Shown here piece after piece: positions 1 to 64,000 of a stretch of 64,000 nucleotides of DNA. The notes under the pieces are model-generated. The model was not told the DNA's origin. It did no database searches and was given only the letters and a program-made list of their open reading frames with translations. Position numbers and translations under genes: made by a program. This DNA is from Marinicella meishanensis (GTDB lineage: Bacteria > Pseudomonadota > Gammaproteobacteria > Xanthomonadales > Marinicellaceae). Each line of letters starts with the position of its first letter. The stretch's first letter is position 1. Location: assembly GCF_019931145.1 (NCBI RefSeq), contig NZ_JAIOUV010000001.1:124001-188000 (forward strand). Reading direction: 5' to 3'.

Positions 1-145
1 ACTGGGCTTGTTTGCGCCCAAATAAATCTTGTAAAAACGGCGCCCGGATGGTGGTGATGCTGGCTTGTCGCACCCGCGGCAACCATCGGACCAACAACGG
101 CAGCGGCAGCAAAGCGAAGACCCAGGGCCAGTACACGCTATACAT
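1..145 (-). CDS. vWA/BatA-type membrane protein, N-terminal fragment
   Basis: The first 48 codons of a gene that runs off the left edge. The start is ATG at 145, overlapping the stop of the DUF4381 gene by 8 bases. The peptide opens with a hydrophobic segment (MYSVYWPWVFALLPLPLLV), then a basic turn (RWLPRVRQASITTIRAPF). This is the usual beginning of the vWA-domain proteins (BatA/BatB-like) that follow MoxR, DUF58 and DUF4381 in Aerotolerance-type operons. The vWA domain itself lies outside the window, so the family call rests on the N-terminus plus gene order. Expected location is the inner membrane with a periplasmic metal-binding vWA domain. Confidence 0.75.
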   Translation of the reverse strand, partial: MYSVYWPWVFALLPLPLLVRWLPRVRQASITTIRAPFLQDLFGRKQAQ

Positions 146-650
146 CGGCCACCTCCGTCGGGGTCTTGGCCGGGCGTCCCAGCACATGGCGCTTGATGAA
201 TTGGCGGGTGGTTTGCAGCAAATGTTCCACATCACAGTCAAACTGCGGGGCATACACGCCCTCGGTCAGCGCCTGTTCGTAGCCAGCAAAAGCCCCAGGT
301 TGCAAGGCGTCCAAGTGACGCAGCCAAGCCTCGCCGGCCAGGCTGGAAGCGCGTTTTTGTTGCAGCTGAAAACGCACAAAGCGGCGCAAAAAGGCCGATA
401 ATTCAGTGAGCAAATGTTGGCGATCTTGGTGTTCATCATAAGCCAATTCAATGGCCGTCAGCTGTTGCTCGATTTGCGCCCATCGTTGTTTTTTCTGTCG
501 GTAGCGACGCCACCAATAAAACAGCCCGAGCAGCAACACCGTGAGCAACACCATGACCACCCACCAGCCCGGTGCCAGCGGCCAAAACCCGGGTTCAGCG
601 GGCAACTTCAGATCCCGCAACGGCAAGGCATCTGGCGCCAAACCTTGCAT
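138..650 (-). CDS. DUF4381 domain-containing membrane protein
   Basis: A 170-residue protein with one strong membrane segment near residues 25-50 (WWVVMVLLTVLLLGLFYWW), followed by a basic cytoplasmic stretch and a helical domain (LTELSAFLRRFVRFQ) typical of DUF4381. ATG at 650 overlaps the DUF58 stop as TGATG, which suggests translational coupling and favours this start over an upstream in-frame one. DUF4381 proteins sit between DUF58 and vWA genes in MoxR operons. Their biochemical role is not established, but they are thought to act in an envelope-stress or chaperone complex with the MoxR ATPase. Confidence 0.85.
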   Translation of the reverse strand: MQGLAPDALPLRDLKLPAEPGFWPLAPGWWVVMVLLTVLLLGLFYWWRRYRQKKQRWAQIEQQLTAIELAYDEHQDRQHLLTELSAFLRRFVRFQLQQKRASSLAGEAWLRHLDALQPGAFAGYEQALTEGVYAPQFDCDVEHLLQTTRQFIKRHVLGRPAKTPTEVADV

Positions 651-1615
651 CAGCCCAGCCCCCCCAGCCAATGACTGAAGGCCAGTGAAGGGTTGCCCAA
701 ACCATTTTTCAGGACGTTGACCCAAGGGTCGTTGGTTTGCACTGGAATCAGCGGAACCCCGGCTTTGATGATGTGTTCTTTCAAGGCCTGAATGTGGGCG
801 CTTTGTTTGCTTTTGAGTCGGTCTTGAATGCGTTGGTTTTTGCTGTCCAGCACCCGTGCCCGTTGGGCCGTTTGCACCCCGTATAAAGCCGGTTTGGGCA
901 TTTGGTTTTCGAACGGATCACTGATCTTGATGCCCAGCACATCGTTGTGTTTGCGCAGTTGCAACAAATGTTTCTTGGCATCCGCACCCAGTGCATAAAA
1001 GTCACTGATCACCAACACCAAACTGCCAGGCCGGATGATGGTGCGCAACTGTTTCAAAGCTTGGTCCAAGTCGTGTTGTTCTGGCTCTTGGTGCCTATCG
1101 GCCACCGGCTCATTGGCTTGGATCAGGTGTGACATCATACCCATCATGCCCCGCTTGCCGGCCGTGGCTTTGACGATGTGTACGCCATGGATGCCATAGG
1201 TCAACACACCGATGCGGTCTCCCTGCAACACCGAGGACCAACCCAATAAAGCCGCCACTTGGCTGGCCAGCACCGACTTGAATTGTGTTTTGGTGCCAAA
1301 CTGCATGCCGCTGTTGGTGTCCACCACCAAATAAGTGGGGCGTTCGCGTTCCTCTTGAAACAATTTGGTGTGGGCATCGCCGGTGCGCGCGGTGACCCGC
1401 CAATCCATGTTGCGGATGTCGTCACCGGCTTGATAGATGCGCGACTCCAGGTAGTCCATGCCGCGACCCCGAAAGCGGGAATCGTGCAAACCAGAGATGG
1501 CTGAGGTGGCTTTTTTGATGCTGCTGAGATTGAATTGTCTGGCGTGATGGCGGGTGGCCACCATGGCTTTGGCGGTGACCTGGGTTTTGGCTTGTTGTTC
1601 CACGGCCGCAGACAT
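650..1615 (-). CDS. DUF58 domain-containing protein
   Basis: A 321-residue protein with the DUF58 hallmark around residues 50-75 (YQAGDDIRNMDWRVTAR), followed by a vWA-like fold with VVDTNSGM and a later LVISDFYALG strand. ATG at 1615 follows GAGG by about ten bases. An in-frame TTG one codon earlier is less likely. It lies 13 bases downstream of the moxR stop and overlaps the next gene, so it belongs to the same operon. DUF58 proteins are partners of MoxR ATPases and probably scaffold or substrate components. No enzymatic activity is known. Confidence 0.9.
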   Translation of the reverse strand: MSAAVEQQAKTQVTAKAMVATRHHARQFNLSSIKKATSAISGLHDSRFRGRGMDYLESRIYQAGDDIRNMDWRVTARTGDAHTKLFQEERERPTYLVVDTNSGMQFGTKTQFKSVLASQVAALLGWSSVLQGDRIGVLTYGIHGVHIVKATAGKRGMMGMMSHLIQANEPVADRHQEPEQHDLDQALKQLRTIIRPGSLVLVISDFYALGADAKKHLLQLRKHNDVLGIKISDPFENQMPKPALYGVQTAQRARVLDSKNQRIQDRLKSKQSAHIQALKEHIIKAGVPLIPVQTNDPWVNVLKNGLGNPSLAFSHWLGGLG

Positions 1616-1628
1616 CAATCAGCTGACC

Positions 1629-2612
1629 TCAAGGCAATGGCACGGTGGCCAATAACTGGTCAATCACCTGATCCACTGTCAAACCTTCGGCTTCGGCTTC
1701 AAATGACAGGATGATGCGGTGCCGCAGCACATCGTGGATCACGGCATGGATGTCCTCCGGCAACAAATGGTCCCGACCCTGCAAAAAAGCCTGGGCACGG
1801 GCGCAACGATCCAAGGCGATGGTGGCCCTGGGTGAGCCGCCAAAAGCGATTTGTTGCTCCAGGCTGGCGTCGTACTTGCCGGGGTCGCGGGTGGCCAGAA
1901 TCAAAGCCACCATGTATTGTTCCAAATTGTCCGCCACGAACAGATTGAGGATGTGTTTTTGGGCCGCAAAAATCTGCGCTTGGGTCAACAGGGTTTGGTG
2001 CTCGGTGCGGTGATTGAATTCGGCCAAATCTTTTTTCTGGGCCAATTTCAGGATGTCCAATTCAGTTTTGGCTTCCGGATAACCAATCGTTACATGCATC
2101 AAAAACCGGTCCAGTTGGGCTTCTGGCAAGGGATAGGTGCCTTCTTGTTCGATCGGGTTTTGGGTGGCCATGACCAAAAACAATTGCGGCAAATCATAGG
2201 TGGTTTTACCAACCGTGATTTGTTGTTCACCCATCGCTTCCAACAGAGCCGACTGCACTTTGGCTGGGGCCCGGTTGACCTCATCGGCCAACACCAGGTT
2301 GTGAAACAACGGACCTTTTTGGAATTCAAAAGTGGCCGATTCGGCATGATAAACATCGGTTCCGGTCAAGTCAGCAGGCAACAAGTCGGGGGTGAATTGG
2401 ATGCGGTGAAAATCACCTTCAATGCATTCTGACAGCACCTTGATGGCGGTGGTTTTGGCCAAACCAGGCGCCCCTTCCACCAACAAATGACCATGAGACA
2501 GCAGGGCGATCAATAAGCGGTCGACCAGTTTTTGTTGGCCCAAAATTTGGGTGCCAATGGCTTCTCGGGTGCGCTGAAACGCGGTGGTGAGTTCAATTGT
2601 GTTTTGTTCCAT
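1629..2612 (-). CDS. MoxR family AAA+ ATPase
   Basis: A 327-residue cytoplasmic AAA+ ATPase. The Walker A motif is GAPGLAKT (about residue 47), Walker B is LVLADEVNRAPAK (about 105), and sensor I is FLVMATQNPIEQEGT, all standard for MoxR (AAA_3 plus lid domain). ATG at 2612 has AGG upstream and gives MEQNTIELTTAF, matching the usual family N-terminus. A longer in-frame extension upstream lacks family character. It is the first gene of the MoxR-DUF58-DUF4381-vWA operon and is thought to use ATP to remodel or activate vWA partner proteins. Confidence 0.93.
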   Translation of the reverse strand: MEQNTIELTTAFQRTREAIGTQILGQQKLVDRLLIALLSHGHLLVEGAPGLAKTTAIKVLSECIEGDFHRIQFTPDLLPADLTGTDVYHAESATFEFQKGPLFHNLVLADEVNRAPAKVQSALLEAMGEQQITVGKTTYDLPQLFLVMATQNPIEQEGTYPLPEAQLDRFLMHVTIGYPEAKTELDILKLAQKKDLAEFNHRTEHQTLLTQAQIFAAQKHILNLFVADNLEQYMVALILATRDPGKYDASLEQQIAFGGSPRATIALDRCARAQAFLQGRDHLLPEDIHAVIHDVLRHRIILSFEAEAEGLTVDQVIDQLLATVPLP

Positions 2613-2939
2613 AAATGACCTGTGTGTTTTGGCGGCTGAAAACGGCTTGTTTACCGGCGCTATACGTAATGACGAATTCAATGATTTCAAGCCATGGTCT
2701 TGATTGCAAACCAGGCTGACCAATTGGCGTCAAGAGATCGGTGATTATACAGGATCGCCCAGGCTTTGGATGTGTCAAAAGTCAGCATCCCCAGGCCGAG
2801 CGCAGGATCCCGCACCTGGGCATGGTTGATTGCTGTCTGGCCAGCACTTGGAAATTGTGCCCAAGCTCACCTGTGGCATGTTAAAATTCACCGCTTGTAT
2901 TGATAGACAGCATTGACCCACAAAAGGTCGCAAAAACCC

Positions 2940-3494
2940 ATGTACAGTTTGACCAGTGAACCCTTTAAACTCACCCGCGATGTGGAAGCGATCACCGTTC
3001 CCACCGGTGAAACCATCGAATTACCGGCCGGTGTGGTGGGTTACATCACCCAGGCCTTGGGCGGCAGCTTCACCATCTTTGTCGATGGCAGCATGTTCAT
3101 GATCCTGGGGCACAATGCCGATGCATTGGGCAAAGAACCCTTGCCGCCACCAACCCTGCCTGAAAATGCCACCCAAGCCGATGTGGAACAGGCGGTTTGG
3201 GACCAGTTGCGCACGGTGTATGATCCTGAGATTCCAGTCAGCATCGTGGAATTGGGTTTGGTGTATGAATGTGCCGTCGAACCGGCAGCAGACCAAGCGG
3301 GCTACACGGTACAAATTGACATGACTTTGACCGCTCCGGGTTGTGGCATGGGTGATGTATTGGTGTCCGACGCGGCGGCCAAAATCAAACTGATCCCGGA
3401 AATCAACTCAGTGGATTGTCGCATTGTGTTTGACCCGCCCTGGGACCAATCGATGATGTCAGAGGAAGCCAAATTAGAAACCGGCATGTTGTGA
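2940..3494 (+). CDS. sufT: putative Fe-S cluster assembly protein SufT
   Basis: A 184-residue protein. Residues 1-60 form the SufT-specific N-terminus (RDVEAITVPTGETIELPAG). Residues 80-180 are a DUF59/MIP18-like domain with VYDPEIPVSIVELGLVY and the conserved TLTAPGCGMG cysteine loop. SufT proteins help maturation of iron-sulfur proteins in the cytoplasm. ATG at 2940 was chosen because it gives the family start MYSLTSEPF; a TTG lies 27 bases upstream in frame. It is divergent from moxR and probably heads a plus-strand unit with the following genes, overlapping or nearly touching the next one. No suf genes are adjacent. Confidence 0.9.
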   Translation: MYSLTSEPFKLTRDVEAITVPTGETIELPAGVVGYITQALGGSFTIFVDGSMFMILGHNADALGKEPLPPPTLPENATQADVEQAVWDQLRTVYDPEIPVSIVELGLVYECAVEPAADQAGYTVQIDMTLTAPGCGMGDVLVSDAAAKIKLIPEINSVDCRIVFDPPWDQSMMSEEAKLETGML

Positions 3495-3511
3495 TCCACC
3501 AGAGCGCCGCC

Positions 3512-4342
3512 ATGTCTGTTCCCATTCTGACCTACCATGCCAACAACATCAATGGTAATGACTATCAAAGCAACGACCATGTGGCGCTGCAAGCAGACCT
3601 GCAATTGATCCACCGATTGGGTTGGCAAGTCATCACCATGAACCAACTCATGGCCTGGCACCGCGGTGAGGCGGAGGACGACGCGGTGCACCAAGCCGTG
3701 GTGCTGACTTGTGATGACGGCACATGGTTTGACTATTACGACGTGGATCACCCCTTTCACGGACCACAAAAAGGTTTCCTGACCCTACTGCAAGAACACC
3801 GGCAAAACACTGGTCAGGTGGCGCACATGACCAATTTTGTGATTGTTTCCCCGGCGGCCCGTACCATCCTTGATGAAAAATGCCTGATTGGGCAGGGCTG
3901 GTGGACCGATGAATGGTGGCAACCAGCGCAACAATCGGGTTTGATGTCGATTGCCAACCACAGTTGGGATCACAACCACGGGGTGCTGGACAATCAAAAC
4001 CACAACGACGATTCCTTTCGCTGCATCAATGACCGCGCTGCCTGTGACCAACAAATCAAGCAGGCCCAAAACCATTTACAGCAATTGTTGGGCGAGCGGG
4101 AAGGTGGTGCTTATTTTGCTTATCCTTATGGTAATTTCAGCGACTACTTGCGGCATGAATATTTGCCCAAGCTGGGTCCTGAAATCGGCCTGCAAGCGGC
4201 CTTCACCACCGTGGCCGAAGCCGTGACCCGTGACCACGACCGCTGGGAATTACCCCGTTTTGTCTGTAACAACGATTGGCAACACGTGGATCAACTGGCT
4301 GCTTTGTTGGCGACCATTCAACGGCCTATTGGGCTTACTTGA
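3512..4342 (+). CDS. polysaccharide deacetylase family protein
   Basis: A 276-residue carbohydrate esterase 4-like protein. It begins with SVPILTYHANN and carries motif 1 as LTCDDGTW (first metal aspartate), NHSWDHNH as the histidine motif 2, and FAYPYGNFSDY as a later motif. There is no evident signal peptide, so it may act in the cytoplasm, unlike secreted chitin or peptidoglycan deacetylases. A GTG at 3491 that overlaps the sufT stop (GTGA) is an alternative start. ATG at 3512 gives the expected N-terminus. The substrate cannot be told from sequence. Confidence 0.85.
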   Translation: MSVPILTYHANNINGNDYQSNDHVALQADLQLIHRLGWQVITMNQLMAWHRGEAEDDAVHQAVVLTCDDGTWFDYYDVDHPFHGPQKGFLTLLQEHRQNTGQVAHMTNFVIVSPAARTILDEKCLIGQGWWTDEWWQPAQQSGLMSIANHSWDHNHGVLDNQNHNDDSFRCINDRAACDQQIKQAQNHLQQLLGEREGGAYFAYPYGNFSDYLRHEYLPKLGPEIGLQAAFTTVAEAVTRDHDRWELPRFVCNNDWQHVDQLAALLATIQRPIGLT

Positions 4343-4454
4343 GCATCATCCTTGGATTTATTATGGACATCATCATGAACCAATGCCACATCACCGTCGA
4401 AGTGTCCAATGCGTCAGTCAGCGCCTTGTCTGAAACCGTGGAGTCGATATCACC

Positions 4455-5066
4455 ATGCTGAGCCAGCACCGCTGGCAACAATTGATGAACACCTGGGCTT
4501 GGGAGGCTCACCAAACGACTTTTGTGGCCCTGTGCCAAGCGCATGCCGAACCCCACCGGCATTACCACACCGCCGCACACATCGAGGCCACTTTGCGGCA
4601 CCTGGATGCGGTGGTGGACTTGGCCGATCGGCCGCATGAAATTGAACTGGCATTGTGGTTTCATGACGCCATTTACCGGCCCTATTCCAGCCACAACGAA
4701 GCCGACAGTGCCCAGTGGGCCGATCAGTTCATGAGCCAGAACCAGGCGGCTGACGCAGCCAAGGGGCGGGTGCATGACTTGATCATGGCCACCTGCCACC
4801 AAGCGCCGACCACCACCAATGACCAGGCGATCATGGTCGATGTCGACTTGTCCATTTTGGGGGCCAGCCACGACCTGTACGCCCAATATGAAACATGGAT
4901 CAGGCAAGAATACCGCTGGGTGCCGAATTTCCTCTATCGACGCAAACGCAAAGCCCTGCTCAATGGATTTTTACAGCAATCTCGCATCTTTCAAACCGAT
5001 CACTTTGAACAACGGCTCGAACTGCAAGCCCGACAAAACCTCAATTGGGCGGTGGCACAACTGTGA
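4455..5066 (+). CDS. HD-superfamily predicted metal-dependent hydrolase
   Basis: A 203-residue cytoplasmic protein resembling the COG4339 group of HD phosphohydrolase-like proteins. Visible metal-ligand motifs are HYHTAAHI (residues 36-43) and ALWFHDAIY (about 75-83), with MVDVDLSILG further on as the second acidic patch. Family members are conserved in proteobacteria but their substrate is unknown. The gene follows the deacetylase after 112 bases and its stop overlaps the GTG start of the next gene, which suggests a common transcript. Confidence 0.82.
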   Translation: MLSQHRWQQLMNTWAWEAHQTTFVALCQAHAEPHRHYHTAAHIEATLRHLDAVVDLADRPHEIELALWFHDAIYRPYSSHNEADSAQWADQFMSQNQAADAAKGRVHDLIMATCHQAPTTTNDQAIMVDVDLSILGASHDLYAQYETWIRQEYRWVPNFLYRRKRKALLNGFLQQSRIFQTDHFEQRLELQARQNLNWAVAQL

Positions 5067-5785
5067 TTGAATTATTGCATCAAACCATTGAGTTCTGGCT
5101 TCAGGCCCATTGGTCCATTGCCTTGCTGATGTCAGCTGTGGTCAACATCATCACTTATGTCACCGCTTCATGTTTTTTTTCATGCTTTTTCAAATGGCTG
5201 ACCGAACACCAACAAATGGGTCAACATGTCGACAACCGCCCTTTGAAGGCGGGCCAAGTCAAACGTGAAATCAAACAAGGCTTGATCACCTGTCTGGTGT
5301 TGGCTGCTTGCAGTTTAATGACGCGTTGGTGGTACAGCGGCATCTGGCCCGCTGGCTGGGGCTTGTTTGCCTGGCAAGTGCTGTTGTTTGCGCTGTTTTA
5401 TGAAACGTATTCTTACTGGGTTCACCGCCTGTTACATGGCCGCACTTTCAGTTCCGTGCATGCCGTTCACCATCGATCAACCCGCGTCACCCCTTGGACC
5501 GCGTACAGTGTTCACCCTGTTGAGGCTGTCTTGATTGGGATCACCGCCCCATTGTTCATATTGCTGTTGCCTCTGAGTTTGGGGGTGGCGTTCAGTCTAC
5601 ACATCATGGGCATGGTGTTCACCATTTTCATCCATTCCAATTTCCAACTCCGCGCAAACCGGACTTTAGCCAGGCTGCTCTCTGCCTCGGCTTATCACGT
5701 CAGACATCACCAAAACGGACAGGTCAATTATGCCTTCACCACGGCCCTGTGGGATCGTTTGATGGGGACCAAAAAAGCATCATAA
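5063..5785 (+). CDS. sterol desaturase / fatty acid hydroxylase family membrane protein
   Basis: A 240-residue integral membrane protein with about four membrane segments and the diiron histidine boxes of the family: YWVHRLLH, HAVHH and AYHVRHHQ, with HSNF between. Such enzymes introduce hydroxyl groups or double bonds into lipids, sterols or carotenoids. The likely start is GTG at 5063, which overlaps the preceding TGA by 4 bases (GTGA). The end overlaps the convergent glutathione reductase gene by 6 bases. The substrate is not predictable here; no carotenoid or sterol genes are adjacent. Confidence 0.85.
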   Translation: MIELLHQTIEFWLQAHWSIALLMSAVVNIITYVTASCFFSCFFKWLTEHQQMGQHVDNRPLKAGQVKREIKQGLITCLVLAACSLMTRWWYSGIWPAGWGLFAWQVLLFALFYETYSYWVHRLLHGRTFSSVHAVHHRSTRVTPWTAYSVHPVEAVLIGITAPLFILLLPLSLGVAFSLHIMGMVFTIFIHSNFQLRANRTLARLLSASAYHVRHHQNGQVNYAFTTALWDRLMGTKKAS

Positions 5786-7108
5786 GGTCACAAATTCTTC
5801 GGCTGAAGTGGGGTGAATACCAATGGTTCGATTCAATTGGGTTTTGGTTAAACCTTGCTTCAGTGCCACCGCGAAACCTTGGATCATTTCGCCCCCGTCG
5901 GCGCCGACCACATGCATGCCCAACACCTGATCGGTGTCGGCATTGACCACGATCTTCATGAAGGTTTTTTCTGACACTTCGCTCATGGCGTATTTCATGG
6001 CGCGAAAGGTGCTGGTGAAACATTCGATGTTGGGGTATTGGTGTCGTGCATCGGCTTCGGTCAAGCCACAGGTGCCAATTTCGGGCTGGGAAAACACGGT
6101 GGTTGGGATGTGGTCGTATTCTGGAAATTGCTGGCCACCGGCATACAATCGATCCACCAGATAATGCCCTTCGCGGATGGCCACTGGGGTCAAATTGTCC
6201 TGATTGCACACATCGCCCACGGCAAACACGTTGGCCACTGAAGTGCGTTGTTCACGGTCTACCACCACTTGGCCATTGGCCTGGGTGGCGATGCCGGCCG
6301 CGGCCAAGTTCAAGCGGTCGGTGTTGGCTTGGCGGCCGGTGGCAAACATCACCACTTCGGATGCCAACGGCCCTTGGTTGGTTTGGCACAACAAACCACT
6401 GGCGGTGCTTTCAACGGCCAAAATTTCGGTGTCGGTCATCACCTGAACCCCGGCCTCGGCAAATGACTGCTGCGCAAAGGCCGCCACTTCGGCATCAAAA
6501 CCCCGCAAGATCTGTGGGCCTCGGTAAACCAAGTTGACGGCCACACCCAGGGCATTGAAAATGCCCGCAAATTCCACCGCAATGTAGCCACCGCCATTGA
6601 TGGTGATGGACTCAGGCAGGGCCGGCAACTCCAAAGCTTCGTTGGACGTGATGACGTGTTCACTGCCCGGAATGTCTGGCACACTGGGTCGACCACCGGT
6701 GGCAATCAAGATGTGTTCAGCGCTGTAAGACTTGCCCGCGATGTCCACCGTGTGCGGGTCAATGAACGATCCATGTCCTTCAATCAATGCCACCCCGGCA
6801 TTGGCCAGTAAATTCAAATAAATGCCATTGAGCCGATTGATTTCGGCATTTTTGTTGTGCAGCAAGGTGGGCCAATCAAAGCGGCTGTCGATGTCCCAGC
6901 CGAAAGTTTTGGCGGCTTTGAACAGCTTGTTGTATTGCGAGGCATAGACCATCAGCTTTTTCGGCACACAACCGCGGATGACACACGTGCCACCGACTTG
7001 ATCGGCTTCACAAATGGCCACTTTTTTGCCATGACCGGCGGCGATGCGGGCGGCCCGAACACCGCCTGATCCAGCGCCAATCACCAGTAAATCATAATCA
7101 TATTTCAT
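5780..7108 (-). CDS. gor: glutathione-disulfide reductase
   Basis: A 442-residue FAD/NADPH pyridine nucleotide-disulfide oxidoreductase. It has the FAD motif GAGSGGVRAAR at residues 11-21, the redox pair in GGTCVIRGCVPKKL (C-x4-C), the NADPH-domain GGGYIAVEFAG, the arginine-containing VYRGPQILRGFD typical of NADPH-specific GR, and the C-terminal HPTSAEEFVTL with the catalytic histidine. It reduces glutathione disulfide in the cytoplasm. ATG at 7108 is preceded by AGGA. It is about the usual family length (around 450). It stands alone on the minus strand. Confidence 0.95.
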   Translation of the reverse strand: MKYDYDLLVIGAGSGGVRAARIAAGHGKKVAICEADQVGGTCVIRGCVPKKLMVYASQYNKLFKAAKTFGWDIDSRFDWPTLLHNKNAEINRLNGIYLNLLANAGVALIEGHGSFIDPHTVDIAGKSYSAEHILIATGGRPSVPDIPGSEHVITSNEALELPALPESITINGGGYIAVEFAGIFNALGVAVNLVYRGPQILRGFDAEVAAFAQQSFAEAGVQVMTDTEILAVESTASGLLCQTNQGPLASEVVMFATGRQANTDRLNLAAAGIATQANGQVVVDREQRTSVANVFAVGDVCNQDNLTPVAIREGHYLVDRLYAGGQQFPEYDHIPTTVFSQPEIGTCGLTEADARHQYPNIECFTSTFRAMKYAMSEVSEKTFMKIVVNADTDQVLGMHVVGADGGEMIQGFAVALKQGLTKTQLNRTIGIHPTSAEEFVTL

Positions 7109-7195
7109 GTGGATTCCTGTTGCTCTCGGACCTCAATAGACCGTGTTGTTGCCATTTCATCACATGGCCCCAAGACTCGCTGTCATGTCCCGGCA

Positions 7196-7699
7196 TCAAA
7201 AAGGCCCCACTTCATGGGCCCGCTGGATGATGTCTTGCTGTGCTGCCTGGCTCAATGGTTGCTGCCAATAGACGATCAAATGTGGGAATTGGGTGGGTTC
7301 GAAGCCCACGGCCAAGTCAATTTTGTAGGCCCCTTGATGACCCACATGACCGAACACGGCAGGCGCATCATCCAGCCGCTTGACCGCTTGAGACAACAAG
7401 CAAAAAGCCACCCCACCTTGCTCGTTGAGCTGTTGGCGACAGGTTTTGGGCAGGCGCCGCAGAGCTTGGGGGTCAACACACATGCCACCACCGAGGTACA
7501 TGTCTTGGTGGCGGGTGAAGTGCACGTAGCCCAAAGTCGAATGCCTGGCATCAGATCCGGATGCCGATAAAATAAAATGCCGCGGAAAATTCGGGATGGA
7601 ATCACCAAAAGCCCGCTGAAACAACGCCCCCGCCAAGGGTTCGGCGTCCTCGACTTCCATCACTTCGATGGCAAAATCATCCATAAGCCTGGGTTTCAT
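7196..7699 (-). CDS. conserved hypothetical protein
   Basis: A 167-residue soluble protein that I do not recognise. It shows an acidic N-terminal helix (MEVEDAEPLAGALFQRAF), a central GYVHFTRHQDMYLGGGMCVD stretch with mixed strand/helix character, and a C-terminal helix (AAQQDIIQRAHEVG). The middle could be a degenerate GNAT-like core (strand followed by a glycine turn), but no clear acetyl-CoA motif is visible. Two ATG starts are possible, 7699 and 7684; neither has a strong ribosome binding site. Codon use resembles its neighbours, so it is very likely a real gene. Confidence 0.6.
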   Translation of the reverse strand: MKPRLMDDFAIEVMEVEDAEPLAGALFQRAFGDSIPNFPRHFILSASGSDARHSTLGYVHFTRHQDMYLGGGMCVDPQALRRLPKTCRQQLNEQGGVAFCLLSQAVKRLDDAPAVFGHVGHQGAYKIDLAVGFEPTQFPHLIVYWQQPLSQAAQQDIIQRAHEVGPF

Positions 7700-7727
7700 C
7701 CGGTTAAAAAAAAGTTAAAAAAATAGG

Positions 7728-7758
7728 TTGAGCTGTCATGCGGTTTTCAGTATATAAT
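7728..7758 (+). promoter_or_regulatory. candidate sigma70 promoter
   Basis: TTGAGC at 7728-7733 and a consensus TATAAT at 7753-7758, with a 19-base spacer, slightly longer than optimal. It would drive a transcript entering the AT-rich non-coding stretch, including the strong but apparently geneless Shine-Dalgarno at 7811. Confidence 0.4.
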
Positions 7759-7967
7759 AAAAAGCGCAAGGACGGTGACCGCATATTTGGGTTGGGTTGG
7801 AAAAAACAATAAGAGGAGGCCCAATCACACAAATGCGTGGTGACCCATGACATTGAAAATCAGTCATTGTAAGAAAAGCGATGTGTGCCTGGGTTCACTG
7901 GGCCACGTTCCCTCGCGATGTGAACAATCACAACAAGGCCACTAAGAGCTGGAATTAATAAAGAGGG

Positions 7968-8026
7968 TGGAGTTACAGAAATCAGAGAGTTAAAAAGCGT
8001 TAGGGGAGGAAATTTCTGTAACTCCA
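7968..8026. repeat. 15-bp perfect inverted repeat with 29-base loop
   Basis: TGGAGTTACAGAAAT at 7968-7982 is exactly complementary to ATTTCTGTAACTCCA at 8012-8026. The loop holds GTTAAAAAGCG and AGGGGAGGA, the latter an exposed anti-16S-like purine run. There is no T-tract, so it is not a standard terminator. It could be the core of a small RNA or a DNA-binding site. Confidence 0.6.
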
Positions 8027-8127
8027 AAGCTTGCATCGTTTCGATCAATTTTCCTGAAAGGTGTTGTTGATTTCAACGACTTCATGCAATCACTATACTA
8101 CTAAGTCTTACGTACGTCAATTACTTT

Positions 8128-8156
8128 TTGGAAATTTCGGCACGTATGATCATAAT
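8128..8156 (+). promoter_or_regulatory. candidate sigma70 promoter antisense to ALDH 3' end
   Basis: TTGGAA (8128-8133), a 17-base spacer and CATAAT (8151-8156) on the plus strand. A transcript would start near 8163, include the hairpin CATGGTT-CAA-AACCATG (8166-8182) and run towards the 3' end of the aldehyde dehydrogenase gene on its antisense strand. Confidence 0.4.
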
Positions 8157-8264
8157 AGCCATTGCCATGGTTCAAAACCATGTGCCAAAAGTCCCTTTGT
8201 TTTTGCTGTACAGTTAAGCAGACCTGGACTTAACATATTACTTACAAAAATTGCGCCGATCGAC

Positions 8265-9713
8265 TCAGTATTTGATGCACACGTTCTTCGCTTCGGTGAA
8301 GAAACGCAAAGCTTCCAAGCCACCTTCGCGACCCGAACCGGAGGCTTTCATGCCGCCAAAAGGGGTGCGCAAATCGCGCAACAACCAACAATTGACCCAC
8401 ACGATGCCGGTGTTCAGTTGTTTGGCCAAACGGTGGCAACGACCGATGTCTTGACTCCAGACACTGGCGGCCAAACCATATTCGGAATCGTTGGCCAAGG
8501 CCACCGCTTGTTGCTCGTCGCTGAATGGCTGGACGGTGCACACCGGGCCAAAAATTTCTTCTTGGTTGGTGCGGCAGGCATTGTCCAAGCCAGCAATGAT
8601 GGTGGGCTGCACAAAATAACCATCGGCACAACGGCCACTGAGTTGAAGCCTTTGACCACCGGTCAACACCGTGCCGCCTTCTTGCTGGGCCAATTCAATA
8701 TAGCCCAACACCTTGTCCATGTGCGCCTGGGAAACCAAGGCACCAAACTGCGTGTCCTCATCCAAGGGATCACCGATTTTCAACTGTTCCACCCGAGCCA
8801 CCAAGGCCGCGGTGAACCGCTCATACAGGTCGTTCTCAATGTATATGCGCGAGCCGCACAAACAAATTTGCCCCTGATTGGCAAATGCCGACCTGGCCAC
8901 CTCATCAACCGTGCGGTCAAAGTCGCAATCGGCAAACACCAAGGTGGGGTTTTTTCCACCCAACTCCAAAGACAGCTTTTTGTGCTGGCTGGCGGTGGCT
9001 TGCTTGATCAGGGTGCCGGTGGCTGAACCACCGGTGAAACTCACGGCTTTGATTCGTGGGTGTTCGGTCAACGGCGCACCAATGGCCGGACCGGTGCCAT
9101 GCAACACGTTCAACACCCCAGCAGGCAAACCGGCCTCGATGCACAACTCGGAGAACAAATAAGCCGTCATCGGGGTGATCTCTGAAGGTTTGGCTATCAC
9201 CGTGTTGCCCACCGCCAAGGCCGGCGCAATTTTCCAAGTGAACAAATACAGCGGCAAATTCCATGGCGAAATGCACGCCACCACGCCCAAGGGATCACGC
9301 AAGGTGTAATTGATGGCCACGTTTTCCATGGCATGCGACTCGCTGCTGAATTGGGTGATGGCCTGCGCAAAAAAACGGATGTTGGCCGCCGCCCGGTAGA
9401 TGTCGACGTTTTTCGCCAGAGTAATTGGCTTGCCATTGTCAATCGCTTCGGCCCGCGCCAGGCGGTCTTGGTTTTGCTCAATCAAATCAGCCAAGCGATT
9501 GAGCACTTGAGCCCGCTGTTCTGCGGGGGTGGTCGACCAACTGGGGAAGGACTGTTCAGCCGCAGCCACTGCCTGGTCCAGATCGGCTGCTGATGACTGT
9601 GGGGTGCGGGCATAAACCTGACCGGTGGCCGGTTCATGATCATCCAAATAGGTGCCCGATTCGGGGGCCAATAACTGACCGCCCAGATAATTCTTGATGG
9701 TGATCAAAGACAT
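8265..9713 (-). CDS. aldehyde dehydrogenase, ALDH8 (2-aminomuconic semialdehyde dehydrogenase-like)
   Basis: A 482-residue NAD-dependent aldehyde dehydrogenase. Visible motifs are the glutamate general base in LSLELGGKNP (about residue 250), the catalytic cysteine in ANQGQICLCGSR (C284) and the C-terminal NCWLLRDLRTPFGGMKASG. From memory, the doubled cysteine ICLC and the NCWLxR-LxxPFGGMK block are features of ALDH8, including human ALDH8A1, which oxidises 2-aminomuconic semialdehyde in the kynurenine pathway. Kynurenine 3-monooxygenase and kynureninase genes occur at 53-56 kb, which supports that role. The start overlaps the upstream SDR stop by 10 bases. 2-Hydroxymuconic semialdehyde is the main alternative substrate. 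Confidence 0.88.
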   Translation of the reverse strand: MSLITIKNYLGGQLLAPESGTYLDDHEPATGQVYARTPQSSAADLDQAVAAAEQSFPSWSTTPAEQRAQVLNRLADLIEQNQDRLARAEAIDNGKPITLAKNVDIYRAAANIRFFAQAITQFSSESHAMENVAINYTLRDPLGVVACISPWNLPLYLFTWKIAPALAVGNTVIAKPSEITPMTAYLFSELCIEAGLPAGVLNVLHGTGPAIGAPLTEHPRIKAVSFTGGSATGTLIKQATASQHKKLSLELGGKNPTLVFADCDFDRTVDEVARSAFANQGQICLCGSRIYIENDLYERFTAALVARVEQLKIGDPLDEDTQFGALVSQAHMDKVLGYIELAQQEGGTVLTGGQRLQLSGRCADGYFVQPTIIAGLDNACRTNQEEIFGPVCTVQPFSDEQQAVALANDSEYGLAASVWSQDIGRCHRLAKQLNTGIVWVNCWLLRDLRTPFGGMKASGSGREGGLEALRFFTEAKNVCIKY

Positions 9714-10492
9714 GCCGTGCGTCCACCATCCACCGGAATGTTGACCCCGTTGACGTAGGCACCGGCGGGCGAAGCCAGAAATCCCACCACATTGGCAAAT
9801 TCGGCGGGGGTGCCAAACCGCCGCATGGGAATGATGGCTTTTTCGTGCTCGATGACCTGCGCCACGGTTTGTCCGGTTTTTTTGGCTTTGTTTTCAAAGA
9901 TGGCCGACAAGCGCCCGGTTTCGGTCGCCCCTGGCAGCACATTATTGACCGTGATGTTGTGTTGCCCCAACTCATTGGCCAGGGTTTTGGCCCAGCTGGC
10001 CACCGCGCCACGCACGGTGTTGGACACCCCCAGGTTGGGCAAGGGTTGCTTGACTGAGGTGGAGATGACATTGATGATGCGGCCATAACCGGCTTGTTGC
10101 ATGGCCGGCACCGTGGCTTGCGCCAAGACTTGGTTGCAGATCAGGTGTTGGTTGAAGGCCGCTTGGTAGGCCGCAATCTCGGCGTCTTTGGCCAAACCCG
10201 GGGCCGGGCCGCCGGTGTTGTTGACCAGGATGTGCACCTCAGGATGGGCGGCCAGGTGTTGTTCAATGGCGGCTTTAACCGCAGCCGGATCGCTGAAATC
10301 AGCCACCACCACTTGATGTTGCTGGCCATGTGGCTGAGGCAAGATCTTGACCACTTCATGTAACTTCTCTTGGTTGCGGGCCACCATCACCACCCGCGCG
10401 CCTTGGGCGGCCAATTGTTCGGCAATGGCCAGTCCCATGCCTTGGGTCGAGCCACAGACCACAGCGGTTTTATGTTCTATACTCAAATCCAC
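9704..10492 (-). CDS. SDR family oxidoreductase
   Basis: A 262-residue classical short-chain dehydrogenase/reductase. The cofactor motif is GSTQGMGLAIAE (G-x3-GxG, residues 14-25), and NNTGGPAPG corresponds to the NNAG block. In the active-site region the usual Y-x3-K is replaced: ISTSVKQPLPNLGVSNTVRG has no Tyr/Lys at the expected spacing. The start is GTG with a strong AAGGAGGTG seven bases upstream. Its 10-base overlap with the ALDH gene makes a shared function likely. Lack of the YxxxK pair is known in some SDR subgroups, so it may not be a normal dehydrogenase. Confidence 0.85.
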   Translation of the reverse strand: MDLSIEHKTAVVCGSTQGMGLAIAEQLAAQGARVVMVARNQEKLHEVVKILPQPHGQQHQVVVADFSDPAAVKAAIEQHLAAHPEVHILVNNTGGPAPGLAKDAEIAAYQAAFNQHLICNQVLAQATVPAMQQAGYGRIINVISTSVKQPLPNLGVSNTVRGAVASWAKTLANELGQHNITVNNVLPGATETGRLSAIFENKAKKTGQTVAQVIEHEKAIIPMRRFGTPAEFANVVGFLASPAGAYVNGVNIPVDGGRTACL

Positions 10493-10493
10493 T

Positions 10494-10694
10494 TCACACC
10501 TCCTTCAGGGCTTTGACCAGCAATTCTCTGGCCATTACGGCATCGGCGTGATTGGGAAATTTAAATTTCAACAGATCACCGACCAGCCGCACATTAAATT
10601 GTTTGCCTTCATCGTGGTTGGCGGTGAACACCGCACTGACAAATACCACCTTTTCCAGCACCAGGGTATAGCCTTTTAAATCGTAAGTTTTCAT
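10494..10694 (-). CDS. small hypothetical protein
   Basis: A 66-residue protein (MKTYDLKGYTLVLEKVVFVS...) with predicted strands followed by a C-terminal helix (MARELLVKALKEV). It looks like a small alpha/beta domain in which a KFKFPNHADAVMA segment is followed by the helix. An in-frame ATG at 10703 would add three residues. It ends one base before the GTG start of the SDR and is probably the first gene of the small-SDR-ALDH unit. I do not recognise the family. Confidence 0.55.
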   Translation of the reverse strand: MKTYDLKGYTLVLEKVVFVSAVFTANHDEGKQFNVRLVGDLLKFKFPNHADAVMARELLVKALKEV

Positions 10695-10789
10695 GCCTTT
10701 CATGACCAAAAAAACAGTGGTTATCTTACAAGGACTGTGCGCAGGCAGCCACTGTTGGGGGCATTTATTTTTGCGCCTGGTGACGCGGG

Positions 10790-10818
10790 CAAAAAAAACG
10801 CCAGGATTTACCTGGCGT
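10790..10818 (-). terminator. rho-independent terminator (minus strand)
   Basis: Stem ACGCCAGG (10798-10805) with CCTGGCGT (10811-10818) and loop ATTTA. On the minus strand it is followed by eight T residues. It lies just downstream of the DUF4389 gene and would end that transcript. Confidence 0.85.
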
Positions 10819-10864
10819 AATCAATTCAGAGAGTTAATGAAAAAACGTTTGGGTCAACGTGGGT

Positions 10865-11281
10865 TTAAGAATGATTGGTGGCCTCGCCATTGTCGGGGCC
10901 TGGGTCTGACTTCTTGTCATCGTAATGCCAACCTTGAAAAGGGAAAGGCTTTTCTTCGGTTTGAAAGGCCACGTATTTGATGATGTCGGACAGGTAATTG
11001 CCCAACTCGCCGTTGAAGGCCTTCAGGTTTTTGTTCAGGTTGCCGGTGATCAACAAAAAGCCAAATTGCACCAACACCACGAAACCAAATACCCACAAAG
11101 CCAACCAACCGATCAAGGCAAACAACAGGGTCACAAAAATCCGGGTCAACAAATCGGCGTTGATGTGGGATTCTTTTTTGACGGTCTGTTCGTCGCTTGC
11201 TTCAACGGTGACCGCTTCGCCTTCGATCACGGATTCTTTTTTCGGGTCTTCGGTCCCGTCCTTTTTGTCTTGTTCTGACAT
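10865..11281 (-). CDS. DUF4389 domain-containing membrane protein
   Basis: A 138-residue protein with a charged N-terminal tail (residues 1-40), two membrane segments (LLTRIFVTLLFALIGWLALW and VVLVQFGFLLITG) and the conserved DUF4389 ending EEKPFPFQ preceded by a helix with YLSDIIKYVAFQT. Proteins of this family are single genes of unknown function in the inner membrane of proteobacteria. A good terminator follows at 10790-10818. No partner gene is obvious. Confidence 0.85.
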   Translation of the reverse strand: MSEQDKKDGTEDPKKESVIEGEAVTVEASDEQTVKKESHINADLLTRIFVTLLFALIGWLALWVFGFVVLVQFGFLLITGNLNKNLKAFNGELGNYLSDIIKYVAFQTEEKPFPFQGWHYDDKKSDPGPDNGEATNHS

Positions 11282-11393
11282 GCTGCTACCTCAGTGTTTT
11301 CGCTTACTAATTAATATAAACACCTGGGGTAAAAATTAACAGTGCCATTGGTCACTGCGCCAGGGCATGTAAACATTTACTGAAAGGCACTAA

Positions 11394-12305
11394 TCAGGAT
11401 TTGGGCTGTCTTTTCAGGCTGGCCAACATCGAACCACTGACGATGAATGCCATGCCCACATAACCCAAGCCTTGGATGGTTTCGGCTGCCAGCAAATGCG
11501 GAAAAAAGTGGGCAAACAAGTTGATGAACAACAAGGTGATCACCGGGGTCAGCGCCAACACCATGCCCACCCGTGAAGCATTCCAATGGTTCAATGCTTC
11601 GGCAAAGGCCCCATAGGCCACCACCGTGTTGATGCAGGCATAGGCAATCGCCCACCATTGCAAGGGGCTGATGTGGGTGAAGCCTGAGACGTCACTCCAA
11701 AAGACCAACACCACCGATGCAAACAAGTAAATGAACAACAAGATGCTTTGCGAAGACAACACCCGGGCCAATTTCTTTTGGATCAGGGCATAGATGGCCC
11801 AGGTCAAGGCCGCCAGGAACATCACCCAAATGCCCACGGTGTAATCGCTGTTGAAGATTTGTTGGATTTGATCATTGAAAAACAGCACCAAACCCACCAC
11901 CACCGAAGTGGCGCCCAGCAGCTGCATGCGGCTGAACGATTCTTTGAAGATCAGCACCCCACCAAGAGTCATCAACAGGGGTGCCATTTGAATGAACACC
12001 TGGGCATTGGCCGGCGAAGTCATGGCCAAGCCAATCAAGAACAACACATAATTGCCGATCAACATCGCTGCTGCCAAGCCAAGCCACAACCATTGGGATG
12101 TGTTCAAGCGCTTGAATTCCTGCCACCGCCGAGAGGCCATCATCAGCAAGGCAGTGATCAGACCAGCAATCAAAAAACGAAACCAAGTCAAGGTCATGGC
12201 GTCCATGGCCGTCAAACTGATTTTCAACGCGATGGGCAGGGTGCTCCAGAACAACACCGTGATCAAAGACAAGATCAACCCTTTGGCCCAGTTTTCTTCG
12301 GTCAT
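11394..12305 (-). CDS. DMT superfamily transporter (EamA family)
   Basis: A 303-residue protein with ten hydrophobic segments arranged as two EamA repeats. The first starts at SLITVLFWSTLPIALKISL and the second at WVMFLAALTWAIYALIQKK. These are inner-membrane drug/metabolite exporters whose substrates (amino acids, nucleobases and others) cannot be told from sequence. ATG at 12305 gives MTEENWAKGL; an earlier in-frame start has poor signals. It is divergent from the Tyr-rich lipoprotein gene. Confidence 0.9.
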   Translation of the reverse strand: MTEENWAKGLILSLITVLFWSTLPIALKISLTAMDAMTLTWFRFLIAGLITALLMMASRRWQEFKRLNTSQWLWLGLAAAMLIGNYVLFLIGLAMTSPANAQVFIQMAPLLMTLGGVLIFKESFSRMQLLGATSVVVGLVLFFNDQIQQIFNSDYTVGIWVMFLAALTWAIYALIQKKLARVLSSQSILLFIYLFASVVLVFWSDVSGFTHISPLQWWAIAYACINTVVAYGAFAEALNHWNASRVGMVLALTPVITLLFINLFAHFFPHLLAAETIQGLGYVGMAFIVSGSMLASLKRQPKS

Positions 12306-12475
12306 GTGACACCCCGTCAAGGCAAACAAAAGCGGTATTTAAACCGATTTTTCTGCCGGATAACACCTTTGTGTCAGAATTGTTTGTCATGAGGGCATAA
12401 CACCCATCAATTCAGCTTTTATTCAGCCTGTGCCCAGTAGTATGATGGTGTTGAATAACCAATGATGAGAAGATC

Positions 12476-13705
12476 ATGAAATTGCTGATACCACTTTTGA
12501 CCTTATTCCTGGCCTCATGCAGTGTCCACAACCACCGCTATGATGCCGAAGAAGATGTGTATTATCAGGACGATTATTACGCCTATGACAACTACGACCC
12601 TTACTACGGTTATGGGTCGGGTTCGTACAGCACCGTCGGTGATGGGGTGTATTACAACAATTACAACTATTACCCAGACCGCTGGGGCTTGACTTACAGC
12701 AACGTGTATTACAGCCCTTACCGTTACCCGCGGGTGGGCTTTTATTTCTCCTCATCCCACAACTGCGGCTACTCCTACTGGTCCAACTGGTGTTCGCCAG
12801 GCTTTTGGTCACCTTACCACCGCTGGTCTAATTACGGTGGCTGGTATGCCTGGGGCTTTGGGCTGGGTTACAGCAGTTATTACTATGACAATTACTGGTG
12901 GTACAACCACTGGCGTAACCGCAATTATTACCACCACAGACCCACCCAGCGTGGCTACTACTCGGCCCGCAATGAAGCGCGTCGCTTAAGCAACAACAGC
13001 CACAACAACCGCTACAAATCTACCAGTTACCGCCACAACCAACGCAATGGATACCGCAGCAACCGGGCGGGGGCCGTGAGTCGGGAGCGTGCTGGCAGCA
13101 ACCGATCCTACCAACGATCGAACAGCCGCTCGACCACCCGCTCCAGCAGCCGCAACCAATCGGTGCGACAAAGCCCCCGCAGCCGGCAACAAAGTGCCGC
13201 AATGAACCCCGCTCAATCCAACCATCAGCTGGGATCAACGGCCACCCGACAACAGGCAGTCAACAACAGCCGCAGTCAGTTGCAACGGCAGATTCAAAAC
13301 AACCATCGGCAAACCGACAACCGCGCACGCCAGCAACAACCGGTCACCAGCCTGAACCGCTACAGCACCACCCGACCCAACAGTGGGCAGTCATCACAGA
13401 CCACACGCCGCACCCAAGTCAAACCGATGAACAGCCAGTCCCCGGTCTACCACAGCAACACGCAACCGGTGATGCGCAGTAAACCCACGGTGCAGCCCAG
13501 CCGCCAACGGGCTGCCAACAGTGCCCACTCAGCCACCAGCCGGCCCGCCACCCAAAACAAACCGGCGACCAACAACCGCGCAACAACTCGCAGCAAGCCA
13601 GCGGCATCGAGCAAGTCGTCATCACGCACCCGCAGCCAGACCAAGTCGGCCAGCAAGTCGCATGCCAATGACCAAAAAACCAGCAGCCGCGGTCGACAAC
13701 GCTGA
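12476..13705 (+). CDS. Tyr/Trp-rich then Arg/Gln/Ser-rich lipoprotein
   Basis: A 409-residue lipoprotein with signal MKLLIPLLTLFLASC (lipobox LASC, C15). Residues 20-165 are extremely rich in Tyr, Trp, Gly and Asn, for example YYQDDYYAYDNYDPYYGYG. Residues 165-409 are a low-complexity basic tail rich in Arg, Gln, Ser, Asn and Thr with no hydrophobic parts. No enzyme motif is present. Basic, disordered tails of this sort could bind nucleic acid, peptidoglycan or acidic polysaccharide, but that is inference. A terminator follows at 13730. Confidence 0.8.
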   Translation: MKLLIPLLTLFLASCSVHNHRYDAEEDVYYQDDYYAYDNYDPYYGYGSGSYSTVGDGVYYNNYNYYPDRWGLTYSNVYYSPYRYPRVGFYFSSSHNCGYSYWSNWCSPGFWSPYHRWSNYGGWYAWGFGLGYSSYYYDNYWWYNHWRNRNYYHHRPTQRGYYSARNEARRLSNNSHNNRYKSTSYRHNQRNGYRSNRAGAVSRERAGSNRSYQRSNSRSTTRSSSRNQSVRQSPRSRQQSAAMNPAQSNHQLGSTATRQQAVNNSRSQLQRQIQNNHRQTDNRARQQQPVTSLNRYSTTRPNSGQSSQTTRRTQVKPMNSQSPVYHSNTQPVMRSKPTVQPSRQRAANSAHSATSRPATQNKPATNNRATTRSKPAASSKSSSRTRSQTKSASKSHANDQKTSSRGRQR

Positions 13706-13729
13706 TCCCGGAGCCGAGACCCCAAAAAT

Positions 13730-13753
13730 AGCCCGTTTTCAGCGGGCTTTTTT
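13730..13753 (+). terminator. rho-independent terminator
   Basis: Stem AGCCCG/CGGGCT with loop TTTTCAG (13730-13748) followed by a T run. It ends the lipoprotein transcript. Confidence 0.8.
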
Positions 13754-13856
13754 GTGGCGCTTGGCACCACCACCCAAATCTCATGACCGCGGATAACCCA
13801 CAGCAACTGTGGTTTGATGTAGAATAACTGCGATTTTTAACTGGGACACCCTCTAT

Positions 13857-15662
13857 ATGAAACACCTCATGACTTTGTTGCTGGCCATGACCTTGATCGC
13901 ATGCCAACCCCAAAACAACACCAAACCCACCACCGATGCCGTGACAGTGGCCGACGCCCAAGCCTTTTTGGAGCGGGTGGAAAAAACCTACCTGGAAGAA
14001 GGTGAGTACGCCGCCAGGATTGCTTGGATTCAAGCCAACTTCATCACCGATGACAGCATTTGGCTGGGAGCCAAAAGCATCGAAAAAATGGGCGCTTTGT
14101 CAGTCAAGTTTGCCAACGAAGCCAAACGGTTCGATGCCTTGGACTTGTCTGATGACATGCGTCGGCGCCTCAACATCATCAAAGGCGGCTTGACCATTGC
14201 GGCACCGGATGATGCCGAAAAAAATGCCGAATTGGCGCAAATCATGGCCAAACTCGAAGCCATGTACGGGGCCGGTAAATACTGTGTTGAAGGCGATTGC
14301 AAGAACTTGGGACAACTGTCGCGAGTCATTGCAGAGTCACGCGATCATGCAGCCTTGTTAGAAGCGTGGCAAGGTTGGCGCACCGTGTCGCCGGACATGC
14401 GGCCCAAATACCAACGCATGGTTGAGTTGGCCAACGAAGGGGCCCGTGAATTGGGCTTTGCCGACACCGGCGCCATGTGGCGTGCCGGCTATGACATGCC
14501 AGCCAGTGAATTTCCCCAAGAACTGGACCGCTTGTGGACCCAGGTAAAACCCCTGTATGATTCATTGCAATGCCACGTGCGCACCAAATTGACCGAGCAC
14601 TTCGGTGCTGAGGTGATGGGCGATGATGGCATGATCCCAGCCCATTTGTTGGGCAACATGTGGGCCCAGGATTGGACCGCGGTGTACGACTTGGTGAAGC
14701 CGGCAGACGCCGGTTCCACCATTGATGTGACTGCCTTGTTGGCCGAGCACGATTACGACGCCAAGAAAATGGTCAAAACCGCCGAAGGTTTTTTCACCTC
14801 TTTGGGCTTGGATCCATTGCCAGAAACTTTCTGGCAGCGGTCCTTATTCACCAAGCCACAAGACCGCGATGTGGTCTGTCACGCCAGTGCCTGGAACATT
14901 GACAACGTCGATGACATCCGCATCAAAATGTGCATCAAAGAAGACTACGAGGACTTCGTCACCATCCACCATGAATTGGGCCACAACTTCTATCAACGGG
15001 CCTACAATGACAAGAGCATCTTGTACCGCACCGGTGCCAATGACGGCTTCCATGAAGCGATTGGTGACACCGTGGCTTTGTCCATCACGCCACAGTACCT
15101 GAAAGACATTGGCTTGATTGACGAAATCCCAGCCTCATCCAATGATTTGGGCATGCTGATGAAAAAAGCACTGGAAAAAATTGCCTTTGTGCCGTTTGGT
15201 TTGTTGGTCGATCAATGGCGTTGGCAGGTGTTCAGTGGTGACATTTCACCGGCTGACTACAACGCCGGCTGGTGGGCCTTGCGCAACCAATACCAAGGGG
15301 TGAAAGCGCCCATGGCCCGCAGCGAAGACCATTTCGATCCGGGTGCCAAATACCACATCCCGGGCAACACCCCTTACACCCGATACTTTTTGGCCCACAT
15401 CCTGCAATTCCAATTCCACCGCGAGTTGTGTAAAGCGGCTGAATTTGAAGGTGATTTGCACCGCTGCTCCATTTACAACAACCAAGCGGCAGGCGACAAG
15501 CTGAACAAAGTGTTGGCCATGGGTGCCGAACGGCCTTGGCAAGATGCCATGGAAGTGATCGCCAACTCACGGGAGATGGATGCCTCGGCCGTGGTTGATT
15601 ATTTTGCGCCACTGAAAGTGTGGCTGGATGAGCAAAACCAAGGCCGCGATTGCGGTTGGTAA
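13857..15662 (+). CDS. M2 family metallopeptidase (ACE-like), lipoprotein
   Basis: A 601-residue protein with lipoprotein signal MKHLMTLLLAMTLIAC (C16) and a single M2 (angiotensin-converting enzyme type) domain over nearly the whole length. The zinc site is HHELGH (about residues 371-376), with the third ligand expected in NDGFHEAIGDTVALS. PFGLLVDQWRW and YHIPGNTPYTRYF are further family blocks. It is probably a periplasmic or surface dipeptidyl carboxypeptidase involved in peptide use. It has its own terminator at 15684 and no operon partner. Confidence 0.93.
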   Translation: MKHLMTLLLAMTLIACQPQNNTKPTTDAVTVADAQAFLERVEKTYLEEGEYAARIAWIQANFITDDSIWLGAKSIEKMGALSVKFANEAKRFDALDLSDDMRRRLNIIKGGLTIAAPDDAEKNAELAQIMAKLEAMYGAGKYCVEGDCKNLGQLSRVIAESRDHAALLEAWQGWRTVSPDMRPKYQRMVELANEGARELGFADTGAMWRAGYDMPASEFPQELDRLWTQVKPLYDSLQCHVRTKLTEHFGAEVMGDDGMIPAHLLGNMWAQDWTAVYDLVKPADAGSTIDVTALLAEHDYDAKKMVKTAEGFFTSLGLDPLPETFWQRSLFTKPQDRDVVCHASAWNIDNVDDIRIKMCIKEDYEDFVTIHHELGHNFYQRAYNDKSILYRTGANDGFHEAIGDTVALSITPQYLKDIGLIDEIPASSNDLGMLMKKALEKIAFVPFGLLVDQWRWQVFSGDISPADYNAGWWALRNQYQGVKAPMARSEDHFDPGAKYHIPGNTPYTRYFLAHILQFQFHRELCKAAEFEGDLHRCSIYNNQAAGDKLNKVLAMGAERPWQDAMEVIANSREMDASAVVDYFAPLKVWLDEQNQGRDCGW

Positions 15663-15683
15663 ACAACCACTCATGCAGAACCA

Positions 15684-15709
15684 AAGGCCGGTTTTTTCCG
15701 GCCTTTTTG
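15684..15709 (+). terminator. rho-independent terminator
   Basis: AAAGGCCGG / CCGGCCTTT stem with a six-T loop, followed by TT. It lies 22 bases after the M2 peptidase stop. Confidence 0.85.
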
Positions 15710-15816
15710 CGTTCTTGAGATTGTGAAAAAAAGTCAAATAAAGGACTGATCGCTGGCCAAAGAAGTCATTCCTTTGCTACCCTGAATCTCCATTCACATA
15801 CATCAGGAGTCATACC

Positions 15817-16020
15817 ATGAGCGTAGCCAAAGTCACCGAAATCATCGCCAGTTCACAAAAAGGGTTTGAGGATGCCGTTGAGAAAGGCATCAAACGGGCC
15901 GCCGAAACCTTGAAAAATGTCACCGGCGCTTGGGTCGAAAGTCAAAAAGTGGTGGTCGAAGACGGTCAAGTGACCGAATACCGCGTGGCCATGAAAGTCA
16001 CTTTCGTGCTGAAAGACTGA
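15817..16020 (+). CDS. dodecin family protein
   Basis: A 67-residue protein matching the dodecin family in length and pattern: VAKVTEIIASSQKGFEDAVE, a helix KGIKRAAETLKNV, then strands around GAWVESQKVVVEDGQV. Dodecins form hollow dodecamers that bind flavins (or CoA) and buffer free flavin in the cytoplasm. The ATG follows CAGGAG. It is a monocistronic gene with its own terminator. Confidence 0.93.
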   Translation: MSVAKVTEIIASSQKGFEDAVEKGIKRAAETLKNVTGAWVESQKVVVEDGQVTEYRVAMKVTFVLKD

Positions 16021-16041
16021 ACCGAGTATCTACCTCGTTAA

Positions 16042-16068
16042 AGCCAGCCTGAGGGCTGGTTTTTTTTT
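16042..16068 (+). terminator. rho-independent terminator
   Basis: CCAGCC (16044-16049) pairs with GGCTGG (16054-16059) across loop TGAG, followed by a run of T. It ends the dodecin gene. Confidence 0.85.
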
Positions 16069-16166
16069 GGGGTTGATTTTATTCCGGTTTTTTCTTGAGA
16101 TGCCATCGCGCCAATGGTTAAATGGGCCCACCTGAGCCGCTTTAGTCAATCACAAGGAGTTCGAAA

Positions 16167-19100
16167 ATGACCCAATTCTCAAGGAATCAACGCAGCCATA
16201 AAAAACCATCAAACCAGAAATCGCCATTGACAGCGGCCATCGCCATGGCCTTGTCAGTACCCATGGTCAGTGAATCGGCCACCTTTCATGTGAACCAACC
16301 ATTTGACGATGGCACAGGCTTGAGTACCGGCACCCTCAGTTGGGCCATAACTCAGGCCAACACCCAGCCCGGTGCCGATGTCATTGAGCTGCAAACCAGC
16401 ATCACCCTGACCGGTGTCATGAAACGCTTGATTGATTCGGATGTGACCTTGACCAGTGATGGCAACACCCGGTCCATCAACGGGGATGACCAATTCAGAC
16501 CCTTGTTCATCAAGTCAGGCCAAGTCACCATCAATCGTTTGAACCTGATAAACGGCCGGGCAGAAGGTGGTGGCGATGGCGGCCGGGGGGCTGGATTGGG
16601 CGGTGCCTTGTTTGTGTACGACGGTCAAGTGGCCTTAGATCATGTCACGATCCAAAATTCGGTGGCCGTCGGCGGCACCAATGCCCCCGGCCTCAGTTAC
16701 AGTGGCGGTGGCATGTTTGGTGACTCAGGGAATGGCGGGGCAGGAGGCTTGTTTGGCAATGCCTCTGACTCCAACGGCGGTTATGGCGGCTATGGTAATT
16801 ACCAAAACATTGACAGCCAATTTGGCCGTGGTGGTGACTATTCTTACAATGGGCCAGGCCAGCCAGGAGGTTTTGGTGGCGGTGGCGGTGGCAGCTATTT
16901 GGGCAATGCCGGCCATGGTGGTTTTGGCGGCGGCGGTGGCAGTGCTTATTATGGCGTTGCCGGTGACGGTGGTTTTGGAGCCGGTGGTGGCTCCGCGTTC
17001 ACCAATGGAACCCCTGGATTTGGCGGTCAAGGCATTTTCGCTGCAGGTCTAGGTGGTGGGATTTTTGTGCGCAGTGGTCAATTGAGTCTGACCAACGTCA
17101 CCTTGGCCAACAACCACGCGCAACAGCAAGGTGGAGGCGCTGATGGCTTGGGTGGTGGTCTGTTTGTGATGCACACATTGAACAACACCAACGGCAACGA
17201 CCAGGGCATGCCGTCCTCAATGCCCGATGTCACGGGTTGTGGGGTGACATTCACTGCCAATTCAGCGGCCACCGACCCAGCAGCTGCCAACAACAACAAC
17301 GATGTTTTTGACTTGGCTGATCGAATCGCACCTGACAATGGCCTGTCCTTGTCCGACCCTTGTTTGTTTCCTGAGCAAGAAATTGTGATCACTGGCAATG
17401 CCGAAATCATTGCCGATGGCGATGCATCACCCGATCAAGGTGACTTCACTTTGCTGGGCAATGCCCAAATCATGGGAGCCCCATTGAGCCGCACCTTCTC
17501 GATCACCAACATCGGCAACCAAACGCTTGACTTGACTGGCACGCCAAGCATTGAATTGCAAAACAACAACGGCCAATTCAGCATCACCGCACAACCGGCT
17601 TCAAGCTCCTTGAGCACCGGTGAATCGACCACCTTTGAAGTCACGTTCAACCCGTTAACCGCGGGTTATGATGCAGCCACTGTGGTGATCCAGAACAATG
17701 ACAGCGATGAGTCTCCATTTGATTTCATGGTGGCAGCACAAGGCTTTTCGGGCATGCCGCCTTTCACGGTTTCAGAACCCGCAGATGATGGCACCGGACT
17801 GACCGAGAACACTTTGAGCTGGGCCATCGCCCAAGCCAATGCTGTCCCTGGACCCAATGCCATTGAATTGAGCACCGATGTCACATTCACCGGGGTGATG
17901 AAAAGGCTGGTTGATTCAGCGATCAGCATCGGGCCTGACAACAGCCGCAGAACCATTTTTGGGAACTTCCGTTACCGACCCCTGTTCATCAAATCAGGTC
18001 AAGTCGAAATCAATGCTGTCACCATCAGCAATGGCCTGGCCCAAGGTGGCAGCAGTCGAGTGGGCGGATACGGTGCTGGGATGGGCGGCGGATTGTTCAT
18101 TTATGATGGCGAAGTGGATTTGATTGACGTTGAAATCAGCCACTCCACAGCCGTTGGTGGCAACAGAGATCGGTGTATGGATCAAGGCCTTTATTGTCGT
18201 GGCGGTGGCGGCTTGTTCGGTCATGGTTTGTATGGAGGCGGCGGCCTGTTTGGCTCGTCCGCTGCTGGTTTTTTGGGCGGTTATGGAGGTTATGGCCTGT
18301 ACCAAAGCCCTGATCCCATGTTTGGTGAAGGCGGCCAAGCAGCCAACAACTCAGCGGGACAAAACGGTGGGTTCGGTGCCGGTGGCGGCAACGGCGACTA
18401 CAACGCAGGTGGCCACGGCGGTTTCGGGGGCGGTGGCGGCTTCACCTATGATTACAACTGTGCCTCTTATGGTGGCACCTATTGCACCTATTACGCAGGA
18501 GATGGCGGCTTTGGCGGCGGCGGTGGTAAGGCCACCAGTTATGCATCACGCCATGGAACTGCTGGCTTTGGGGGTAACCAACAACTGGCCGCTGGTTTGG
18601 GCGGGGGGCTGTTCATTCGCTCAGGAACCGTCAACTTGCTGGGGGTGACTTTCAGCAACAACGAAGCATTGGACTCCAACAGACCAGGTGTGGCTTCAGA
18701 TGGACTGGGTGGCGCCTTATTTGTGTTGCACACCACCAACAACACCAATGGCAACCAACAAGGCATGCCATCGACTTTATCAACGATCACAGCCTGTGGC
18801 ATTGAGTTTACGGGCAATCAGGCGGCCTCGGACCCTGGAGCCAACAACAACAATGATGACCTGTTCGACCTGGCCAATGTCATCAGCCCCCTCAATGGGG
18901 TTTCGATCAGCGATTTCTGCCCCGGTACCGAGCCAGACATTGAGATCTCCGGCAATGGCATGGTGATTCTGGATGGTGATGTCACACCCAATCCCGATGA
19001 TTTCACCGCCATGGGATCGGCGCAAATCTTGGGTCAGACCATCACCCGCACTTTTGCCATCACCAACACCGGACTGAGCGATTTGAGTTTAACCGGTGTG

Positions 19101-20054
19101 CCAATGGTGGAATTGCAAAACAACACAGGTCAATTCAGCATCACATCGCAACCCCATACCACCGTGATCGAACAAGCCCAAGTGGTGACTTTCACCGTGG
19201 GTTTCAGCCCAAGCAGTTTGGGTGTGGATTCAGCCACGGTGGTGATTCAAAGCGACGATCCGGATGAGTCTCCTTATGAGTTTGTGGTTGCCGCAGAGGG
19301 CATCCCCCAAGCCCCGGTACTGCAAGTTCTGGGTGATGGTGTGGTCATTGAATCCGGTGACCAAAGCCCTTCATCCACCGACAACACCGACTTTGGATTC
19401 ATTGCGGTGAATGGTGGCAGCAAAATCAACCAAACATTTGAACTGAAAAACATCGGCCTGGCACCGTTGAATTTGTCCAACGTTCAATTGTCTCAAACGA
19501 ACAATGATTTCACCTTGTTGCAAAACATCTCTGCCACCACATTGGGGGCCGGCGAATCCACTTTTGTCAAGGTGTCGTTTGAACCCAGTATGGCTGGCAC
19601 CAGCCCACCCACGACTTTCAATGTGTATGACGACGGCATGAATTTTTTGCATGATCATGCGATTGCTGGCTACGGTCAACCCACCATCACCATCAATGCC
19701 CTCAACCCGGTTTGGCAGGAAGGTGAGGACGTTGTTTTTGAATTGACTTTGGATGTGCCTGCCAATGATGTGTTGGACTTCAATTGGTCGGTGAACGGCG
19801 AGGTGAATGGCCAAGACTTCACCAGTGGCTCATTGCCTATGGGCTCAGGGCAAATTGGCGGCCCTTCAATCACCGCGTCCATCTCATTCACATCGCTGCC
19901 AGACGGCATCACTGAGGGGCCCGAACAGTTCACGGTCACGGTCGATACGAGTGATCCGCGCTTGGCTTTGGGGTGGCCAAGTGAGGCCGACGGGGTGATT
20001 GATGACGATCTGATCTTTGCCGATGATTTTGACCCTGACAATCAGGATCTATAG
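16167..20054 (+). CDS. giant secreted Gly-rich beta-helix protein with choice-of-anchor D domains
   Basis: A 1295-residue exported protein with a long signal sequence (TAAIAMALSVPMVSES). Two homologous modules start near residues 37 and 529: an opening 'DDGTGL..TLSWAI.QAN' unit, a VMKRLIDS segment, a PMP-like beta-helix part (RPLFIKSGQV), and a flexible region packed with GGFGGGGG repeats. Each module is followed by a choice-of-anchor D (ASPM/Hydin-like Ig) domain near 405-520 and 925-1040. A third such domain (about 1050-1170) and a Calx-beta-like domain (1175-1285) follow. The protein ends DDLIFADDFDPDNQDL, a tail shared with three other secreted proteins here. AAGGAG precedes the ATG. It is likely a surface or matrix protein, but the ligand is unknown. 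Confidence 0.85.
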   Translation: MTQFSRNQRSHKKPSNQKSPLTAAIAMALSVPMVSESATFHVNQPFDDGTGLSTGTLSWAITQANTQPGADVIELQTSITLTGVMKRLIDSDVTLTSDGNTRSINGDDQFRPLFIKSGQVTINRLNLINGRAEGGGDGGRGAGLGGALFVYDGQVALDHVTIQNSVAVGGTNAPGLSYSGGGMFGDSGNGGAGGLFGNASDSNGGYGGYGNYQNIDSQFGRGGDYSYNGPGQPGGFGGGGGGSYLGNAGHGGFGGGGGSAYYGVAGDGGFGAGGGSAFTNGTPGFGGQGIFAAGLGGGIFVRSGQLSLTNVTLANNHAQQQGGGADGLGGGLFVMHTLNNTNGNDQGMPSSMPDVTGCGVTFTANSAATDPAAANNNNDVFDLADRIAPDNGLSLSDPCLFPEQEIVITGNAEIIADGDASPDQGDFTLLGNAQIMGAPLSRTFSITNIGNQTLDLTGTPSIELQNNNGQFSITAQPASSSLSTGESTTFEVTFNPLTAGYDAATVVIQNNDSDESPFDFMVAAQGFSGMPPFTVSEPADDGTGLTENTLSWAIAQANAVPGPNAIELSTDVTFTGVMKRLVDSAISIGPDNSRRTIFGNFRYRPLFIKSGQVEINAVTISNGLAQGGSSRVGGYGAGMGGGLFIYDGEVDLIDVEISHSTAVGGNRDRCMDQGLYCRGGGGLFGHGLYGGGGLFGSSAAGFLGGYGGYGLYQSPDPMFGEGGQAANNSAGQNGGFGAGGGNGDYNAGGHGGFGGGGGFTYDYNCASYGGTYCTYYAGDGGFGGGGGKATSYASRHGTAGFGGNQQLAAGLGGGLFIRSGTVNLLGVTFSNNEALDSNRPGVASDGLGGALFVLHTTNNTNGNQQGMPSTLSTITACGIEFTGNQAASDPGANNNNDDLFDLANVISPLNGVSISDFCPGTEPDIEISGNGMVILDGDVTPNPDDFTAMGSAQILGQTITRTFAITNTGLSDLSLTGVPMVELQNNTGQFSITSQPHTTVIEQAQVVTFTVGFSPSSLGVDSATVVIQSDDPDESPYEFVVAAEGIPQAPVLQVLGDGVVIESGDQSPSSTDNTDFGFIAVNGGSKINQTFELKNIGLAPLNLSNVQLSQTNNDFTLLQNISATTLGAGESTFVKVSFEPSMAGTSPPTTFNVYDDGMNFLHDHAIAGYGQPTITINALNPVWQEGEDVVFELTLDVPANDVLDFNWSVNGEVNGQDFTSGSLPMGSGQIGGPSITASISFTSLPDGITEGPEQFTVTVDTSDPRLALGWPSEADGVIDDDLIFADDFDPDNQDL

Positions 20055-20275
20055 GCCTGTGCCGCGACTTGAACTGGGGTTTGAAACCGTTCTTTGATGG
20101 AACATTGGGCCAGTTCATTGGCCAGATAGAGCTGGCTGATTGACCAGACCAAGATTGCGAATCGCAGGTGCTTGGCACCCGCAATGGTTGATGGCTGTTC
20201 TGGCGCTTGTGATTTCAGGGCAAAACTGCTTAAATGATGCTGAACTGGGATCATAACCAACCAAGGACTTGTCTC

Positions 20276-21502
20276 ATGCAAAGAACCACATTGAACCGCA
20301 CTTTGGCCAAACATTCATTGGTTGCTGCCATCACCCTGACTTTGACTACCAACCTGTGTCATGCAGCAACTTATCCGGTCACTTCAAGCAATGATGATGG
20401 CACCGGACTCGACCCCAACACCTTGAGTTGGGCCATCCTGCAAGCCAACACCAACCCAGGTCCCGATGCCATTGAATTACAAACTGATGTCACCCTGAGT
20501 GGGGTGATGAAACGCCTGATTGATTCGGATGTGACCATCCACAGTGATGCCACCCGCCGTGCGATTGATGGCTATGAAATGTACCGGCCCTTGTTCATCA
20601 AATCAGGCCAAGTCACCATCCAAGGAATCGATGTCATCAACGGATGGGCTGAGGGTGGCACATCCCGGGCTGGTGGCAGGGGAGCTGGCTTTGGAGGTGC
20701 CCTGTTCATTCATGATGGTCAAGTGACCATGCAAGACGTTTCAATTGAAAACTCTGTGTCCGTTGGCGGCTTTTTTGGTGGCAGTGGATATGGCGGTGGT
20801 GGCCTGTTTGGAGATGGCCATTATGGTGGAGGCGGGGGTTTATTGGGGCACGCCACATTTGTCACCACCGGCTATGGAGGGTATGGCAATTACCAACTGG
20901 ATGACACCACATTTGGCCTGGGTGGTGAATACTCGGCCAAGGGAACTGCTGGCCACGGTGGCTTTGGTGCAGGCGGTGGTGGCAGCTATGATGGCACATC
21001 TGGCGATGGTGGCTTTGGAGGGGGTGCCGGGTACAGCTACTATGGCCCCAATGGGGATGGCGGATTCGGCGGCGGTGGCACATTGAATGGCGGAGTGCCT
21101 GGATTTGGTGCCATTCGCCGTTATGCCGCTGGTTTTGGTGGTGGCTTGTTCATTCGCAGCGGCAGCCTGACTCTGAACAACGTGACTTTTGTGGATAACC
21201 ATGCAAGGCAACAATCCAAAGGCAATTTCAGTTCTGAAGGATATGGGGGAGGCTTGTTTGTGTTGCACACCACCACCAACTCCAATGGGAATCACCAAGG
21301 CATGCCAACCACCTTGCCCACTGTCAATGGCTGCGGTGTGACTTTCACTGGAAACCTGGCCGATTCAGACCCCGGCACCAATAACAACAACGATGATGTG
21401 TTTGATGAGGCCAATCGAATCACCCCCGATGACGGTTTGTCCATCACCAACCCCTGTGGACCACCTGATGATCTGATCTTTGCCGATGGATTCGATCCCT
21501 AA
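20276..21502 (+). CDS. secreted Gly-rich beta-helix protein, paralogue of the upstream gene
   Basis: A 408-residue protein with signal peptide (LVAAITLTLTTNLCHA) and one copy of the module found twice in the upstream gene: NDDGTGLDPNTLSWAI, GVMKRLIDSDVTI, RPLFIKSGQVTI and a GGGGLFGDGHYGGGG-type region. It lacks the anchor D domains and ends PPDDLIFADGFDP, the shared tail. ATG at 20276 with AAGGA nine bases upstream is preferred to an in-frame upstream ATG at 20234. Close similarity indicates a tandem duplication, with domain gain or loss. Confidence 0.85.
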   Translation: MQRTTLNRTLAKHSLVAAITLTLTTNLCHAATYPVTSSNDDGTGLDPNTLSWAILQANTNPGPDAIELQTDVTLSGVMKRLIDSDVTIHSDATRRAIDGYEMYRPLFIKSGQVTIQGIDVINGWAEGGTSRAGGRGAGFGGALFIHDGQVTMQDVSIENSVSVGGFFGGSGYGGGGLFGDGHYGGGGGLLGHATFVTTGYGGYGNYQLDDTTFGLGGEYSAKGTAGHGGFGAGGGGSYDGTSGDGGFGGGAGYSYYGPNGDGGFGGGGTLNGGVPGFGAIRRYAAGFGGGLFIRSGSLTLNNVTFVDNHARQQSKGNFSSEGYGGGLFVLHTTTNSNGNHQGMPTTLPTVNGCGVTFTGNLADSDPGTNNNNDDVFDEANRITPDDGLSITNPCGPPDDLIFADGFDP

Positions 21503-21559
21503 GCAGCGGAGCACGCCATTGCCGTTGAATTTTTGCTGAACCCTTTGGTCAAAACCACC

Positions 21560-22138
21560 ATGCGAATCATTATCTTGTTGTTTTTTTCCTCAACCCTTTG
21601 GGCCAACCCCTTGGTCGAGGCTGCCAAAGAACGGCTGCAACACCGGGTCATTTATGACGGGGCTTACCGCAGCATCGATTACCCCAATGGCGATGTGGAT
21701 CCCGGTCGCGGGGTGTGTACCGATGTCATCATCCGCGCTTACCGTGCCCTGGGCACCGATCTGCAACAATTGGTGCATGAAGACATGGCGGCGAATTTCG
21801 CGCTATACCCCAAGAACTGGGGCTTGAGCCGCCCAGACACCAACATCGATCACCGGCGGGTGCCCAACCTGGAAACCTTCTTTCAGCGCCATGGCACGGT
21901 GCTGCCAATCACCCAAGACCCCAATGATTACCAGCCAGGGGATTTGGTGACCTGGCGCTTGAATCACAATGGCCTGCCACACATTGGCATCGTCAGCGAC
22001 ATCAAAGCCGACTCAGGTCGCTTTAAAATCGTGCACAACATCGGCTGGGGGCCCAAATTGGATGACATGCTGTTTGACCATAAAATTGTTGGCCACTTCC
22101 GTTATCACGGCAGTACCATCGACGTTGAAATCCCTTAA
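21560..22138 (+). CDS. DUF1287 domain-containing secreted protein
   Basis: A 192-residue protein with signal peptide MRIIILLFFSSTLWA and a DUF1287 domain, a member of the NlpC/P60-like cysteine amidase superfamily. The putative nucleophile is in GRGVCTDVIIRAY (near residue 50), the histidine in PHIGIVSD, with IVHNIGWGP near the end. Family members may cleave amide bonds in the cell wall or be enzymatically inactive. It is located between secreted-protein genes. A TTG 27 bases upstream is an alternative start. Confidence 0.85.
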   Translation: MRIIILLFFSSTLWANPLVEAAKERLQHRVIYDGAYRSIDYPNGDVDPGRGVCTDVIIRAYRALGTDLQQLVHEDMAANFALYPKNWGLSRPDTNIDHRRVPNLETFFQRHGTVLPITQDPNDYQPGDLVTWRLNHNGLPHIGIVSDIKADSGRFKIVHNIGWGPKLDDMLFDHKIVGHFRYHGSTIDVEIP

Positions 22139-22304
22139 TGTCCTTATTTTTTAAATCTGAGTCCTTTTTTTGTTCACATGGACCTCAGCACTGCATTAAC
22201 ATAGGCAACTGTCAGTCACGAATAAACACAAATTGACGCCAACTGTTCATGGATTCAGTGGCGGCTTGGATGACTGAAGTGACAACCTAACAAGGAGAAA
22301 AATC

Positions 22305-22589
22305 ATGAAAACATTGATCTTAACCAGTGGCTTGCTGTTGTGTACCACAGTTTCATTGGGTTTCCCAATCAGAGATGGAGAACAAGACTTGCGGCCGGAT
22401 GGCAGATGCCTACACAATGGCGTTGAATACACCATGATCCAGCCACCCGCCATCGTGACCAACTGCCCTGAGCCGCCCAATTCGGGTCAACCCTTGCACA
22501 AGCAAGGCCAATCAGGACAATTGGCCCCCACCCACACCGCCGAAGACTGCGTGGTAATTGTCCAACCAGTACCGCCAGACAACGATTGA
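22305..22589 (+). CDS. small secreted Cys-containing protein
   Basis: A 94-residue protein with a signal peptide (MKTLILTSGLLLCTTVSLG) and a short mature part with three cysteines (GRCLHNGV, VTNCPEPP, AEDCVVIV), rich in Pro, Gln and Asn. AAGGAGAAAAATC precedes the ATG, almost identical to the site of the small secreted protein at 27069-27305. I do not recognise the family. It is followed by a weak terminator and the hybrid regulator gene. Confidence 0.6.
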   Translation: MKTLILTSGLLLCTTVSLGFPIRDGEQDLRPDGRCLHNGVEYTMIQPPAIVTNCPEPPNSGQPLHKQGQSGQLAPTHTAEDCVVIVQPVPPDND

Positions 22590-22959
22590 TCGCGGCCTAA
22601 AACCAAAATGAGCCAATGACGCAGCCACCCCTTAACGGCGTGGCTGCTCATCACTCGATTTCAGCTGAGGAAATGCCTCAATTGATCCTCATATCATGAT
22701 CAAGGATGAGCATCCTTGGTGATGTCCGATTCCGAGCCAAATTTTCTCTACTGCCCGCACGCTGCTGTTCTGTGGTGACCAATTGTGGTATATTCCATTT
22801 GATTCACCATCCAGCTCGAAGGATTGTTTGGTGAATTGATCCACCTAAATCTAATGATATGGAGAAAACCATTAAATGACTCATCGCCATGCTTTTGTTT
22901 TGGTTTGCTTGCAAAACAAAACATCCGGCAAGTCATCCCTATTTGGTTAAGCAAGTGAA
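22590..22959. other. 370-bp intergenic region upstream of the hybrid regulator
   Basis: It contains an 8-bp stem GCAGCCAC/GTGGCTGC (22621-22647, a weak terminator) and an AT-rich part with TATATT near 22788 that could be a -10 box. A 24-codon ATG frame at 22875 is out of frame with the regulator and shows no coding character. No full gene is seen. Confidence 0.4.
22621..22647 (+). terminator. possible terminator hairpin
   Basis: GCAGCCAC and GTGGCTGC, eight paired bases with an 11-base loop, 32 bases after the small secreted protein gene. The T-tract is poor, so it may be rho-dependent. Confidence 0.4.
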
Positions 22960-25900
22960 TTGATTCAGCTTTTATCACCCCGACTTGTCCATCGATCAAA
23001 CCCACAACGAGTGCTGCTCTTGTTGTTCGGTTTGCTTTCAGTTTGCGCGGCCAAATCCAGTACACGCTTTCATCACTTAACCACCGACTTGGCAGAAAAC
23101 AACATACAGGTGGTGCGCACCATCGCCCAAGATCAAACCGGTATGATTTGGCTGGGTTCGGCTTTTGACGGTTTGTATTACTACGATGGTCACCTGGCCA
23201 GAAAACAGCCTTTAGATCCTGACAAACCTAATTTGGGTGTTTTAAAAATGCGCTCAGATTGGGATCAAAATTTGTGGTTCATCACCGACAGTGAGCACGT
23301 CTACCAACAGCACTCTGGACAATTCATACCCCGTTTCAACAGCCAAGAAGTGGTGGGAGAGACTCGCTGGACAGACATCGGTTTCAAAGACCATGACCAG
23401 TTGATACTGCTCAGCGAACACGCCTTGGTATGGGTGGATTTGAAGGAACAACGCATCCTTAAAACAGCCCACACCAAAGAACATGGTGCGCTGCGCTGGA
23501 TCAAGTCCATCAATCATCAATGGTTCGTGGGCAGCAGTGCGGGATTGTTTATTTTAGAAGAACCAACTGCCATGCTCAAAAGCGTCTTACCAGACACTTG
23601 GCAAGGCCCTGTCAATGACTTGCTGTTACTCAATACTGGGCAACTTATGCTGGCAGCAGATAACGGCACTTGGATGCTGCATGACAGGCAAAAAAATTCA
23701 AGCTCAATAAGCGCCGTACTTACTCACAAATCACTGACCCTGGTGGCTGACCAAATAGGCATGGCTTACATCGGCACATTGCATCAGGGATTGTTTCGAT
23801 TAGACCCACAAACCAAACACTTGACCCAGTTCAAACATGACCCTCATAACAGGAACGCCATCAGTGATCCGCATGTGCTCAGCTCGTTTATTGATCAACA
23901 CAACAACCTCTGGTTAGGCACCTTCAATAATGGGGTGAGTCACAGCCACCTTCCAGCGCAAAAATTTGGTCTGATGGATCGATTTTCCAAGCCATTAAAT
24001 TGCGCCCTAAGTGATGTGGTGATGGGCATACATGCCGACCAGTCAGCACTCTGGCTGGGCACTGAACGAGGCATCATCAAAAGCAATTGGCAAACCGGTG
24101 ACTGCACATTGATCAACCATCAACCGGATGATCCGGACACATTGGTCTTTGATTTTGTTTATGGCATCACACCGATGGATGCCAGAAATTGGTGGGTGCT
24201 GACCGCCAAAGGGGTTAATTTGCTGGACAGCCAAACCCTCAAAATCAATCGCTTGCCAGGTGCTTTACCGCCCATAAACACCTATTTTGCTGCCCCATAC
24301 TCCACTTCCAAAACCTTGTTTGGTACCCGTGATGGGTTGTATCTATTTGATCAAGTACAAGCAACTTCTCATCGCATAAAACTGGGCAAAGCATGGTTAG
24401 ACGGGGTTAAGTTTTACAACCACACGCGTTACCAAAACGAGTGGATTTTTAACACCTCAAATGGCCTATATGTCATGGATCAGCCGACCACATTAAAGCC
24501 ATTGAAGGTGATCAATGATCAACTACCGAATCTGGATGTCACTTCAGTATTAACCCATCTGGACGGTCTTTTTGTGGCGGTCAACAACCATGGTCTGATG
24601 CACTTCAGCAGGCAAGGTGAACTGCTGCAGCACCACAAGTTCACTGACGATCAAAATGACATGGTGACCATATACAGTCAAGAAGTCAAAGGCGATGAAA
24701 TGTGGTTGGGCACCAGTCGTGGGCTGATTCAGCTTAATCCAAAGAACCACAGCCATGTTCTGTTTCAAGAGCCAGATGGCCTGCAAAGTAACTTTTTCTT
24801 GCTGTCTTCATCACACCGACACCTCGATGGTTCACTGATATTTGGTGGTCGCAAAGGCTTGAACCATTTTGTTCCAGAGCAAGTCATGACAAAGCAACAA
24901 CCCCTGCCAGTTGCCCTGACTGCTTTCAAGCTTTTCTCATCGACTGTTCAGCCCGGTAACCAGGTTCACAACTTCACCCTCAACCAGCCAATCAATGAAT
25001 TGCAGGTATTGAATTTGGGGCACCAGGAGTCGGTTTTTGGATTTGAATTCAATGCGTTTGATTACAACCAGTCCAAAAAAATTACTTACGCCCACAGGCT
25101 GGTGGGGTTCGATCCAAAATGGTATGAGGCCGATGCCTACAACAGACAGGTCAGCTACACCAACATCGATCCCGGGGAATATTGGTTTGAAGTCAAAAGC
25201 CAACTGCCCAACCAAGCCACTTTTGGACCGGTGAAATCAATCAAACTCAAGATTCACCCTGCACCCTGGCTGACTTGGTGGGCCAAAACAACTTACGTGG
25301 TGTTGTTCTTTTCTGTTTTGGGATGGTTGGTCCACCGCAAAATCAGCGCCAATGCCAAACTGGCCCAATTACTGCAAACAGAAGTTGATGAAAAAACTCG
25401 AGAATTAAACACTCAAAAAGTGATGGTGGAATCCCTGTTGGCCAAAAAAAACGAATTGTTCTCTCACATTTCTCATGAATTCAGAACGCCATTAACGCTG
25501 ATCCTCGGCCCCATCAATGAATTGATCAACAAATCCGCCAGCCGATCTTCTCTCAGCAGCTTAAAGCTCATCAACAAAAATGCCAACCGATTGCTTTCAT
25601 TGGTTGAACAGCTATTGCAGATTGCCAAAGTTTCTTCCTTCGACAAGGTTCAGTTCCACCAACAAAAAACAGCCGAAGCGGTCATGTCGATCATCGAATC
25701 ATTTCAACATGTGGCTGAAAATAAACACATCTCGTTGATTTTAGAAAATAATGAAGATGCTTTGATTACAGTGACTGATCAATGTCTGGATGCGATATTA
25801 GGCAATTTGGTTTCCAACGCCATCAAATACTCACCTACCCACAGCACCATTAAAGTATCTGCCCTCATTGAAAACAATCAATTCTTACTGCGGGTTAAAG

Positions 25901-26985
25901 ACCAAGGACCTGGCTTATCAAGAGAACAACAGTCTGAAGTATTTAAAATGTTCAATCGATTGGATCAACACGCACAAGTTGATGGGGTCGGCATCGGTTT
26001 GGCAGTGGTGGATGAAATGGTCAAGATCAACCACGGACAAATTCTCATCAACAGTGATTTGGGACATGGTGCAGAATTTTGCATCCAATTTCCATTGAGC
26101 GACGAGCATGAACTGGCGGCCCAACCTTATGCCACTGGCTCATTACTTTCCCAACTGACCAAAGATGCCATAGACCCTGAAATGGCCACAGTGACTGATC
26201 CAAATAACGACCCTTTGGTTTCTGGTAAAGACACCATCCTGGTCATTGAGGACAACCACGACATGAGGCGCTTCATCGTTGGAATTTTGCAAGAGCAATA
26301 CCATTGCCTTGAGGCTGAAAATGGCCAAGTAGGCATTAACCAAGCCACTGAATTCATTCCTGATATGGTGGTTTGTGATGTCATGATGCCTCTCATGGAC
26401 GGCTTTGGAGTCTGTCGAGCCATCAGGTCAGATGAAAAAACCTCACACATTCCATTGTTGTTGTTGACAGCATTGAATGACAAATCCAACCGCATCAAAG
26501 GCTGGCAAGAAAACATCGACAGTTACATGACCAAACCCTTTGATCGAGACGAACTGTTGATCAGGATTGAAAACATCATATCAATCAGAAACATCCTCAA
26601 GAAAAAGGCCTCTATTTTGCTCGATCAAGGACAGGCCAACCGCATAAAACTACCCAAAAAAGATCAAGAGTTTGTCGACAAGCTCAACACCATCATCGAA
26701 GAAAATTTCAGTGATCCGTTATTAAATAGAAGCAAAATGGCATCACAAATGTCAGTCAGTGACCGTCAATTACAACGAAAGCTCAAAGCTTTGATTGACC
26801 AAAACCCCATGGATTATTTGCGGGGATATCGCCTCACCAAAGCCAAAAACTTGTTGGCAGATGGCCTCCAAGTCAGCCAAGTCTCTGACGAATGTGGTTT
26901 CAATTCCCTTTCTTACTTTTCATATTGTTTCAAAGCCCAGTTTAATCAAACTCCCAAACAATACAAACAATCCTTGATTGGGTAG
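22960..26985 (+). CDS. hybrid two-component regulator (propeller sensor, histidine kinase, receiver, AraC HTH)
   Basis: A 1341-residue single-chain two-component system. Residues 1-35 are a signal sequence. About 40-700 are Reg_prop beta-propeller repeats (MIWLGSAFDGLYYYDG, LWLGTFNNGVSH). About 705-775 are a Y_Y_Y domain. A membrane segment follows near 785. HisKA carries HISHEFRTPL with H839, then an ATPase domain (GNLVSNAIKYSP, GVGIGLAVVDEM). The receiver has D1140 in VCDVMMPLMDG and the lysine in MTKPFD. An AraC-type HTH lies at 1235-1335. The start appears to be TTG at 22960; no in-frame ATG precedes residue 97. Such proteins sense periplasmic ligands, often glycans, and activate nearby genes, here a set of small secreted proteins. 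Confidence 0.92.
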   Translation: MIQLLSPRLVHRSNPQRVLLLLFGLLSVCAAKSSTRFHHLTTDLAENNIQVVRTIAQDQTGMIWLGSAFDGLYYYDGHLARKQPLDPDKPNLGVLKMRSDWDQNLWFITDSEHVYQQHSGQFIPRFNSQEVVGETRWTDIGFKDHDQLILLSEHALVWVDLKEQRILKTAHTKEHGALRWIKSINHQWFVGSSAGLFILEEPTAMLKSVLPDTWQGPVNDLLLLNTGQLMLAADNGTWMLHDRQKNSSSISAVLTHKSLTLVADQIGMAYIGTLHQGLFRLDPQTKHLTQFKHDPHNRNAISDPHVLSSFIDQHNNLWLGTFNNGVSHSHLPAQKFGLMDRFSKPLNCALSDVVMGIHADQSALWLGTERGIIKSNWQTGDCTLINHQPDDPDTLVFDFVYGITPMDARNWWVLTAKGVNLLDSQTLKINRLPGALPPINTYFAAPYSTSKTLFGTRDGLYLFDQVQATSHRIKLGKAWLDGVKFYNHTRYQNEWIFNTSNGLYVMDQPTTLKPLKVINDQLPNLDVTSVLTHLDGLFVAVNNHGLMHFSRQGELLQHHKFTDDQNDMVTIYSQEVKGDEMWLGTSRGLIQLNPKNHSHVLFQEPDGLQSNFFLLSSSHRHLDGSLIFGGRKGLNHFVPEQVMTKQQPLPVALTAFKLFSSTVQPGNQVHNFTLNQPINELQVLNLGHQESVFGFEFNAFDYNQSKKITYAHRLVGFDPKWYEADAYNRQVSYTNIDPGEYWFEVKSQLPNQATFGPVKSIKLKIHPAPWLTWWAKTTYVVLFFSVLGWLVHRKISANAKLAQLLQTEVDEKTRELNTQKVMVESLLAKKNELFSHISHEFRTPLTLILGPINELINKSASRSSLSSLKLINKNANRLLSLVEQLLQIAKVSSFDKVQFHQQKTAEAVMSIIESFQHVAENKHISLILENNEDALITVTDQCLDAILGNLVSNAIKYSPTHSTIKVSALIENNQFLLRVKDQGPGLSREQQSEVFKMFNRLDQHAQVDGVGIGLAVVDEMVKINHGQILINSDLGHGAEFCIQFPLSDEHELAAQPYATGSLLSQLTKDAIDPEMATVTDPNNDPLVSGKDTILVIEDNHDMRRFIVGILQEQYHCLEAENGQVGINQATEFIPDMVVCDVMMPLMDGFGVCRAIRSDEKTSHIPLLLLTALNDKSNRIKGWQENIDSYMTKPFDRDELLIRIENIISIRNILKKKASILLDQGQANRIKLPKKDQEFVDKLNTIIEENFSDPLLNRSKMASQMSVSDRQLQRKLKALIDQNPMDYLRGYRLTKAKNLLADGLQVSQVSDECGFNSLSYFSYCFKAQFNQTPKQYKQSLIG

Positions 26986-27019
26986 GAAATCATTTGAAAA
27001 CAACAATCCCCACATCAAG

Positions 27020-27052
27020 GTCATTGATCAATGGCTTTGATTGATCAATGAC
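27020..27052. terminator. hairpin between convergent genes
   Basis: GTCATTGATCAAT (27020-27032) is fully complementary to ATTGATCAATGAC (27040-27052), loop GGCTTTG, extendable by two pairs. There is no T run on either side, so it may be a bidirectional stop, a rho-assisted stop or a transcript stabiliser. Confidence 0.5.
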
Positions 27053-27068
27053 TTACCTGCCATTCAAA

Positions 27069-27305
27069 TCACAACATCATGCACAACTCAAAGGCCCTTC
27101 TGGAAACAACCATTTCCTGCCAATATGGTCTGACCTGGGGAGCCGGTAAATTGTTGCTGGCCCAATCATGTTCAATGATTGATATTTCATAGATGTCGAA
27201 TTCATGAGCACAAGATTGATAGGTGCCAGCCTGGGCTTTCGTGCCCAGTCCAACCATCAATGCTGCACAGGTCAATACACATACTAATAATGCTTTCTTT
27301 ATCAT
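27069..27305 (-). CDS. small secreted protein
   Basis: A 78-residue protein with a clear signal peptide (ALLVCVLTCAALMVGLGT, cleavage after KAQA) and a mature part of about 52 residues with two cysteines (YQSCAHEF and FELCMML). AAGGAGAAAAAAC stands before ATG 27305, like the site of the small secreted protein at 22305. I do not recognise the family. It is convergent with the hybrid regulator gene and divergent from the tandem pair below. Confidence 0.6.
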   Translation of the reverse strand: MIKKALLVCVLTCAALMVGLGTKAQAGTYQSCAHEFDIYEISIIEHDWASNNLPAPQVRPYWQEMVVSRRAFELCMML

Positions 27306-27583
27306 GTTTTTTCTCCTTGGTTTGTTAATTCTTAAAGTCACCCATTGTTGGGCTGCTCTCATTATGGAAAGGTCTAAAAACATTTGTTTTCAAATTTCGG
27401 ACCATGATTTGAGGTATGCGGACAACACCGCCTCTTGAATGGATCGCAGCCCTTATTGAGCGGCTTTGACCCGTTGATTAAAAACACCGTCCTTAAATCA
27501 AAAACATTCACAAAGACCCACTCTCATAATGACTGGGTGTGCCAAGAACACACTTTTTTTAATTACATTTAAGGAGATACACC

Positions 27584-28162
27584 ATGAAATTACGAATCAG
27601 CACTTTATGGCTCATTTTGAGCTTCAATGTCTTCGCTTCAACAATCGAAGATTACCCCATTGCATACCAAGAACAACAACAGCCAGACAGCCGCCAAGAA
27701 ATGATGATTTTTGATACCGGCACAAAACTCAAGCTACATTACAATTTTATCAACCAAGAAACAGGTGAGTTTGTCAATGTCATTTTTGTGACAGACAAAA
27801 AATCACAGCAATACTCTGAAATGGTCATCACCACCAAAGACGGACAACTGATCACCAATGATGGCATCGAGCATTTTTTCAGTCACAGTCTGTATGGTGA
27901 TGAAAAATCAAATGTCTCCAAATCTGGCCTGATTGCTCAGTTTTTCAACAACATGCCTTTGGAAAGTATGAACAACGCTTTGGATGATGCAGGTGTGTTT
28001 AACAAAGGCTACAGCGACAGCGAGTGCACCCTGTTAGCAAATTCCATCAGTTTTCACATGCAACAATATTTTGTGGCCAAGCGCATGGGTAACGATGATG
28101 CTGCCGAGACTCATCGAATTGAAGTGGGATTTTTAATGCATGAGCATTCTCAGAATTGCTGA
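27584..28162 (+). CDS. secreted protein, tandem paralogue A
   Basis: A 192-residue secreted protein with signal MKLRISTLWLILSFNVFA. The C-terminal third holds YSDSECTLL, a helix, then RMGNDDAAETHRIEVGFLM and a C-terminal cysteine (HSQNC at the very end). These features recur in the next gene (YSASECNNL, TSNDDGAIHHAQM, YNSNC), so the two are diverged duplicates and likely share a disulfide linking the two cysteines. AAGGAGA precedes the ATG. No family known to me. Confidence 0.65.
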   Translation: MKLRISTLWLILSFNVFASTIEDYPIAYQEQQQPDSRQEMMIFDTGTKLKLHYNFINQETGEFVNVIFVTDKKSQQYSEMVITTKDGQLITNDGIEHFFSHSLYGDEKSNVSKSGLIAQFFNNMPLESMNNALDDAGVFNKGYSDSECTLLANSISFHMQQYFVAKRMGNDDAAETHRIEVGFLMHEHSQNC

Positions 28163-28229
28163 TCTCATTCATCAATGGGTTGGGACCATGTCTCAACCCT
28201 CTAGATTCAACACATTAAAGAGAATAAAC

Positions 28230-28793
28230 ATGAAAAAAATATTCATCGTCTCATTGGTCATGCTGTCATTCCTGACCCAGGCTAAAGACAACCAAACTGA
28301 CACCAAACACTTCCAAAACAACGCTGTTTCCCGGATTCATCAAGTTCACCATTCCAAAAAGCTCAATGAGTCTTTTGGTGTGATTTATGTGATCAATCAC
28401 AATACCCATGCCAAAAAGACCGCCAGTCTAGAAATCATTGTTTCCACAGACCAAGGTCAACTGATCATTGGTGAAAATCGCAGTTTAATCATGGGCGCAA
28501 ATAATGACCCTGAATTCATCAACAAGAACTTGAGCGACGATGCTTTGGAAGCTTTGTTTTTCAGTGATCCCATATTTGATCAATTCATTGAGCAATATGC
28601 TGTGGATCTAGATTCACAATTGGAGTTATTAAAAAACTACAGCGCAAGTGAATGCAATAACTTGGAATCTGCCATCAATCAAGTGTTTGCCGCTTACATG
28701 CATTTGCGAAGGACCAGCAATGATGATGGCGCCATTCATCACGCTCAAATGGTTCTCACAGGATTGGTTATGGAATATAACAGCAACTGCTGA
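28230..28793 (+). CDS. secreted protein, tandem paralogue B
   Basis: A 187-residue protein with signal MKKIFIVSLVMLSFLTQA. It resembles the preceding gene in the centre (IIVSTDQGQLIIGENRS against VITTKDGQLITNDGI) and in the last 60 residues (SASEC, NDDGAIHHAQMVLTGLVME, terminal NSNC). ATG at 28230 follows AAAGAGA; an in-frame upstream ATG overlaps the previous gene and is unlikely. Function is unknown. A terminator-like hairpin follows. Confidence 0.65.
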   Translation: MKKIFIVSLVMLSFLTQAKDNQTDTKHFQNNAVSRIHQVHHSKKLNESFGVIYVINHNTHAKKTASLEIIVSTDQGQLIIGENRSLIMGANNDPEFINKNLSDDALEALFFSDPIFDQFIEQYAVDLDSQLELLKNYSASECNNLESAINQVFAAYMHLRRTSNDDGAIHHAQMVLTGLVMEYNSNC

Positions 28794-28816
28794 CAGCAAC
28801 TGAATCTGTCTGTAAA

Positions 28817-28858
28817 GGGGTGTTTTGGATTGCCTCAACACCCCATATTTGGTTTTTA
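28817..28858 (+). terminator. rho-independent terminator
   Basis: GGGGTGTT (28817-28824) pairs with AACACCCC (28837-28844), with T-rich sequence after it. It ends the tandem paralogue transcript. Confidence 0.6.
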
Positions 28859-28895
28859 TAACAGATCATTGTGGCTGGTTTTCCTTATCAGCCAA

Positions 28896-30410
28896 TCACC
28901 CCATCATGTCGATGCCTTTCAGGTAGGAGCCAAGGGCTTGGGTGTTGGCGGTTGCCTGGTAACGATCGATTGTTGATTGCAACAATGCCTTGGCCTAGGG
29001 CCTGTTAACACTAACTGCAAGGCGACTGCTGGATCGTATTTTTCAGCCATCAAGGCATCAGTCGTGAAGTGTGGTCACTCCACATGAGCGACTGAATAAC
29101 GCTGAGGGGTGGAAAATAAGACCCAGCCCCATGGGTTCAGGCTGCAAAGGTCACACCCTGCGTTGCTCACCGCTCGATTGGAATGACCAAACCACGCGAT
29201 TCGCGCCTTGATTGTGACCTTTGCAGCCTGAACAGTGGTCTTTCATTTGGTGTTAACAGGCCCTGGTCAATGCGTTTGTTTTGACAATGTATTTTGGCCA
29301 CCAAGAACATATTGCTGACGATTTGCTCATGCTCCAGTGGGTATTTATTGTCAAAATCCCGGCACAATTTAAGCACCGCTTTGAATTGATTTTTACTGAA
29401 CGCTTGTTCAATCATCCAAGTCAGGGTATTGGCCTTTGGGGTTTCAATGAATGTCCGTCATCCACATAAGAGTCATACATGTCCATGGCGGCCTTAAACC
29501 GCCCTTCTGCCACCAATGCTTGCAACTGATCAGCCGGTCGTTGCCGCCCCTGACTCACCACCATGGATTGGGCTTGGGCCCAATATGGGTCCAGGTCGTG
29601 CCGCCCCTCTTCAGCCTGCATTTCCTCAATGATGTCGATGGCCTCTTTTGCCTGGTTGGCCGCAATCAATTCAATCACCCGGTCCTTGATCGGATCCTCT
29701 GGGTGGGAGGTTTGGTCGGCCACGGTTTCGGTGTCCACCGTGTCATGCCCGAGTTCATCGGCATGGCGATACATCACATAACCAATCACCAAAAAAGTGA
29801 GCACCAACAGAAAATACAACACCCAGGCAACGATCACGACACCCAGCACCCTTGGCAGCCATTGGCTCAGTTAATATCGCAGCAACAAATTCAGCGCCCC
29901 GCACAGCAGGAAAAACAACAGCAAAACCAGGTATTCAAAACCAATTCGACCCATCACAGAGGACAAGTTAAGCGGGTTAAAGGCGGCCACCAGACTTTGG
30001 GTTATGCACAACAACATCAAGTATGCCGGGGTCACCACGGTGGTCAATATCAGCAACGCCAGACCCAGCGGCGGATCGGTTCTGAACACAAACAAATAGA
30101 GGGCGATTTGCACCACACCCATGGCAATCGCTTTGAAACCGATGGTGTCATCAATTTCATCAACCCGGCCATCACCATAAGTCAGCTGACCACTGGAGAC
30201 ACTGTGCAGCACTTCAAAAGCCAATTAATAAGACATCAGAAACAAGGCCGCAGACACCAACAAAGACACGATGAGCACAGGACAGACCAGCAACAAATTG
30301 GCCAGTGCCAGCAAGGTGATTTGATCATACAATTTCTCCTCTCGCAAATGGCGAAAAAAGCAGCCAAATTTCAGCCAAAATGGCGGTGTATCTATGCTCC
30401 AAAAAACCTC
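28896..30410 (-). pseudogene. decayed membrane protein gene with TPR-like C-terminus, split by a MITE
   Basis: One reading frame on the minus strand can be followed from 30410 with two in-frame TAA stops (30225-30227, 29871-29873), a one-base frameshift near 29455-29460 and a 266-bp insertion at 28998-29263. The translated pieces fit together: several membrane segments (LLALANLLLVCPVLIVSLLV, IALYLFVFRTDPPLGL, VVIVAWVLYFLLVLTFLVIG), a linker, then helical repeats (EAIDIIEEMQAEE, MIEQAFSKNQFKAVLKLCRD). After the insertion KALLQSTIDRYQATANTQAL runs to a stop at 28896. No ATG opens the frame, so the 5' end may be lost as well. Confidence 0.8.
28998..29263. mobile_element. 266-bp MITE-like element with terminal inverted repeats
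   Basis: The ends are GGGCCTGTTAACACTAA (28998-29014) and TTGGTGTTAACAGGCCC (29247-29263), inverted repeats with one mismatch. Inside is a second, perfect 21-bp inverted pair at 29135-29155 and 29213-29233 (core GGCTGCAAAGGTCAC). No transposase is encoded. It interrupts the membrane protein gene between residues that read on directly, which shows insertion. No clear target duplication is seen. A shortened relative lies at 48241-48308. Confidence 0.8.
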
Positions 30411-30471
30411 TTATCGGTGTGAGGCATCCATTCTAAACCACAGCCACGCCACCGGCGGTGTTGTTTGCCAC

Positions 30472-30496
30472 AAAAAAGGGCCTGTCACCAGGCCCT
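30472..30496 (-). terminator. rho-independent terminator (minus strand)
   Basis: AGGGCCTG (30477-30484) and CAGGCCCT (30489-30496) with loop TCAC. On the minus strand six T residues follow. It ends the BlaI-M56 transcript. Confidence 0.85.
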
Positions 30497-30520
30497 GTGA
30501 ATCCGTCATTCAATGGATCA

Positions 30521-32119
30521 TCACCTTTGATCATTAGCGGCTTCTTTGGCTTCCCTTTGCAGTTTTTCTTGGGCGTGCTGCAACCGCTGCAGCTCAGCGT
30601 GAGACTGCTGCTGTTCCCGCTGAACCAAAGCCAACAACTCGGCTTCGCGGCGTTTTTGCTCCGCAATCAGGCGTTGTTTTTGGCGTTCCAAGTCGGCCAA
30701 CTGTCGTTTCAAAGCCGCTTTACTCAGGTGTTGATGCTGCCTCAATTCCGCGGCTTTGGCCTGTTGCGATTGACGGTGCTTCTCGGCTTCGATCCGCAAC
30801 ATCCTGGCCTGGCTGTTGATTTTTTCCGCCACTTGACCGGCCATCACTGGCGCCGATCGGTGGGCGGCGTTGGCATGCAACACGGGTAAAGCCGGCGGCA
30901 CGGCCGCTGTGACCCCTGCCACGTACGCATCCACATGGGGCTTGGGCGGCGTTGGTAAACGACCATCTGTGGCTGGGAAACGGGCCACTTCAGGCCGCGG
31001 TGGCGCGGTTGGGTGCAACACCGGCTCGGTTACCAGGTGGGGCCTGGTGGGTGGGGTCGCCGGCTCGGGATGAAGCTGCGTAACCAGCGGCTCGCTGGGG
31101 CTGAGTTCATGAATGGCCGCTGGGGTGGCCGGAACTTCATGGGCGGTGGTGAATTGCGAAACCGCCATCAAAGCGGTGGCCACGGTGGCCGAGGCCAATA
31201 ACAAATGGTGTGTTTTCTGGGGCATGGATTGACTCCTGAGTTGGGGGTTGAGAATGAGGTGAAGGCGTTGATACAGCACACTGGGTTGTGCCATCATGGC
31301 CGTCACCAGGGTCAGAGAAGCGGCGGTTTGCGGATGAAAACCCATCAGGGTCTCCGCATACACACTGGGTTTGATGTTTTGTTGCAACACCAGGTCATCG
31401 CAGGCGGTTTCAAAACTGTTGATCATGCGGGCTTTGATCCACCACATCAAGGGATTGAACCAACAACAAGCCGTGACCACTTGGGCGGTCATCAACCAGC
31501 CCCAATCGCCGCGTTTGATGTGGGCCATTTCGTGTAACAACACCACCCGCAAAGCGTCTTGTTGGCGCATGGATTCAGGGATCAGGATCACCGGTCGCAA
31601 GAGCCCCCAGGTGCAAGGACTGTGCAACTCAGGATGAGTTTTGATGCGGGGCTGCCGTGACAAAGTCAGTTGTTGCATACAGCCATTGACCAGGGCCAAA
31701 GTGACCGCGTCATCGACCTCGCGGGCTGACTGGGTGAGCCGCTGCCAATGCCGCAACTGGCGACCCAGTTGCAGCAACAATAAACCGGCCACTGCGGCCC
31801 AAATGAAGCCAAGCAGCCACCCTGCGGACCAGGCCTCATTGGCCGCGGCTACCACCCGCATCGCGCTTGAGGCGGTTGGCTGATCCACCGTGCCGACCAA
31901 AGTCAATTCAGCGGACCACAGGGGAATGGGTAACAAGGCCAATGATTGATGCAACCAGGGCAGCAACAACAGCACCAAAAAACCGATGCGCCACACCCAG
32001 GCTTGGGAGCCGGCGGTCAGACGCAGGCCACTGAGCCACCGCAACAGACCACACAACAGGATCATTTTCAACAACAGCTGCCACCAGGGATTGAGTAAAA
32101 ATGCCAAACTGTCCATCAT
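30521..32119 (-). CDS. M56 family metallopeptidase (BlaR1-like)
   Basis: A 532-residue membrane protein. Residues 1-105 contain membrane segments (LLLKMILLCGLLRWLSGL and LVLLLLPWLHQSLALLPI). The peptidase site is LLHEMAHIKRGDWG (zinc site HEMAH, about 196-200), followed by CCWFNPLMWWIKARM and FETACDDLVL. Another membrane segment sits near 300. The C-terminal 220 residues differ from BlaR1: no penicillin-binding sensor domain, instead a Pro/Thr-rich stretch and then a Gln/Arg/Glu-rich coiled coil. It overlaps the BlaI gene by 4 bases (ATGA), a typical BlaI-BlaR1 arrangement. It probably cleaves the repressor in response to an envelope signal. Confidence 0.9.
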   Translation of the reverse strand: MMDSLAFLLNPWWQLLLKMILLCGLLRWLSGLRLTAGSQAWVWRIGFLVLLLLPWLHQSLALLPIPLWSAELTLVGTVDQPTASSAMRVVAAANEAWSAGWLLGFIWAAVAGLLLLQLGRQLRHWQRLTQSAREVDDAVTLALVNGCMQQLTLSRQPRIKTHPELHSPCTWGLLRPVILIPESMRQQDALRVVLLHEMAHIKRGDWGWLMTAQVVTACCWFNPLMWWIKARMINSFETACDDLVLQQNIKPSVYAETLMGFHPQTAASLTLVTAMMAQPSVLYQRLHLILNPQLRSQSMPQKTHHLLLASATVATALMAVSQFTTAHEVPATPAAIHELSPSEPLVTQLHPEPATPPTRPHLVTEPVLHPTAPPRPEVARFPATDGRLPTPPKPHVDAYVAGVTAAVPPALPVLHANAAHRSAPVMAGQVAEKINSQARMLRIEAEKHRQSQQAKAAELRQHQHLSKAALKRQLADLERQKQRLIAEQKRREAELLALVQREQQQSHAELQRLQHAQEKLQREAKEAANDQR

Positions 32120-32508
32120 TCACCCCGCTTTTTGGCCGCGGCCAATTGATCCATGATTTGTTGCAACTCCTGCTCATTCAGGCCCGCTTTTTCCATGCCC
32201 AACAAGGCACAAACCGCCGCCGCCGGAGAGTCATTGAAGAACGTCTTGGTGATGTTTTTCAAGGCACTTTGCTGCGCTTCGTCGGTGTCCACCGTGGCCT
32301 CGTAAATGTATTTGGCCCCTTGTTGGTGGAAGCTCAGGCAGCCTTTGTTGACCAAGCGGCTGAGCATGGCCCGCACGGCGGAATAGCTGGGGGGGTTGGG
32401 CAAGTTTGTCATCACGTCCTGGGCCGAAGCCTGTTGGTGGGCAAAGATGATGTCCATGATCTGCCGTTCACGGCGACTGAGTTGGTGGTATATTTCGGTT
32501 GATTTCAT
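32116..32508 (-). CDS. BlaI/MecI/CopY family transcriptional repressor
   Basis: A 130-residue winged-helix repressor. Residues 5-75 form the DNA-binding domain (LSRRERQIMDIIFAHQQAS, PSYSAVRAMLSRLVNKG) and the C-terminal half is the dimerisation helix region with the TFFNDSPAAAVCALL motif usually seen at the cleavage-prone dimer interface. It is co-transcribed with the M56 peptidase gene downstream and probably represses its own operon through the repeats at 32520-32547. Confidence 0.92.
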   Translation of the reverse strand: MKSTEIYHQLSRRERQIMDIIFAHQQASAQDVMTNLPNPPSYSAVRAMLSRLVNKGCLSFHQQGAKYIYEATVDTDEAQQSALKNITKTFFNDSPAAAVCALLGMEKAGLNEQELQQIMDQLAAAKKRGE

Positions 32509-32519
32509 GGTGTTAAATT

Positions 32520-32547
32520 TGTAGCACTATGCTAATAATGTAGCACT
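32520..32547 (-). promoter_or_regulatory. candidate BlaI-type operator
   Basis: TGTAGCACT occurs twice in the same orientation (32520-32528 and 32539-32547), 19 bases apart, and the first is part of the palindrome TAGCA-CTA-TGCTA (32522-32534). It lies 12 bases upstream of the blaI start, where an autoregulatory operator is expected. The half-site TGTAG resembles known TACA/TGTA operators of this family. Confidence 0.55.
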
Positions 32548-32687
32548 TAGAGCCCACATGCAAGCAAAAATTCACTTTTTTTCACGCCCATCGAGATTTT
32601 CTTACAGGCACCACCGATAAACACAGCAGCCATTCATCGATAACAATCGGACAATATCAGGGTGTTGAGAATCCAAGGGGAATAACC

Positions 32688-32888
32688 ATGTCTAATCCAT
32701 ACATCGAGCAACTGAAATCACGCAACCAAGCCAACCAACAGGCCAAGACCATCAAAAAGCGCATCCGCTATTTACAGCGGGAATGGGTCAGGGCTTCCTT
32801 TCAAGGCGAAGAAAAAATGGGCTTGTGCCACAAGATCATGAAACTGATTCAACAAGAGCGGCACAAGATCAACGAACTGCAGCAGTAA
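32688..32888 (+). CDS. small basic coiled-coil protein
   Basis: A 66-residue highly charged protein (QAKTIKKRIRYLQREWVRA) that is almost entirely helical, ending in QERHKINELQQ. It has 9-10 Lys/Arg-rich positions and one Cys. AAGGGG stands 6 bases before ATG. It is divergent from blaI. The family is not known to me; it might be a small nucleic-acid-binding or scaffold protein. Confidence 0.6.
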   Translation: MSNPYIEQLKSRNQANQQAKTIKKRIRYLQREWVRASFQGEEKMGLCHKIMKLIQQERHKINELQQ

Positions 32889-32908
32889 CCCCAATCAAGG
32901 GCGCTGGC

Positions 32909-34048
32909 TCAGCCCAGCGCTTGTTGCCAGTCGGCGATCAAATCATCGATGTGTTCAATGCCCACAGATATGCGGATCAAATCTGCTGGTGTGGTGCTGG
33001 CCGGGCCTTCAACCGAGCGCCGATGCTCGACCAGGCTTTCCACCCCGCCCAGTGAAGTGGCTGGGGTGAAACAATGCATGCGGCTGATCAAAGCCAGCGC
33101 CTCGGTCTGCCCTTGTCCCAGTTGGACCGACAACATGGCACCGCAACCGGCTGGCATTTGGCGTTGCGCCAATGCATGCTGTGGATGGCTGGGTAAATCA
33201 GGAAAGTGCACTTGTTTAACGGCTGGGTGGGCGGCCAAAAAAGTGGCCAGTTGTTGGGCGTTGCGGACCTGTTGTTCAAGCCGCAGTTTCAAAGTTTTGA
33301 TGCCACGGGTGATCAGCCAGCTGTCAAACGCAGAAGGCACCGCCCCACTCAAATTTTGGATGTTGGCCAAACGGGCCACGAAATCTTCCGGCGTGTTGGC
33401 CCCCACCACCAGCGCCCCACTGAGCGAGTCTGAATGCCCACCAAAATATTTGGTGGTCGAATACATCACCGCATCGGCGCCCAATTCAAGCGGCCGTTGC
33501 AACAGCGGTGTGCACCAGGTGTTGTCCACCACACACAGCGCATCGTGGCCATGTGCCAAATCGGCCACGGCTTGGATGTCAGTGACTTTTAACAAGGGAT
33601 TGGAAGGTGATTCAATCCACACCAAGCGGGTGTTCGGTCGCAGTGCCGCTTTGACCGCAGCCAGGTCGGTCATGTCCACTTGGTCATGCGACAAGCCCCA
33701 ATTGATGAACAACTCGCCCATGGTGCGGCGCAATTCATAATAGGCGTCATCCGGCACAATCACATGATCACCTGATTGCAATGATTGCAGCACGGTGTTG
33801 ATCGCGGCCATGCCCGAAGCAAACGCAAAAGCCCGACTGCCACCTTCGATTTGGGCCATGGCCGATTCCAACAATTGGCGGTTGGGATTGTGTTTGCGGG
33901 AATAAATGAAGCCACTGGCAAAACTGCCATCGGCCTCCCGCCGAAAGGTGGTGGACGGGTGGATGGCATTGGCCACCGCCCCGGTGCCATCGTCTTTGGG
34001 TTCGGTGGCCTGGATGGCCAGGGTTTCAAAATGGGCTTTTTCAGTCAT
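32909..34048 (-). CDS. PLP-dependent trans-sulfuration enzyme (cystathionine gamma-synthase/lyase family)
   Basis: A 379-residue fold-type I PLP enzyme. YSTTKYFGGHSD holds the Schiff-base lysine (K200), FASGMAAINTVLQSL binds PLP, VVDNTWCTPLLQRPLELG contains the aspartate, and SLGGVESLVEHRRSVEG is the C-terminal substrate region. Cys/Met metabolism enzymes with this pattern make or break cystathionine; the precise reaction cannot be assigned from the sequence, and no met/cys genes are adjacent. The PTT-like N-terminus (HPSTTFRR) fits. Confidence 0.88.
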   Translation of the reverse strand: MTEKAHFETLAIQATEPKDDGTGAVANAIHPSTTFRREADGSFASGFIYSRKHNPNRQLLESAMAQIEGGSRAFAFASGMAAINTVLQSLQSGDHVIVPDDAYYELRRTMGELFINWGLSHDQVDMTDLAAVKAALRPNTRLVWIESPSNPLLKVTDIQAVADLAHGHDALCVVDNTWCTPLLQRPLELGADAVMYSTTKYFGGHSDSLSGALVVGANTPEDFVARLANIQNLSGAVPSAFDSWLITRGIKTLKLRLEQQVRNAQQLATFLAAHPAVKQVHFPDLPSHPQHALAQRQMPAGCGAMLSVQLGQGQTEALALISRMHCFTPATSLGGVESLVEHRRSVEGPASTTPADLIRISVGIEHIDDLIADWQQALG

Positions 34049-34130
34049 GGGATGGGCTTTTATGAAAATTCAATTATTGTAATGGACCACATCTATAAAC
34101 AGAAGGGTGAAACCATCCAATCAAACTTTT

Positions 34131-34164
34131 CTTCATCATCCTCGGGCTTGACCCGGGGATCCAT
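34131..34164 (-). repeat. 34-nt inverted repeat, left copy ('MDPRVKPEDDE' type)
   Basis: On the minus strand this reads ATGGATCCCCGGGTCAAGCC (first 20 bases) and continues GAGGATGA. It matches the copy at 35043-35076 in opposite orientation with one mismatch in 34 bases. Translated on that strand it gives MDPRVKPEDDE, a repeat peptide seen in many bacterial genomes as an artefact of a dispersed palindromic element. Confidence 0.8.
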
Positions 34165-34223
34165 ATAATTTTGGATATTTGGCGTCCTTACAACCACATA
34201 TCCATTTTGTTTATGTGATTTGA

Positions 34224-34988
34224 CTAAGTAGCAAGTAAAATTTCAGAGTAATATGACTGAAAAATAAATCCCACTGCTTCAAGCCTAAAAATTGGAGTAT
34301 CAACAAATCGAAAGACAGGTCCACTACTCTTGCCTCCAAGTAATGATTTATCTTTGATAGAAACCAGATCTACTTGCATAGATTCAAGTAAATAACTGTA
34401 TGCCTCATCCAATGAAATACCCTGTGGCCAAGAGGAATTTTACATATCAAATTGAATCATTGAAACGTCTTCTTTGATCTCAGTTACGCCACAAAAAAAC
34501 GAAACAAAATCCGATTTTATTGGAGAGGTTTCCTCATTCCTTCCTAATCCTGGATATCCGCCACAAATAAATCGATCACCTTTCTTTAATCTATTGGGAG
34601 GCCACTGTGTTGTGGCTGGATATGTGGCGCCTGCTTGGTTGAGGGTGATTTCAGAAATTCTGAATGTGGCCAAATCTGATTCTTTTTGTCTGGATATTAA
34701 ACAATCCTCTAAATCAATGGTAGCTCCTCCAATCTGACACTCTGTATCAATGAACAGTCTTTTACTCGTTAAATGCCCTACATACACATGGTCATTGGTG
34801 ATAACTATGATTTGGTTATTGATTTTATTGAATGTCATGGTTCCACTGGCAATAATTTGAGATCCTATCTGTCGAACACCAGTACTCCAAAAAACATGAC
34901 ATGTAGGGTATCTGGCCAAGTTTCTTAATTGCTACAGATATCCTTTTCTCTCCAGTTCATCAAGTTTTGTGATAGATTCAAGGTCCAT
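34224..34988 (-). pseudogene. trypsin-like serine protease gene with two in-frame stops
   Basis: ATG at 34988 opens a 254-codon frame (MDLESITKLDELERKGYL) interrupted by TAG at 34932-34934 and TAA at 34440-34442, with no frameshift. The catalytic triad of an S1/trypsin fold is intact: IIVITNDHVY (His), KESDLATFRI (Asp) and GGKSSGPVFRF (Ser, GxSxGP pattern). Its base composition is clearly AT-richer than the neighbours and it sits between 34-nt inverted repeats, so it was probably acquired. The two fragments may be dead; readthrough cannot be excluded. Confidence 0.75.
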
Positions 34989-35042
34989 TAACGAAGTATC
35001 TATGACTTAAGTTCATTGAGCAAATTAATTGTAAATTAAAAA

Positions 35043-35076
35043 ATGGATCCCCGGGTCAAGCCCGAGGATGACGAAG
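35043..35076 (+). repeat. 34-nt inverted repeat, right copy
   Basis: Mirror copy of the element at 34131-34164. It lies immediately before the start of the next gene (ATG 35091), so it contributes an apparent N-terminal extension MDPRVKPEDDEAERFS that is not the real start. Confidence 0.8.
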
Positions 35077-35090
35077 CCGAGAGATTTTCC

Positions 35091-35708
35091 ATGAATTTAG
35101 ACAAACTGAAAGACGCTGAAGCGCAATTTTTGCAACTGTATCCATTGGGGTTTGACGACCCTGAGATGGCAAAAATCGGCAAAAAGCACCAAATGTCACA
35201 GCGCATTGAACAATGTCAAAGCGCATTTGCTGAACTCGAATTCAACAAACCCCACATCATCGTGGACAACATGATCAAACAAGTCAGCCGTTCTTCCATG
35301 GTGTCGATGTTTGAAAAGCCCAAATTCAGGGATTGGGCCAAGTCCCTTCCCGGTGGCGATGTCGATCGTTTGAGCGAAGCCCTGTATGAACAACTCCATG
35401 GCAACCAGCAGCAGGGGTTTGATGCCATGTTGGACTTGTTGCGCCAGCAAAAACTGGCCAAGTGGTCCTTAATGACCATCCTGCCGAATTATGTCAAACC
35501 CGATGATGAGGTGTTTGTCAAACCCACCACCGCCAAAGGTGTGATCGCCCATTTTGAATTGCCTGATCTGGTTTACAAACCGCAGCCCAGCTGGTCATTT
35601 TATGCCGAATACCGGGCCCAGATTCTGGCCATGAAACAACACGTCGATCCCACCTTACAACGCAGCAATGCGGCATTTTGTGGGTTTTTGATGATGAGTA
35701 TGATGTGA
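35091..35708 (+). CDS. conserved hypothetical protein
   Basis: A 205-residue soluble, largely helical protein (MNLDKLKDAEAQFLQLYPLG). It shows a conserved-looking middle (PHIIVDNMIKQVSRSSMVSM, SLPGGDVDRLSEALYEQL) and a C-terminal AAFCGFLMMSMM. I do not recognise a family. ATG 35091 is taken as the start because the 16 codons upstream come from the repeat; its normal promoter may have been displaced by the insert. Confidence 0.6.
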   Translation: MNLDKLKDAEAQFLQLYPLGFDDPEMAKIGKKHQMSQRIEQCQSAFAELEFNKPHIIVDNMIKQVSRSSMVSMFEKPKFRDWAKSLPGGDVDRLSEALYEQLHGNQQQGFDAMLDLLRQQKLAKWSLMTILPNYVKPDDEVFVKPTTAKGVIAHFELPDLVYKPQPSWSFYAEYRAQILAMKQHVDPTLQRSNAAFCGFLMMSMM

Positions 35709-35730
35709 AGCGCGGATTTTTACGGTTGCT

Positions 35731-36069
35731 TCAGGCGGTGGCTTCATGGATGGTGCCACAGGACCAACACAAGGCAAATTGACCTTCGTTCTGCTCCCCG
35801 CATTGGGGACAATCCCAAGCCGGATGTGACAGGTCGTCATCCGTTTGTGCCAAGCGGCTTGCTCGCAAGGGTTGCAACAAGGCTTTGGCTTCGGCCTCAT
35901 CGCGATCGCGGTGGATCCACAGTTCAGGCCAGGTTTCGGTGAACGGCACCTCACCGGCCAGGTTGCCGGAGAATTCATTTTTGAGGAAACAAGGAATGTT
36001 GGCCTCTTCCAACACATTTCGGGCTTGCACCACCCAGGTGATCATTTCATCGACAAAGACTTTTTTCAT
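35731..36069 (-). CDS. DUF2007 protein with C-terminal zinc ribbon
   Basis: A 112-residue protein. Residues 1-70 match DUF2007 (putative signal-transducing protein, MKKVFVDEMITWVVQARNVL, then LWIHRDRDEAEAKALL). The tail carries two CxxC knuckles, WDCPQCGEQN and LCWSCGT, which would bind one zinc. Family function is unknown. It stands alone upstream of the LytTR gene. Confidence 0.8.
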   Translation of the reverse strand: MKKVFVDEMITWVVQARNVLEEANIPCFLKNEFSGNLAGEVPFTETWPELWIHRDRDEAEAKALLQPLRASRLAQTDDDLSHPAWDCPQCGEQNEGQFALCWSCGTIHEATA

Positions 36070-36094
36070 GCTTTTATTTTAGCAAAATTTCATC

Positions 36095-36958
36095 CTAAAG
36101 GGACAAGGCCGCCAACAAATCGGCGCGGTACTTTTTCGACACCGGCACCACCTGACCATTTTTTAAACACAACTCAGTTGACTCTTTGGCATTCTTATGC
36201 AGTTTCTGCACATGGGACAAATTGACGATGAATGATCGGTGCACCCGCAAAAAACGCTTGGGGTCGAGGGATTGGGCCACTTGCGCCATGGTGCCGCGAT
36301 TGGACAACACCCGATCAGGGGTTTGAAAGTAGACATAGTTGCCACCGGATTCAACGGTGATGATGTCGTCGTGTTCCAGCCAAAACACCCCGTGTTTGTT
36401 TTTCACCTGGATCCGCTGCTCGGTCTCGGTCAGTTTGCCGTTGTTTTGTTGGGCCAAATAATGGCCATAGGTGGCCAGAATCAGCACAAAGACAAAATAG
36501 GTGACGACGTCTTTGCGGTATTCGTACCACAACTCAAGGCCCCACTGGCCAAAATCATAGCTGTCCCCAAGGGCCCAATAAATCCCATGACGCATCAGCA
36601 CCATCAACACCACATGGCCGATGGAAAACACCACTGAGGCCAACAAATGCCACAGCACATGGCGTGGCCAATTGCGGTGCAGCAAGGGCCAACGGCGGTG
36701 CCAGGCAAACACCCCAAAGTACAACAACCAAAAACTGAACAGGCTGGAAAATTCCCAGGCATACGGCTGCCATGCCTTGAATGGCACCCCGTTGCGGCTT
36801 AAATCGGCCGTCACGGTGAGGCTGTTGTTGATCGCGAACATCACCCCCAGCGCCCACACCACCAACCAAAACTGCCACCATGCGCGGGTGTTGAACATCG
36901 GTTGGCCCGCAGCTTGAGGTTGGCTTGTAACTGGCGGTTGGCTCATGCCTGGCGCCAT
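36095..36958 (-). CDS. membrane-bound LytTR-family transcriptional regulator
   Basis: A 287-residue protein with four membrane segments in residues 20-180 (FWLVVWALGVMFAINNSLTV and VVTYFVFVLILATYGHYLA among them) and a C-terminal LytTR DNA-binding domain (about 200-287) with IITVESGGNYVYFQT, FLRVHRSFIVNLSHV and VVPVSKKYRADLL. A membrane LytTR protein would respond to envelope or lipid signals. ATG 36958 with AGGGA nearby is preferred to a TTG at 36988. It is divergent from an acyltransferase gene that it may control. Confidence 0.85.
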   Translation of the reverse strand: MAPGMSQPPVTSQPQAAGQPMFNTRAWWQFWLVVWALGVMFAINNSLTVTADLSRNGVPFKAWQPYAWEFSSLFSFWLLYFGVFAWHRRWPLLHRNWPRHVLWHLLASVVFSIGHVVLMVLMRHGIYWALGDSYDFGQWGLELWYEYRKDVVTYFVFVLILATYGHYLAQQNNGKLTETEQRIQVKNKHGVFWLEHDDIITVESGGNYVYFQTPDRVLSNRGTMAQVAQSLDPKRFLRVHRSFIVNLSHVQKLHKNAKESTELCLKNGQVVPVSKKYRADLLAALSL

Positions 36959-37059
36959 TGGTCCCTGAGCCAAGGACGTTCGTCCCAAGTCGCTGGATGC
37001 AGGAGACTTGGCCCGCTAAGCTGGCGGTTTATCAGAACCACAGAAGGAGACACCACAAC

Positions 37060-38238
37060 ATGAGCAACTATGATTTAACTGGGCACGACCAACCGGGCAG
37101 AAGGCATGATTTGGACTGGTTGCGGGTGGCGGTGTTTGCCTTGTTGATTTTTTACCATGTGGGCATGCTGTATGTGGCTGATTGGGGCTACCATTATAAA
37201 TCACCTCACCAATCCTCGTGGCTGCAAAGCGTGATGATTCTGGTCAATCAATGGCGTTTGCCGTTGTTGTTTTTGATTTCAGGCATCGCCATCCGCTTCT
37301 TCCTCAGCCGCACCACGGTGGCGCGATTCATTGGCCTGCGCACCCTGCGTTTGTGGGTACCTTTGTTGTTTGGTATCTGGGTGGTGGTACCCCCACAGCT
37401 GTACATTGAGATGCTCAGCAAAGGCGATTTACCAGCCATCAGTTACGGCGATTTTTATCAGGCTTTTCTGGATTTGTCACACCCCTACTTTGTCAATTAC
37501 CCATCGGGCATCTTTCCCCATGTCGATGTCAACCACCTGTGGTACATCCGTGAGCTGTGGTTTTTCTCCATGTATCTGCTGTTGTTGTCTGGCATTTGCC
37601 ATGCGCTTAAATTGATGCCCTGGTTGTGTGCACCGTTTCGCCGCTGGTCGATTTGGCCCTTGTTTGCCGCTTTGGTACTGCTCATGTCGCTGTTGCAATG
37701 GCTGATGTTTCCTGACGATGCCGAGGGTACCCGCAAAGCCTTGGGTTTCAGTTTTCTGTGTTGGGGCTTTTTGCTGGGCTGGGAACCGCGTTTTTGGCAA
37801 CAAGTCAGCCGCCACCGCCATCACTTCTTGCTCCTCGCGGTGGTCGCTTATGCGGGGCTGATCAGTTACTACCACCGGCATTATCTGGCCGGACATGAGG
37901 CCCCCAACGGTGTCTGGTTTTTGTTGGAACGGTTGCTGGTGTTTGCCAACCGCTGGGCCTGGATTTTTGCCATATTGGGCCTGGCCCACCACCACTGCAA
38001 CCGCAACCACCCGTGGCTGCGGTATTTGAATCAAGCGGTGTATCCCTATTACATTTTGCACCAGACCCTGATCATCGTGGCCGCCTATGCCTTGCGGGAC
38101 TTCGGTCCGGTCTCCCAACCGTTGCTGGTGATTGGGCTGACTTTTGGCGGCTGTGCGCTGGCTTATGAAATCATTCGCCGTTCGGCGGTGTTGCGCTTGT
38201 TGTTTGGCTTGAAAATCGGTCAAGCACCCAAACCCTGA
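37060..38238 (+). CDS. acyltransferase 3 family membrane protein
   Basis: A 392-residue inner-membrane protein with about ten membrane segments and the N-terminal motif RRHDLDWLRVAVFALLIFYH, where the H is the conserved residue of the acyltransferase-3 (OpgC/OatA-like) fold. These enzymes transfer acyl or succinyl groups to periplasmic glucans, sugars or lipids. AAGGAG stands 9 bases before ATG 37060. It is divergently paired with the LytTR regulator. The acceptor substrate is unknown. Confidence 0.87.
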   Translation: MSNYDLTGHDQPGRRHDLDWLRVAVFALLIFYHVGMLYVADWGYHYKSPHQSSWLQSVMILVNQWRLPLLFLISGIAIRFFLSRTTVARFIGLRTLRLWVPLLFGIWVVVPPQLYIEMLSKGDLPAISYGDFYQAFLDLSHPYFVNYPSGIFPHVDVNHLWYIRELWFFSMYLLLLSGICHALKLMPWLCAPFRRWSIWPLFAALVLLMSLLQWLMFPDDAEGTRKALGFSFLCWGFLLGWEPRFWQQVSRHRHHFLLLAVVAYAGLISYYHRHYLAGHEAPNGVWFLLERLLVFANRWAWIFAILGLAHHHCNRNHPWLRYLNQAVYPYYILHQTLIIVAAYALRDFGPVSQPLLVIGLTFGGCALAYEIIRRSAVLRLLFGLKIGQAPKP

Positions 38239-39042
38239 TCACAGGTCTTTCAATGCCAGGATGCCCACTTTCAACTTTTGGTAATCATGGCCCAACAGTC
38301 CCTGAAACGGCACCCGGCTGATCCATTGCATGCGATTGGCTGTGGTGCGCAAGGCATCGATCATCGCCGCATCGTGACCTTGCATGAACTGTTCGATGGC
38401 GGACTGGAAGAAGGCCGTGTCGTTGACAAAAAAACGGGCTGTGGAGTTGACCAGCAACAACACATCACGGGCTTGGGCTTCGGCCACCGACATCACTGTC
38501 AAGGGATCGTCTTCAAAATCAATGAAGGCCACCGACAAGGACTCGGCGTCCTGTAACAACAGGTTGCGAATAAAGGCTTGAGACAGGTATTGGCCTTGTT
38601 GGTGCACGGCTTTGATGGCCTGCAGACAAGCCTGGAACAAGGCCTGACGTCGTGGCTGTTCGGTGCGGGGGTTTTTCATGGCTCGAATGATCGAGGTGCC
38701 GACGTCTTTGATCAACAACCAATCATCGGCATGGGCCACCAGGGGCGCCACCGGGACGCCGGCTGCCATCAAAGTTTGGAGGCGCTTGACTTCATTGGCA
38801 ATCGCCGCCTGACCGCCGGGTTGTGGCACCGCTTTGAGCAACGGTAAACGCAGCAACCAACTGAACAAGTTCAAGGCATGGTAGCGAAATATCCCGCGCG
38901 CCGGGGCGGCTTTCTTCAGCCAGTAAGTCCCCGCCGTCGTGGTCAATTGCACCACCCGGTCGGTGGCTTCCATGGCTTGTTGCCAAGTGGCGGCATCGAT
39001 GCCCAGTGGTTTGATGATTTCATTCCAGTCCGTTTGCTTCAT
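38239..39042 (-). CDS. kinase-fold phosphotransferase-like protein
   Basis: A 267-residue protein with a kinase-like layout: YWLKKAAPARGIFRYHALN near residues 40-58 (a possible nucleotide-binding lysine), KRLQTLMAAGVPVAPLV, IKDVGTSII, and AFIDFEDDP as the DFG-like metal motif. It resembles lipopolysaccharide-kinase/serine-threonine kinase-like proteins that phosphorylate sugars or lipids. No HRD motif is clear; AVHQQGQYLSQAFIRNLLL stands in its place. ATG 39042 gives MKQTDWNEIIKPLG. Confidence 0.7.
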   Translation of the reverse strand: MKQTDWNEIIKPLGIDAATWQQAMEATDRVVQLTTTAGTYWLKKAAPARGIFRYHALNLFSWLLRLPLLKAVPQPGGQAAIANEVKRLQTLMAAGVPVAPLVAHADDWLLIKDVGTSIIRAMKNPRTEQPRRQALFQACLQAIKAVHQQGQYLSQAFIRNLLLQDAESLSVAFIDFEDDPLTVMSVAEAQARDVLLLVNSTARFFVNDTAFFQSAIEQFMQGHDAAMIDALRTTANRMQWISRVPFQGLLGHDYQKLKVGILALKDL

Positions 39043-39187
39043 GGGCGATATTGTACTGAGAATGAACACAGGATGAAAACAAAGGATTATAATGACCTGA
39101 CAACAACCCGACATGACGGGGGGTTGTCGTGTTGCAAAGCGGTTGGGCCTGGGACAATGGCCGAACTTGAAAAACATCGGAGCACCC

Positions 39188-39712
39188 ATGATTTTACGCA
39201 AACTCAGATTACAACGGGGTTGGTCACAAGAGCAGGTGGCTGAACTGACTGACTTGTCGGTCAGAACCATTCAGCGCATTGAGCGCGGTGGACAACCCAG
39301 TTTGGAGTCTGCCAAAGCCTTGGCCGCTGTTTTTGAAGTGGACATCAACACTTTTCAACCCAACACAGGAGATTCTTCCATGAACGACCATCCCCAACGC
39401 ATCATCGATGCCGAAACCGATCCGAACACCGACCACAATGGTGCGGGCGCCCAAGTCACCGCCGAAGAAGAAGCGGCCATCAACCACGTCAAAGGCATCA
39501 AAGAATTTTACGGCCATTTATTCATGTTCGCCGTGTTCATGCTGGCGTTTTTCATCACCGGCAAGTTTGATCACCCCAAAATTCCCTGGCTGGTGCTGGG
39601 CTGGTTCGCCGGTTTGGTGATCCATGGCCTGGTGGCGTTTGAGTTCTTTGGCTCATTTGGCACCCAATGGGAAAAGAAACAAATTGAGAAAAAATTGGGG
39701 CGCAAGCTCTGA
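39188..39712 (+). CDS. XRE-family regulator with 2TM membrane domain
   Basis: A 174-residue protein. Residues 1-55 are an XRE-type HTH (RLQRGWSQEQVAELTDLSVR, then TIQRIERGGQPSLESAKALA). A linker follows, then a 2TM domain (GHLFMFAVFMLAFFITGKFD and IPWLVLGWFAGLVIHGLVAF) and a charged coil KKQIEKKLGRKL. Membrane-tethered XRE proteins of this type often control the adjacent genes in response to envelope state. ATG 39188 has GGAG upstream. Ten bases separate it from the FkbM gene. Confidence 0.88.
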   Translation: MILRKLRLQRGWSQEQVAELTDLSVRTIQRIERGGQPSLESAKALAAVFEVDINTFQPNTGDSSMNDHPQRIIDAETDPNTDHNGAGAQVTAEEEAAINHVKGIKEFYGHLFMFAVFMLAFFITGKFDHPKIPWLVLGWFAGLVIHGLVAFEFFGSFGTQWEKKQIEKKLGRKL

Positions 39713-39721
39713 ACCCAACGA

Positions 39722-40606
39722 ATGAAACCCTTTGGCACCCATCAACCGTCCGCCGCCATCTCGCGCCAGGTTGATTGGTGCCAACGCTTGCCCGCCAATT
39801 GGCTGGGCAAAATCACCGCGGCTTGCTTGCGCAGTCGGGTGCTGCGACAAACCGACACGGCATTGGATCTGACCTTGGGCGAGATGCGATTGCGTTGTCA
39901 CTTACACGACAGTCAAGCCGAGCGCAGCGTGGTTTTTTTCCCGGCCGGCTGGCATCAACAAGAACGCCAATGGTTGCTGAACGCCTTACCTGCAGAGGGG
40001 GTGTTTATTGACATCGGAGCCCATGTCGGCATCCATGCCGCGCTGGCGGCAACGGTGTTGAATCGGTTGGGCACGGTGATGGCCATTGAGCCTCACCCAG
40101 CTGCCTTTGAGCGCATGCAATTCAATCTGGCAGCGACCCGGGAGGGGCTGCAGGAAAAACCACGGATTGAAACCGTGGCGGCAGCGGTTTCAGATGAGTC
40201 CGGCCCAGGCCAGCTGTTCCTGCACCCAGCCGACTTGAGCCTGGCAAGCTTGTTGTCCACGCCATCAGCTGAATCACACATACCGGTTGCTGTCGAACCC
40301 TTGCTGAGTCTGGTCAAAAGCCAAAACCTGTCGCGGGTGGATGTGATCAAATGTCACAGCAATGGCACCGAGGATCGGGTGCTGGTGCCGTATTTGTTGG
40401 ATGCGCCGCACCACCTGCTGCCCCATGGTTTCATCATCAACCACCAAGCCGAAAGCTGGACCCTGGACCTGCTGGCCATGCTGCAACAACGTGATTACCA
40501 CATCACGGCGCAAACCAGTCAAAGCTTGTTGGCGCAGCTCAGACAACCGATCGCTTACCAAGCCAAAGCCAAAAAGTACAAGCAGGCCATACCAGCGATT
40601 GGTTAA
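39722..40606 (+). CDS. FkbM family methyltransferase
   Basis: A 294-residue SAM-dependent methyltransferase. The SAM site is VFIDIGAHVGIHAALAA (about residues 94-110), followed by VMAIEPHPAAFERMQFNL and the late motif VDVIKCHSNGTEDRVL, a variant of the FkbM vDVIKIDvEGaE block. These enzymes O-methylate sugars or small molecules. It is translated right after the XRE-2TM gene and probably shares its transcript. Confidence 0.82.
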   Translation: MKPFGTHQPSAAISRQVDWCQRLPANWLGKITAACLRSRVLRQTDTALDLTLGEMRLRCHLHDSQAERSVVFFPAGWHQQERQWLLNALPAEGVFIDIGAHVGIHAALAATVLNRLGTVMAIEPHPAAFERMQFNLAATREGLQEKPRIETVAAAVSDESGPGQLFLHPADLSLASLLSTPSAESHIPVAVEPLLSLVKSQNLSRVDVIKCHSNGTEDRVLVPYLLDAPHHLLPHGFIINHQAESWTLDLLAMLQQRDYHITAQTSQSLLAQLRQPIAYQAKAKKYKQAIPAIG

Positions 40607-41418
40607 GACTTGATCTTGACGGGCAAACCTTTGTCTTCGCCGGGTTTGCGGGCCCTGAGGTAAACCAGTTCATAGGTCGCCGGATAAAGCCCATCGGCGG
40701 TGCGAAATTCAGCGAAGTGTTCAGTCAATTGCTTGATCACTTTGGGTGAGGTCAAACCTCGCGGTCTTTGGTGGTCAACGTTGTGCGCACCGATGTTTTT
40801 CAGGTCCCGCATCAGGTCCACCACATTGGCATAGGTCATGGTAATGAATTCGGAATCGGCGATCACCTCGGTGAAGCCTTGTTGCAGGGTCAAATCCGCG
40901 ATTTGGGCCGCTGGCACGAATTGATTGACGTGCGGTTGGTCATCGATCTGAGCCCAAGCGGTTTTCAATTCATGCAAGGTGTGTTCGCCCATGGTGGTCA
41001 AATGCAAGAAGCCACCGGGTTTCAGGGCCCGCTTGATTTCTTGCAAGACGGTGGTTTCATCACACCATTGCAGCATCAGATTGGAAAATACCAGGTCACA
41101 ACTTTGCGCGTGCACGTCGATTGCATGGGCGTCGGTGACCCGACCCTCAACCTGTGGCCCGGCCGGAACCTGGGCAATCATGGAAGGGGCAAAATCAGCG
41201 GCGATGATTTGCGCTTGCGGGTAACGTTCTAACAATTCAGGCACCGCCCAACCGGTGCCGCAACCCAAGTCCAATATTTGGCCCGGCTGCAATTGATGGT
41301 CATCATCCAGGCGCTCCAACAAACGCGACAAGGACTCTTTTTGCAACACCGCGTGTTGTTCGTATTGTTTCGCGGCGGCATCAAAAGCCGCTTGAATCAA
41401 TGGGTGCTCTAAACTCAT
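40603..41418 (-). CDS. bioC: malonyl-ACP O-methyltransferase
   Basis: A 271-residue class I methyltransferase of the BioC family. ILDLGCGTGWAVPELL is the SAM-binding loop, followed by AQIIAADFAPSMI and the BioC-type LQWCDE, LKPGGFLHLTTMGEHTLHEL and TYANVVDLMRDLKNIGAHN. It methylates malonyl-ACP to start pimelate synthesis for biotin. ATG at 41418 overlaps the bioH stop (ATGA), confirming the operon bioH-bioC. It ends 4 bases inside the convergent FkbM gene. Confidence 0.93.
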   Translation of the reverse strand: MSLEHPLIQAAFDAAAKQYEQHAVLQKESLSRLLERLDDDHQLQPGQILDLGCGTGWAVPELLERYPQAQIIAADFAPSMIAQVPAGPQVEGRVTDAHAIDVHAQSCDLVFSNLMLQWCDETTVLQEIKRALKPGGFLHLTTMGEHTLHELKTAWAQIDDQPHVNQFVPAAQIADLTLQQGFTEVIADSEFITMTYANVVDLMRDLKNIGAHNVDHQRPRGLTSPKVIKQLTEHFAEFRTADGLYPATYELVYLRARKPGEDKGLPVKIKS

Positions 41419-42179
41419 GGCTTGGGGTCTAAGATTTGGTTGGTGACCAGGGCAGTCAATTCCTCGGCTTGTCTGATGAACGGGGCATGCCCGGAACCTC
41501 GCATCAACTGGTGCTGGCCGCCACACATTTCTGCCGCCTGGGCCATGGCCGCTGGCAACACCAAACGATCGCGCCGACCACTGATCCATAATGAGGGTGG
41601 CTGCAGGTTTTTCAATGCCTCAGTCAAATCGGCCTGTTGCAACAAGGCCAAGCCGGCAGACAATGCCTGGGTGCTGGGCAGGGGCCGTTCGAATACTTTT
41701 TGTTGCAGCACCCTGAGTTGGCCGCGCTCGTCATCCACACCCATGACTTCCAGTGCCAGAAAGCGTTGTATGGTTTTTTTCACATCCAGTTGCAGCTGGG
41801 CGGCAAATTGTTGCAGCACCGCCTGCTCGGTGCCGTGAGGCCAATGATCACGGCGCACAAAGCACGGGGTGGCACACAACATGATCAATCGTTCGACGCA
41901 GGCCGGATGCCGCAAGGCCAGGTTCAGTGCCAACAAACCACCCATCGACCAACCCAACCAAGTGCCCGTGGGTAACTCAGCAGCCTCTGCGGCCAGTTCG
42001 GCCAGGTCCACAGACAGCCGTTCCTGGTGGTTCAAACCATGACCCGGCAGATCAATCAGGTTCACTTGAAAATGCCTTGACAGGTCGGCTGACCAATCAT
42101 CAAACAAATGGGCATTCATGCCCCAGCCATGCAGCACATTCAGGACCGGCCCTTGGCCTTTGCTGGCAACGATTTTCAT
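41415..42179 (-). CDS. bioH: pimeloyl-ACP methyl ester carboxylesterase
   Basis: A 254-residue alpha/beta hydrolase. LHGWGMNAHLFDDW, GWSMGGLLAL (nucleophile Ser), SGRRDRLVLPAAM (Asp) and GSGHAPFIRQAEEL (His) are all visible. It demethylates pimeloyl-ACP methyl ester, ending the BioC-BioH chain-elongation route. It is translationally coupled to bioC. ATG at 42179 was chosen because it gives MKIVASKGQGPVLNVL; an upstream in-frame frame is non-coding in character. Confidence 0.92.
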   Translation of the reverse strand: MKIVASKGQGPVLNVLHGWGMNAHLFDDWSADLSRHFQVNLIDLPGHGLNHQERLSVDLAELAAEAAELPTGTWLGWSMGGLLALNLALRHPACVERLIMLCATPCFVRRDHWPHGTEQAVLQQFAAQLQLDVKKTIQRFLALEVMGVDDERGQLRVLQQKVFERPLPSTQALSAGLALLQQADLTEALKNLQPPSLWISGRRDRLVLPAAMAQAAEMCGGQHQLMRGSGHAPFIRQAEELTALVTNQILDPKP

Positions 42180-42455
42180 GTTTGTTGATTCTGCGCCGTC
42201 GAAAAAGCGCACATTATAGCCAAAAACCCAAGCCACCACAGCCCTGGCAGCGGTGCGGTGTATGCACAACAGAAAAAAATTTGGCGCGATTGCCTGGGTT
42301 TTTGCGCATGGCAAAGTAGAACCGGCCAATCAAATCAGTTCAGGGCATCGCTGTGGCGGCGGCACCGGGTGCCAGCCTGTTGGGGAATGGGCAGTCAGCA
42401 ATCACACCCAGTCACCGCAGGGTGCCCGAATTGTCAGCAGCCGATGAAGTTGAGG

Positions 42456-43022
42456 TTACTGCATTTGACTGATCAGCCACGCCCGAGCTGCGGTCCACAG
42501 GCGATTGACGGTGCGGGCAGAGGTGTTCAAAGCCATCGCCGTCTGCTCCACATTCAAACCGGAAAAATACCGCAACTTGACGACATCCGCCATCATGGAG
42601 TCTTTTTCTTCCAGTTGCGACAAGGCCCGATCCAAGGCCAGCACCTCGCCTTCGAAACCATCTTCCAAGGCGACGTTGATGTCGCCGGTGTGGGGGGCAT
42701 TGGCACCGCGTTTGAGGCTGGCTTTGGCCCGCGCTGATTCAATCAGGATGCGGCGCATGGATTCGGCCACGGCGGCAAAAAAATGCCGTTTCGAATTCCA
42801 GTTCAGGTTGGGTTGATTGACCAGTCTCAGGTAGGCTTCATGCACCAAAGCCGTGGGGGTCAAGGTGTGGTTGGCCCGCTCGGCGTGCATTTTGGCCTGG
42901 GCCATGCGGCGCAGCTCCACATATATCAGGTTCAACAACTGATTTTGTTTGTCCGCATCACTGATGTCATCGCGAATCAGCAAAGCAGTGACTTGGGATC
43001 GGGTCTGGTCAAGCGAGTCCAT
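42456..43022 (-). CDS. ECF-type RNA polymerase sigma factor (TIGR02999-like)
   Basis: A 188-residue extracytoplasmic-function sigma factor. Region 2 covers residues 24-70 (QNQLLNLIYVELRRMAQAKM and HTLTPTALVHEAYLRLVNQP). Region 4 covers 125-185 (VVKLRYFSGLNVEQTAMALN and SARTVNRLWTAARAWL). This subgroup usually has no classic anti-sigma factor and is coupled to Ser/Thr kinases. It is divergent from a kinase-TPR gene with only 45 bases between the starts. Confidence 0.9.
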   Translation of the reverse strand: MDSLDQTRSQVTALLIRDDISDADKQNQLLNLIYVELRRMAQAKMHAERANHTLTPTALVHEAYLRLVNQPNLNWNSKRHFFAAVAESMRRILIESARAKASLKRGANAPHTGDINVALEDGFEGEVLALDRALSQLEEKDSMMADVVKLRYFSGLNVEQTAMALNTSARTVNRLWTAARAWLISQMQ

Positions 43023-43067
43023 GGTTTTATTGTAACGCAGCCCGAGATAAAAATTATGCGATAATCA

Positions 43068-45986
43068 ATGACAATGAGCGAGAACGAGAACAACCGCACA
43101 GATTCGGCCGATCCCGATTGGGACCTGCAATGGGACTTGTTTGATCAAATCATCAACGCCGCTGCCGACCAACAAGATCAAAAGTTGGCCGAGATCAGTG
43201 CCCGGCACCCTGACTTAACCGACTCCCTCAAAGCCTTGTTGGACTCACATCGCACCGCCTCTTCGGTGCTGGATGAGCCGGTGGCTGGCTTGGATTTGAG
43301 TGACGAACCGGCCATCCCCCAGCAAATTGGTGGTTATGAGATCATTCGGCCGTTGGGCGCTGGGGGGCTGGGCGATGTCTATTTGGCGCGCAAAGCCGAA
43401 GAAGATTTTGAGCATTTGGTGGCCCTGAAAATGGCCCCATCCGGCCGTTACTCCAGCATGGTGTTGAACAGTTTCAACAACGAACTGCGGATGCTGTTGA
43501 GCCTCAACCACCCCCACATTGAACGCTTGTACGAAGGCGGTGTGTCAGCCGACAACATCCCGTATTTGGTGGTCGAGTACATCGATGGCCAACACATCGA
43601 CCAGTATTGTGACCAAGCCCGGCTCAGCGTGAAACAACGGATCCGCTTGTTTGTGCAAATTTGTGAGGCGGTGGCCACCTTACACCAGTCACTGATCATC
43701 CACCGCGACATCAAACCCAGTAACATCATGGTGGACCACAGCGGCACCGCCAAACTGTTGGATTTTGGCCTGGCCAAACTGGAAGACCTGGATGCCAGCG
43801 AAGAAGTCACGGTCTCCGGTTACATGATGACCCTGGCCTATGCCAGCCCCGAACAAATCAGGGGCCAGACCATCACCACCGCCAGTGACGTGTATTCGCT
43901 GGGCCTGTTGTTGTATTACTTGTTGAGCGGTCAATTGCCCTATCAAATCAAAAACAATGACCTGGCCGAGGCCAGTCGGCAGATCACCGAGAAAGTACCG
44001 CCCCTGGCCAGCCAAAACATCTTGGCCTCAGCGGTGATCAACCAACAACAAGGTCAGTTGCGCAAACAATTGTCTGGTGAATTGGACGCCATCCTGGCCA
44101 AGGCCATCCACAAAGACCCCGAGCGGCGTTATGCTTCGGCCCAACAATTGGCCGATGATTTGGGGCGCTACCTGAATCACCACCCCATCAAAGCCCGCCC
44201 AGACCGGATTGGTTACCGCATCAAAAAATTCACCCAGCGGCACACCGCCGGGGTGGTGGTGTCGATCCTGTTTCTGGGGTCCTTGTTGTTGTTGACCGGC
44301 TTGTTGTTCAAACGCTCTGAAGAACTCAGTGCCGCCCTGCTGGCCACCCAACAAGAACAACAACGGGTCAGCGCCGTGACCAACTTTTTGGTCGATGTGT
44401 TCAAGGTGTCTGATCCCTTGTTGAATCAATCGGACATCGTCAATGTCAAGGACCTGCTGGATTATTCCACCCAACAGCTGCACCAACAATTCAACCAAGA
44501 ACCGGCCACCAAAGCCCGCTTGTATGAAACCTTGGGGCTGGTTTATCTGAACATGAGTGACGTCACCCAAGCCGAATCCTTGTTGGATCAGGCCGCGGCT
44601 TTGGCCTACGACAAACAGCCGCATGAGGCCCTGGCCACCGCCATGGTCCAGGCCGAATTGCTGTTGCGCAAAGGGGATTTGGGTCCCGCCCTGGGCCTGC
44701 TTGAACAATTCCATCAACAGCACCCCCAGGCCAACATCGATGTCAGCACAGCGATGAAGTTGGGGCTGTTGACCGGGACCTTGCAGTACCAACTGGGGCG
44801 CAGCGATGCCGCCATTGCCACCTTGACCCAAGCCGAACAAACCTTGAACCAACAACAACCAGACAGCGGCCTGTTCAAGTTGCAGCAGTTGCAAGCCGAC
44901 ATCAATCACCTGTTGGGCAACGTGTATTGGTCCACCGGTGATTTTGCCCAGGTGGCGGTGCACTACCAAAGGGCCTACAACAGCAATTTGGCGCGTCTGG
45001 GGCCCGATCACCACAGCACCTTGAAAAGCCTGTCGGCCTTGGGTGTGTTGGATTATGCCCAGGGTCAATTTGAACCGGCTTTGAGTAAACTTTCGCAAGT
45101 GGTGCAATCGCGCCAAGCCCATTTGGGCAACGACCATTTCCTGACCGCCGACGCCCACAACCGCTTGGGTGCCACCCACTATGAATTGGGCGATCTGAAG
45201 GCGGCTGTGGCGCATTATGACTTGGCGTTGCAAGGCTTTGAGGCCAGTGGCCTGAAAGATTCGGTGAAATACACCCGGGTCTTGAACAACCTGGGTTTGG
45301 TCAAACGCCTGCAAAATGAATCGGCCGCGGCGGCGGCTTTGTTCAGTGAAGCCTTGCGCATCCAGACCCAAATGTTGGGTGAGGGCCATCCTGAATTGGG
45401 CGCCATGATGCACAACCTGGGGCTGACCGCTTACGACCAGGGGCAATATGCCCAAGCGTTGGATTGGTTCACCCAATCCTACACGGCCCAACACAACGCC
45501 CACCAACTGAGTCATGTGCGCATCGCCTATGCCATCACCAACATGGCCCGCATGCAGGTGTTTTTGGGGCAGTTCGATGAGGCCAAAGGGTGGCTGGAAA
45601 CCGCCCTCAAGCTGCGCACCGAGCAGTTGGGTGAAGACCACTTGTTGACCGCGGTGACTTGGATGGTGCAAGCCGAATGGGGCTTGGCCAACGACCAGCT
45701 TGAGCTGGCCCTTGAAGCGGCCCAACAGGCCTTGCGCATCCGCTCGGCACAGCTGCCTGAAACCGACCAACGGGTGGTTTACGCCCAATTGTTTGTCGAC
45801 AGCATGACCGCCACCCAGCCAGAGCAACAACGGGCAACGGCCTGCCTGTTGCGGCCTTTAAAGGCCGAAATGGGCGCCGAACACCCCACCTATCAAGCGC
45901 TGCAAGCCCGCTTGCCTGCGGTCAGTGCCGCTGATTGTCCTGAATCTGAGTCGGACCAACCGGTGTCTCCCACACAGCGGTTGTGA
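43068..45986 (+). CDS. Ser/Thr protein kinase with TPR repeats
   Basis: A 972-residue membrane kinase. GGYEIIRPLGAGGLGDVYLA begins the kinase domain (about 85-380), with lysine in VALKMAPSG, HRDIKPSNIMVD and LLDFGLAKL, all catalytic residues present. A membrane segment lies near 400 (VVSILFLGSLLLLTGLLF). The rest, 440-950, is a long array of TPR helices (LGNDHFLTADAHNRLGATHY type). It most likely activates the adjacent sigma factor. An ATG two codons later is an equally possible start. Confidence 0.92.
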   Translation: MTMSENENNRTDSADPDWDLQWDLFDQIINAAADQQDQKLAEISARHPDLTDSLKALLDSHRTASSVLDEPVAGLDLSDEPAIPQQIGGYEIIRPLGAGGLGDVYLARKAEEDFEHLVALKMAPSGRYSSMVLNSFNNELRMLLSLNHPHIERLYEGGVSADNIPYLVVEYIDGQHIDQYCDQARLSVKQRIRLFVQICEAVATLHQSLIIHRDIKPSNIMVDHSGTAKLLDFGLAKLEDLDASEEVTVSGYMMTLAYASPEQIRGQTITTASDVYSLGLLLYYLLSGQLPYQIKNNDLAEASRQITEKVPPLASQNILASAVINQQQGQLRKQLSGELDAILAKAIHKDPERRYASAQQLADDLGRYLNHHPIKARPDRIGYRIKKFTQRHTAGVVVSILFLGSLLLLTGLLFKRSEELSAALLATQQEQQRVSAVTNFLVDVFKVSDPLLNQSDIVNVKDLLDYSTQQLHQQFNQEPATKARLYETLGLVYLNMSDVTQAESLLDQAAALAYDKQPHEALATAMVQAELLLRKGDLGPALGLLEQFHQQHPQANIDVSTAMKLGLLTGTLQYQLGRSDAAIATLTQAEQTLNQQQPDSGLFKLQQLQADINHLLGNVYWSTGDFAQVAVHYQRAYNSNLARLGPDHHSTLKSLSALGVLDYAQGQFEPALSKLSQVVQSRQAHLGNDHFLTADAHNRLGATHYELGDLKAAVAHYDLALQGFEASGLKDSVKYTRVLNNLGLVKRLQNESAAAAALFSEALRIQTQMLGEGHPELGAMMHNLGLTAYDQGQYAQALDWFTQSYTAQHNAHQLSHVRIAYAITNMARMQVFLGQFDEAKGWLETALKLRTEQLGEDHLLTAVTWMVQAEWGLANDQLELALEAAQQALRIRSAQLPETDQRVVYAQLFVDSMTATQPEQQRATACLLRPLKAEMGAEHPTYQALQARLPAVSAADCPESESDQPVSPTQRL

Positions 45987-46034
45987 GGCCTTCAGGCATC
46001 GGCTAAAATCCAAGGGTTGATCAACCGAGACCCC

Positions 46035-47318
46035 ATGTCCCACACTCGACACAGACATTTGGATTCCTTGCGCGGGGTGGCCGCCATGGTGGTGGTGATT
46101 GTGCACTTCATGGCCTCTTTCCTGCCGTTTGTGATCTTCGGCGACCAACCCAAATCAGCCAGCCACTTGCCGACCTTGGAAGCGTGGTTTTTTTACCCAC
46201 CATTGGGCTTGTTGGTGGCCGGTCAACTCGCCGTTTCGGTGTTTTTTATCCTCAGTGGCTATGTCTTGAGCCTGCGCTACCTGGGGCAACCAGTGGGCCT
46301 GGCCAAAACTTTGGAAATGACCGCCAAACGGCCCATTCGCCTTGGTGGCCTGGTGTGGTTTTCCATGTCGTTGTATGCCTTGTTCTGGTATTTCGGTTGG
46401 TTCCAAAACACCCCTGCAGCCACCCTGACCGGTTCTGACTTGTGGCTCAGTTTGTGGTGGCAAGGTGAACTGGATTTAAAGGTTTTCTTCACCGACCTGT
46501 TCACCCAGTCATTCAGCCAGGGTACGGTCTACAACAACCCCTTGTGGACCATTGGCTATGAACTGTATGGTTCCTTGTTGGTGTTTGCGTTTTTGCTGTT
46601 GTTCAGTGCCTTCAAATACCGTTTCTTGGTGTTGCTGTTGTTGGTGTGGCTGTTCTATGAAAGCATGCTGGTGGGTTTTTGGTTGGGTGCCATCATGGCC
46701 GATATCCAACGCCGCCAGTGGTTACCCATTGACATCAACCCCCGCCTCAAACAAGCCGCCTTGGCCTTCGGTGGCTTGCTGTTTTTGTGGCTGGCAGCTT
46801 ACCCTTTTTACTTGCCTGCCGAACTCAAAGCCCAAACCATTTATTGCTGGCTGCCCAGCGGTTTCAGTTTTGGTCTGGGTTATCCGATGCTGGCCGCTTG
46901 GTTGGGCTTCACCCTGGTGTTGTACAGCCGCTCCATTCAACGGTGGTTGAATGGCCGCAGCTTGCATTACCTCGGTGACGTTTCTTATGCCTTGTATGTG
47001 ATGCATGTGTTCGTCATCGGTACTTGGTGCTCTTGGTTGATGGTCCAATTGCACCCATTGATGTCCTATGGTTGGGCTTTCACATGGGTGCTGCTCACCG
47101 GTATCCCATTGTGTCTGCTGCTGGCCCATTGGGTCACCCGCTGGGTCGATGGCCCCGCGATCAAACTGGCCCGGTGGTTGGGTTATCAAGTCAAACAACT
47201 GGCCGAACGGCCGGTTTTGCAAAGCCCGTTCCAATGGGTCGAGCGCCACCTGTTGCGTCACCCACAGCTCCCTGCTTCTTCAACCCCTAAAAATCATGAA
47301 TCAGCACCTGAAAATTAA
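46035..47318 (+). CDS. acyltransferase family membrane protein
   Basis: A 427-residue membrane protein with about ten segments. RHRHLDSLRGVAAMVVVIVH has the acyltransferase-3 motif (LRGxAA and the conserved H). FFILSGYVLSLRYLG is the second conserved block. It may O-acetylate surface polysaccharides or lipid A/peptidoglycan. ATG 46035 is preferred to one 18 bases upstream. Its end overlaps the start of the VOC gene by 23 bases. Confidence 0.88.
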   Translation: MSHTRHRHLDSLRGVAAMVVVIVHFMASFLPFVIFGDQPKSASHLPTLEAWFFYPPLGLLVAGQLAVSVFFILSGYVLSLRYLGQPVGLAKTLEMTAKRPIRLGGLVWFSMSLYALFWYFGWFQNTPAATLTGSDLWLSLWWQGELDLKVFFTDLFTQSFSQGTVYNNPLWTIGYELYGSLLVFAFLLLFSAFKYRFLVLLLLVWLFYESMLVGFWLGAIMADIQRRQWLPIDINPRLKQAALAFGGLLFLWLAAYPFYLPAELKAQTIYCWLPSGFSFGLGYPMLAAWLGFTLVLYSRSIQRWLNGRSLHYLGDVSYALYVMHVFVIGTWCSWLMVQLHPLMSYGWAFTWVLLTGIPLCLLLAHWVTRWVDGPAIKLARWLGYQVKQLAERPVLQSPFQWVERHLLRHPQLPASSTPKNHESAPEN

Positions 47319-47649
47319 CTACCTCGAATTGCCAGCCTCTGACCTGGATCTTACCAAAGCGTTTTATGCCAAAGTGTTCAACTGGCAGTTCACCGATTAC
47401 GGCCCAGAATACACGGCCTTCAGCCACGAGGCCGGTCTCGACGGTGGCTTTTATGCCTCTGATTTGAGTGCCCAGCCCGCCAACGGCAGCGTGTTGGTGG
47501 TGTTCTACAGCAATGACCTGGAACAAACCCACCAAGCAGTCATCGCCGCGGGCGGGGAGATTTGTCAGGACATTTTCAGCTTTCCCGGCGGTCGCCGCTT
47601 TCACTTCAAGGATCCCAGCGGCAATGAGCTGGCGGTGTGGTCAGAGTGA
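47296..47649 (+). CDS. VOC family protein (glyoxalase/bleomycin-resistance fold)
   Basis: A 117-residue VOC domain: NYLELPASDLDLTKAFYAKV, FNWQFTDYGPEYTAF, and the ending GGRRFHFKDPSGNELAVWSE, with the metal-binding E. The first metal ligand is uncertain (Glu in YLELP). It could be a lyase, dioxygenase-like or resistance protein. It lies between an acyltransferase and a GNAT gene. Confidence 0.87.
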   Translation: MNQHLKINYLELPASDLDLTKAFYAKVFNWQFTDYGPEYTAFSHEAGLDGGFYASDLSAQPANGSVLVVFYSNDLEQTHQAVIAAGGEICQDIFSFPGGRRFHFKDPSGNELAVWSE

Positions 47650-47656
47650 GGTGAGC

Positions 47657-48241
47657 ATGCGTTTTGAACCCATCACCTTAAGCGGCAATCATGTCCGTTT
47701 GGAGCCCCTGCAAAGGGATCACCTGCCCAGCTTGGCCCGCGCCATCGAAGACGGACAGTTGTGGCGCCTGATGGTCACCAGTGTGCCCCACCCCGATCAA
47801 TTGCCGTCGTTTTATGAGCAGGCCCAAGCCGACCAACAAGCCGGCACGGCCCTGGTGTTTGCCACCATCGATCAAGCCACTGGAACGGTGCTTGGCTCCA
47901 CCCGCTTCATGCACACCGATTGGGGCCATCAACGCACTGAAATTGGCTTCACCTTTTTGGCCCAAAGCCATTGGCGCACGGCCATCAACACCGAAGCCAA
48001 ACAACTGATGCTGCAACACGCTTTTGCCGGGTTGAACTTCAATCGGGTGGCTTTTATGACCGATCATTTAAACCACCGATCTCGCAACGCCATCTTGCGC
48101 CTGGGGGCCAAACAAGAAGGCATCTTGCGCCAACACATGGTGATGGCCGACGGCCGCATCCGCGATTCGGTGGTGTTCAGCATATCCCAACATGAATGGC
48201 CCGGGATCAACAGCCTGCTGCAGGAAAAACTGGGCAACTGA
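47657..48241 (+). CDS. GNAT family N-acetyltransferase (RimJ-like)
   Basis: A 194-residue GNAT: HVRLEPLQRDHLPSLARAI, TGTVLGSTRFM, RTEIGFTFLAQSHWRTAINT and GLNFNRVAFMTDHLNHRSRN, RLGAKQEGILR. This is the RimJ/RimL subtype pattern, in which N-terminal alanines or small amines are acetylated. It follows the VOC gene by 7 bases. A MITE-like fragment lies just downstream. Confidence 0.88.
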   Translation: MRFEPITLSGNHVRLEPLQRDHLPSLARAIEDGQLWRLMVTSVPHPDQLPSFYEQAQADQQAGTALVFATIDQATGTVLGSTRFMHTDWGHQRTEIGFTFLAQSHWRTAINTEAKQLMLQHAFAGLNFNRVAFMTDHLNHRSRNAILRLGAKQEGILRQHMVMADGRIRDSVVFSISQHEWPGINSLLQEKLGN

Positions 48242-48308
48242 AGGGCGACTGCTTGATTGTGACCATTGGAGCCTGTACAGTGGTCATTCAGTTGGTATTA
48301 ACAGACCT
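48241..48308. mobile_element. shortened relative of the 28998-29263 MITE
   Basis: GGCGACTGCTTGATTGTGAC (48245-48264) joins sequence from near the left end of the larger element to its right part (GAACAGTGGTC.. versus TACAGTGGTC..) and ends TTGGTATTAACAGACCT (48292-48308), a diverged right terminal repeat. The left terminal repeat is missing. It sits between two GNAT genes and includes part of the 5' region of the second. Confidence 0.65.
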
Positions 48309-48310
48309 TT

Positions 48311-48766
48311 ATGAGCCACTTCAGAACAGCCCAAGCCAGCGACTTACCGGCCTTGGTACACATGTTGGCCGACGACCCTTTGGGCGCCCAACGAGAAAAT
48401 CCCGCGCTGCCGCTGGACCCCGCCTATGTGACCGCCTTTGAACACATCGACCGCGACCCCAACCAGGAATTGGTGGTGGTTGAACAAGACCAAAGGGTCA
48501 TCGGCATGCTGCAACTGACCTTCATTCCATACCTGACCCACTTGGGGTCCTGGCGCTGCCTGATAGAAGGGGTGCGCATCCACCGCAACCACCGCGGTCA
48601 GGGCTGGGGACAACAGTTGTTTCATTGGGCCTTTGAACGGGCCCGGGAGCGGGGTTGCCAGCTGGTGCAACTCACTTCGGACAAACAGCGACCGGCAGCC
48701 ATCCGTTTCTATGAATCACTGGGGTTTGTGGCCAGTCACGAAGGGTTTAAGTTGCGCCTGGCTTGA
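48311..48766 (+). CDS. GNAT family N-acetyltransferase
   Basis: A 151-residue GNAT: FRTAQASDLPALVHMLADDP, ELVVVEQDQRVIGMLQLTF, the acetyl-CoA loop GVRIHRNHRGQGWGQQLFHW and PAAIRFYESLGFVAS. It is a standard small-molecule acetyltransferase. The start codon is immediately next to the MITE fragment, so its promoter region may come from that element. Confidence 0.9.
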   Translation: MSHFRTAQASDLPALVHMLADDPLGAQRENPALPLDPAYVTAFEHIDRDPNQELVVVEQDQRVIGMLQLTFIPYLTHLGSWRCLIEGVRIHRNHRGQGWGQQLFHWAFERARERGCQLVQLTSDKQRPAAIRFYESLGFVASHEGFKLRLA

Positions 48767-48774
48767 ACCATCGC

Positions 48775-49377
48775 TTAAGGGGCTGCTTGTTTATCGCGCA
48801 AAGCCTGTTGCATGGCAGCCAACAATTCAGCGTCATTAACCGGATCCAAGTGCTCGATCACCCCTTGCATGTCGGCCACCGAACGGTTCTGGTTCAACTT
48901 GAATTTGCCGCGCACCTCGGTGATGGTGATTTCAATGCCCACAATCGCCTGTAACATGGCGGTTGGATACTCAGGCTGCCATGGCTGCGGCTGCGTCCGT
49001 TCATGTTGTGCGGTTAAGTCATTGACCAACTGTGACAGGCGATCGGCCTCTTCGAACATCTGGCATCGACCCCAGATGTGCACCGCTTGGTAGTTCCAGG
49101 TGGGCACGCTGTTGACCGCATACCAAGTCGGTGAAATGTAGCCATGTGGCCCGCTCAAAGTCACCATCACTTCTTGTCCAGCCAAATCCTGGTGTTGCGG
49201 ATTTTGCTTGGCCAAATGCCCGGTCAAGGTGCCGGCTTTGGCCGCATACAAAAAGGGCAGGTGGGTGCTGAATAAGCGGCCCTGATGGGAGGAAATCAAT
49301 TGGCCAAAACTGTGGTCACGAATGAACCTGTCCAGGGTGCCTTGGTCACCGACGGCAAACGCTTTGGGGCTGTACAT
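48775..49377 (-). CDS. FMN-binding negative transcriptional regulator (PaiB family)
   Basis: A 200-residue protein of the PaiB type, starting MYSPKAFAVGDQGTLDRFIR with LISSHQGRLFSTHLPFL, VMVTLSGPHGYISPTWY, and VPTWNYQAVHIWGRC, the flavin-site block. PaiB was described in Bacillus as a protease-gene regulator. In most bacteria it is a split-barrel FMN protein without proven DNA binding. It ends a short run of genes near GNAT genes, as PaiA/PaiB often do. Confidence 0.87.
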   Translation of the reverse strand: MYSPKAFAVGDQGTLDRFIRDHSFGQLISSHQGRLFSTHLPFLYAAKAGTLTGHLAKQNPQHQDLAGQEVMVTLSGPHGYISPTWYAVNSVPTWNYQAVHIWGRCQMFEEADRLSQLVNDLTAQHERTQPQPWQPEYPTAMLQAIVGIEITITEVRGKFKLNQNRSVADMQGVIEHLDPVNDAELLAAMQQALRDKQAAP

Positions 49378-49389
49378 GGAGGCACCGAT

Positions 49390-50979
49390 TCACTCGAAAT
49401 CATCGGCAAAGATCAAATCGACAAAGGGTTGCACATCGACTTGCCACACCTGCTCAAATGTCGGCAGGGTGCCATGTTGGCTGGGATCAACCACCGCAGA
49501 ATTGTCTTTGACTTCGACCTTCACTTCCACCATGCCGACAGAGACCGGCGTGTACTGAAAGGTTTGGTTGATTGAAGAAGAGTTGGTGCTGCCTTGGCTG
49601 ACACCGCCTACCCGCCAGGTGACTTGTAAGTCGTGGGTCGGTTGTAAGGTTTGGATGGCGAAATTGATCGGCATCGACACCGTGGCTGTTGGGTTGGGGT
49701 TGGCCGGTATCGGCGAATCCGGTTCAATCAAACTCAACAAGCCGCCATTGGCATAAGGCACCGCATACAGGCGTTCCACATAAGCCTCCTGACACACCTC
49801 ACAAAAGCCAAAACCCAAAAACTGCATGTTGCAGGCATTCTTCGGTCGGTACATGCCTGAGGACAGGTACCGGGCCCCTTCAAACAAGCCCACATCTGAG
49901 TCGAACTGTGCGGTTTCTGGCGTGGGCACCGGGGTGGCCCCATCGATCAGGTAATTCCACTTGATGTTGTTGCGCACCGTGACATCGGTGACATTGGCTT
50001 CACACGGGGAGGTCCCTGAAATGTCGCTGCAGGGTGGAAAACCTGGAAAAGGGGTGTCGTATTCGTCGGCCAAACCGGTGAAACTGTGACCGTATTCATG
50101 GATGAAAATGTCGTCGGCCAAACTGTTGGTGGAAAAGGTGGAAATGAAACCACCTGCGCCGCCGTATTCACTGTCGTTGACGATCACGGCAATTTGGTCC
50201 CAATCCGGACTGGCCGCCGCCGCGGTCAACACCTTGGAGCTGTTGATGGTCAACAAGCGCTGGATGTTGCTGGTACAAAAAGTGGCATCAAATGCAGTGT
50301 TGACCGACGAAGCGGGATTGAAACAGGGCGCCGGTTTGTCGGCACCTGATTGGCTGCTGGCGGTGAACAAGCGGTCAAAACTGACAAAGCTGGCATAGTT
50401 TTGATACGGCACGAAGGTCAGCATGTAGGTGATCACCGAATTGACGTCGTTGTTGAAGGCGCTTTCTTGGCCACTGGTGTAGCCATCACCCATGAACAGC
50501 AAATTGACCCGATTGTCGGTACCGCCATTGGGGCTCTCGAGGTACACCTGAGGGCCTTTGTGTTGGGCTTCACGAACCAACTGTTGGAAATCAAAATCGG
50601 CTTGATCCCCGGCCAAACTGGTTGGTAATTGTAAGCGGTCTACTTGGCCTTGCGCAGCCCGCACCACAAAAGCAAATTCTTCATTGACCAGAACCTCACC
50701 GTCGATGTGGTCATGGCCATGGAACTCGGCCCGGGTGATCAAGGCTTGTGACAAGGACACTTCACCGACCGCTTTACCCTGGGCATCCAGCAACAGCACA
50801 TTGGCATGTTGCGGATGGAGCGTGGGGTCAAACTGACGCGGTGGCAAATCCACAATCTGGTGATAATCAGAAACCAGGCCATCAGCCGCGGACCAGCGCA
50901 ACACCAAGTAATCGGTCGGCTCAGACCAGACCGCCGTTGAACTCAAAATCGCCGCGATTGCGCACCACATACGTTTCAT
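49390..50979 (-). CDS. M64 family metallopeptidase, secreted
   Basis: A 529-residue secreted peptidase with signal MKRMWCAIAAILSSTAVW. The M64 domain carries VNLLFMGDGYTSGQESAF and the zinc site HEYGHSFTGLADEY (about residues 294-298, third ligand downstream), with cysteine-rich regions (NACNMQF, FCEVCQEAYVERLY). A C-terminal Ig-like domain of about 100 residues ends FVDLIFADDFE, the same tail as two beta-helix proteins. AAGGAG stands 6 bases before ATG 50979. M64 includes IgA-cleaving peptidases, but the target here is unknown. Confidence 0.9.
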   Translation of the reverse strand: MKRMWCAIAAILSSTAVWSEPTDYLVLRWSAADGLVSDYHQIVDLPPRQFDPTLHPQHANVLLLDAQGKAVGEVSLSQALITRAEFHGHDHIDGEVLVNEEFAFVVRAAQGQVDRLQLPTSLAGDQADFDFQQLVREAQHKGPQVYLESPNGGTDNRVNLLFMGDGYTSGQESAFNNDVNSVITYMLTFVPYQNYASFVSFDRLFTASSQSGADKPAPCFNPASSVNTAFDATFCTSNIQRLLTINSSKVLTAAAASPDWDQIAVIVNDSEYGGAGGFISTFSTNSLADDIFIHEYGHSFTGLADEYDTPFPGFPPCSDISGTSPCEANVTDVTVRNNIKWNYLIDGATPVPTPETAQFDSDVGLFEGARYLSSGMYRPKNACNMQFLGFGFCEVCQEAYVERLYAVPYANGGLLSLIEPDSPIPANPNPTATVSMPINFAIQTLQPTHDLQVTWRVGGVSQGSTNSSSINQTFQYTPVSVGMVEVKVEVKDNSAVVDPSQHGTLPTFEQVWQVDVQPFVDLIFADDFE

Positions 50980-51166
50980 CAGACACTCCTTTTGGTATGG
51001 ATTGATTGGCCTGAATGGCTGCCCAGGGTAGACCAGCCTATTCAAGTATTAAAGATTATACCGCAGCCCAAAACAGCCCCACAATCTCCTTGAACTTTAT
51101 TTGCACCAGAGATGATGCATTTGTTTACAATCGGCCACCCTTGACTGTGTTAATCTGAAGTCACTG

Positions 51167-51183
51167 GGTGGGCCTTGCCCACC
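51167..51183 (+). promoter_or_regulatory. 7-bp hairpin in the 5' leader of the YeaQ-like gene
   Basis: GGTGGGC, a 3-base loop CTT and GCCCACC, 26 bases before the start codon. Position in the leader suggests a role in translation or transcript stability. Confidence 0.4.
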
Positions 51184-51208
51184 TTTAACATCAACAGAGG
51201 AGCATCAC

Positions 51209-51469
51209 ATGAGTTTAGAAGCACTGATCATCACCCTGGTAGTGGGTGCGGTGGCTGGCTGGTTGGCCGGTATTTTAATGAAAGGCAAAGGCTTTGGCCT
51301 GGTCCCCAACATCGTCATTGGCATCATCGGCGCCTTCGTCGGCGGCTACGTGTTTGGTTTGTTGGGTGTCTCCCTGGGCGGCGGACTGGTCGGAGCCATC
51401 ATCACCGCCACCATTGGCGCCATCGTCTTGTTGCTGGTCATCGGGGTGTTGAAAAAGGCAGCCAAGTAG
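51209..51469 (+). CDS. GlsB/YeaQ/YmgE family stress-response membrane protein
   Basis: An 86-residue, very hydrophobic protein with three membrane segments and the glycine pattern of the family: GAVAGWLAGILMKGKGFGLV, IVIGIIGAFVGGYVFGL and AIITATIGAIVLLLVIGV. These small inner-membrane proteins are induced by osmotic or acid stress in other bacteria. GAGGAG precedes ATG 51209. Confidence 0.9.
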   Translation: MSLEALIITLVVGAVAGWLAGILMKGKGFGLVPNIVIGIIGAFVGGYVFGLLGVSLGGGLVGAIITATIGAIVLLLVIGVLKKAAK

Positions 51470-51519
51470 CCTGCCAGAAAAATCTGTTTGGGGTGCCTGC
51501 TGAAGCTCAGCCAACGCCT

Positions 51520-53259
51520 TCAATCGGCCTTAACCGGGCGCCCCAACAAAAAGCCCTGGACATAACGACAACCGAGTTCGGCCAAACACTCTTTTTGGGC
51601 AGCGGTTTCCACCCCTTCGGCAATCACTTGCAAGTTCAACTCCTGGGCCATCAACATCATGATCTTGATCAGCGAAATGTCGGTCTGTGAATCGGGCAAT
51701 TCCTTGATGAAACTGCGGTCTATTTTCAGCGCGTTGAATTGAATCTTTTTCAGCTGTGAGAGGTTGGAATAACCGGTGCCGAAGTCATCGACAAAAAAGC
51801 GCATGCCGTGCAGGTCGCGCTGTTGCACCAGGCGGGTGATGTAGTCATTCATGTCAAACATGACATTCTCGGTGACTTCGACCGCCAGTTGCGAGGGGTT
51901 GATTTGGGTGCGTTTGATTTGTTCAATCAAACAGGCCTCAAACGACGGGTGCATCAACTGCTTGGGTGACACATTGATCGACACGTATTCACCTTGGTCA
52001 CAACGCTTTTGAATGAACTGCACCGCTTGTTCGATCACCAATTCCCCCAAATGCAGGATCAAATCAGACACTTCGGCAATGGCGATAAACTCCGAGGGAC
52101 TGACCGAGCCGAACACCTGATCATTCCATCGGGACAAGGCTTCATAACCGACGACTTGGTCGTTGTGGCCATCAACAATCGGCTGAAAATGCACTTCCAA
52201 CTGTTTCGACTTGATCGCATCGCGCAGATACACGTCCATCTCCAGTTTGCGCTTGATGGTGTTGGTGTAAGCCTCCTCGTAGAATTGATGGCCGCCGCGG
52301 TTGTTTTTCTTGGCCACGTACATCGCCGCGTCGGCGTGTTGTGCCAGGGTGATCACGTCCTGTCCGTCTTCCGGGAAGCTGGCGATGCCGATGCTGGCAT
52401 TGATGAACACCCGGTGCTGGTTGGAATCGAACGGCTGCTTGAGGATACGGAATATGTTCTTGGTGACTTTCTCGATTTCGGCCCTGTCCTGGTAATCCAC
52501 CAACAACATGAATTCATCACCACCGACCCGGGCCACGCGGCCTTGGTCTTTGATCACCTTGACCAGGCGGTTACCCACCGCTTTGATCAGGGCATCACCC
52601 ACCGGGTGGCCATAGCTTTCATTGATGAACTTGAAGTCATCCAGGTCCAAAAAAATCATGGCAAATTTTTCACCGGCATGGCTGGCCCGATCGATGAACT
52701 CAGTGGCTGCAGTGGTCAATGCCGATTTGTTCATCAACTCAGTGACCGGATCGACATTGGCCATCCAGGTGAGCTTTTCATGCACGTTTTGCAACTCTTG
52801 GGTGCGGTCTTCGAGGATCAACTTGAGTTTGCTGTTGGCTTCGTTCAGTTCTTTTTCATACCGCTTCATTTCGGTGATGTCGGTGATCACCCCACACAAG
52901 ACCCCACCCAATTTGTCGTCTTGGAACACCATTTTTCTGACCATCAAGTTCAGCCGATTGCCCCCTGCATCGGTCATGCTTTCTTCGCTGACGATGGCCT
53001 CTGAGGTGGCGTAGGCTTCTTCGTCTTTTTGCTTACAAACTGCGGCTTCTTCGGCTGGTAAAAACTCATAATCTATTTGTCCCAACATTTCATTGCGGCT
53101 GCGTCCCATCAAATGACAAAAGGCGTCATTGACCAAAATGAGGCGGTGCTTCTTGTCTTTGACAAATACCGGGGTGGGTAATGAGTTGATGATACTTTCA
53201 AACAACGCGGCTATTTTCAAGCCTTGTTGCAACACATCATGTGCGGGCTGCTCAGCCAC
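51520..53259 (-). CDS. PAS-GGDEF-EAL cyclic-di-GMP enzyme
   Basis: A 579-residue cytoplasmic protein. A PAS domain (about 20-135: LPTPVFVKDKKHRLILVNDA) is followed by a short coiled coil, a GGDEF domain (VARVGGDEFMLLV, active site complete) and an EAL domain (GYEALSRW, EVTENVMFD, FFVDDFGTGYSNL, KIDRSFI, EGVETA, all catalytic residues present). It could make or break c-di-GMP. The start is GTG 53259, overlapping the KMO stop (GTGGCTGA). It is the last gene of the kynurenine unit. Confidence 0.9.
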   Translation of the reverse strand: MAEQPAHDVLQQGLKIAALFESIINSLPTPVFVKDKKHRLILVNDAFCHLMGRSRNEMLGQIDYEFLPAEEAAVCKQKDEEAYATSEAIVSEESMTDAGGNRLNLMVRKMVFQDDKLGGVLCGVITDITEMKRYEKELNEANSKLKLILEDRTQELQNVHEKLTWMANVDPVTELMNKSALTTAATEFIDRASHAGEKFAMIFLDLDDFKFINESYGHPVGDALIKAVGNRLVKVIKDQGRVARVGGDEFMLLVDYQDRAEIEKVTKNIFRILKQPFDSNQHRVFINASIGIASFPEDGQDVITLAQHADAAMYVAKKNNRGGHQFYEEAYTNTIKRKLEMDVYLRDAIKSKQLEVHFQPIVDGHNDQVVGYEALSRWNDQVFGSVSPSEFIAIAEVSDLILHLGELVIEQAVQFIQKRCDQGEYVSINVSPKQLMHPSFEACLIEQIKRTQINPSQLAVEVTENVMFDMNDYITRLVQQRDLHGMRFFVDDFGTGYSNLSQLKKIQFNALKIDRSFIKELPDSQTDISLIKIMMLMAQELNLQVIAEGVETAAQKECLAELGCRYVQGFLLGRPVKAD

Positions 53260-54622
53260 GATGCGGCAACCTCGGCAGTTTTTGTTTGACCAGGCGTTCG
53301 GCCCGGGCCATGTTAACTTGATCCAACGCCTCAACGCCAACCGTCAGATCCGACAGAATCTTGGCCTGGATCTTACCCCGGGCAAAAGCCTGGGCATAAG
53401 GGATCAGGTGAAACATCACCATCGAGTAGCGCGGGATGAAGTAATCCGGCAAGCGCCGCTCCAGCTCAAAAGCAATGGCTTTTTTCAAATGAAATTTTGG
53501 GTCATTGACCGTGGCCCGCATCTCCACATAGTTTTCCAGGGCCATGTCGGCGATGGCATTGGAGTTGTCCATGCGGCTGTCTACAAAGGCTGGAATGGCT
53601 TGCTGCCAGTCATCATCAAACCGGGTCAAGGCTTGTTCCATGGCCACGCAGTCTTCAAAGCCGGCGTTCATGCCTTGACCATGGAACGGCACGATGGCAT
53701 GCGCCGCATCGCCGGTCAGCACCGCCCGCTGGTAATGCCAATCCTGACAACGGATGGTGCCCAGGTAACCGGTGGGATTGTTGAAGTAATCATGCACCAG
53801 ATCCGGGATCAGGGGTTTGGCATCGGCAAAGAATTGATCAAACAAGTCATGCAAGGCCGCCTCATCGTTGATCGAGGCAAAACTGATCGGCCCCTCATTG
53901 GGCATGAACAAGGTCAGGGTGAAACTGCCATCGGGATTGGGCAAGCCAATCATCATGTAATCACCCCGGGGCCAAATGTGTAAGGCTTCTGGTTCCAACT
54001 GAAAGCCACCATCGGCTGCGGGCGGGATGGTCAGTTCTTTGTAGGAGTGGTCCAACAGTTCCGCCGAAAAAGTGGTTTCCTGTAAGTCCTTCATCGACTG
54101 CCGCACCTGTGAGCCACCGCCATCGGCTCCGATCAAATAATCATAGGCCACGAAGATGTTTTCTCCAGTGGGCTGATTGATGACGGTGCACTGGTTTTGT
54201 TCGAAATTTATCGCGGTGCATTCGTGTTTGAAATGAAAGGTCACCTGACCGGTGGCTTCAGCGGCGTCTCGCAACAAACTGACCAGGCCGGCACGCGACA
54301 CCGAGTAAATCACTTCCTCGGGTTTTTGACCGTAACTTTGGAATTTCAATTGACCGGCTTCATCATGCAGCATGCGCCCTTGCATGGGAATCAACAATTC
54401 ATTGACCTGGTCCATCAGACCCAAGCGGTCCAAAGCATCGATGCCCCGATTGGCCAGTGCCAGATTGATCGAACGGCCGGCCGAAATGGCTTCTTTGCGG
54501 ATGTCTGGCAACTGCTCGTATACGCTGACCCGATAACCCCGACGGGCCAGGAAAATGGCTTGCATGGAACCGACCAAACCGGCCCCCATGATGACAATGT
54601 GTTGTGGTTTTGCTGTGCTCAT
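53252..54622 (-). CDS. kmo: kynurenine 3-monooxygenase
   Basis: A 456-residue FAD-dependent aromatic hydroxylase. HIVIMGAGLVGSMQAIFLAR binds FAD; GADGGGSQVRQSM and VLTGDAAHAIVPFHGQGMNA are the second and third FAD motifs. ISAGRSINLALANRG and RDYMMIGLPN fit the KMO family. It turns L-kynurenine into 3-hydroxykynurenine with NADPH and oxygen. ATG 54622 overlaps the kynureninase stop (ATGA), so the two steps of the pathway are translationally coupled. Confidence 0.92.
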   Translation of the reverse strand: MSTAKPQHIVIMGAGLVGSMQAIFLARRGYRVSVYEQLPDIRKEAISAGRSINLALANRGIDALDRLGLMDQVNELLIPMQGRMLHDEAGQLKFQSYGQKPEEVIYSVSRAGLVSLLRDAAEATGQVTFHFKHECTAINFEQNQCTVINQPTGENIFVAYDYLIGADGGGSQVRQSMKDLQETTFSAELLDHSYKELTIPPAADGGFQLEPEALHIWPRGDYMMIGLPNPDGSFTLTLFMPNEGPISFASINDEAALHDLFDQFFADAKPLIPDLVHDYFNNPTGYLGTIRCQDWHYQRAVLTGDAAHAIVPFHGQGMNAGFEDCVAMEQALTRFDDDWQQAIPAFVDSRMDNSNAIADMALENYVEMRATVNDPKFHLKKAIAFELERRLPDYFIPRYSMVMFHLIPYAQAFARGKIQAKILSDLTVGVEALDQVNMARAERLVKQKLPRLPHRG

Positions 54623-55893
54623 AAAGCGGCCTCCAGGATCTCCACAAAGCGGTGACAATCGGTGAAACGGTTGTACAAAGGCACCGGCGCCACCCGGATC
54701 ACATTGGGCTCACGCCAGTCACCGGTCACCCCGGCGGCCTCTATGGCAGCAAAGATGGCCTGGCCACTGTGCTGTTCGGTGGTGATGGTCAAAGACAACT
54801 GACAACCACTCAAAGGGTCATCCGGGGTGATGATTTGGACCTGCTCAGGCAAGCGTTGTTGCAACAAAAACCGCATGTAAGCGGTTAATTGCTTCGATTT
54901 GTCGCGAAGTGCATCGATACCGCCGGCTTGTTTGAAGGTATCCAGGGAAGCCCGAATGGCCGCCAGTGACAGGATCGGCGGGTTGGACAACTGCCAGCCT
55001 TCGGCCGATTGGATCGGCACAAAGTGATTCTCCATTTTGAAGCGGGTGGCTTTGTCGTGCCCCCACCAACCGGCAAATCGCGGCAAATCGGGGTTGTCGT
55101 GGTGTTTCTCATGCACGAAACAACCGGCCACCGAACCAGGGCCAGAGTTGAGGTATTTGTAGGTACACCAAGCGGCAAAATCCACCCCCCAATCATGCAG
55201 TTGCATGGGGATGTTGCCGGCCGCATGGGCCAAATCGAAACCGACTGTGATGTGGTGGTGCTGGGCCGCATCGGCAATCGCTTGCATGTCAAACACCTGT
55301 CCGGTGTAATACTGCACCCCAGGCAGCATGATCAAGGCCAGCTCATCGGCGTGTTCATCAATGGCAGCCAGGATGTCATCCAAGCGCAAGGTTTCCTCGC
55401 CTGCACGGGGTTTGAGCAAAACCAGCGATGCCGCCGGATCGTGGCCGTGGAATTTGATTTGTGATTCCACCGCGTAGTGATCAGAAGGGAAGGCATGGTC
55501 CTCGATCATGATTTTATGCCGCTTTGCTGTGGGCTGGTAAAAACTCACCATCAAGAAGTGCAGGTTGGCGGTCAATGAGTTCATGCACACCACCTCAGCC
55601 GGTTTGGCGCCAACCAACTTGGCCGATTCTGCGGTCAGGAATTCATGGTAGGGCATCCACGGGTATTCGCAGTCAAAATGCCCTTTGACCCCCAAAGTTT
55701 GCCATTTGTGCAGTTCATCTTGCAGGTAGCTGGCCGTGCGTTTGGGTTGCAGACCCAGTGAATTGCCACACAGGTAAATTTCTGCTTGGTCCGTGCCTTT
55801 GATGGTGGGGATGTGAAATTCATCGCGCATGTGGGCCAGGGGATCGCGTTGATCCAACTGCTGCGCAAACCCCAAATGATCTTCAAAATCCAT
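54619..55893 (-). CDS. kynU: kynureninase
   Basis: A 424-residue PLP enzyme. LCGNSLGLQPK near residue 50, VGFDLAHAAGNIPMQLHDWG holds the cofactor aspartate and ligand residues, and CTYKYLNSGPGSVAGCFVHE has the PLP-binding lysine. It cleaves 3-hydroxykynurenine to 3-hydroxyanthranilate and alanine. ATG 55893 gives MDFEDHLGFAQQL; an earlier in-frame ATG is unlikely. A TATAAT box on the minus strand lies 28 bases upstream, so kynU may start its own unit. Confidence 0.93.
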   Translation of the reverse strand: MDFEDHLGFAQQLDQRDPLAHMRDEFHIPTIKGTDQAEIYLCGNSLGLQPKRTASYLQDELHKWQTLGVKGHFDCEYPWMPYHEFLTAESAKLVGAKPAEVVCMNSLTANLHFLMVSFYQPTAKRHKIMIEDHAFPSDHYAVESQIKFHGHDPAASLVLLKPRAGEETLRLDDILAAIDEHADELALIMLPGVQYYTGQVFDMQAIADAAQHHHITVGFDLAHAAGNIPMQLHDWGVDFAAWCTYKYLNSGPGSVAGCFVHEKHHDNPDLPRFAGWWGHDKATRFKMENHFVPIQSAEGWQLSNPPILSLAAIRASLDTFKQAGGIDALRDKSKQLTAYMRFLLQQRLPEQVQIITPDDPLSGCQLSLTITTEQHSGQAIFAAIEAAGVTGDWREPNVIRVAPVPLYNRFTDCHRFVEILEAAL

Positions 55894-55920
55894 GTTTAAA
55901 ATGTCAATGAAAGGCCAATC

Positions 55921-55926
55921 ATTATA
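55921..55926 (-). promoter_or_regulatory. candidate -10 box upstream of kynU
   Basis: A perfect TATAAT on the minus strand, 28 bases before kynU. No good -35 box is present at 17 bases, so it might need an activator. Confidence 0.35.
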
Positions 55927-55998
55927 AAGCAATCAACCCACAATAACAGGGGCAAGCGCCCGCCTTTTCCTGGCCAGCGCTGGTCATGGGTCAGCGGC

Positions 55999-58900
55999 TT
56001 AATCCGCTTCTTTGTCGGAGCCTTGATCAACCGCTGGGTCGTTGGCCTGAGCTGCGTCCAAGTCAGCCGCTTTTTGCGGGCGCTTAAACCGCGGCCACCA
56101 GTCGCCTTGGCGCAGGCTTTGCAGCAAGTCTTTGAGCCAACCCAGCAAGGCAAAACTGATCCAAATCGACCAAAACAAGATCAACAATTTATACCACCAC
56201 AAATGCAAGGACAACACGGTGATGGTGGGCAGTTGTTGGGTCCCGACATCCACATACCAAGACAGCCTGGAGGCACTGGCACCATTGCCCGCGATGCCCA
56301 TGTCGGGGTAGGACAACAAGCCGTAGGCCACCGCCCCGATCAACACCAGCAAGGCGCTCAAGGTGAACAACAAACTGAACCATTGCAACAAAATGCGTTT
56401 GGCGCGGGAGGCAAAGCCGGCGAATTGCTGTTTCCAACCGACGAAGAACAACCAGGCAGCGACCCAGGTGAATGCCACCCAAGAGAACGTGCCAAAGGCC
56501 GAGCCCAAGACCAGCCATTGCCAAGCGCGCAACGGTGAATACTTCAGCCGCGCCAAAAACAAGGCCAAGACCACAAACACCAGCAGTTCTCCCCAGTATA
56601 GGAAGGCCGGCCCCACCCCGGCCGAGCCGCCCCACAACAACCAGCGATCACGCGGCAAGTTGATGGTTTGGTTGAGGTTGCTGTAAGGGTTGTTGAGGTT
56701 GATGCTCGGGGTTTGGTGGTGCACACCCAACTCTTGATTCACGTGCCATTCAATGTCCACCGTGTGGTTGCCGGGTAAATAGCTGACTGCCACCACCCCG
56801 TCTTCATTGACCAAGTTGGAATCAACCCCATCAAAGGTGACTTGTTTGACCACGGCAGCCGGATCCAAGTTGACTTCAAAGCGTCCGCCTTGGGTGGCCC
56901 GATAGGTGATGCGGGTGGTGGTTTTGGTGGTTCTTTTGCCCACCGTGTAGCTGTTGTTGATGGCATCGATGGACAGCGCAGCCCCGGCCACAGCGGCCGG
57001 ACGCGACACCTTGATTTCGATCGACTCACCGGGCCTGGGCATGTAAATGTGCTCAAAAAAGTCGTCGTAATCCAAATCATTGCTTTCTGCCGCCACCAAC
57101 GGCACGCCGCTGATGTTGACGTGCCACTGCGGTGATGAAATCACCCGCCAGGTTTCAATGTATTGCTGGCTGTCTTGTGCCGTGATTTGCCACAGGTCCA
57201 AGCGGTCCAGCCGCGAACGCCAGCTCAGGGACTGTTCGTTCGGTCCCAAATTGACCTGCACCGCACCGGCCTCATCGCGGGTCACCTTATCCAGTGGAAA
57301 CTCATTCTCCAACAAGGGGATGGTGAGGTTGATCACGCCTTGTTTGGGTGCCACTCGGGTCACGGTGTTGTCCACAAACCACTGATCATCGAAGGTGATC
57401 GACCGCTCCAGCTTGATAAACGGCGCAATGTCGGTGGTTTGGGTCCGCTCATCTTCACCACCCGTTTCGTTGTTGACTGGGCGGTTGTTGGCGATCAATT
57501 GCAAAGTGTCACCGGTCAACCGTTGGCCGTCCAATCCGGCCACTTGCCAGTCACTGGCCGCGGTGGTCACATGCCCTGGAGCCAGCGGAAACCGCACCGA
57601 AATGGCATTGCGGTTGGCCAAGGTGCCGGACAAAACGACCTGGTTGATGCCGGGCGATAAGGCCAACCAAGTGCGACCATTGGCCTGCAAGCGGTGGCCC
57701 ACGCTTTGGCCATTGACCGTGACGTCATGCAGTTGCCAGTCGGCCGAGTCTGGAATCGGTACCGCCACCTGGGCTTGGGTGTGGTAGGCCAACTGCATGG
57801 ACAGTTGCTTGCCATTGACCTCGATCGCAGCCGCCGACAAAGCAGCACAGCGGATGTCACATTCGGGCGTTGGGTACAGGCGGTTTTTTAACTCATTGAG
57901 CAAAGCATCCGAGGGATGGTCTGCCGCCAAACTGGGCTGCACCCACAACAGGGTCATCAGCCACACCAGGCTGGTGGCCGTGGTTTTGGTCACGCGCCGC
58001 AAACGCCGGGTCATGTGTTGGATGATGGCCACCAACCACAACACGGTGAAAGTGATCAGCAACAACCGCCACAACACCCGCATCCACGGTGTGAGCAGAA
58101 CCAAACGGTGGCTTTGTTCGGCGGTGATCGGGCCATCCCAACTCAGCACCACCGAATTGTACTGCCATTGGGGGGTGCCTTTACCGGCTTGGATCACGGC
58201 ATCGGTCTGGTAGCGGTTGAGCATGTCGGCGCGCTTGACGCGGGAACCGGTGACGGTGATTTTGCCTTGTTCGGGCACGGCAAAATCCTCGACCACCTGG
58301 TTTTGCATTAGCACTTGATCGGCACTGTAGCGTTGCTCATACACTTGATTCAACGGCGCGACTTTTTTGGCCTGGGCAAAAGAGGGCGAAAATTCGTTGA
58401 ATTCAACCCGATTTTCCAATTGCGGGTGGATCATCAAGCGGGCCTCATTGACCAAGAAAGGAATCAACCAAAACACCAGGGCCAAGACACTGAGCAGGGC
58501 ATAGGTTTGCACCAGGCGCAACCACCGACCCTGGGGGATCCAAGCCATCAGGCCCAAAGCCAGGATCACGCTGCCCCACGCAAACAAAGGCATGTTGAGG
58601 CTGTGGTAACCCAGCACCAAAGCCAACAGGGCAAACACCGCTGAGCGCACGCCAATCACTTTGAATGTCAACACCGTCAGCAGCATGACGATGAAAATGT
58701 CCCACAAGCGCCATTGTTCCAACCACACCTGCTGGCTGCTGTCGACATTGTACGCCGCCAAAGCCATGTAACCATGAGGCAAATACAAGCGGGTTTGCAC
58801 CGATTCAAAAGTGCTGTCCCAGCCACTGATTTGTTGCAAAAACGACGGGCCAATTTCACCATCAATGGTCAAGTCGACCAGTGGTTTGCGCAACTCAACC

Positions 58901-60126
58901 CCCTGTTGCCCATCATCGGCAGCGGTGATCAACAGGGTCTCGCCCGAGGACTCGGCACTCAACAGGCTCAATTCATTGGCCGCATTCAAACGCCAGGAAC
59001 CCAGCTTTTCGCCACTGATGCGGTCTTTGGTGCGAAAACCCTGGCCATCAAATGACAACCAGGCTTGGCGCGCCAAATGCAGTTGTTCGCTTTGGTTCAG
59101 TGTGCCCCTTTTTTGTTCCACCAAGCGGAATTCATCGCCGTCATTGAGCAAAAAATTGGGCACCTCAAACCAGCGCGATGAACTTTGTTCTGGGTTGATC
59201 GCCAACACCCCTTCGACTTGGGTCAAGCGAATGTTTTTGTTGTCTTGATAGGCCCAGATTTCCTGCTGCGGCCATTGCGGTCCGGCGGCGGTGAAGGTGA
59301 AGGACTCTGGCCAACCCAGCACATTCATGGTCAACATCAATTCACTGTAGCCGGGTTTCAACTGCACCCACAAATCACCGGCTTGGTCAACATGGGCATT
59401 CAAATCACCGGACACGTCGGTGATTTGCAACGGCCCGCTCAAGACCCGACCCAAATTCTCCTGCCGCGCCACCCCTGATACTTGCAAATCCAGCGCCACA
59501 AACATCACCATCGGGTGGCCATCAATGAGCAAGCGGTTCACCTCCAGGTCCAAACTGTTGGCCTCGACCTGTTCCTCCTGGGTTTCTTCACCCAACCACA
59601 AAGCCCGCCGTTCGCGCACCGGATAACGCACTGGCTCATCCTCTAAGGTCAGGTTGATGGCCGCCACTTCAGACGGCACGCCGATGGACTCAGGCCGCGT
59701 CGCCCACAAGAATTGGCCACTGATCTCATACACCCCGGGCGTCAACCACACCCGCGGTTGGTTGTGGTGGTTTTGCACCGACAAAAAACGCTGATTGGCC
59801 CGCACCTGTTGGGGCCAGGTTTCGCCATCACCCGGTAGCGGCACCCAAGCGTCTTGCAGCACCTCCCAAGTGATGGCAAAGTCGGCTTGTTGGGCATCCA
59901 CACGGATGTTCAAAGCTTGTGGCCAGGCGCAAACGTGGTTGTCTGCATTGCCATAGGCTTGGTCCGCATAGTGCGGACAGCTGTGGTGACCCTGGTCGTG
60001 TTTGACCCAATCAGCCCAAGCCGCCAAGTCGTCTGGCACGCCGGTCAAATCGGCTTGTGCCTGGGCCACACCCAAGCCAGCCAAGACCGTCAAAATGAAA
60101 CCCCACAAAATCACTTTCCTGTCCAT
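55999..60126 (-). CDS. 1375-residue multi-domain membrane protein of unknown function
   Basis: A protein with signal peptide (VILWGFILTVLAGLGVAQAQA) and alternating large periplasmic and membrane parts. After about 440 residues of beta-rich domain come four to five membrane segments (FIVMLLTVLTFKVIGVRSAV...), a periplasmic loop, a segment near 665 and then TSLVWLMTLLWVQPSLAADH, which looks like an internal signal peptide and suggests an ancient fusion of two exported proteins. A second beta-rich part (about 720-1200) and a C-terminal set of four membrane segments end in an acidic tail. I do not recognise the family. AGGTG precedes ATG 60126. Confidence 0.8.
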   Translation of the reverse strand: MDRKVILWGFILTVLAGLGVAQAQADLTGVPDDLAAWADWVKHDQGHHSCPHYADQAYGNADNHVCAWPQALNIRVDAQQADFAITWEVLQDAWVPLPGDGETWPQQVRANQRFLSVQNHHNQPRVWLTPGVYEISGQFLWATRPESIGVPSEVAAINLTLEDEPVRYPVRERRALWLGEETQEEQVEANSLDLEVNRLLIDGHPMVMFVALDLQVSGVARQENLGRVLSGPLQITDVSGDLNAHVDQAGDLWVQLKPGYSELMLTMNVLGWPESFTFTAAGPQWPQQEIWAYQDNKNIRLTQVEGVLAINPEQSSSRWFEVPNFLLNDGDEFRLVEQKRGTLNQSEQLHLARQAWLSFDGQGFRTKDRISGEKLGSWRLNAANELSLLSAESSGETLLITAADDGQQGVELRKPLVDLTIDGEIGPSFLQQISGWDSTFESVQTRLYLPHGYMALAAYNVDSSQQVWLEQWRLWDIFIVMLLTVLTFKVIGVRSAVFALLALVLGYHSLNMPLFAWGSVILALGLMAWIPQGRWLRLVQTYALLSVLALVFWLIPFLVNEARLMIHPQLENRVEFNEFSPSFAQAKKVAPLNQVYEQRYSADQVLMQNQVVEDFAVPEQGKITVTGSRVKRADMLNRYQTDAVIQAGKGTPQWQYNSVVLSWDGPITAEQSHRLVLLTPWMRVLWRLLLITFTVLWLVAIIQHMTRRLRRVTKTTATSLVWLMTLLWVQPSLAADHPSDALLNELKNRLYPTPECDIRCAALSAAAIEVNGKQLSMQLAYHTQAQVAVPIPDSADWQLHDVTVNGQSVGHRLQANGRTWLALSPGINQVVLSGTLANRNAISVRFPLAPGHVTTAASDWQVAGLDGQRLTGDTLQLIANNRPVNNETGGEDERTQTTDIAPFIKLERSITFDDQWFVDNTVTRVAPKQGVINLTIPLLENEFPLDKVTRDEAGAVQVNLGPNEQSLSWRSRLDRLDLWQITAQDSQQYIETWRVISSPQWHVNISGVPLVAAESNDLDYDDFFEHIYMPRPGESIEIKVSRPAAVAGAALSIDAINNSYTVGKRTTKTTTRITYRATQGGRFEVNLDPAAVVKQVTFDGVDSNLVNEDGVVAVSYLPGNHTVDIEWHVNQELGVHHQTPSINLNNPYSNLNQTINLPRDRWLLWGGSAGVGPAFLYWGELLVFVVLALFLARLKYSPLRAWQWLVLGSAFGTFSWVAFTWVAAWLFFVGWKQQFAGFASRAKRILLQWFSLLFTLSALLVLIGAVAYGLLSYPDMGIAGNGASASRLSWYVDVGTQQLPTITVLSLHLWWYKLLILFWSIWISFALLGWLKDLLQSLRQGDWWPRFKRPQKAADLDAAQANDPAVDQGSDKEAD

Positions 60127-60323
60127 ACATCACCTGTTTGTTGATCGCAGCCAGCCCGAATGGCCAACCGGCATTTTGACATCTTCAATCTTGAGGCACG
60201 CGTTGTCAAACCAAGTTCAATGATTTTGTGACAGAACTCACTGCATCGTGCCTGTGATGCGGTTATTGTCAGCCCAACGGCCTGGTACTTGGGCATCTGC
60301 AGTCTCATTATTGTTTGGAGTTC

Positions 60324-60353
60324 ATGACATGGCCAAATTAAATTGAGTACAAT
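60324..60353 (+). promoter_or_regulatory. candidate promoter for the methyltransferase gene
   Basis: ATGACA, an 18-base spacer and TACAAT on the plus strand, 45 bases before the start codon. Only the -10 box is close to consensus. Confidence 0.35.
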
Positions 60354-60397
60354 ACCCAACAAATATTTTTCGACTTAAAAAAACAAAGACCACCATT

Positions 60398-61801
60398 ATG
60401 GGCAATCATCTGCAGAGAACTTCCTCCACCAAACAAACCATGACTGACCACTTGGCAGCCATTCAATCACTGAAAAGCCGCGACTATTGGCAAAAGTATT
60501 GTGTCTGTGAAGACTGGTATGAAGCCGATTTTGATTATGTGGTGAAGCAGATTTTGCAACAAAACGCCTCACAACGACGCAAACAATGGGAATGCGCCAC
60601 CATCTTCTTGAACCTTGCACACCACGGCATGTTCAGTGGTGACAAAGTGGGCGCGGCCTTCGGTGCCGGTCGAGAAAAGCTGCTCTATATCATCGCCCCT
60701 TTGACCCAAGCCTTTCATGCCACCGACCTGTACACCATGCAAACGGTGTGGAAAACCGCCAACATCAAGCGATTCAATACCCCGGAAGAATTTGTCAAAG
60801 CCGCTGCTCCAGCGGGGTCCAACACCGACAACATGAAGGTGCATGACATGGACATGCGCGATTTGAGTTACTTTGCCGATGATTCATTGGATTTTTGTTA
60901 TTCGGCCTGTGCCTTTGAACACATTGGCGATCGCGACGATTTCATCCAACACCTGAAAGAAGTGCGGCGGGTGCTCAAGCCCGGTGGCATCTACAGCATG
61001 ACCACCGAATTTTTGTTTGGCGATGCCACCAAGACGCTCCCGCACAACTACAAATTTGATCTGGAGTACCTGCGCGAATTGTTCATCGAGTCGGGCTTGG
61101 ACACCGCCGCCGAATTTGATGGCCATTGTGACAGCAGTTTTGCCAACTGGCCCAAACCGCCGGTAGATTCTTTCATGGCCAAGGGATTGAGTAACCGCTT
61201 TCCCACCCCGTTCCTTTACCTGGAAGGCATACCCTACACCACCTGCAATTTTCTGTTGTCTCCACAACAAGGCGATCAACCCCTAACCTTTGCTGCCCCT
61301 GGAATGACCCGGAGCATCAATTTGATGACCAACCGCAGCAATCAGTTGATCAAAAGCACTTTCAACACGTGGCAGTTGCTGGACCCATACAACCGCTTGC
61401 GACGAGAAGTAAAAAACTACCTGGCTGATCACCAGGAGTATTTGATCGAAGCCGGTTTTGCCCTGAACATTGAAGAAAACCTGGTCAATGGATTTTTGGT
61501 GTTCACCGACTACATCCATTTGAGCGATTTCCCCGCCAAGTTCAAAGTCCAATATGACATCAGTGGCTATGCGGGCAATATCACCTGGCAGGTATTTGAG
61601 AAAGAAGCGATGCGGGCAGAAGGGCGACAACCCATCCTCAAACAAACCACCAAATCACACCAGCACCAGTCATTCACCCTGGCGTTTCAACCCAAAGCCG
61701 ATCGGGTCTATGCACTGTCTGCCCAATTGGTCGCCAACCCCAAAAACGCGCAAATCAACATCAACAACCTGTTGGTTTGGTTGAAAGCAAAGGTTGAATA
61801 A
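60398..61801 (+). CDS. class I SAM-dependent methyltransferase with extra C-terminal domain
   Basis: A 467-residue cytoplasmic protein. GDKVGAAFGAGREKLLYIIA replaces a usual SAM loop. MDMRDLSYFADDSLDFCYSA and VRRVLKPGGIYSMTTEFLFG are the methyltransferase_11 core. Residues 360-467 form a beta-rich domain (FKVQYDISGYAGNITWQVFE) of unknown use. The substrate might be a glycan or lipid. An ATG at 60440 is an alternative start; neither has a clear binding site. Confidence 0.82.
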   Translation: MGNHLQRTSSTKQTMTDHLAAIQSLKSRDYWQKYCVCEDWYEADFDYVVKQILQQNASQRRKQWECATIFLNLAHHGMFSGDKVGAAFGAGREKLLYIIAPLTQAFHATDLYTMQTVWKTANIKRFNTPEEFVKAAAPAGSNTDNMKVHDMDMRDLSYFADDSLDFCYSACAFEHIGDRDDFIQHLKEVRRVLKPGGIYSMTTEFLFGDATKTLPHNYKFDLEYLRELFIESGLDTAAEFDGHCDSSFANWPKPPVDSFMAKGLSNRFPTPFLYLEGIPYTTCNFLLSPQQGDQPLTFAAPGMTRSINLMTNRSNQLIKSTFNTWQLLDPYNRLRREVKNYLADHQEYLIEAGFALNIEENLVNGFLVFTDYIHLSDFPAKFKVQYDISGYAGNITWQVFEKEAMRAEGRQPILKQTTKSHQHQSFTLAFQPKADRVYALSAQLVANPKNAQININNLLVWLKAKVE

Positions 61802-61815
61802 GCGGGGCCCTTGGG

Positions 61816-63399
61816 TCACTCAAAATCGGCATCAAAGATGAAGTTGCCATACATGTCATGCCATTGATCGGTTGACGGGTCATAGCTTTGACCGTCCCTG
61901 ATGGCTGCGCCCCAAACCACCACGCGTTCTCCGGTCCAAACCGCAGACAGGCCTTGCGAGGGCGGCGGTGCGTTGTCAGCCGCAACGGCATGCCAGGAAT
62001 TGTTGTTGGGGTTGAACAGGCTGCCATCAGACATCAGTTGACCATCACCAACACCACCCCACAAAAACAGCTCGCTGCCAGTCCAAGTGTGGGCCGCCGC
62101 ATAGCGGCCGGACAATGCCTGGTCCTGACTGGTGCTGATCCAGGCATCATGAGACGCCACATAGATCCCACCGGTATCAATGCCGGTGGTGCTGGACAAG
62201 CGACCACCCCAGACCACCATGAAAGACCCGGTCCAGACCATGTGGGGATATGCGTGGCCAGCAGGCGCATTGACTCCGGTGATGGCCGTCCATTGATCCA
62301 AATCAGGCTTGTATCTGGCATTTCCACCGCCCCAAAGTAGCATCTCAGAGCCGGTCCAAATGGCCGCATGTCCCGCATTGGGAGTGGGCGCATTGAGGAG
62401 GCTCAGGTCGCGCCATTGGTTGCTGCTGGGATCATAAGCCTGCCCATCGCCTTGGCCAGAAGGCAGGTACCCACCCCAAATGATCATTTCTGTTCCCGAC
62501 CAAACCGCGGTGTGTAAATACCTGGGCTCAGAAATTCCGCTGGCAGTGGCTTGCCACATACCGGTTGTCGGGTTGTACCTGCCACCGCTGTTGAGTTCAC
62601 CATGGACGAAATCATTCAAGCCGCCCCAAACAATCATTTCCTGCCCGGTCCAAACAGCTGAGTGTTGAAAACGACCTTCTGGCGCATTGGCCGATGAGGT
62701 GAACTGCCATTGATCCAACACCGGATCATACAGGGCCCCAGACCGCAACGCATACTGGTCAAAAAAATCCTGCCAATAGCCCCCCCAGATGATCATGTGG
62801 TTTCCATCCCAAATGGTGGTGTGTCGCGTCCTTGGGCTTGGAATCCTGGGGGCTGGCAAAGTTGAGCCCTGCTGGATTGGGTGTCTTTGCAATTGGCGCC
62901 AGTCAAGCCCCAATAAAGCGTCGGGATCACCCACAGCCGAGAAGTGTTGTGCCACCAAGGCTGGCCGCACCAAACACGCCAAGATTTGTTGCTCGTCGTG
63001 TCCCAATGCCGCCATGTATTGTTGCAAGCGTTTGGGCATCTGACTGGCAGCTTGGATCCGCTGCCATTCTGCTTGCACCACTGCCGCACTGAAGTACCAG
63101 GATTTCTGCTGCTGCAAATACACTTCTTGTTTGAGGTTTCGCAGCACCGCTGCCCTGATTTGGGCGGCACTGGCAGTGGGATTGTGCGTGGGTTTTGGAT
63201 GCCGGTTGTGTGCTGGCCAGTGCTGAAAAGACCACCGCAAATCAACCAGTTTTTGCTCACACACAAGGCGAGATTGTAAATAAGAATCCGGGTCTTTCAA
63301 GCCCCAAGACGTTTGCTGCAAATTGGCGACAGCCCCTGTGGCACCCAACAACAACATGCATGCCATCAACAACCGTTTGCAACGAAAATTTCCTATCAT
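61816..63399 (-). CDS. secreted kelch-repeat protein with shared C-terminal tail
   Basis: A 527-residue protein with signal peptide (RLLMACMLLLGATGAVANLQ). A helical N-terminal region (30-190) is followed by about seven kelch-type repeats, each with 'WTGxEMIxWGG' (for example AVWTGQEMIVWGGLN and AIWTGSEMLLWGG) and a YDPSSNQW strand, forming a beta-propeller. The end MYGNFIFDADFE resembles the LIFADDFE tail of the M64 peptidase and beta-helix proteins. Likely secreted; ligand or enzymatic activity is unknown. Confidence 0.85.
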   Translation of the reverse strand: MIGNFRCKRLLMACMLLLGATGAVANLQQTSWGLKDPDSYLQSRLVCEQKLVDLRWSFQHWPAHNRHPKPTHNPTASAAQIRAAVLRNLKQEVYLQQQKSWYFSAAVVQAEWQRIQAASQMPKRLQQYMAALGHDEQQILACLVRPALVAQHFSAVGDPDALLGLDWRQLQRHPIQQGSTLPAPRIPSPRTRHTTIWDGNHMIIWGGYWQDFFDQYALRSGALYDPVLDQWQFTSSANAPEGRFQHSAVWTGQEMIVWGGLNDFVHGELNSGGRYNPTTGMWQATASGISEPRYLHTAVWSGTEMIIWGGYLPSGQGDGQAYDPSSNQWRDLSLLNAPTPNAGHAAIWTGSEMLLWGGGNARYKPDLDQWTAITGVNAPAGHAYPHMVWTGSFMVVWGGRLSSTTGIDTGGIYVASHDAWISTSQDQALSGRYAAAHTWTGSELFLWGGVGDGQLMSDGSLFNPNNNSWHAVAADNAPPPSQGLSAVWTGERVVVWGAAIRDGQSYDPSTDQWHDMYGNFIFDADFE

Positions 63400-63523
63400 G
63401 CAACCATTTTAACACCAATCTGCTGATCTTTTGTTACGCCAACGTTAAATCGGATGGTCCATGGAAAATCATTGAATTCACTTGTTTTCAACCGATTTCC
63501 CGTTAAAATACACCCTCAAATCC

Positions 63524-63600
63524 GCGCCCATAGCTCAGCTGGATAGAGTAACTGGCTTCGAACCAGTTGGTCGGGAGTTCGAATCTCTCTGGGCGCGCCA
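63524..63600 (+). tRNA. tRNA-Arg (anticodon TCG)
   Basis: A full cloverleaf can be drawn: acceptor GCGCCCA/TGGGCGC, D-loop AGCTCAGCTGGATAGAGT, anticodon stem ACTGG/CCAGT with loop CTTCGAA (anticodon TCG), variable loop TGGTC, T arm GGGAG TTCGAAT CTCTC, and encoded CCA. It decodes CGA. Confidence 0.95.
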
Positions 63601-63608
63601 CACATACA

Positions 63609-63633
63609 AAACCACCTTAATGGTGGTTTTTTT
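63609..63633 (+). terminator. rho-independent terminator of the tRNA gene
   Basis: ACCACC / GGTGGT stem with loop TTAAT, then a run of seven T. Confidence 0.85.
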
Positions 63634-63750
63634 GTGTCAGGTGATCAGAGAATGAGTACTCCCTCAGTTCGACTGAAATGACTGGATCATTTCAGCCCGT
63701 CAGCTGGCTGACGACCCCGAAGGGGTGGAGCACATGGATGTGCGGAATAA

Positions 63751-63770
63751 TCTCTCTAGGCGCGCCACAC
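63751..63770 (+). repeat. direct repeat of the tRNA-Arg 3' end
   Basis: TCTCTCTAGGCGCGCCACAC differs by one base from TCTCTCTGGGCGCGCCACAC at 63584-63603 (the 3' end of the tRNA and flank). It is followed by a similar terminator. This may be a remnant of a tandem tRNA duplication or an att-like site. Confidence 0.7.
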
Positions 63771-63776
63771 AAAGAA

Positions 63777-63803
63777 AGCCACCTTTTTTATGGTGGTTTT
63801 TTT
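63777..63803 (+). terminator. duplicated terminator
   Basis: CCACC (63779-63783) and GGTGG (63792-63796) with an 8-base loop and following T run, a near copy of the tRNA terminator. Confidence 0.7.
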
Positions 63804-63910
63804 GTGTCTTTCATTCAATGCATCAGTCAATCTCCACTGTCATCATTAACACCCCTTTTTATTGTCAACGCTTGTTTTTGACTGCGCCAATATTCGTATG
63901 CCTTGCCCAC

Positions 63911-64000
63911 TTAATCCTCATAGTCATAATAATCGGTGGTGTAGAGTACGAATACTTCTTGATCCGGCTGGATGAAAAAAATACCCCGTTCAAGTATGGC
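63911..64000 (-). CDS. C-terminal fragment of a gene continuing past the right edge
   Basis: Twenty-nine codons up to a TAA at 63911-63913, reading AILERGIFFIQPDQEVFVLY and ending DYYDYED. The acidic, Tyr-rich end resembles immunity or SMI1-like proteins only loosely. After the stop, the same frame stays open for another 28 codons starting with GTG, which may be chance. Family unknown. Confidence 0.5.
   Translation of the reverse strand, partial: AILERGIFFIQPDQEVFVLYTTDYYDYED

Follow-up and report, generated by a model that had tools for sequence, protein, structure and literature searches.

Dozens of exported proteins of unrelated fold in Marinicella meishanensis and its relatives share one nine-residue C-terminal end. 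We conclude that this tail is a real C-terminal sorting signal of the Lysobacterales, undescribed as far as the open-licence literature shows. At a probability of about 0.58, we read it as a linear signal at the C-terminus that directs proteins to a second type II secretion system (T2SS) of this order, one of PDZ type. What we observe is a tightly conserved tail that sits on exported proteins of differing fold and co-occurs with the second T2SS; secretion by that system, the role as a signal and the identity of the recognising component are inferred. The link to the T2SS is an association only; co-lost genes were not screened and other candidate machines remain untested. How T2SS choose folded substrates is an open question, and a tag paired with one of two T2SS makes that question testable. 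If the reading is correct, secreted proteins could be listed from sequence across much of a bacterial order, and many exported proteins without known function would gain a lead.

The tail in the analysed window

The window, meaning the whole 64-kb stretch of M. meishanensis DNA that was analysed, encodes four proteins that a first-pass annotation had described as secreted and alike at their C-termini. All four C-termini are present in the sequence (Table 1), and each protein has an N-terminal signal peptide by a simple heuristic. The claim of a shared tail stands for three of the four. Scored with a profile trained on 39 tails from outside the window, these three reach 30.6-32.2 bits, and none of 14,100 random internal windows attains 15 bits or more. 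The end of the kelch protein is only a weak match; we call it degenerate or doubtful because of its score of 2.0 bits (36 of the 14,100 random windows reach 1.6). The remaining secreted proteins of the window had been said to lack the tail, and indeed none of 17 other signal-peptide genes carries it.

Table 1. Exported proteins of the window with their C-terminal ends, and copies of the Gly-rich domain
Feature	Position	Strand	Details
1295-aa protein, ORF	16167-20054	+	ends ...DDLIFADDFDPDNQDL
Tail DLIFADDFD of the 1295-aa protein	20007..20033	+	then PDNQDL, stop 20052-20054; 31.1 bits
Neighbouring protein, ORF from the earlier start 20234 (422 aa)	20234-21502	+	ends ...PPDDLIFADGFDP
Neighbouring protein, 408 aa from the later start	20276..21502	+	exported; one Gly-rich domain
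Tail DLIFADGFD of the 408-aa protein	21470..21496	+	then P and stop; 30.6 bits
M64 peptidase, ORF	49390-51045	-	ends ...FVDLIFADDFE
M64 peptidase, exported	49390..50979	-	Pfam PF09471, 9.7e-40
Tail DLIFADDFE of the M64 peptidase	49393..49419	-	stop immediately after; 32.2 bits
Kelch protein, ORF	61816-63399	-	ends ...GNFIFDADFE
Kelch-repeat protein, exported	61816..63357	-	kelch assignment and signal-peptide heuristic
Degenerate tail NFIFDADFE of the kelch protein	61819..61845	-	profile score only 2.0
Gly-rich domain, first copy	16203-17387		in the 1295-aa protein
Gly-rich domain, second copy	17763-18926		in the 1295-aa protein
Gly-rich domain, third copy	20276-21499		in the 408-aa protein

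The exported 1295-residue protein contains two Gly-rich domains and a choice-of-anchor D domain, followed by the tail. Neither Gly-rich copy inside it has a tail, which occurs only at the protein end. The three copies of this domain, distributed over two proteins, are 57-59% identical. The 408-residue neighbour has no Pfam or NCBIfam match, and its structure model is poor (mean pLDDT 50, last block 25) and uninformative on the tail.

Two other features of the window may be recorded here. A 1341-residue signal-peptide protein (22960-26985) has an end that by eye resembles an AraC-type DNA-binding domain, and is perhaps a hybrid sensor-regulator. Two adjacent exported proteins of about 190 residues (27584-28162 and 28140-28793) both end in NC, without the tail.

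Abundance and consensus

Across the M. meishanensis genome, FADxF[DE] is encoded 27 times and the reversed-pattern control not once. Distinct genes that stop 6-12 residues past the motif start account for 22 of the 27 matches, and five sit elsewhere within reading frames. The expression FxDxF[DE]-stop is found 30 times, against 2 for the control.

Genes were called with a simple codon-usage caller in 40 genome stretches plus the window (859 kb, 733 genes), and the addition of two T2SS loci brought the sample to 773 genes. A nine-column profile of the C-terminal residues recovers tails across these called genes: 58 of the 773 carry one, where random internal windows would give 0.36. Together with the 27-to-0 genome count, this shows the motif in excess at protein ends over background, and it rules out a chance origin. 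The profile was trained on 42 regular-expression tails from the same gene set, and the other 16 of the 58 are new. Of the 40 stretches, 28 had been selected for tail matches. The other 12 were picked independently of tails, and there 6 of 212 genes bear one; extrapolated, this would mean tail genes on the order of a hundred per genome.

The consensus is D-[LVI]-I-F-x-[DN]-x-F-[ED], or about DLIFADDFE. A stop usually comes directly next (38 of 54 tails counted), with 1-7 extra residues in the other 16. The motif closes with E or D in 54 of 56 tail proteins, these 56 being the genes that score at least 9 with the profile and are not cut off.

Conservation of a peptide on unrelated proteins

At the DNA level, of 50 tail-coding 21-mers 49 differ. 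Codon positions 1 and 2 have a pairwise identity of 0.80 and position 3 one of 0.44; the 60 bases on each side fall to 0.25-0.28, near background. The differing 21-mers and the weak conservation of third positions and flanks show that selection is on the peptide, and conservation belongs to the peptide rather than to its DNA. The differing 21-mers and the background-level flanks also rule out that the tail spread as a DNA element.

The carriers were thought to be unrelated in fold, and the 56 tail proteins do fall into 39 BLAST families once their last 25 residues are removed. Identity between families is 63% within the nine residues and drops to 6.5% over the 20 residues just upstream; columns preceding the first D stay close to background. 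The window's four proteins include two paralogues, which could suggest that the tail is left over from a single duplicated domain. Against this, and against chance, stand the 58 tails where 0.36 are expected, the 39 families that cannot be aligned upstream, and the position of the tail at the end of the protein and not at the end of a shared domain. The objection that the tails are alignable remnants does not apply; we consider such a remnant ruled out and give next to no weight to either explanation.

Proteins that bear the tail

An enrichment among signal-peptide proteins, which the first-pass annotation had proposed as a check, is evident: signal peptides are called in 41 of 56 tail genes and in 236 of 683 others (Fisher p 3e-8). 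The heuristic over-predicts, and some of the 15 uncalled tail genes may reflect uncertain starts. Two or more further membrane segments occur in none of the 56 tail genes, compared with 92 of the 683 others.

Domain scans covered 57 proteins, the 56 tail proteins and the kelch protein, and the statements that follow refer to the best 25 of 50 and 25 of 56 families. The matches listed include peptidases (M64, M14, S8, M6- and M36-type), endonuclease I, lactonase-type propellers, FG-GAP, lamin-tail and choice-of-anchor D, I, J and Q. Among the best 25 of 50 families, NCBIfam choice-of-anchor Q matches 7 of the 57 proteins and choice-of-anchor D, J and I one each, and M36 models named rhombosortase-, myxosortase- and T9SS-dependent match 4, 4 and 1. 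Such choice-of-anchor or sortase/T9SS-dependent names presumably imply that relatives elsewhere end in known sorting signals. On that naming logic, kinds of protein that bear known sorting signals elsewhere end here in the nine-residue tail.

Comparison with known C-terminal signals

The tail had been judged not to be a named signal, and none of the established sorting-tag models fits the four window proteins: there is no CTERM model among their NCBIfam (E up to 1) or Pfam (E up to 0.1) matches. The C-termini also show neither the hydrophobic helix nor the basic cluster that mark the PEP-CTERM, GlyGly-CTERM, MYXO-CTERM and LPXTG class, which agrees with the earlier remark that membrane segment and basic tail are missing; the tail is acidic and nine residues long. 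In open-licence PubMed Central, the only literature searched, we found no description of the tail or of a linear T2SS signal in this order.

The T9SS C-terminal signal directs exported folded proteins across the outer membrane; it is a folded domain of tens of residues and belongs to a different machine, in Bacteroidota. It resembles the present tail as a C-terminal signal on exported proteins, and one NCBIfam M36 model is named for T9SS. The difference is that conservation here is limited to nine residues, and the 6.5% identity over the preceding 20 residues does not fit a T9SS-type folded C-terminal domain. PEP-CTERM/exosortase (EpsH) is similar in that a short C-terminal motif is found on many unrelated signal-peptide proteins, but its Pro-Glu-Pro motif, membrane helix and basic cluster have no counterpart in our tail. 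According to the available part of the PEP-CTERM paper, the partner was identified through patchy distribution and phylogenetic profiling (PMC1569441), and as far as that part goes the logic of discovery is the same as ours. The GlyGly-CTERM of the rhombosortase system is likewise a C-terminal tag, and an NCBIfam M36 model bears its name. It differs in having a glycine motif, a hydrophobic region and basic residues, with processing by an intramembrane protease, in so far as excerpts describe it; there is no such region here. What PEP-CTERM, GlyGly-CTERM and T9SS share with the present case is a tag on exported proteins of unrelated fold that is paired with a machine.

GlyGly-CTERM proteins pass the T2SS in Vibrio cholerae, on the evidence of the part of the source at hand (PMC12369372). 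The second T2SS might export the tail proteins for other reasons, and the tail might be a tag for surface retention or attachment after secretion, much as GlyGly-CTERM proteins stay retained once they have passed the T2SS. The family names do point to anchor-type signals on relatives, and the extracellular proteases of Wenzhouxiangella AB-CW3 were inferred by their authors, in the excerpted text, to stay at the outer membrane (PMC7691419). The motif itself, with no membrane segment, basic cluster or conserved cysteine, speaks against retention, though a processing enzyme lay outside the search, and we hold this explanation to be quite unlikely.

Distribution across genomes

We surveyed 398 genomes of the order Lysobacterales with the pattern F-x-D-x-F-E-stop. 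The pattern is frequent in f1, the family of M. meishanensis, and in f3, f4, f5 and f11; in parts of f7, f8 and f9; and in genera g15, g25, g54 and g64 of f12 and g48, g72 and g97 of f2. Nearly all other f2 and f12 genomes have 0-1 matches. In other orders of Gammaproteobacteria, each of 364 genomes has at most four matches, and the eight loci examined from these were short or unrelated ORFs. The tag is abundant in parts of the Lysobacterales and near zero elsewhere in the class.

Among the matches listed, C-terminal ones come from Marinicella pacifica, M. marina, Dokdonella fugitiva, Tahibacter soli, Pseudofulvimonas gallinarii, Chiayiivirga flava and other Lysobacterales, together with chance matches in unrelated taxa. 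Also among the matches listed are genuine-looking tails in metagenome-assembled genomes labelled outside the order, as Sedimenticola (L246), Alcanivoracaceae (L248) and Oceanospirillales (L285). It is unresolved whether these records carry wrong names or the range is wider than one order.

A second type II secretion system

A model of the T2SS secretin finds two GspD genes over the cut-off in 22 of 23 chosen tail-rich genomes, and the remaining one (G114) has fragments of two secretins. Of 23 chosen tail-free genomes, 3 have two GspD genes, 18 have one and 2 have none. Tail-rich genomes combine a classical E-F-G-H-I-J-K-L-M-N-D operon with a second row, gspC-D-E, which gspF adjoins or lies near in many genomes. 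The two kinds of secretin are well separated: with the second GspD of M. meishanensis as query, scores over 20 loci run from 431 to 1238 bits for the second secretins and do not exceed 148 for the classical ones. All 9 tail-rich genomes tested have a second gspG, canonical at 180-188 bits, away from the classical operon. In M. meishanensis four pseudopilin-like genes follow it in a row, named by their order and prepilin-like starts without a family model, and relatives of at least two of the four stand beside gspG in all eight other genomes.

The core of a T2SS is present in the form of the C-D-E-F row, GspD and GspG over the cut-off, and a GspC that matches OutC/PulC structures. The GspC profile matches OutC 6hcg (1.7e-37), PulC 5hj1 and the GspC PDZ structure 2i4s. 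Profiles of the homology region (HR) and of the PDZ domain match the second-system GspC in 20 of 20 loci, 16 of which had been used for training; in 34 classical T2SS loci they match nothing. GspE and GspF of the second system were assigned by BLAST to M. meishanensis genes named by order, and GspL and GspM were not recognised in the only two loci read.

Co-occurrence of the tail and the second system

The first-pass annotation had suggested looking for a protease or translocon that co-occurs with the tail, and the second T2SS is such a translocon. Its secretin is found in 88 of 95 genomes with at least three tails and in 40 of 303 with fewer (Fisher p 1e-47, ignoring kinship); genomes with it have 8.1 tails on average, those without 0.34. 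These counts come from a second-secretin profile run on the 398 Lysobacterales genomes, in which 128 have the secretin, 116 of them at 800 bits or more. Twelve of the 128 are fragments assigned by score density (G172 from its genome row alone), and six genomes at 624-713 bits were counted as lacking it. Fewer than three tails occur in 40 of the 128, among which 29 belong to f9 and 12 have none by pattern. Family f9 retains the second system with few tails, some of type F-x-D-R-F-E.

Seven tail-rich genomes have no second secretin. Two of these (G048, G177) carry a second GspG, so the gap is probably one of assembly, and two others (G059, G208) are only 77% and 73% complete. The last three, all of f8, have neither a second GspD nor a second GspG. 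In each of G147 and G171, one of the three matches looks like a genuine tail. G097, at 98% completeness, has four genuine-looking tails (L360, L369, L378, L382) and is a true exception, for which relics after loss of the system, or another reader, are candidates. G122 and G132, like G147 and G171, have a single genuine-looking tail without second GspD or GspG. In the family of M. meishanensis itself, one genome (G019) lacks GspD, GspG and tails alike. Other T2SS copies (G061, G075, G229) occur without genuine tails.

In two genomes, G334 (L396) and G256 (L397), a relative of the second system is confined to one locus, where secretin and GspG lie no more than about 5 kb apart. No genuine tails were found in them, and this T2SS is probably a differently arranged or transferred copy.

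Kinship was taken into account with a tree of classical T2SS proteins from 34 genomes, on which tails change five times and the second secretin four times. Independent pairs on well-supported branches agree three times and never oppose; once, tails were lost and the secretin kept. A sign test on such pairs cannot reach 0.05. Corrected for kinship, the evidence is consistent but rests on few cases.

Such numbers leave room for another, unidentified machine that reads the tail and disappeared from those lineages that lost the second T2SS: there are only about three well-supported independent co-losses, an unbiased screen of gene content is lacking, and tails persist in a few genomes that have no second T2SS. 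We regard this as unlikely, though the most serious of the alternatives, as the second T2SS belongs to a class that exports folded proteins and nearly all tail-rich genomes possess it, and the four window proteins match no sortase-type signal.

Proposed mechanism

The proposal that the tail marks substrates for a secretion or attachment machinery is supported by its C-terminal place, the signal peptides, the variety of folds, the lack of a membrane segment and of a match to a named signal, and the co-occurring T2SS. This support extends to sorting and not to cleavage of the tail; that it is needed for secretion is inferred. Under the targeting reading, the N-terminal signal peptide would take tail proteins across the inner membrane, and folding in the periplasm would leave the tail exposed. 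It would be bound there by the second T2SS through a periplasmic part, GspC with its HR and PDZ domains or the N-domains of GspD being most likely, and the bound protein would then be moved to the cell surface or the medium.

PDZ domains commonly bind C-termini. In the sections available of the papers concerned, the PDZ domain of EpsC is needed for VesB and that of OutC for some substrates (PMC12369372), a pectate lyase loop meets both GspC and GspD (PMC7949064), and substrates are assumed to bind the corresponding GspC region of XpsC (PMC11981180). Given C-terminus binding by PDZ domains and these contacts of substrates with GspC and GspD, reading of the tail by GspC/GspD is the most economical model. 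The second-system GspC resembles PDZ-type GspC proteins (OutC, PulC, EpsC) in that its profile matches GspC structures, OutC and PulC among them. The features recognised by T2SS of that type are structural or loop-based (PMC12369372, PMC7949064), whereas here a linear tail co-occurs with the system. In Vibrio VesB the PDZ-dependent information lies in an Ig-like fold and not in a tail, as the excerpt reports (PMC12369372), and no universal linear T2SS signal is known from the parts of two sources that were available (PMC12369372, PMC7949064). It is an even bet, in our estimate, that the tail is the first linear, portable T2SS signal, in which nine C-terminal residues on any fold address one of two co-resident machines and are read by GspC/GspD.

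Direct binding of the tail by the PDZ domain is disfavoured by the acidic end, the extra residues and the PDZ scores. PDZ ligands have a free hydrophobic C-terminal residue, and an end in E or D is unusual; the tail lacks this feature, for E or D comes last in the motif in 54 of 56 tails and 16 of 54 continue for 1-7 residues. Over 59 GspC genes, the number of tails correlates with PDZ bits (rho 0.49) and more strongly with HR bits (0.59); many tail-rich genomes were in the training set, and GspC was not found for G139 and G153. Divergence of the PDZ domain as an explanation of tail-poor genomes is unsupported, PDZ bits tracking tails no better than HR bits.

PDZ proteases also read C-termini, and a hydrophobic-acidic C-terminal peptide on exported proteins might serve as a quality-control or stability tag for a periplasmic protease of this kind. 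Such proteases are widespread, whereas the tag is patchy within one order and tracks the T2SS, and we consider this explanation improbable.

Genes around the second-system loci

In M. meishanensis, a tail gene lies 3 kb behind the second-system gspF on the same strand. There are nine tail genes in 382 kb near second gspCDEF loci, four of them in a single locus (L144), and two in 180 kb at the gspG loci. None occurs in 334 kb around classical loci of tail-rich genomes or in 446 kb of loci from tail-negative genomes, and the same expression finds two in 240 kb of unselected M. meishanensis DNA. We rate proximity as weak support, with nine genes in 382 kb and four of these from one locus.

At the second-system locus of M. 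meishanensis (L143:14091-17263, C9), genes that by eye resemble an ABC ATPase, a permease and a regulator, and one more, stand behind gspCDEF. On the opposite strand, about 4.5 kb before gspC, is a pseudopilin-like gene with an FTLIE start (L143:3550-4074). Parts of the row behind gspF recur in f1, f2, f5, f8, f9 and f12.
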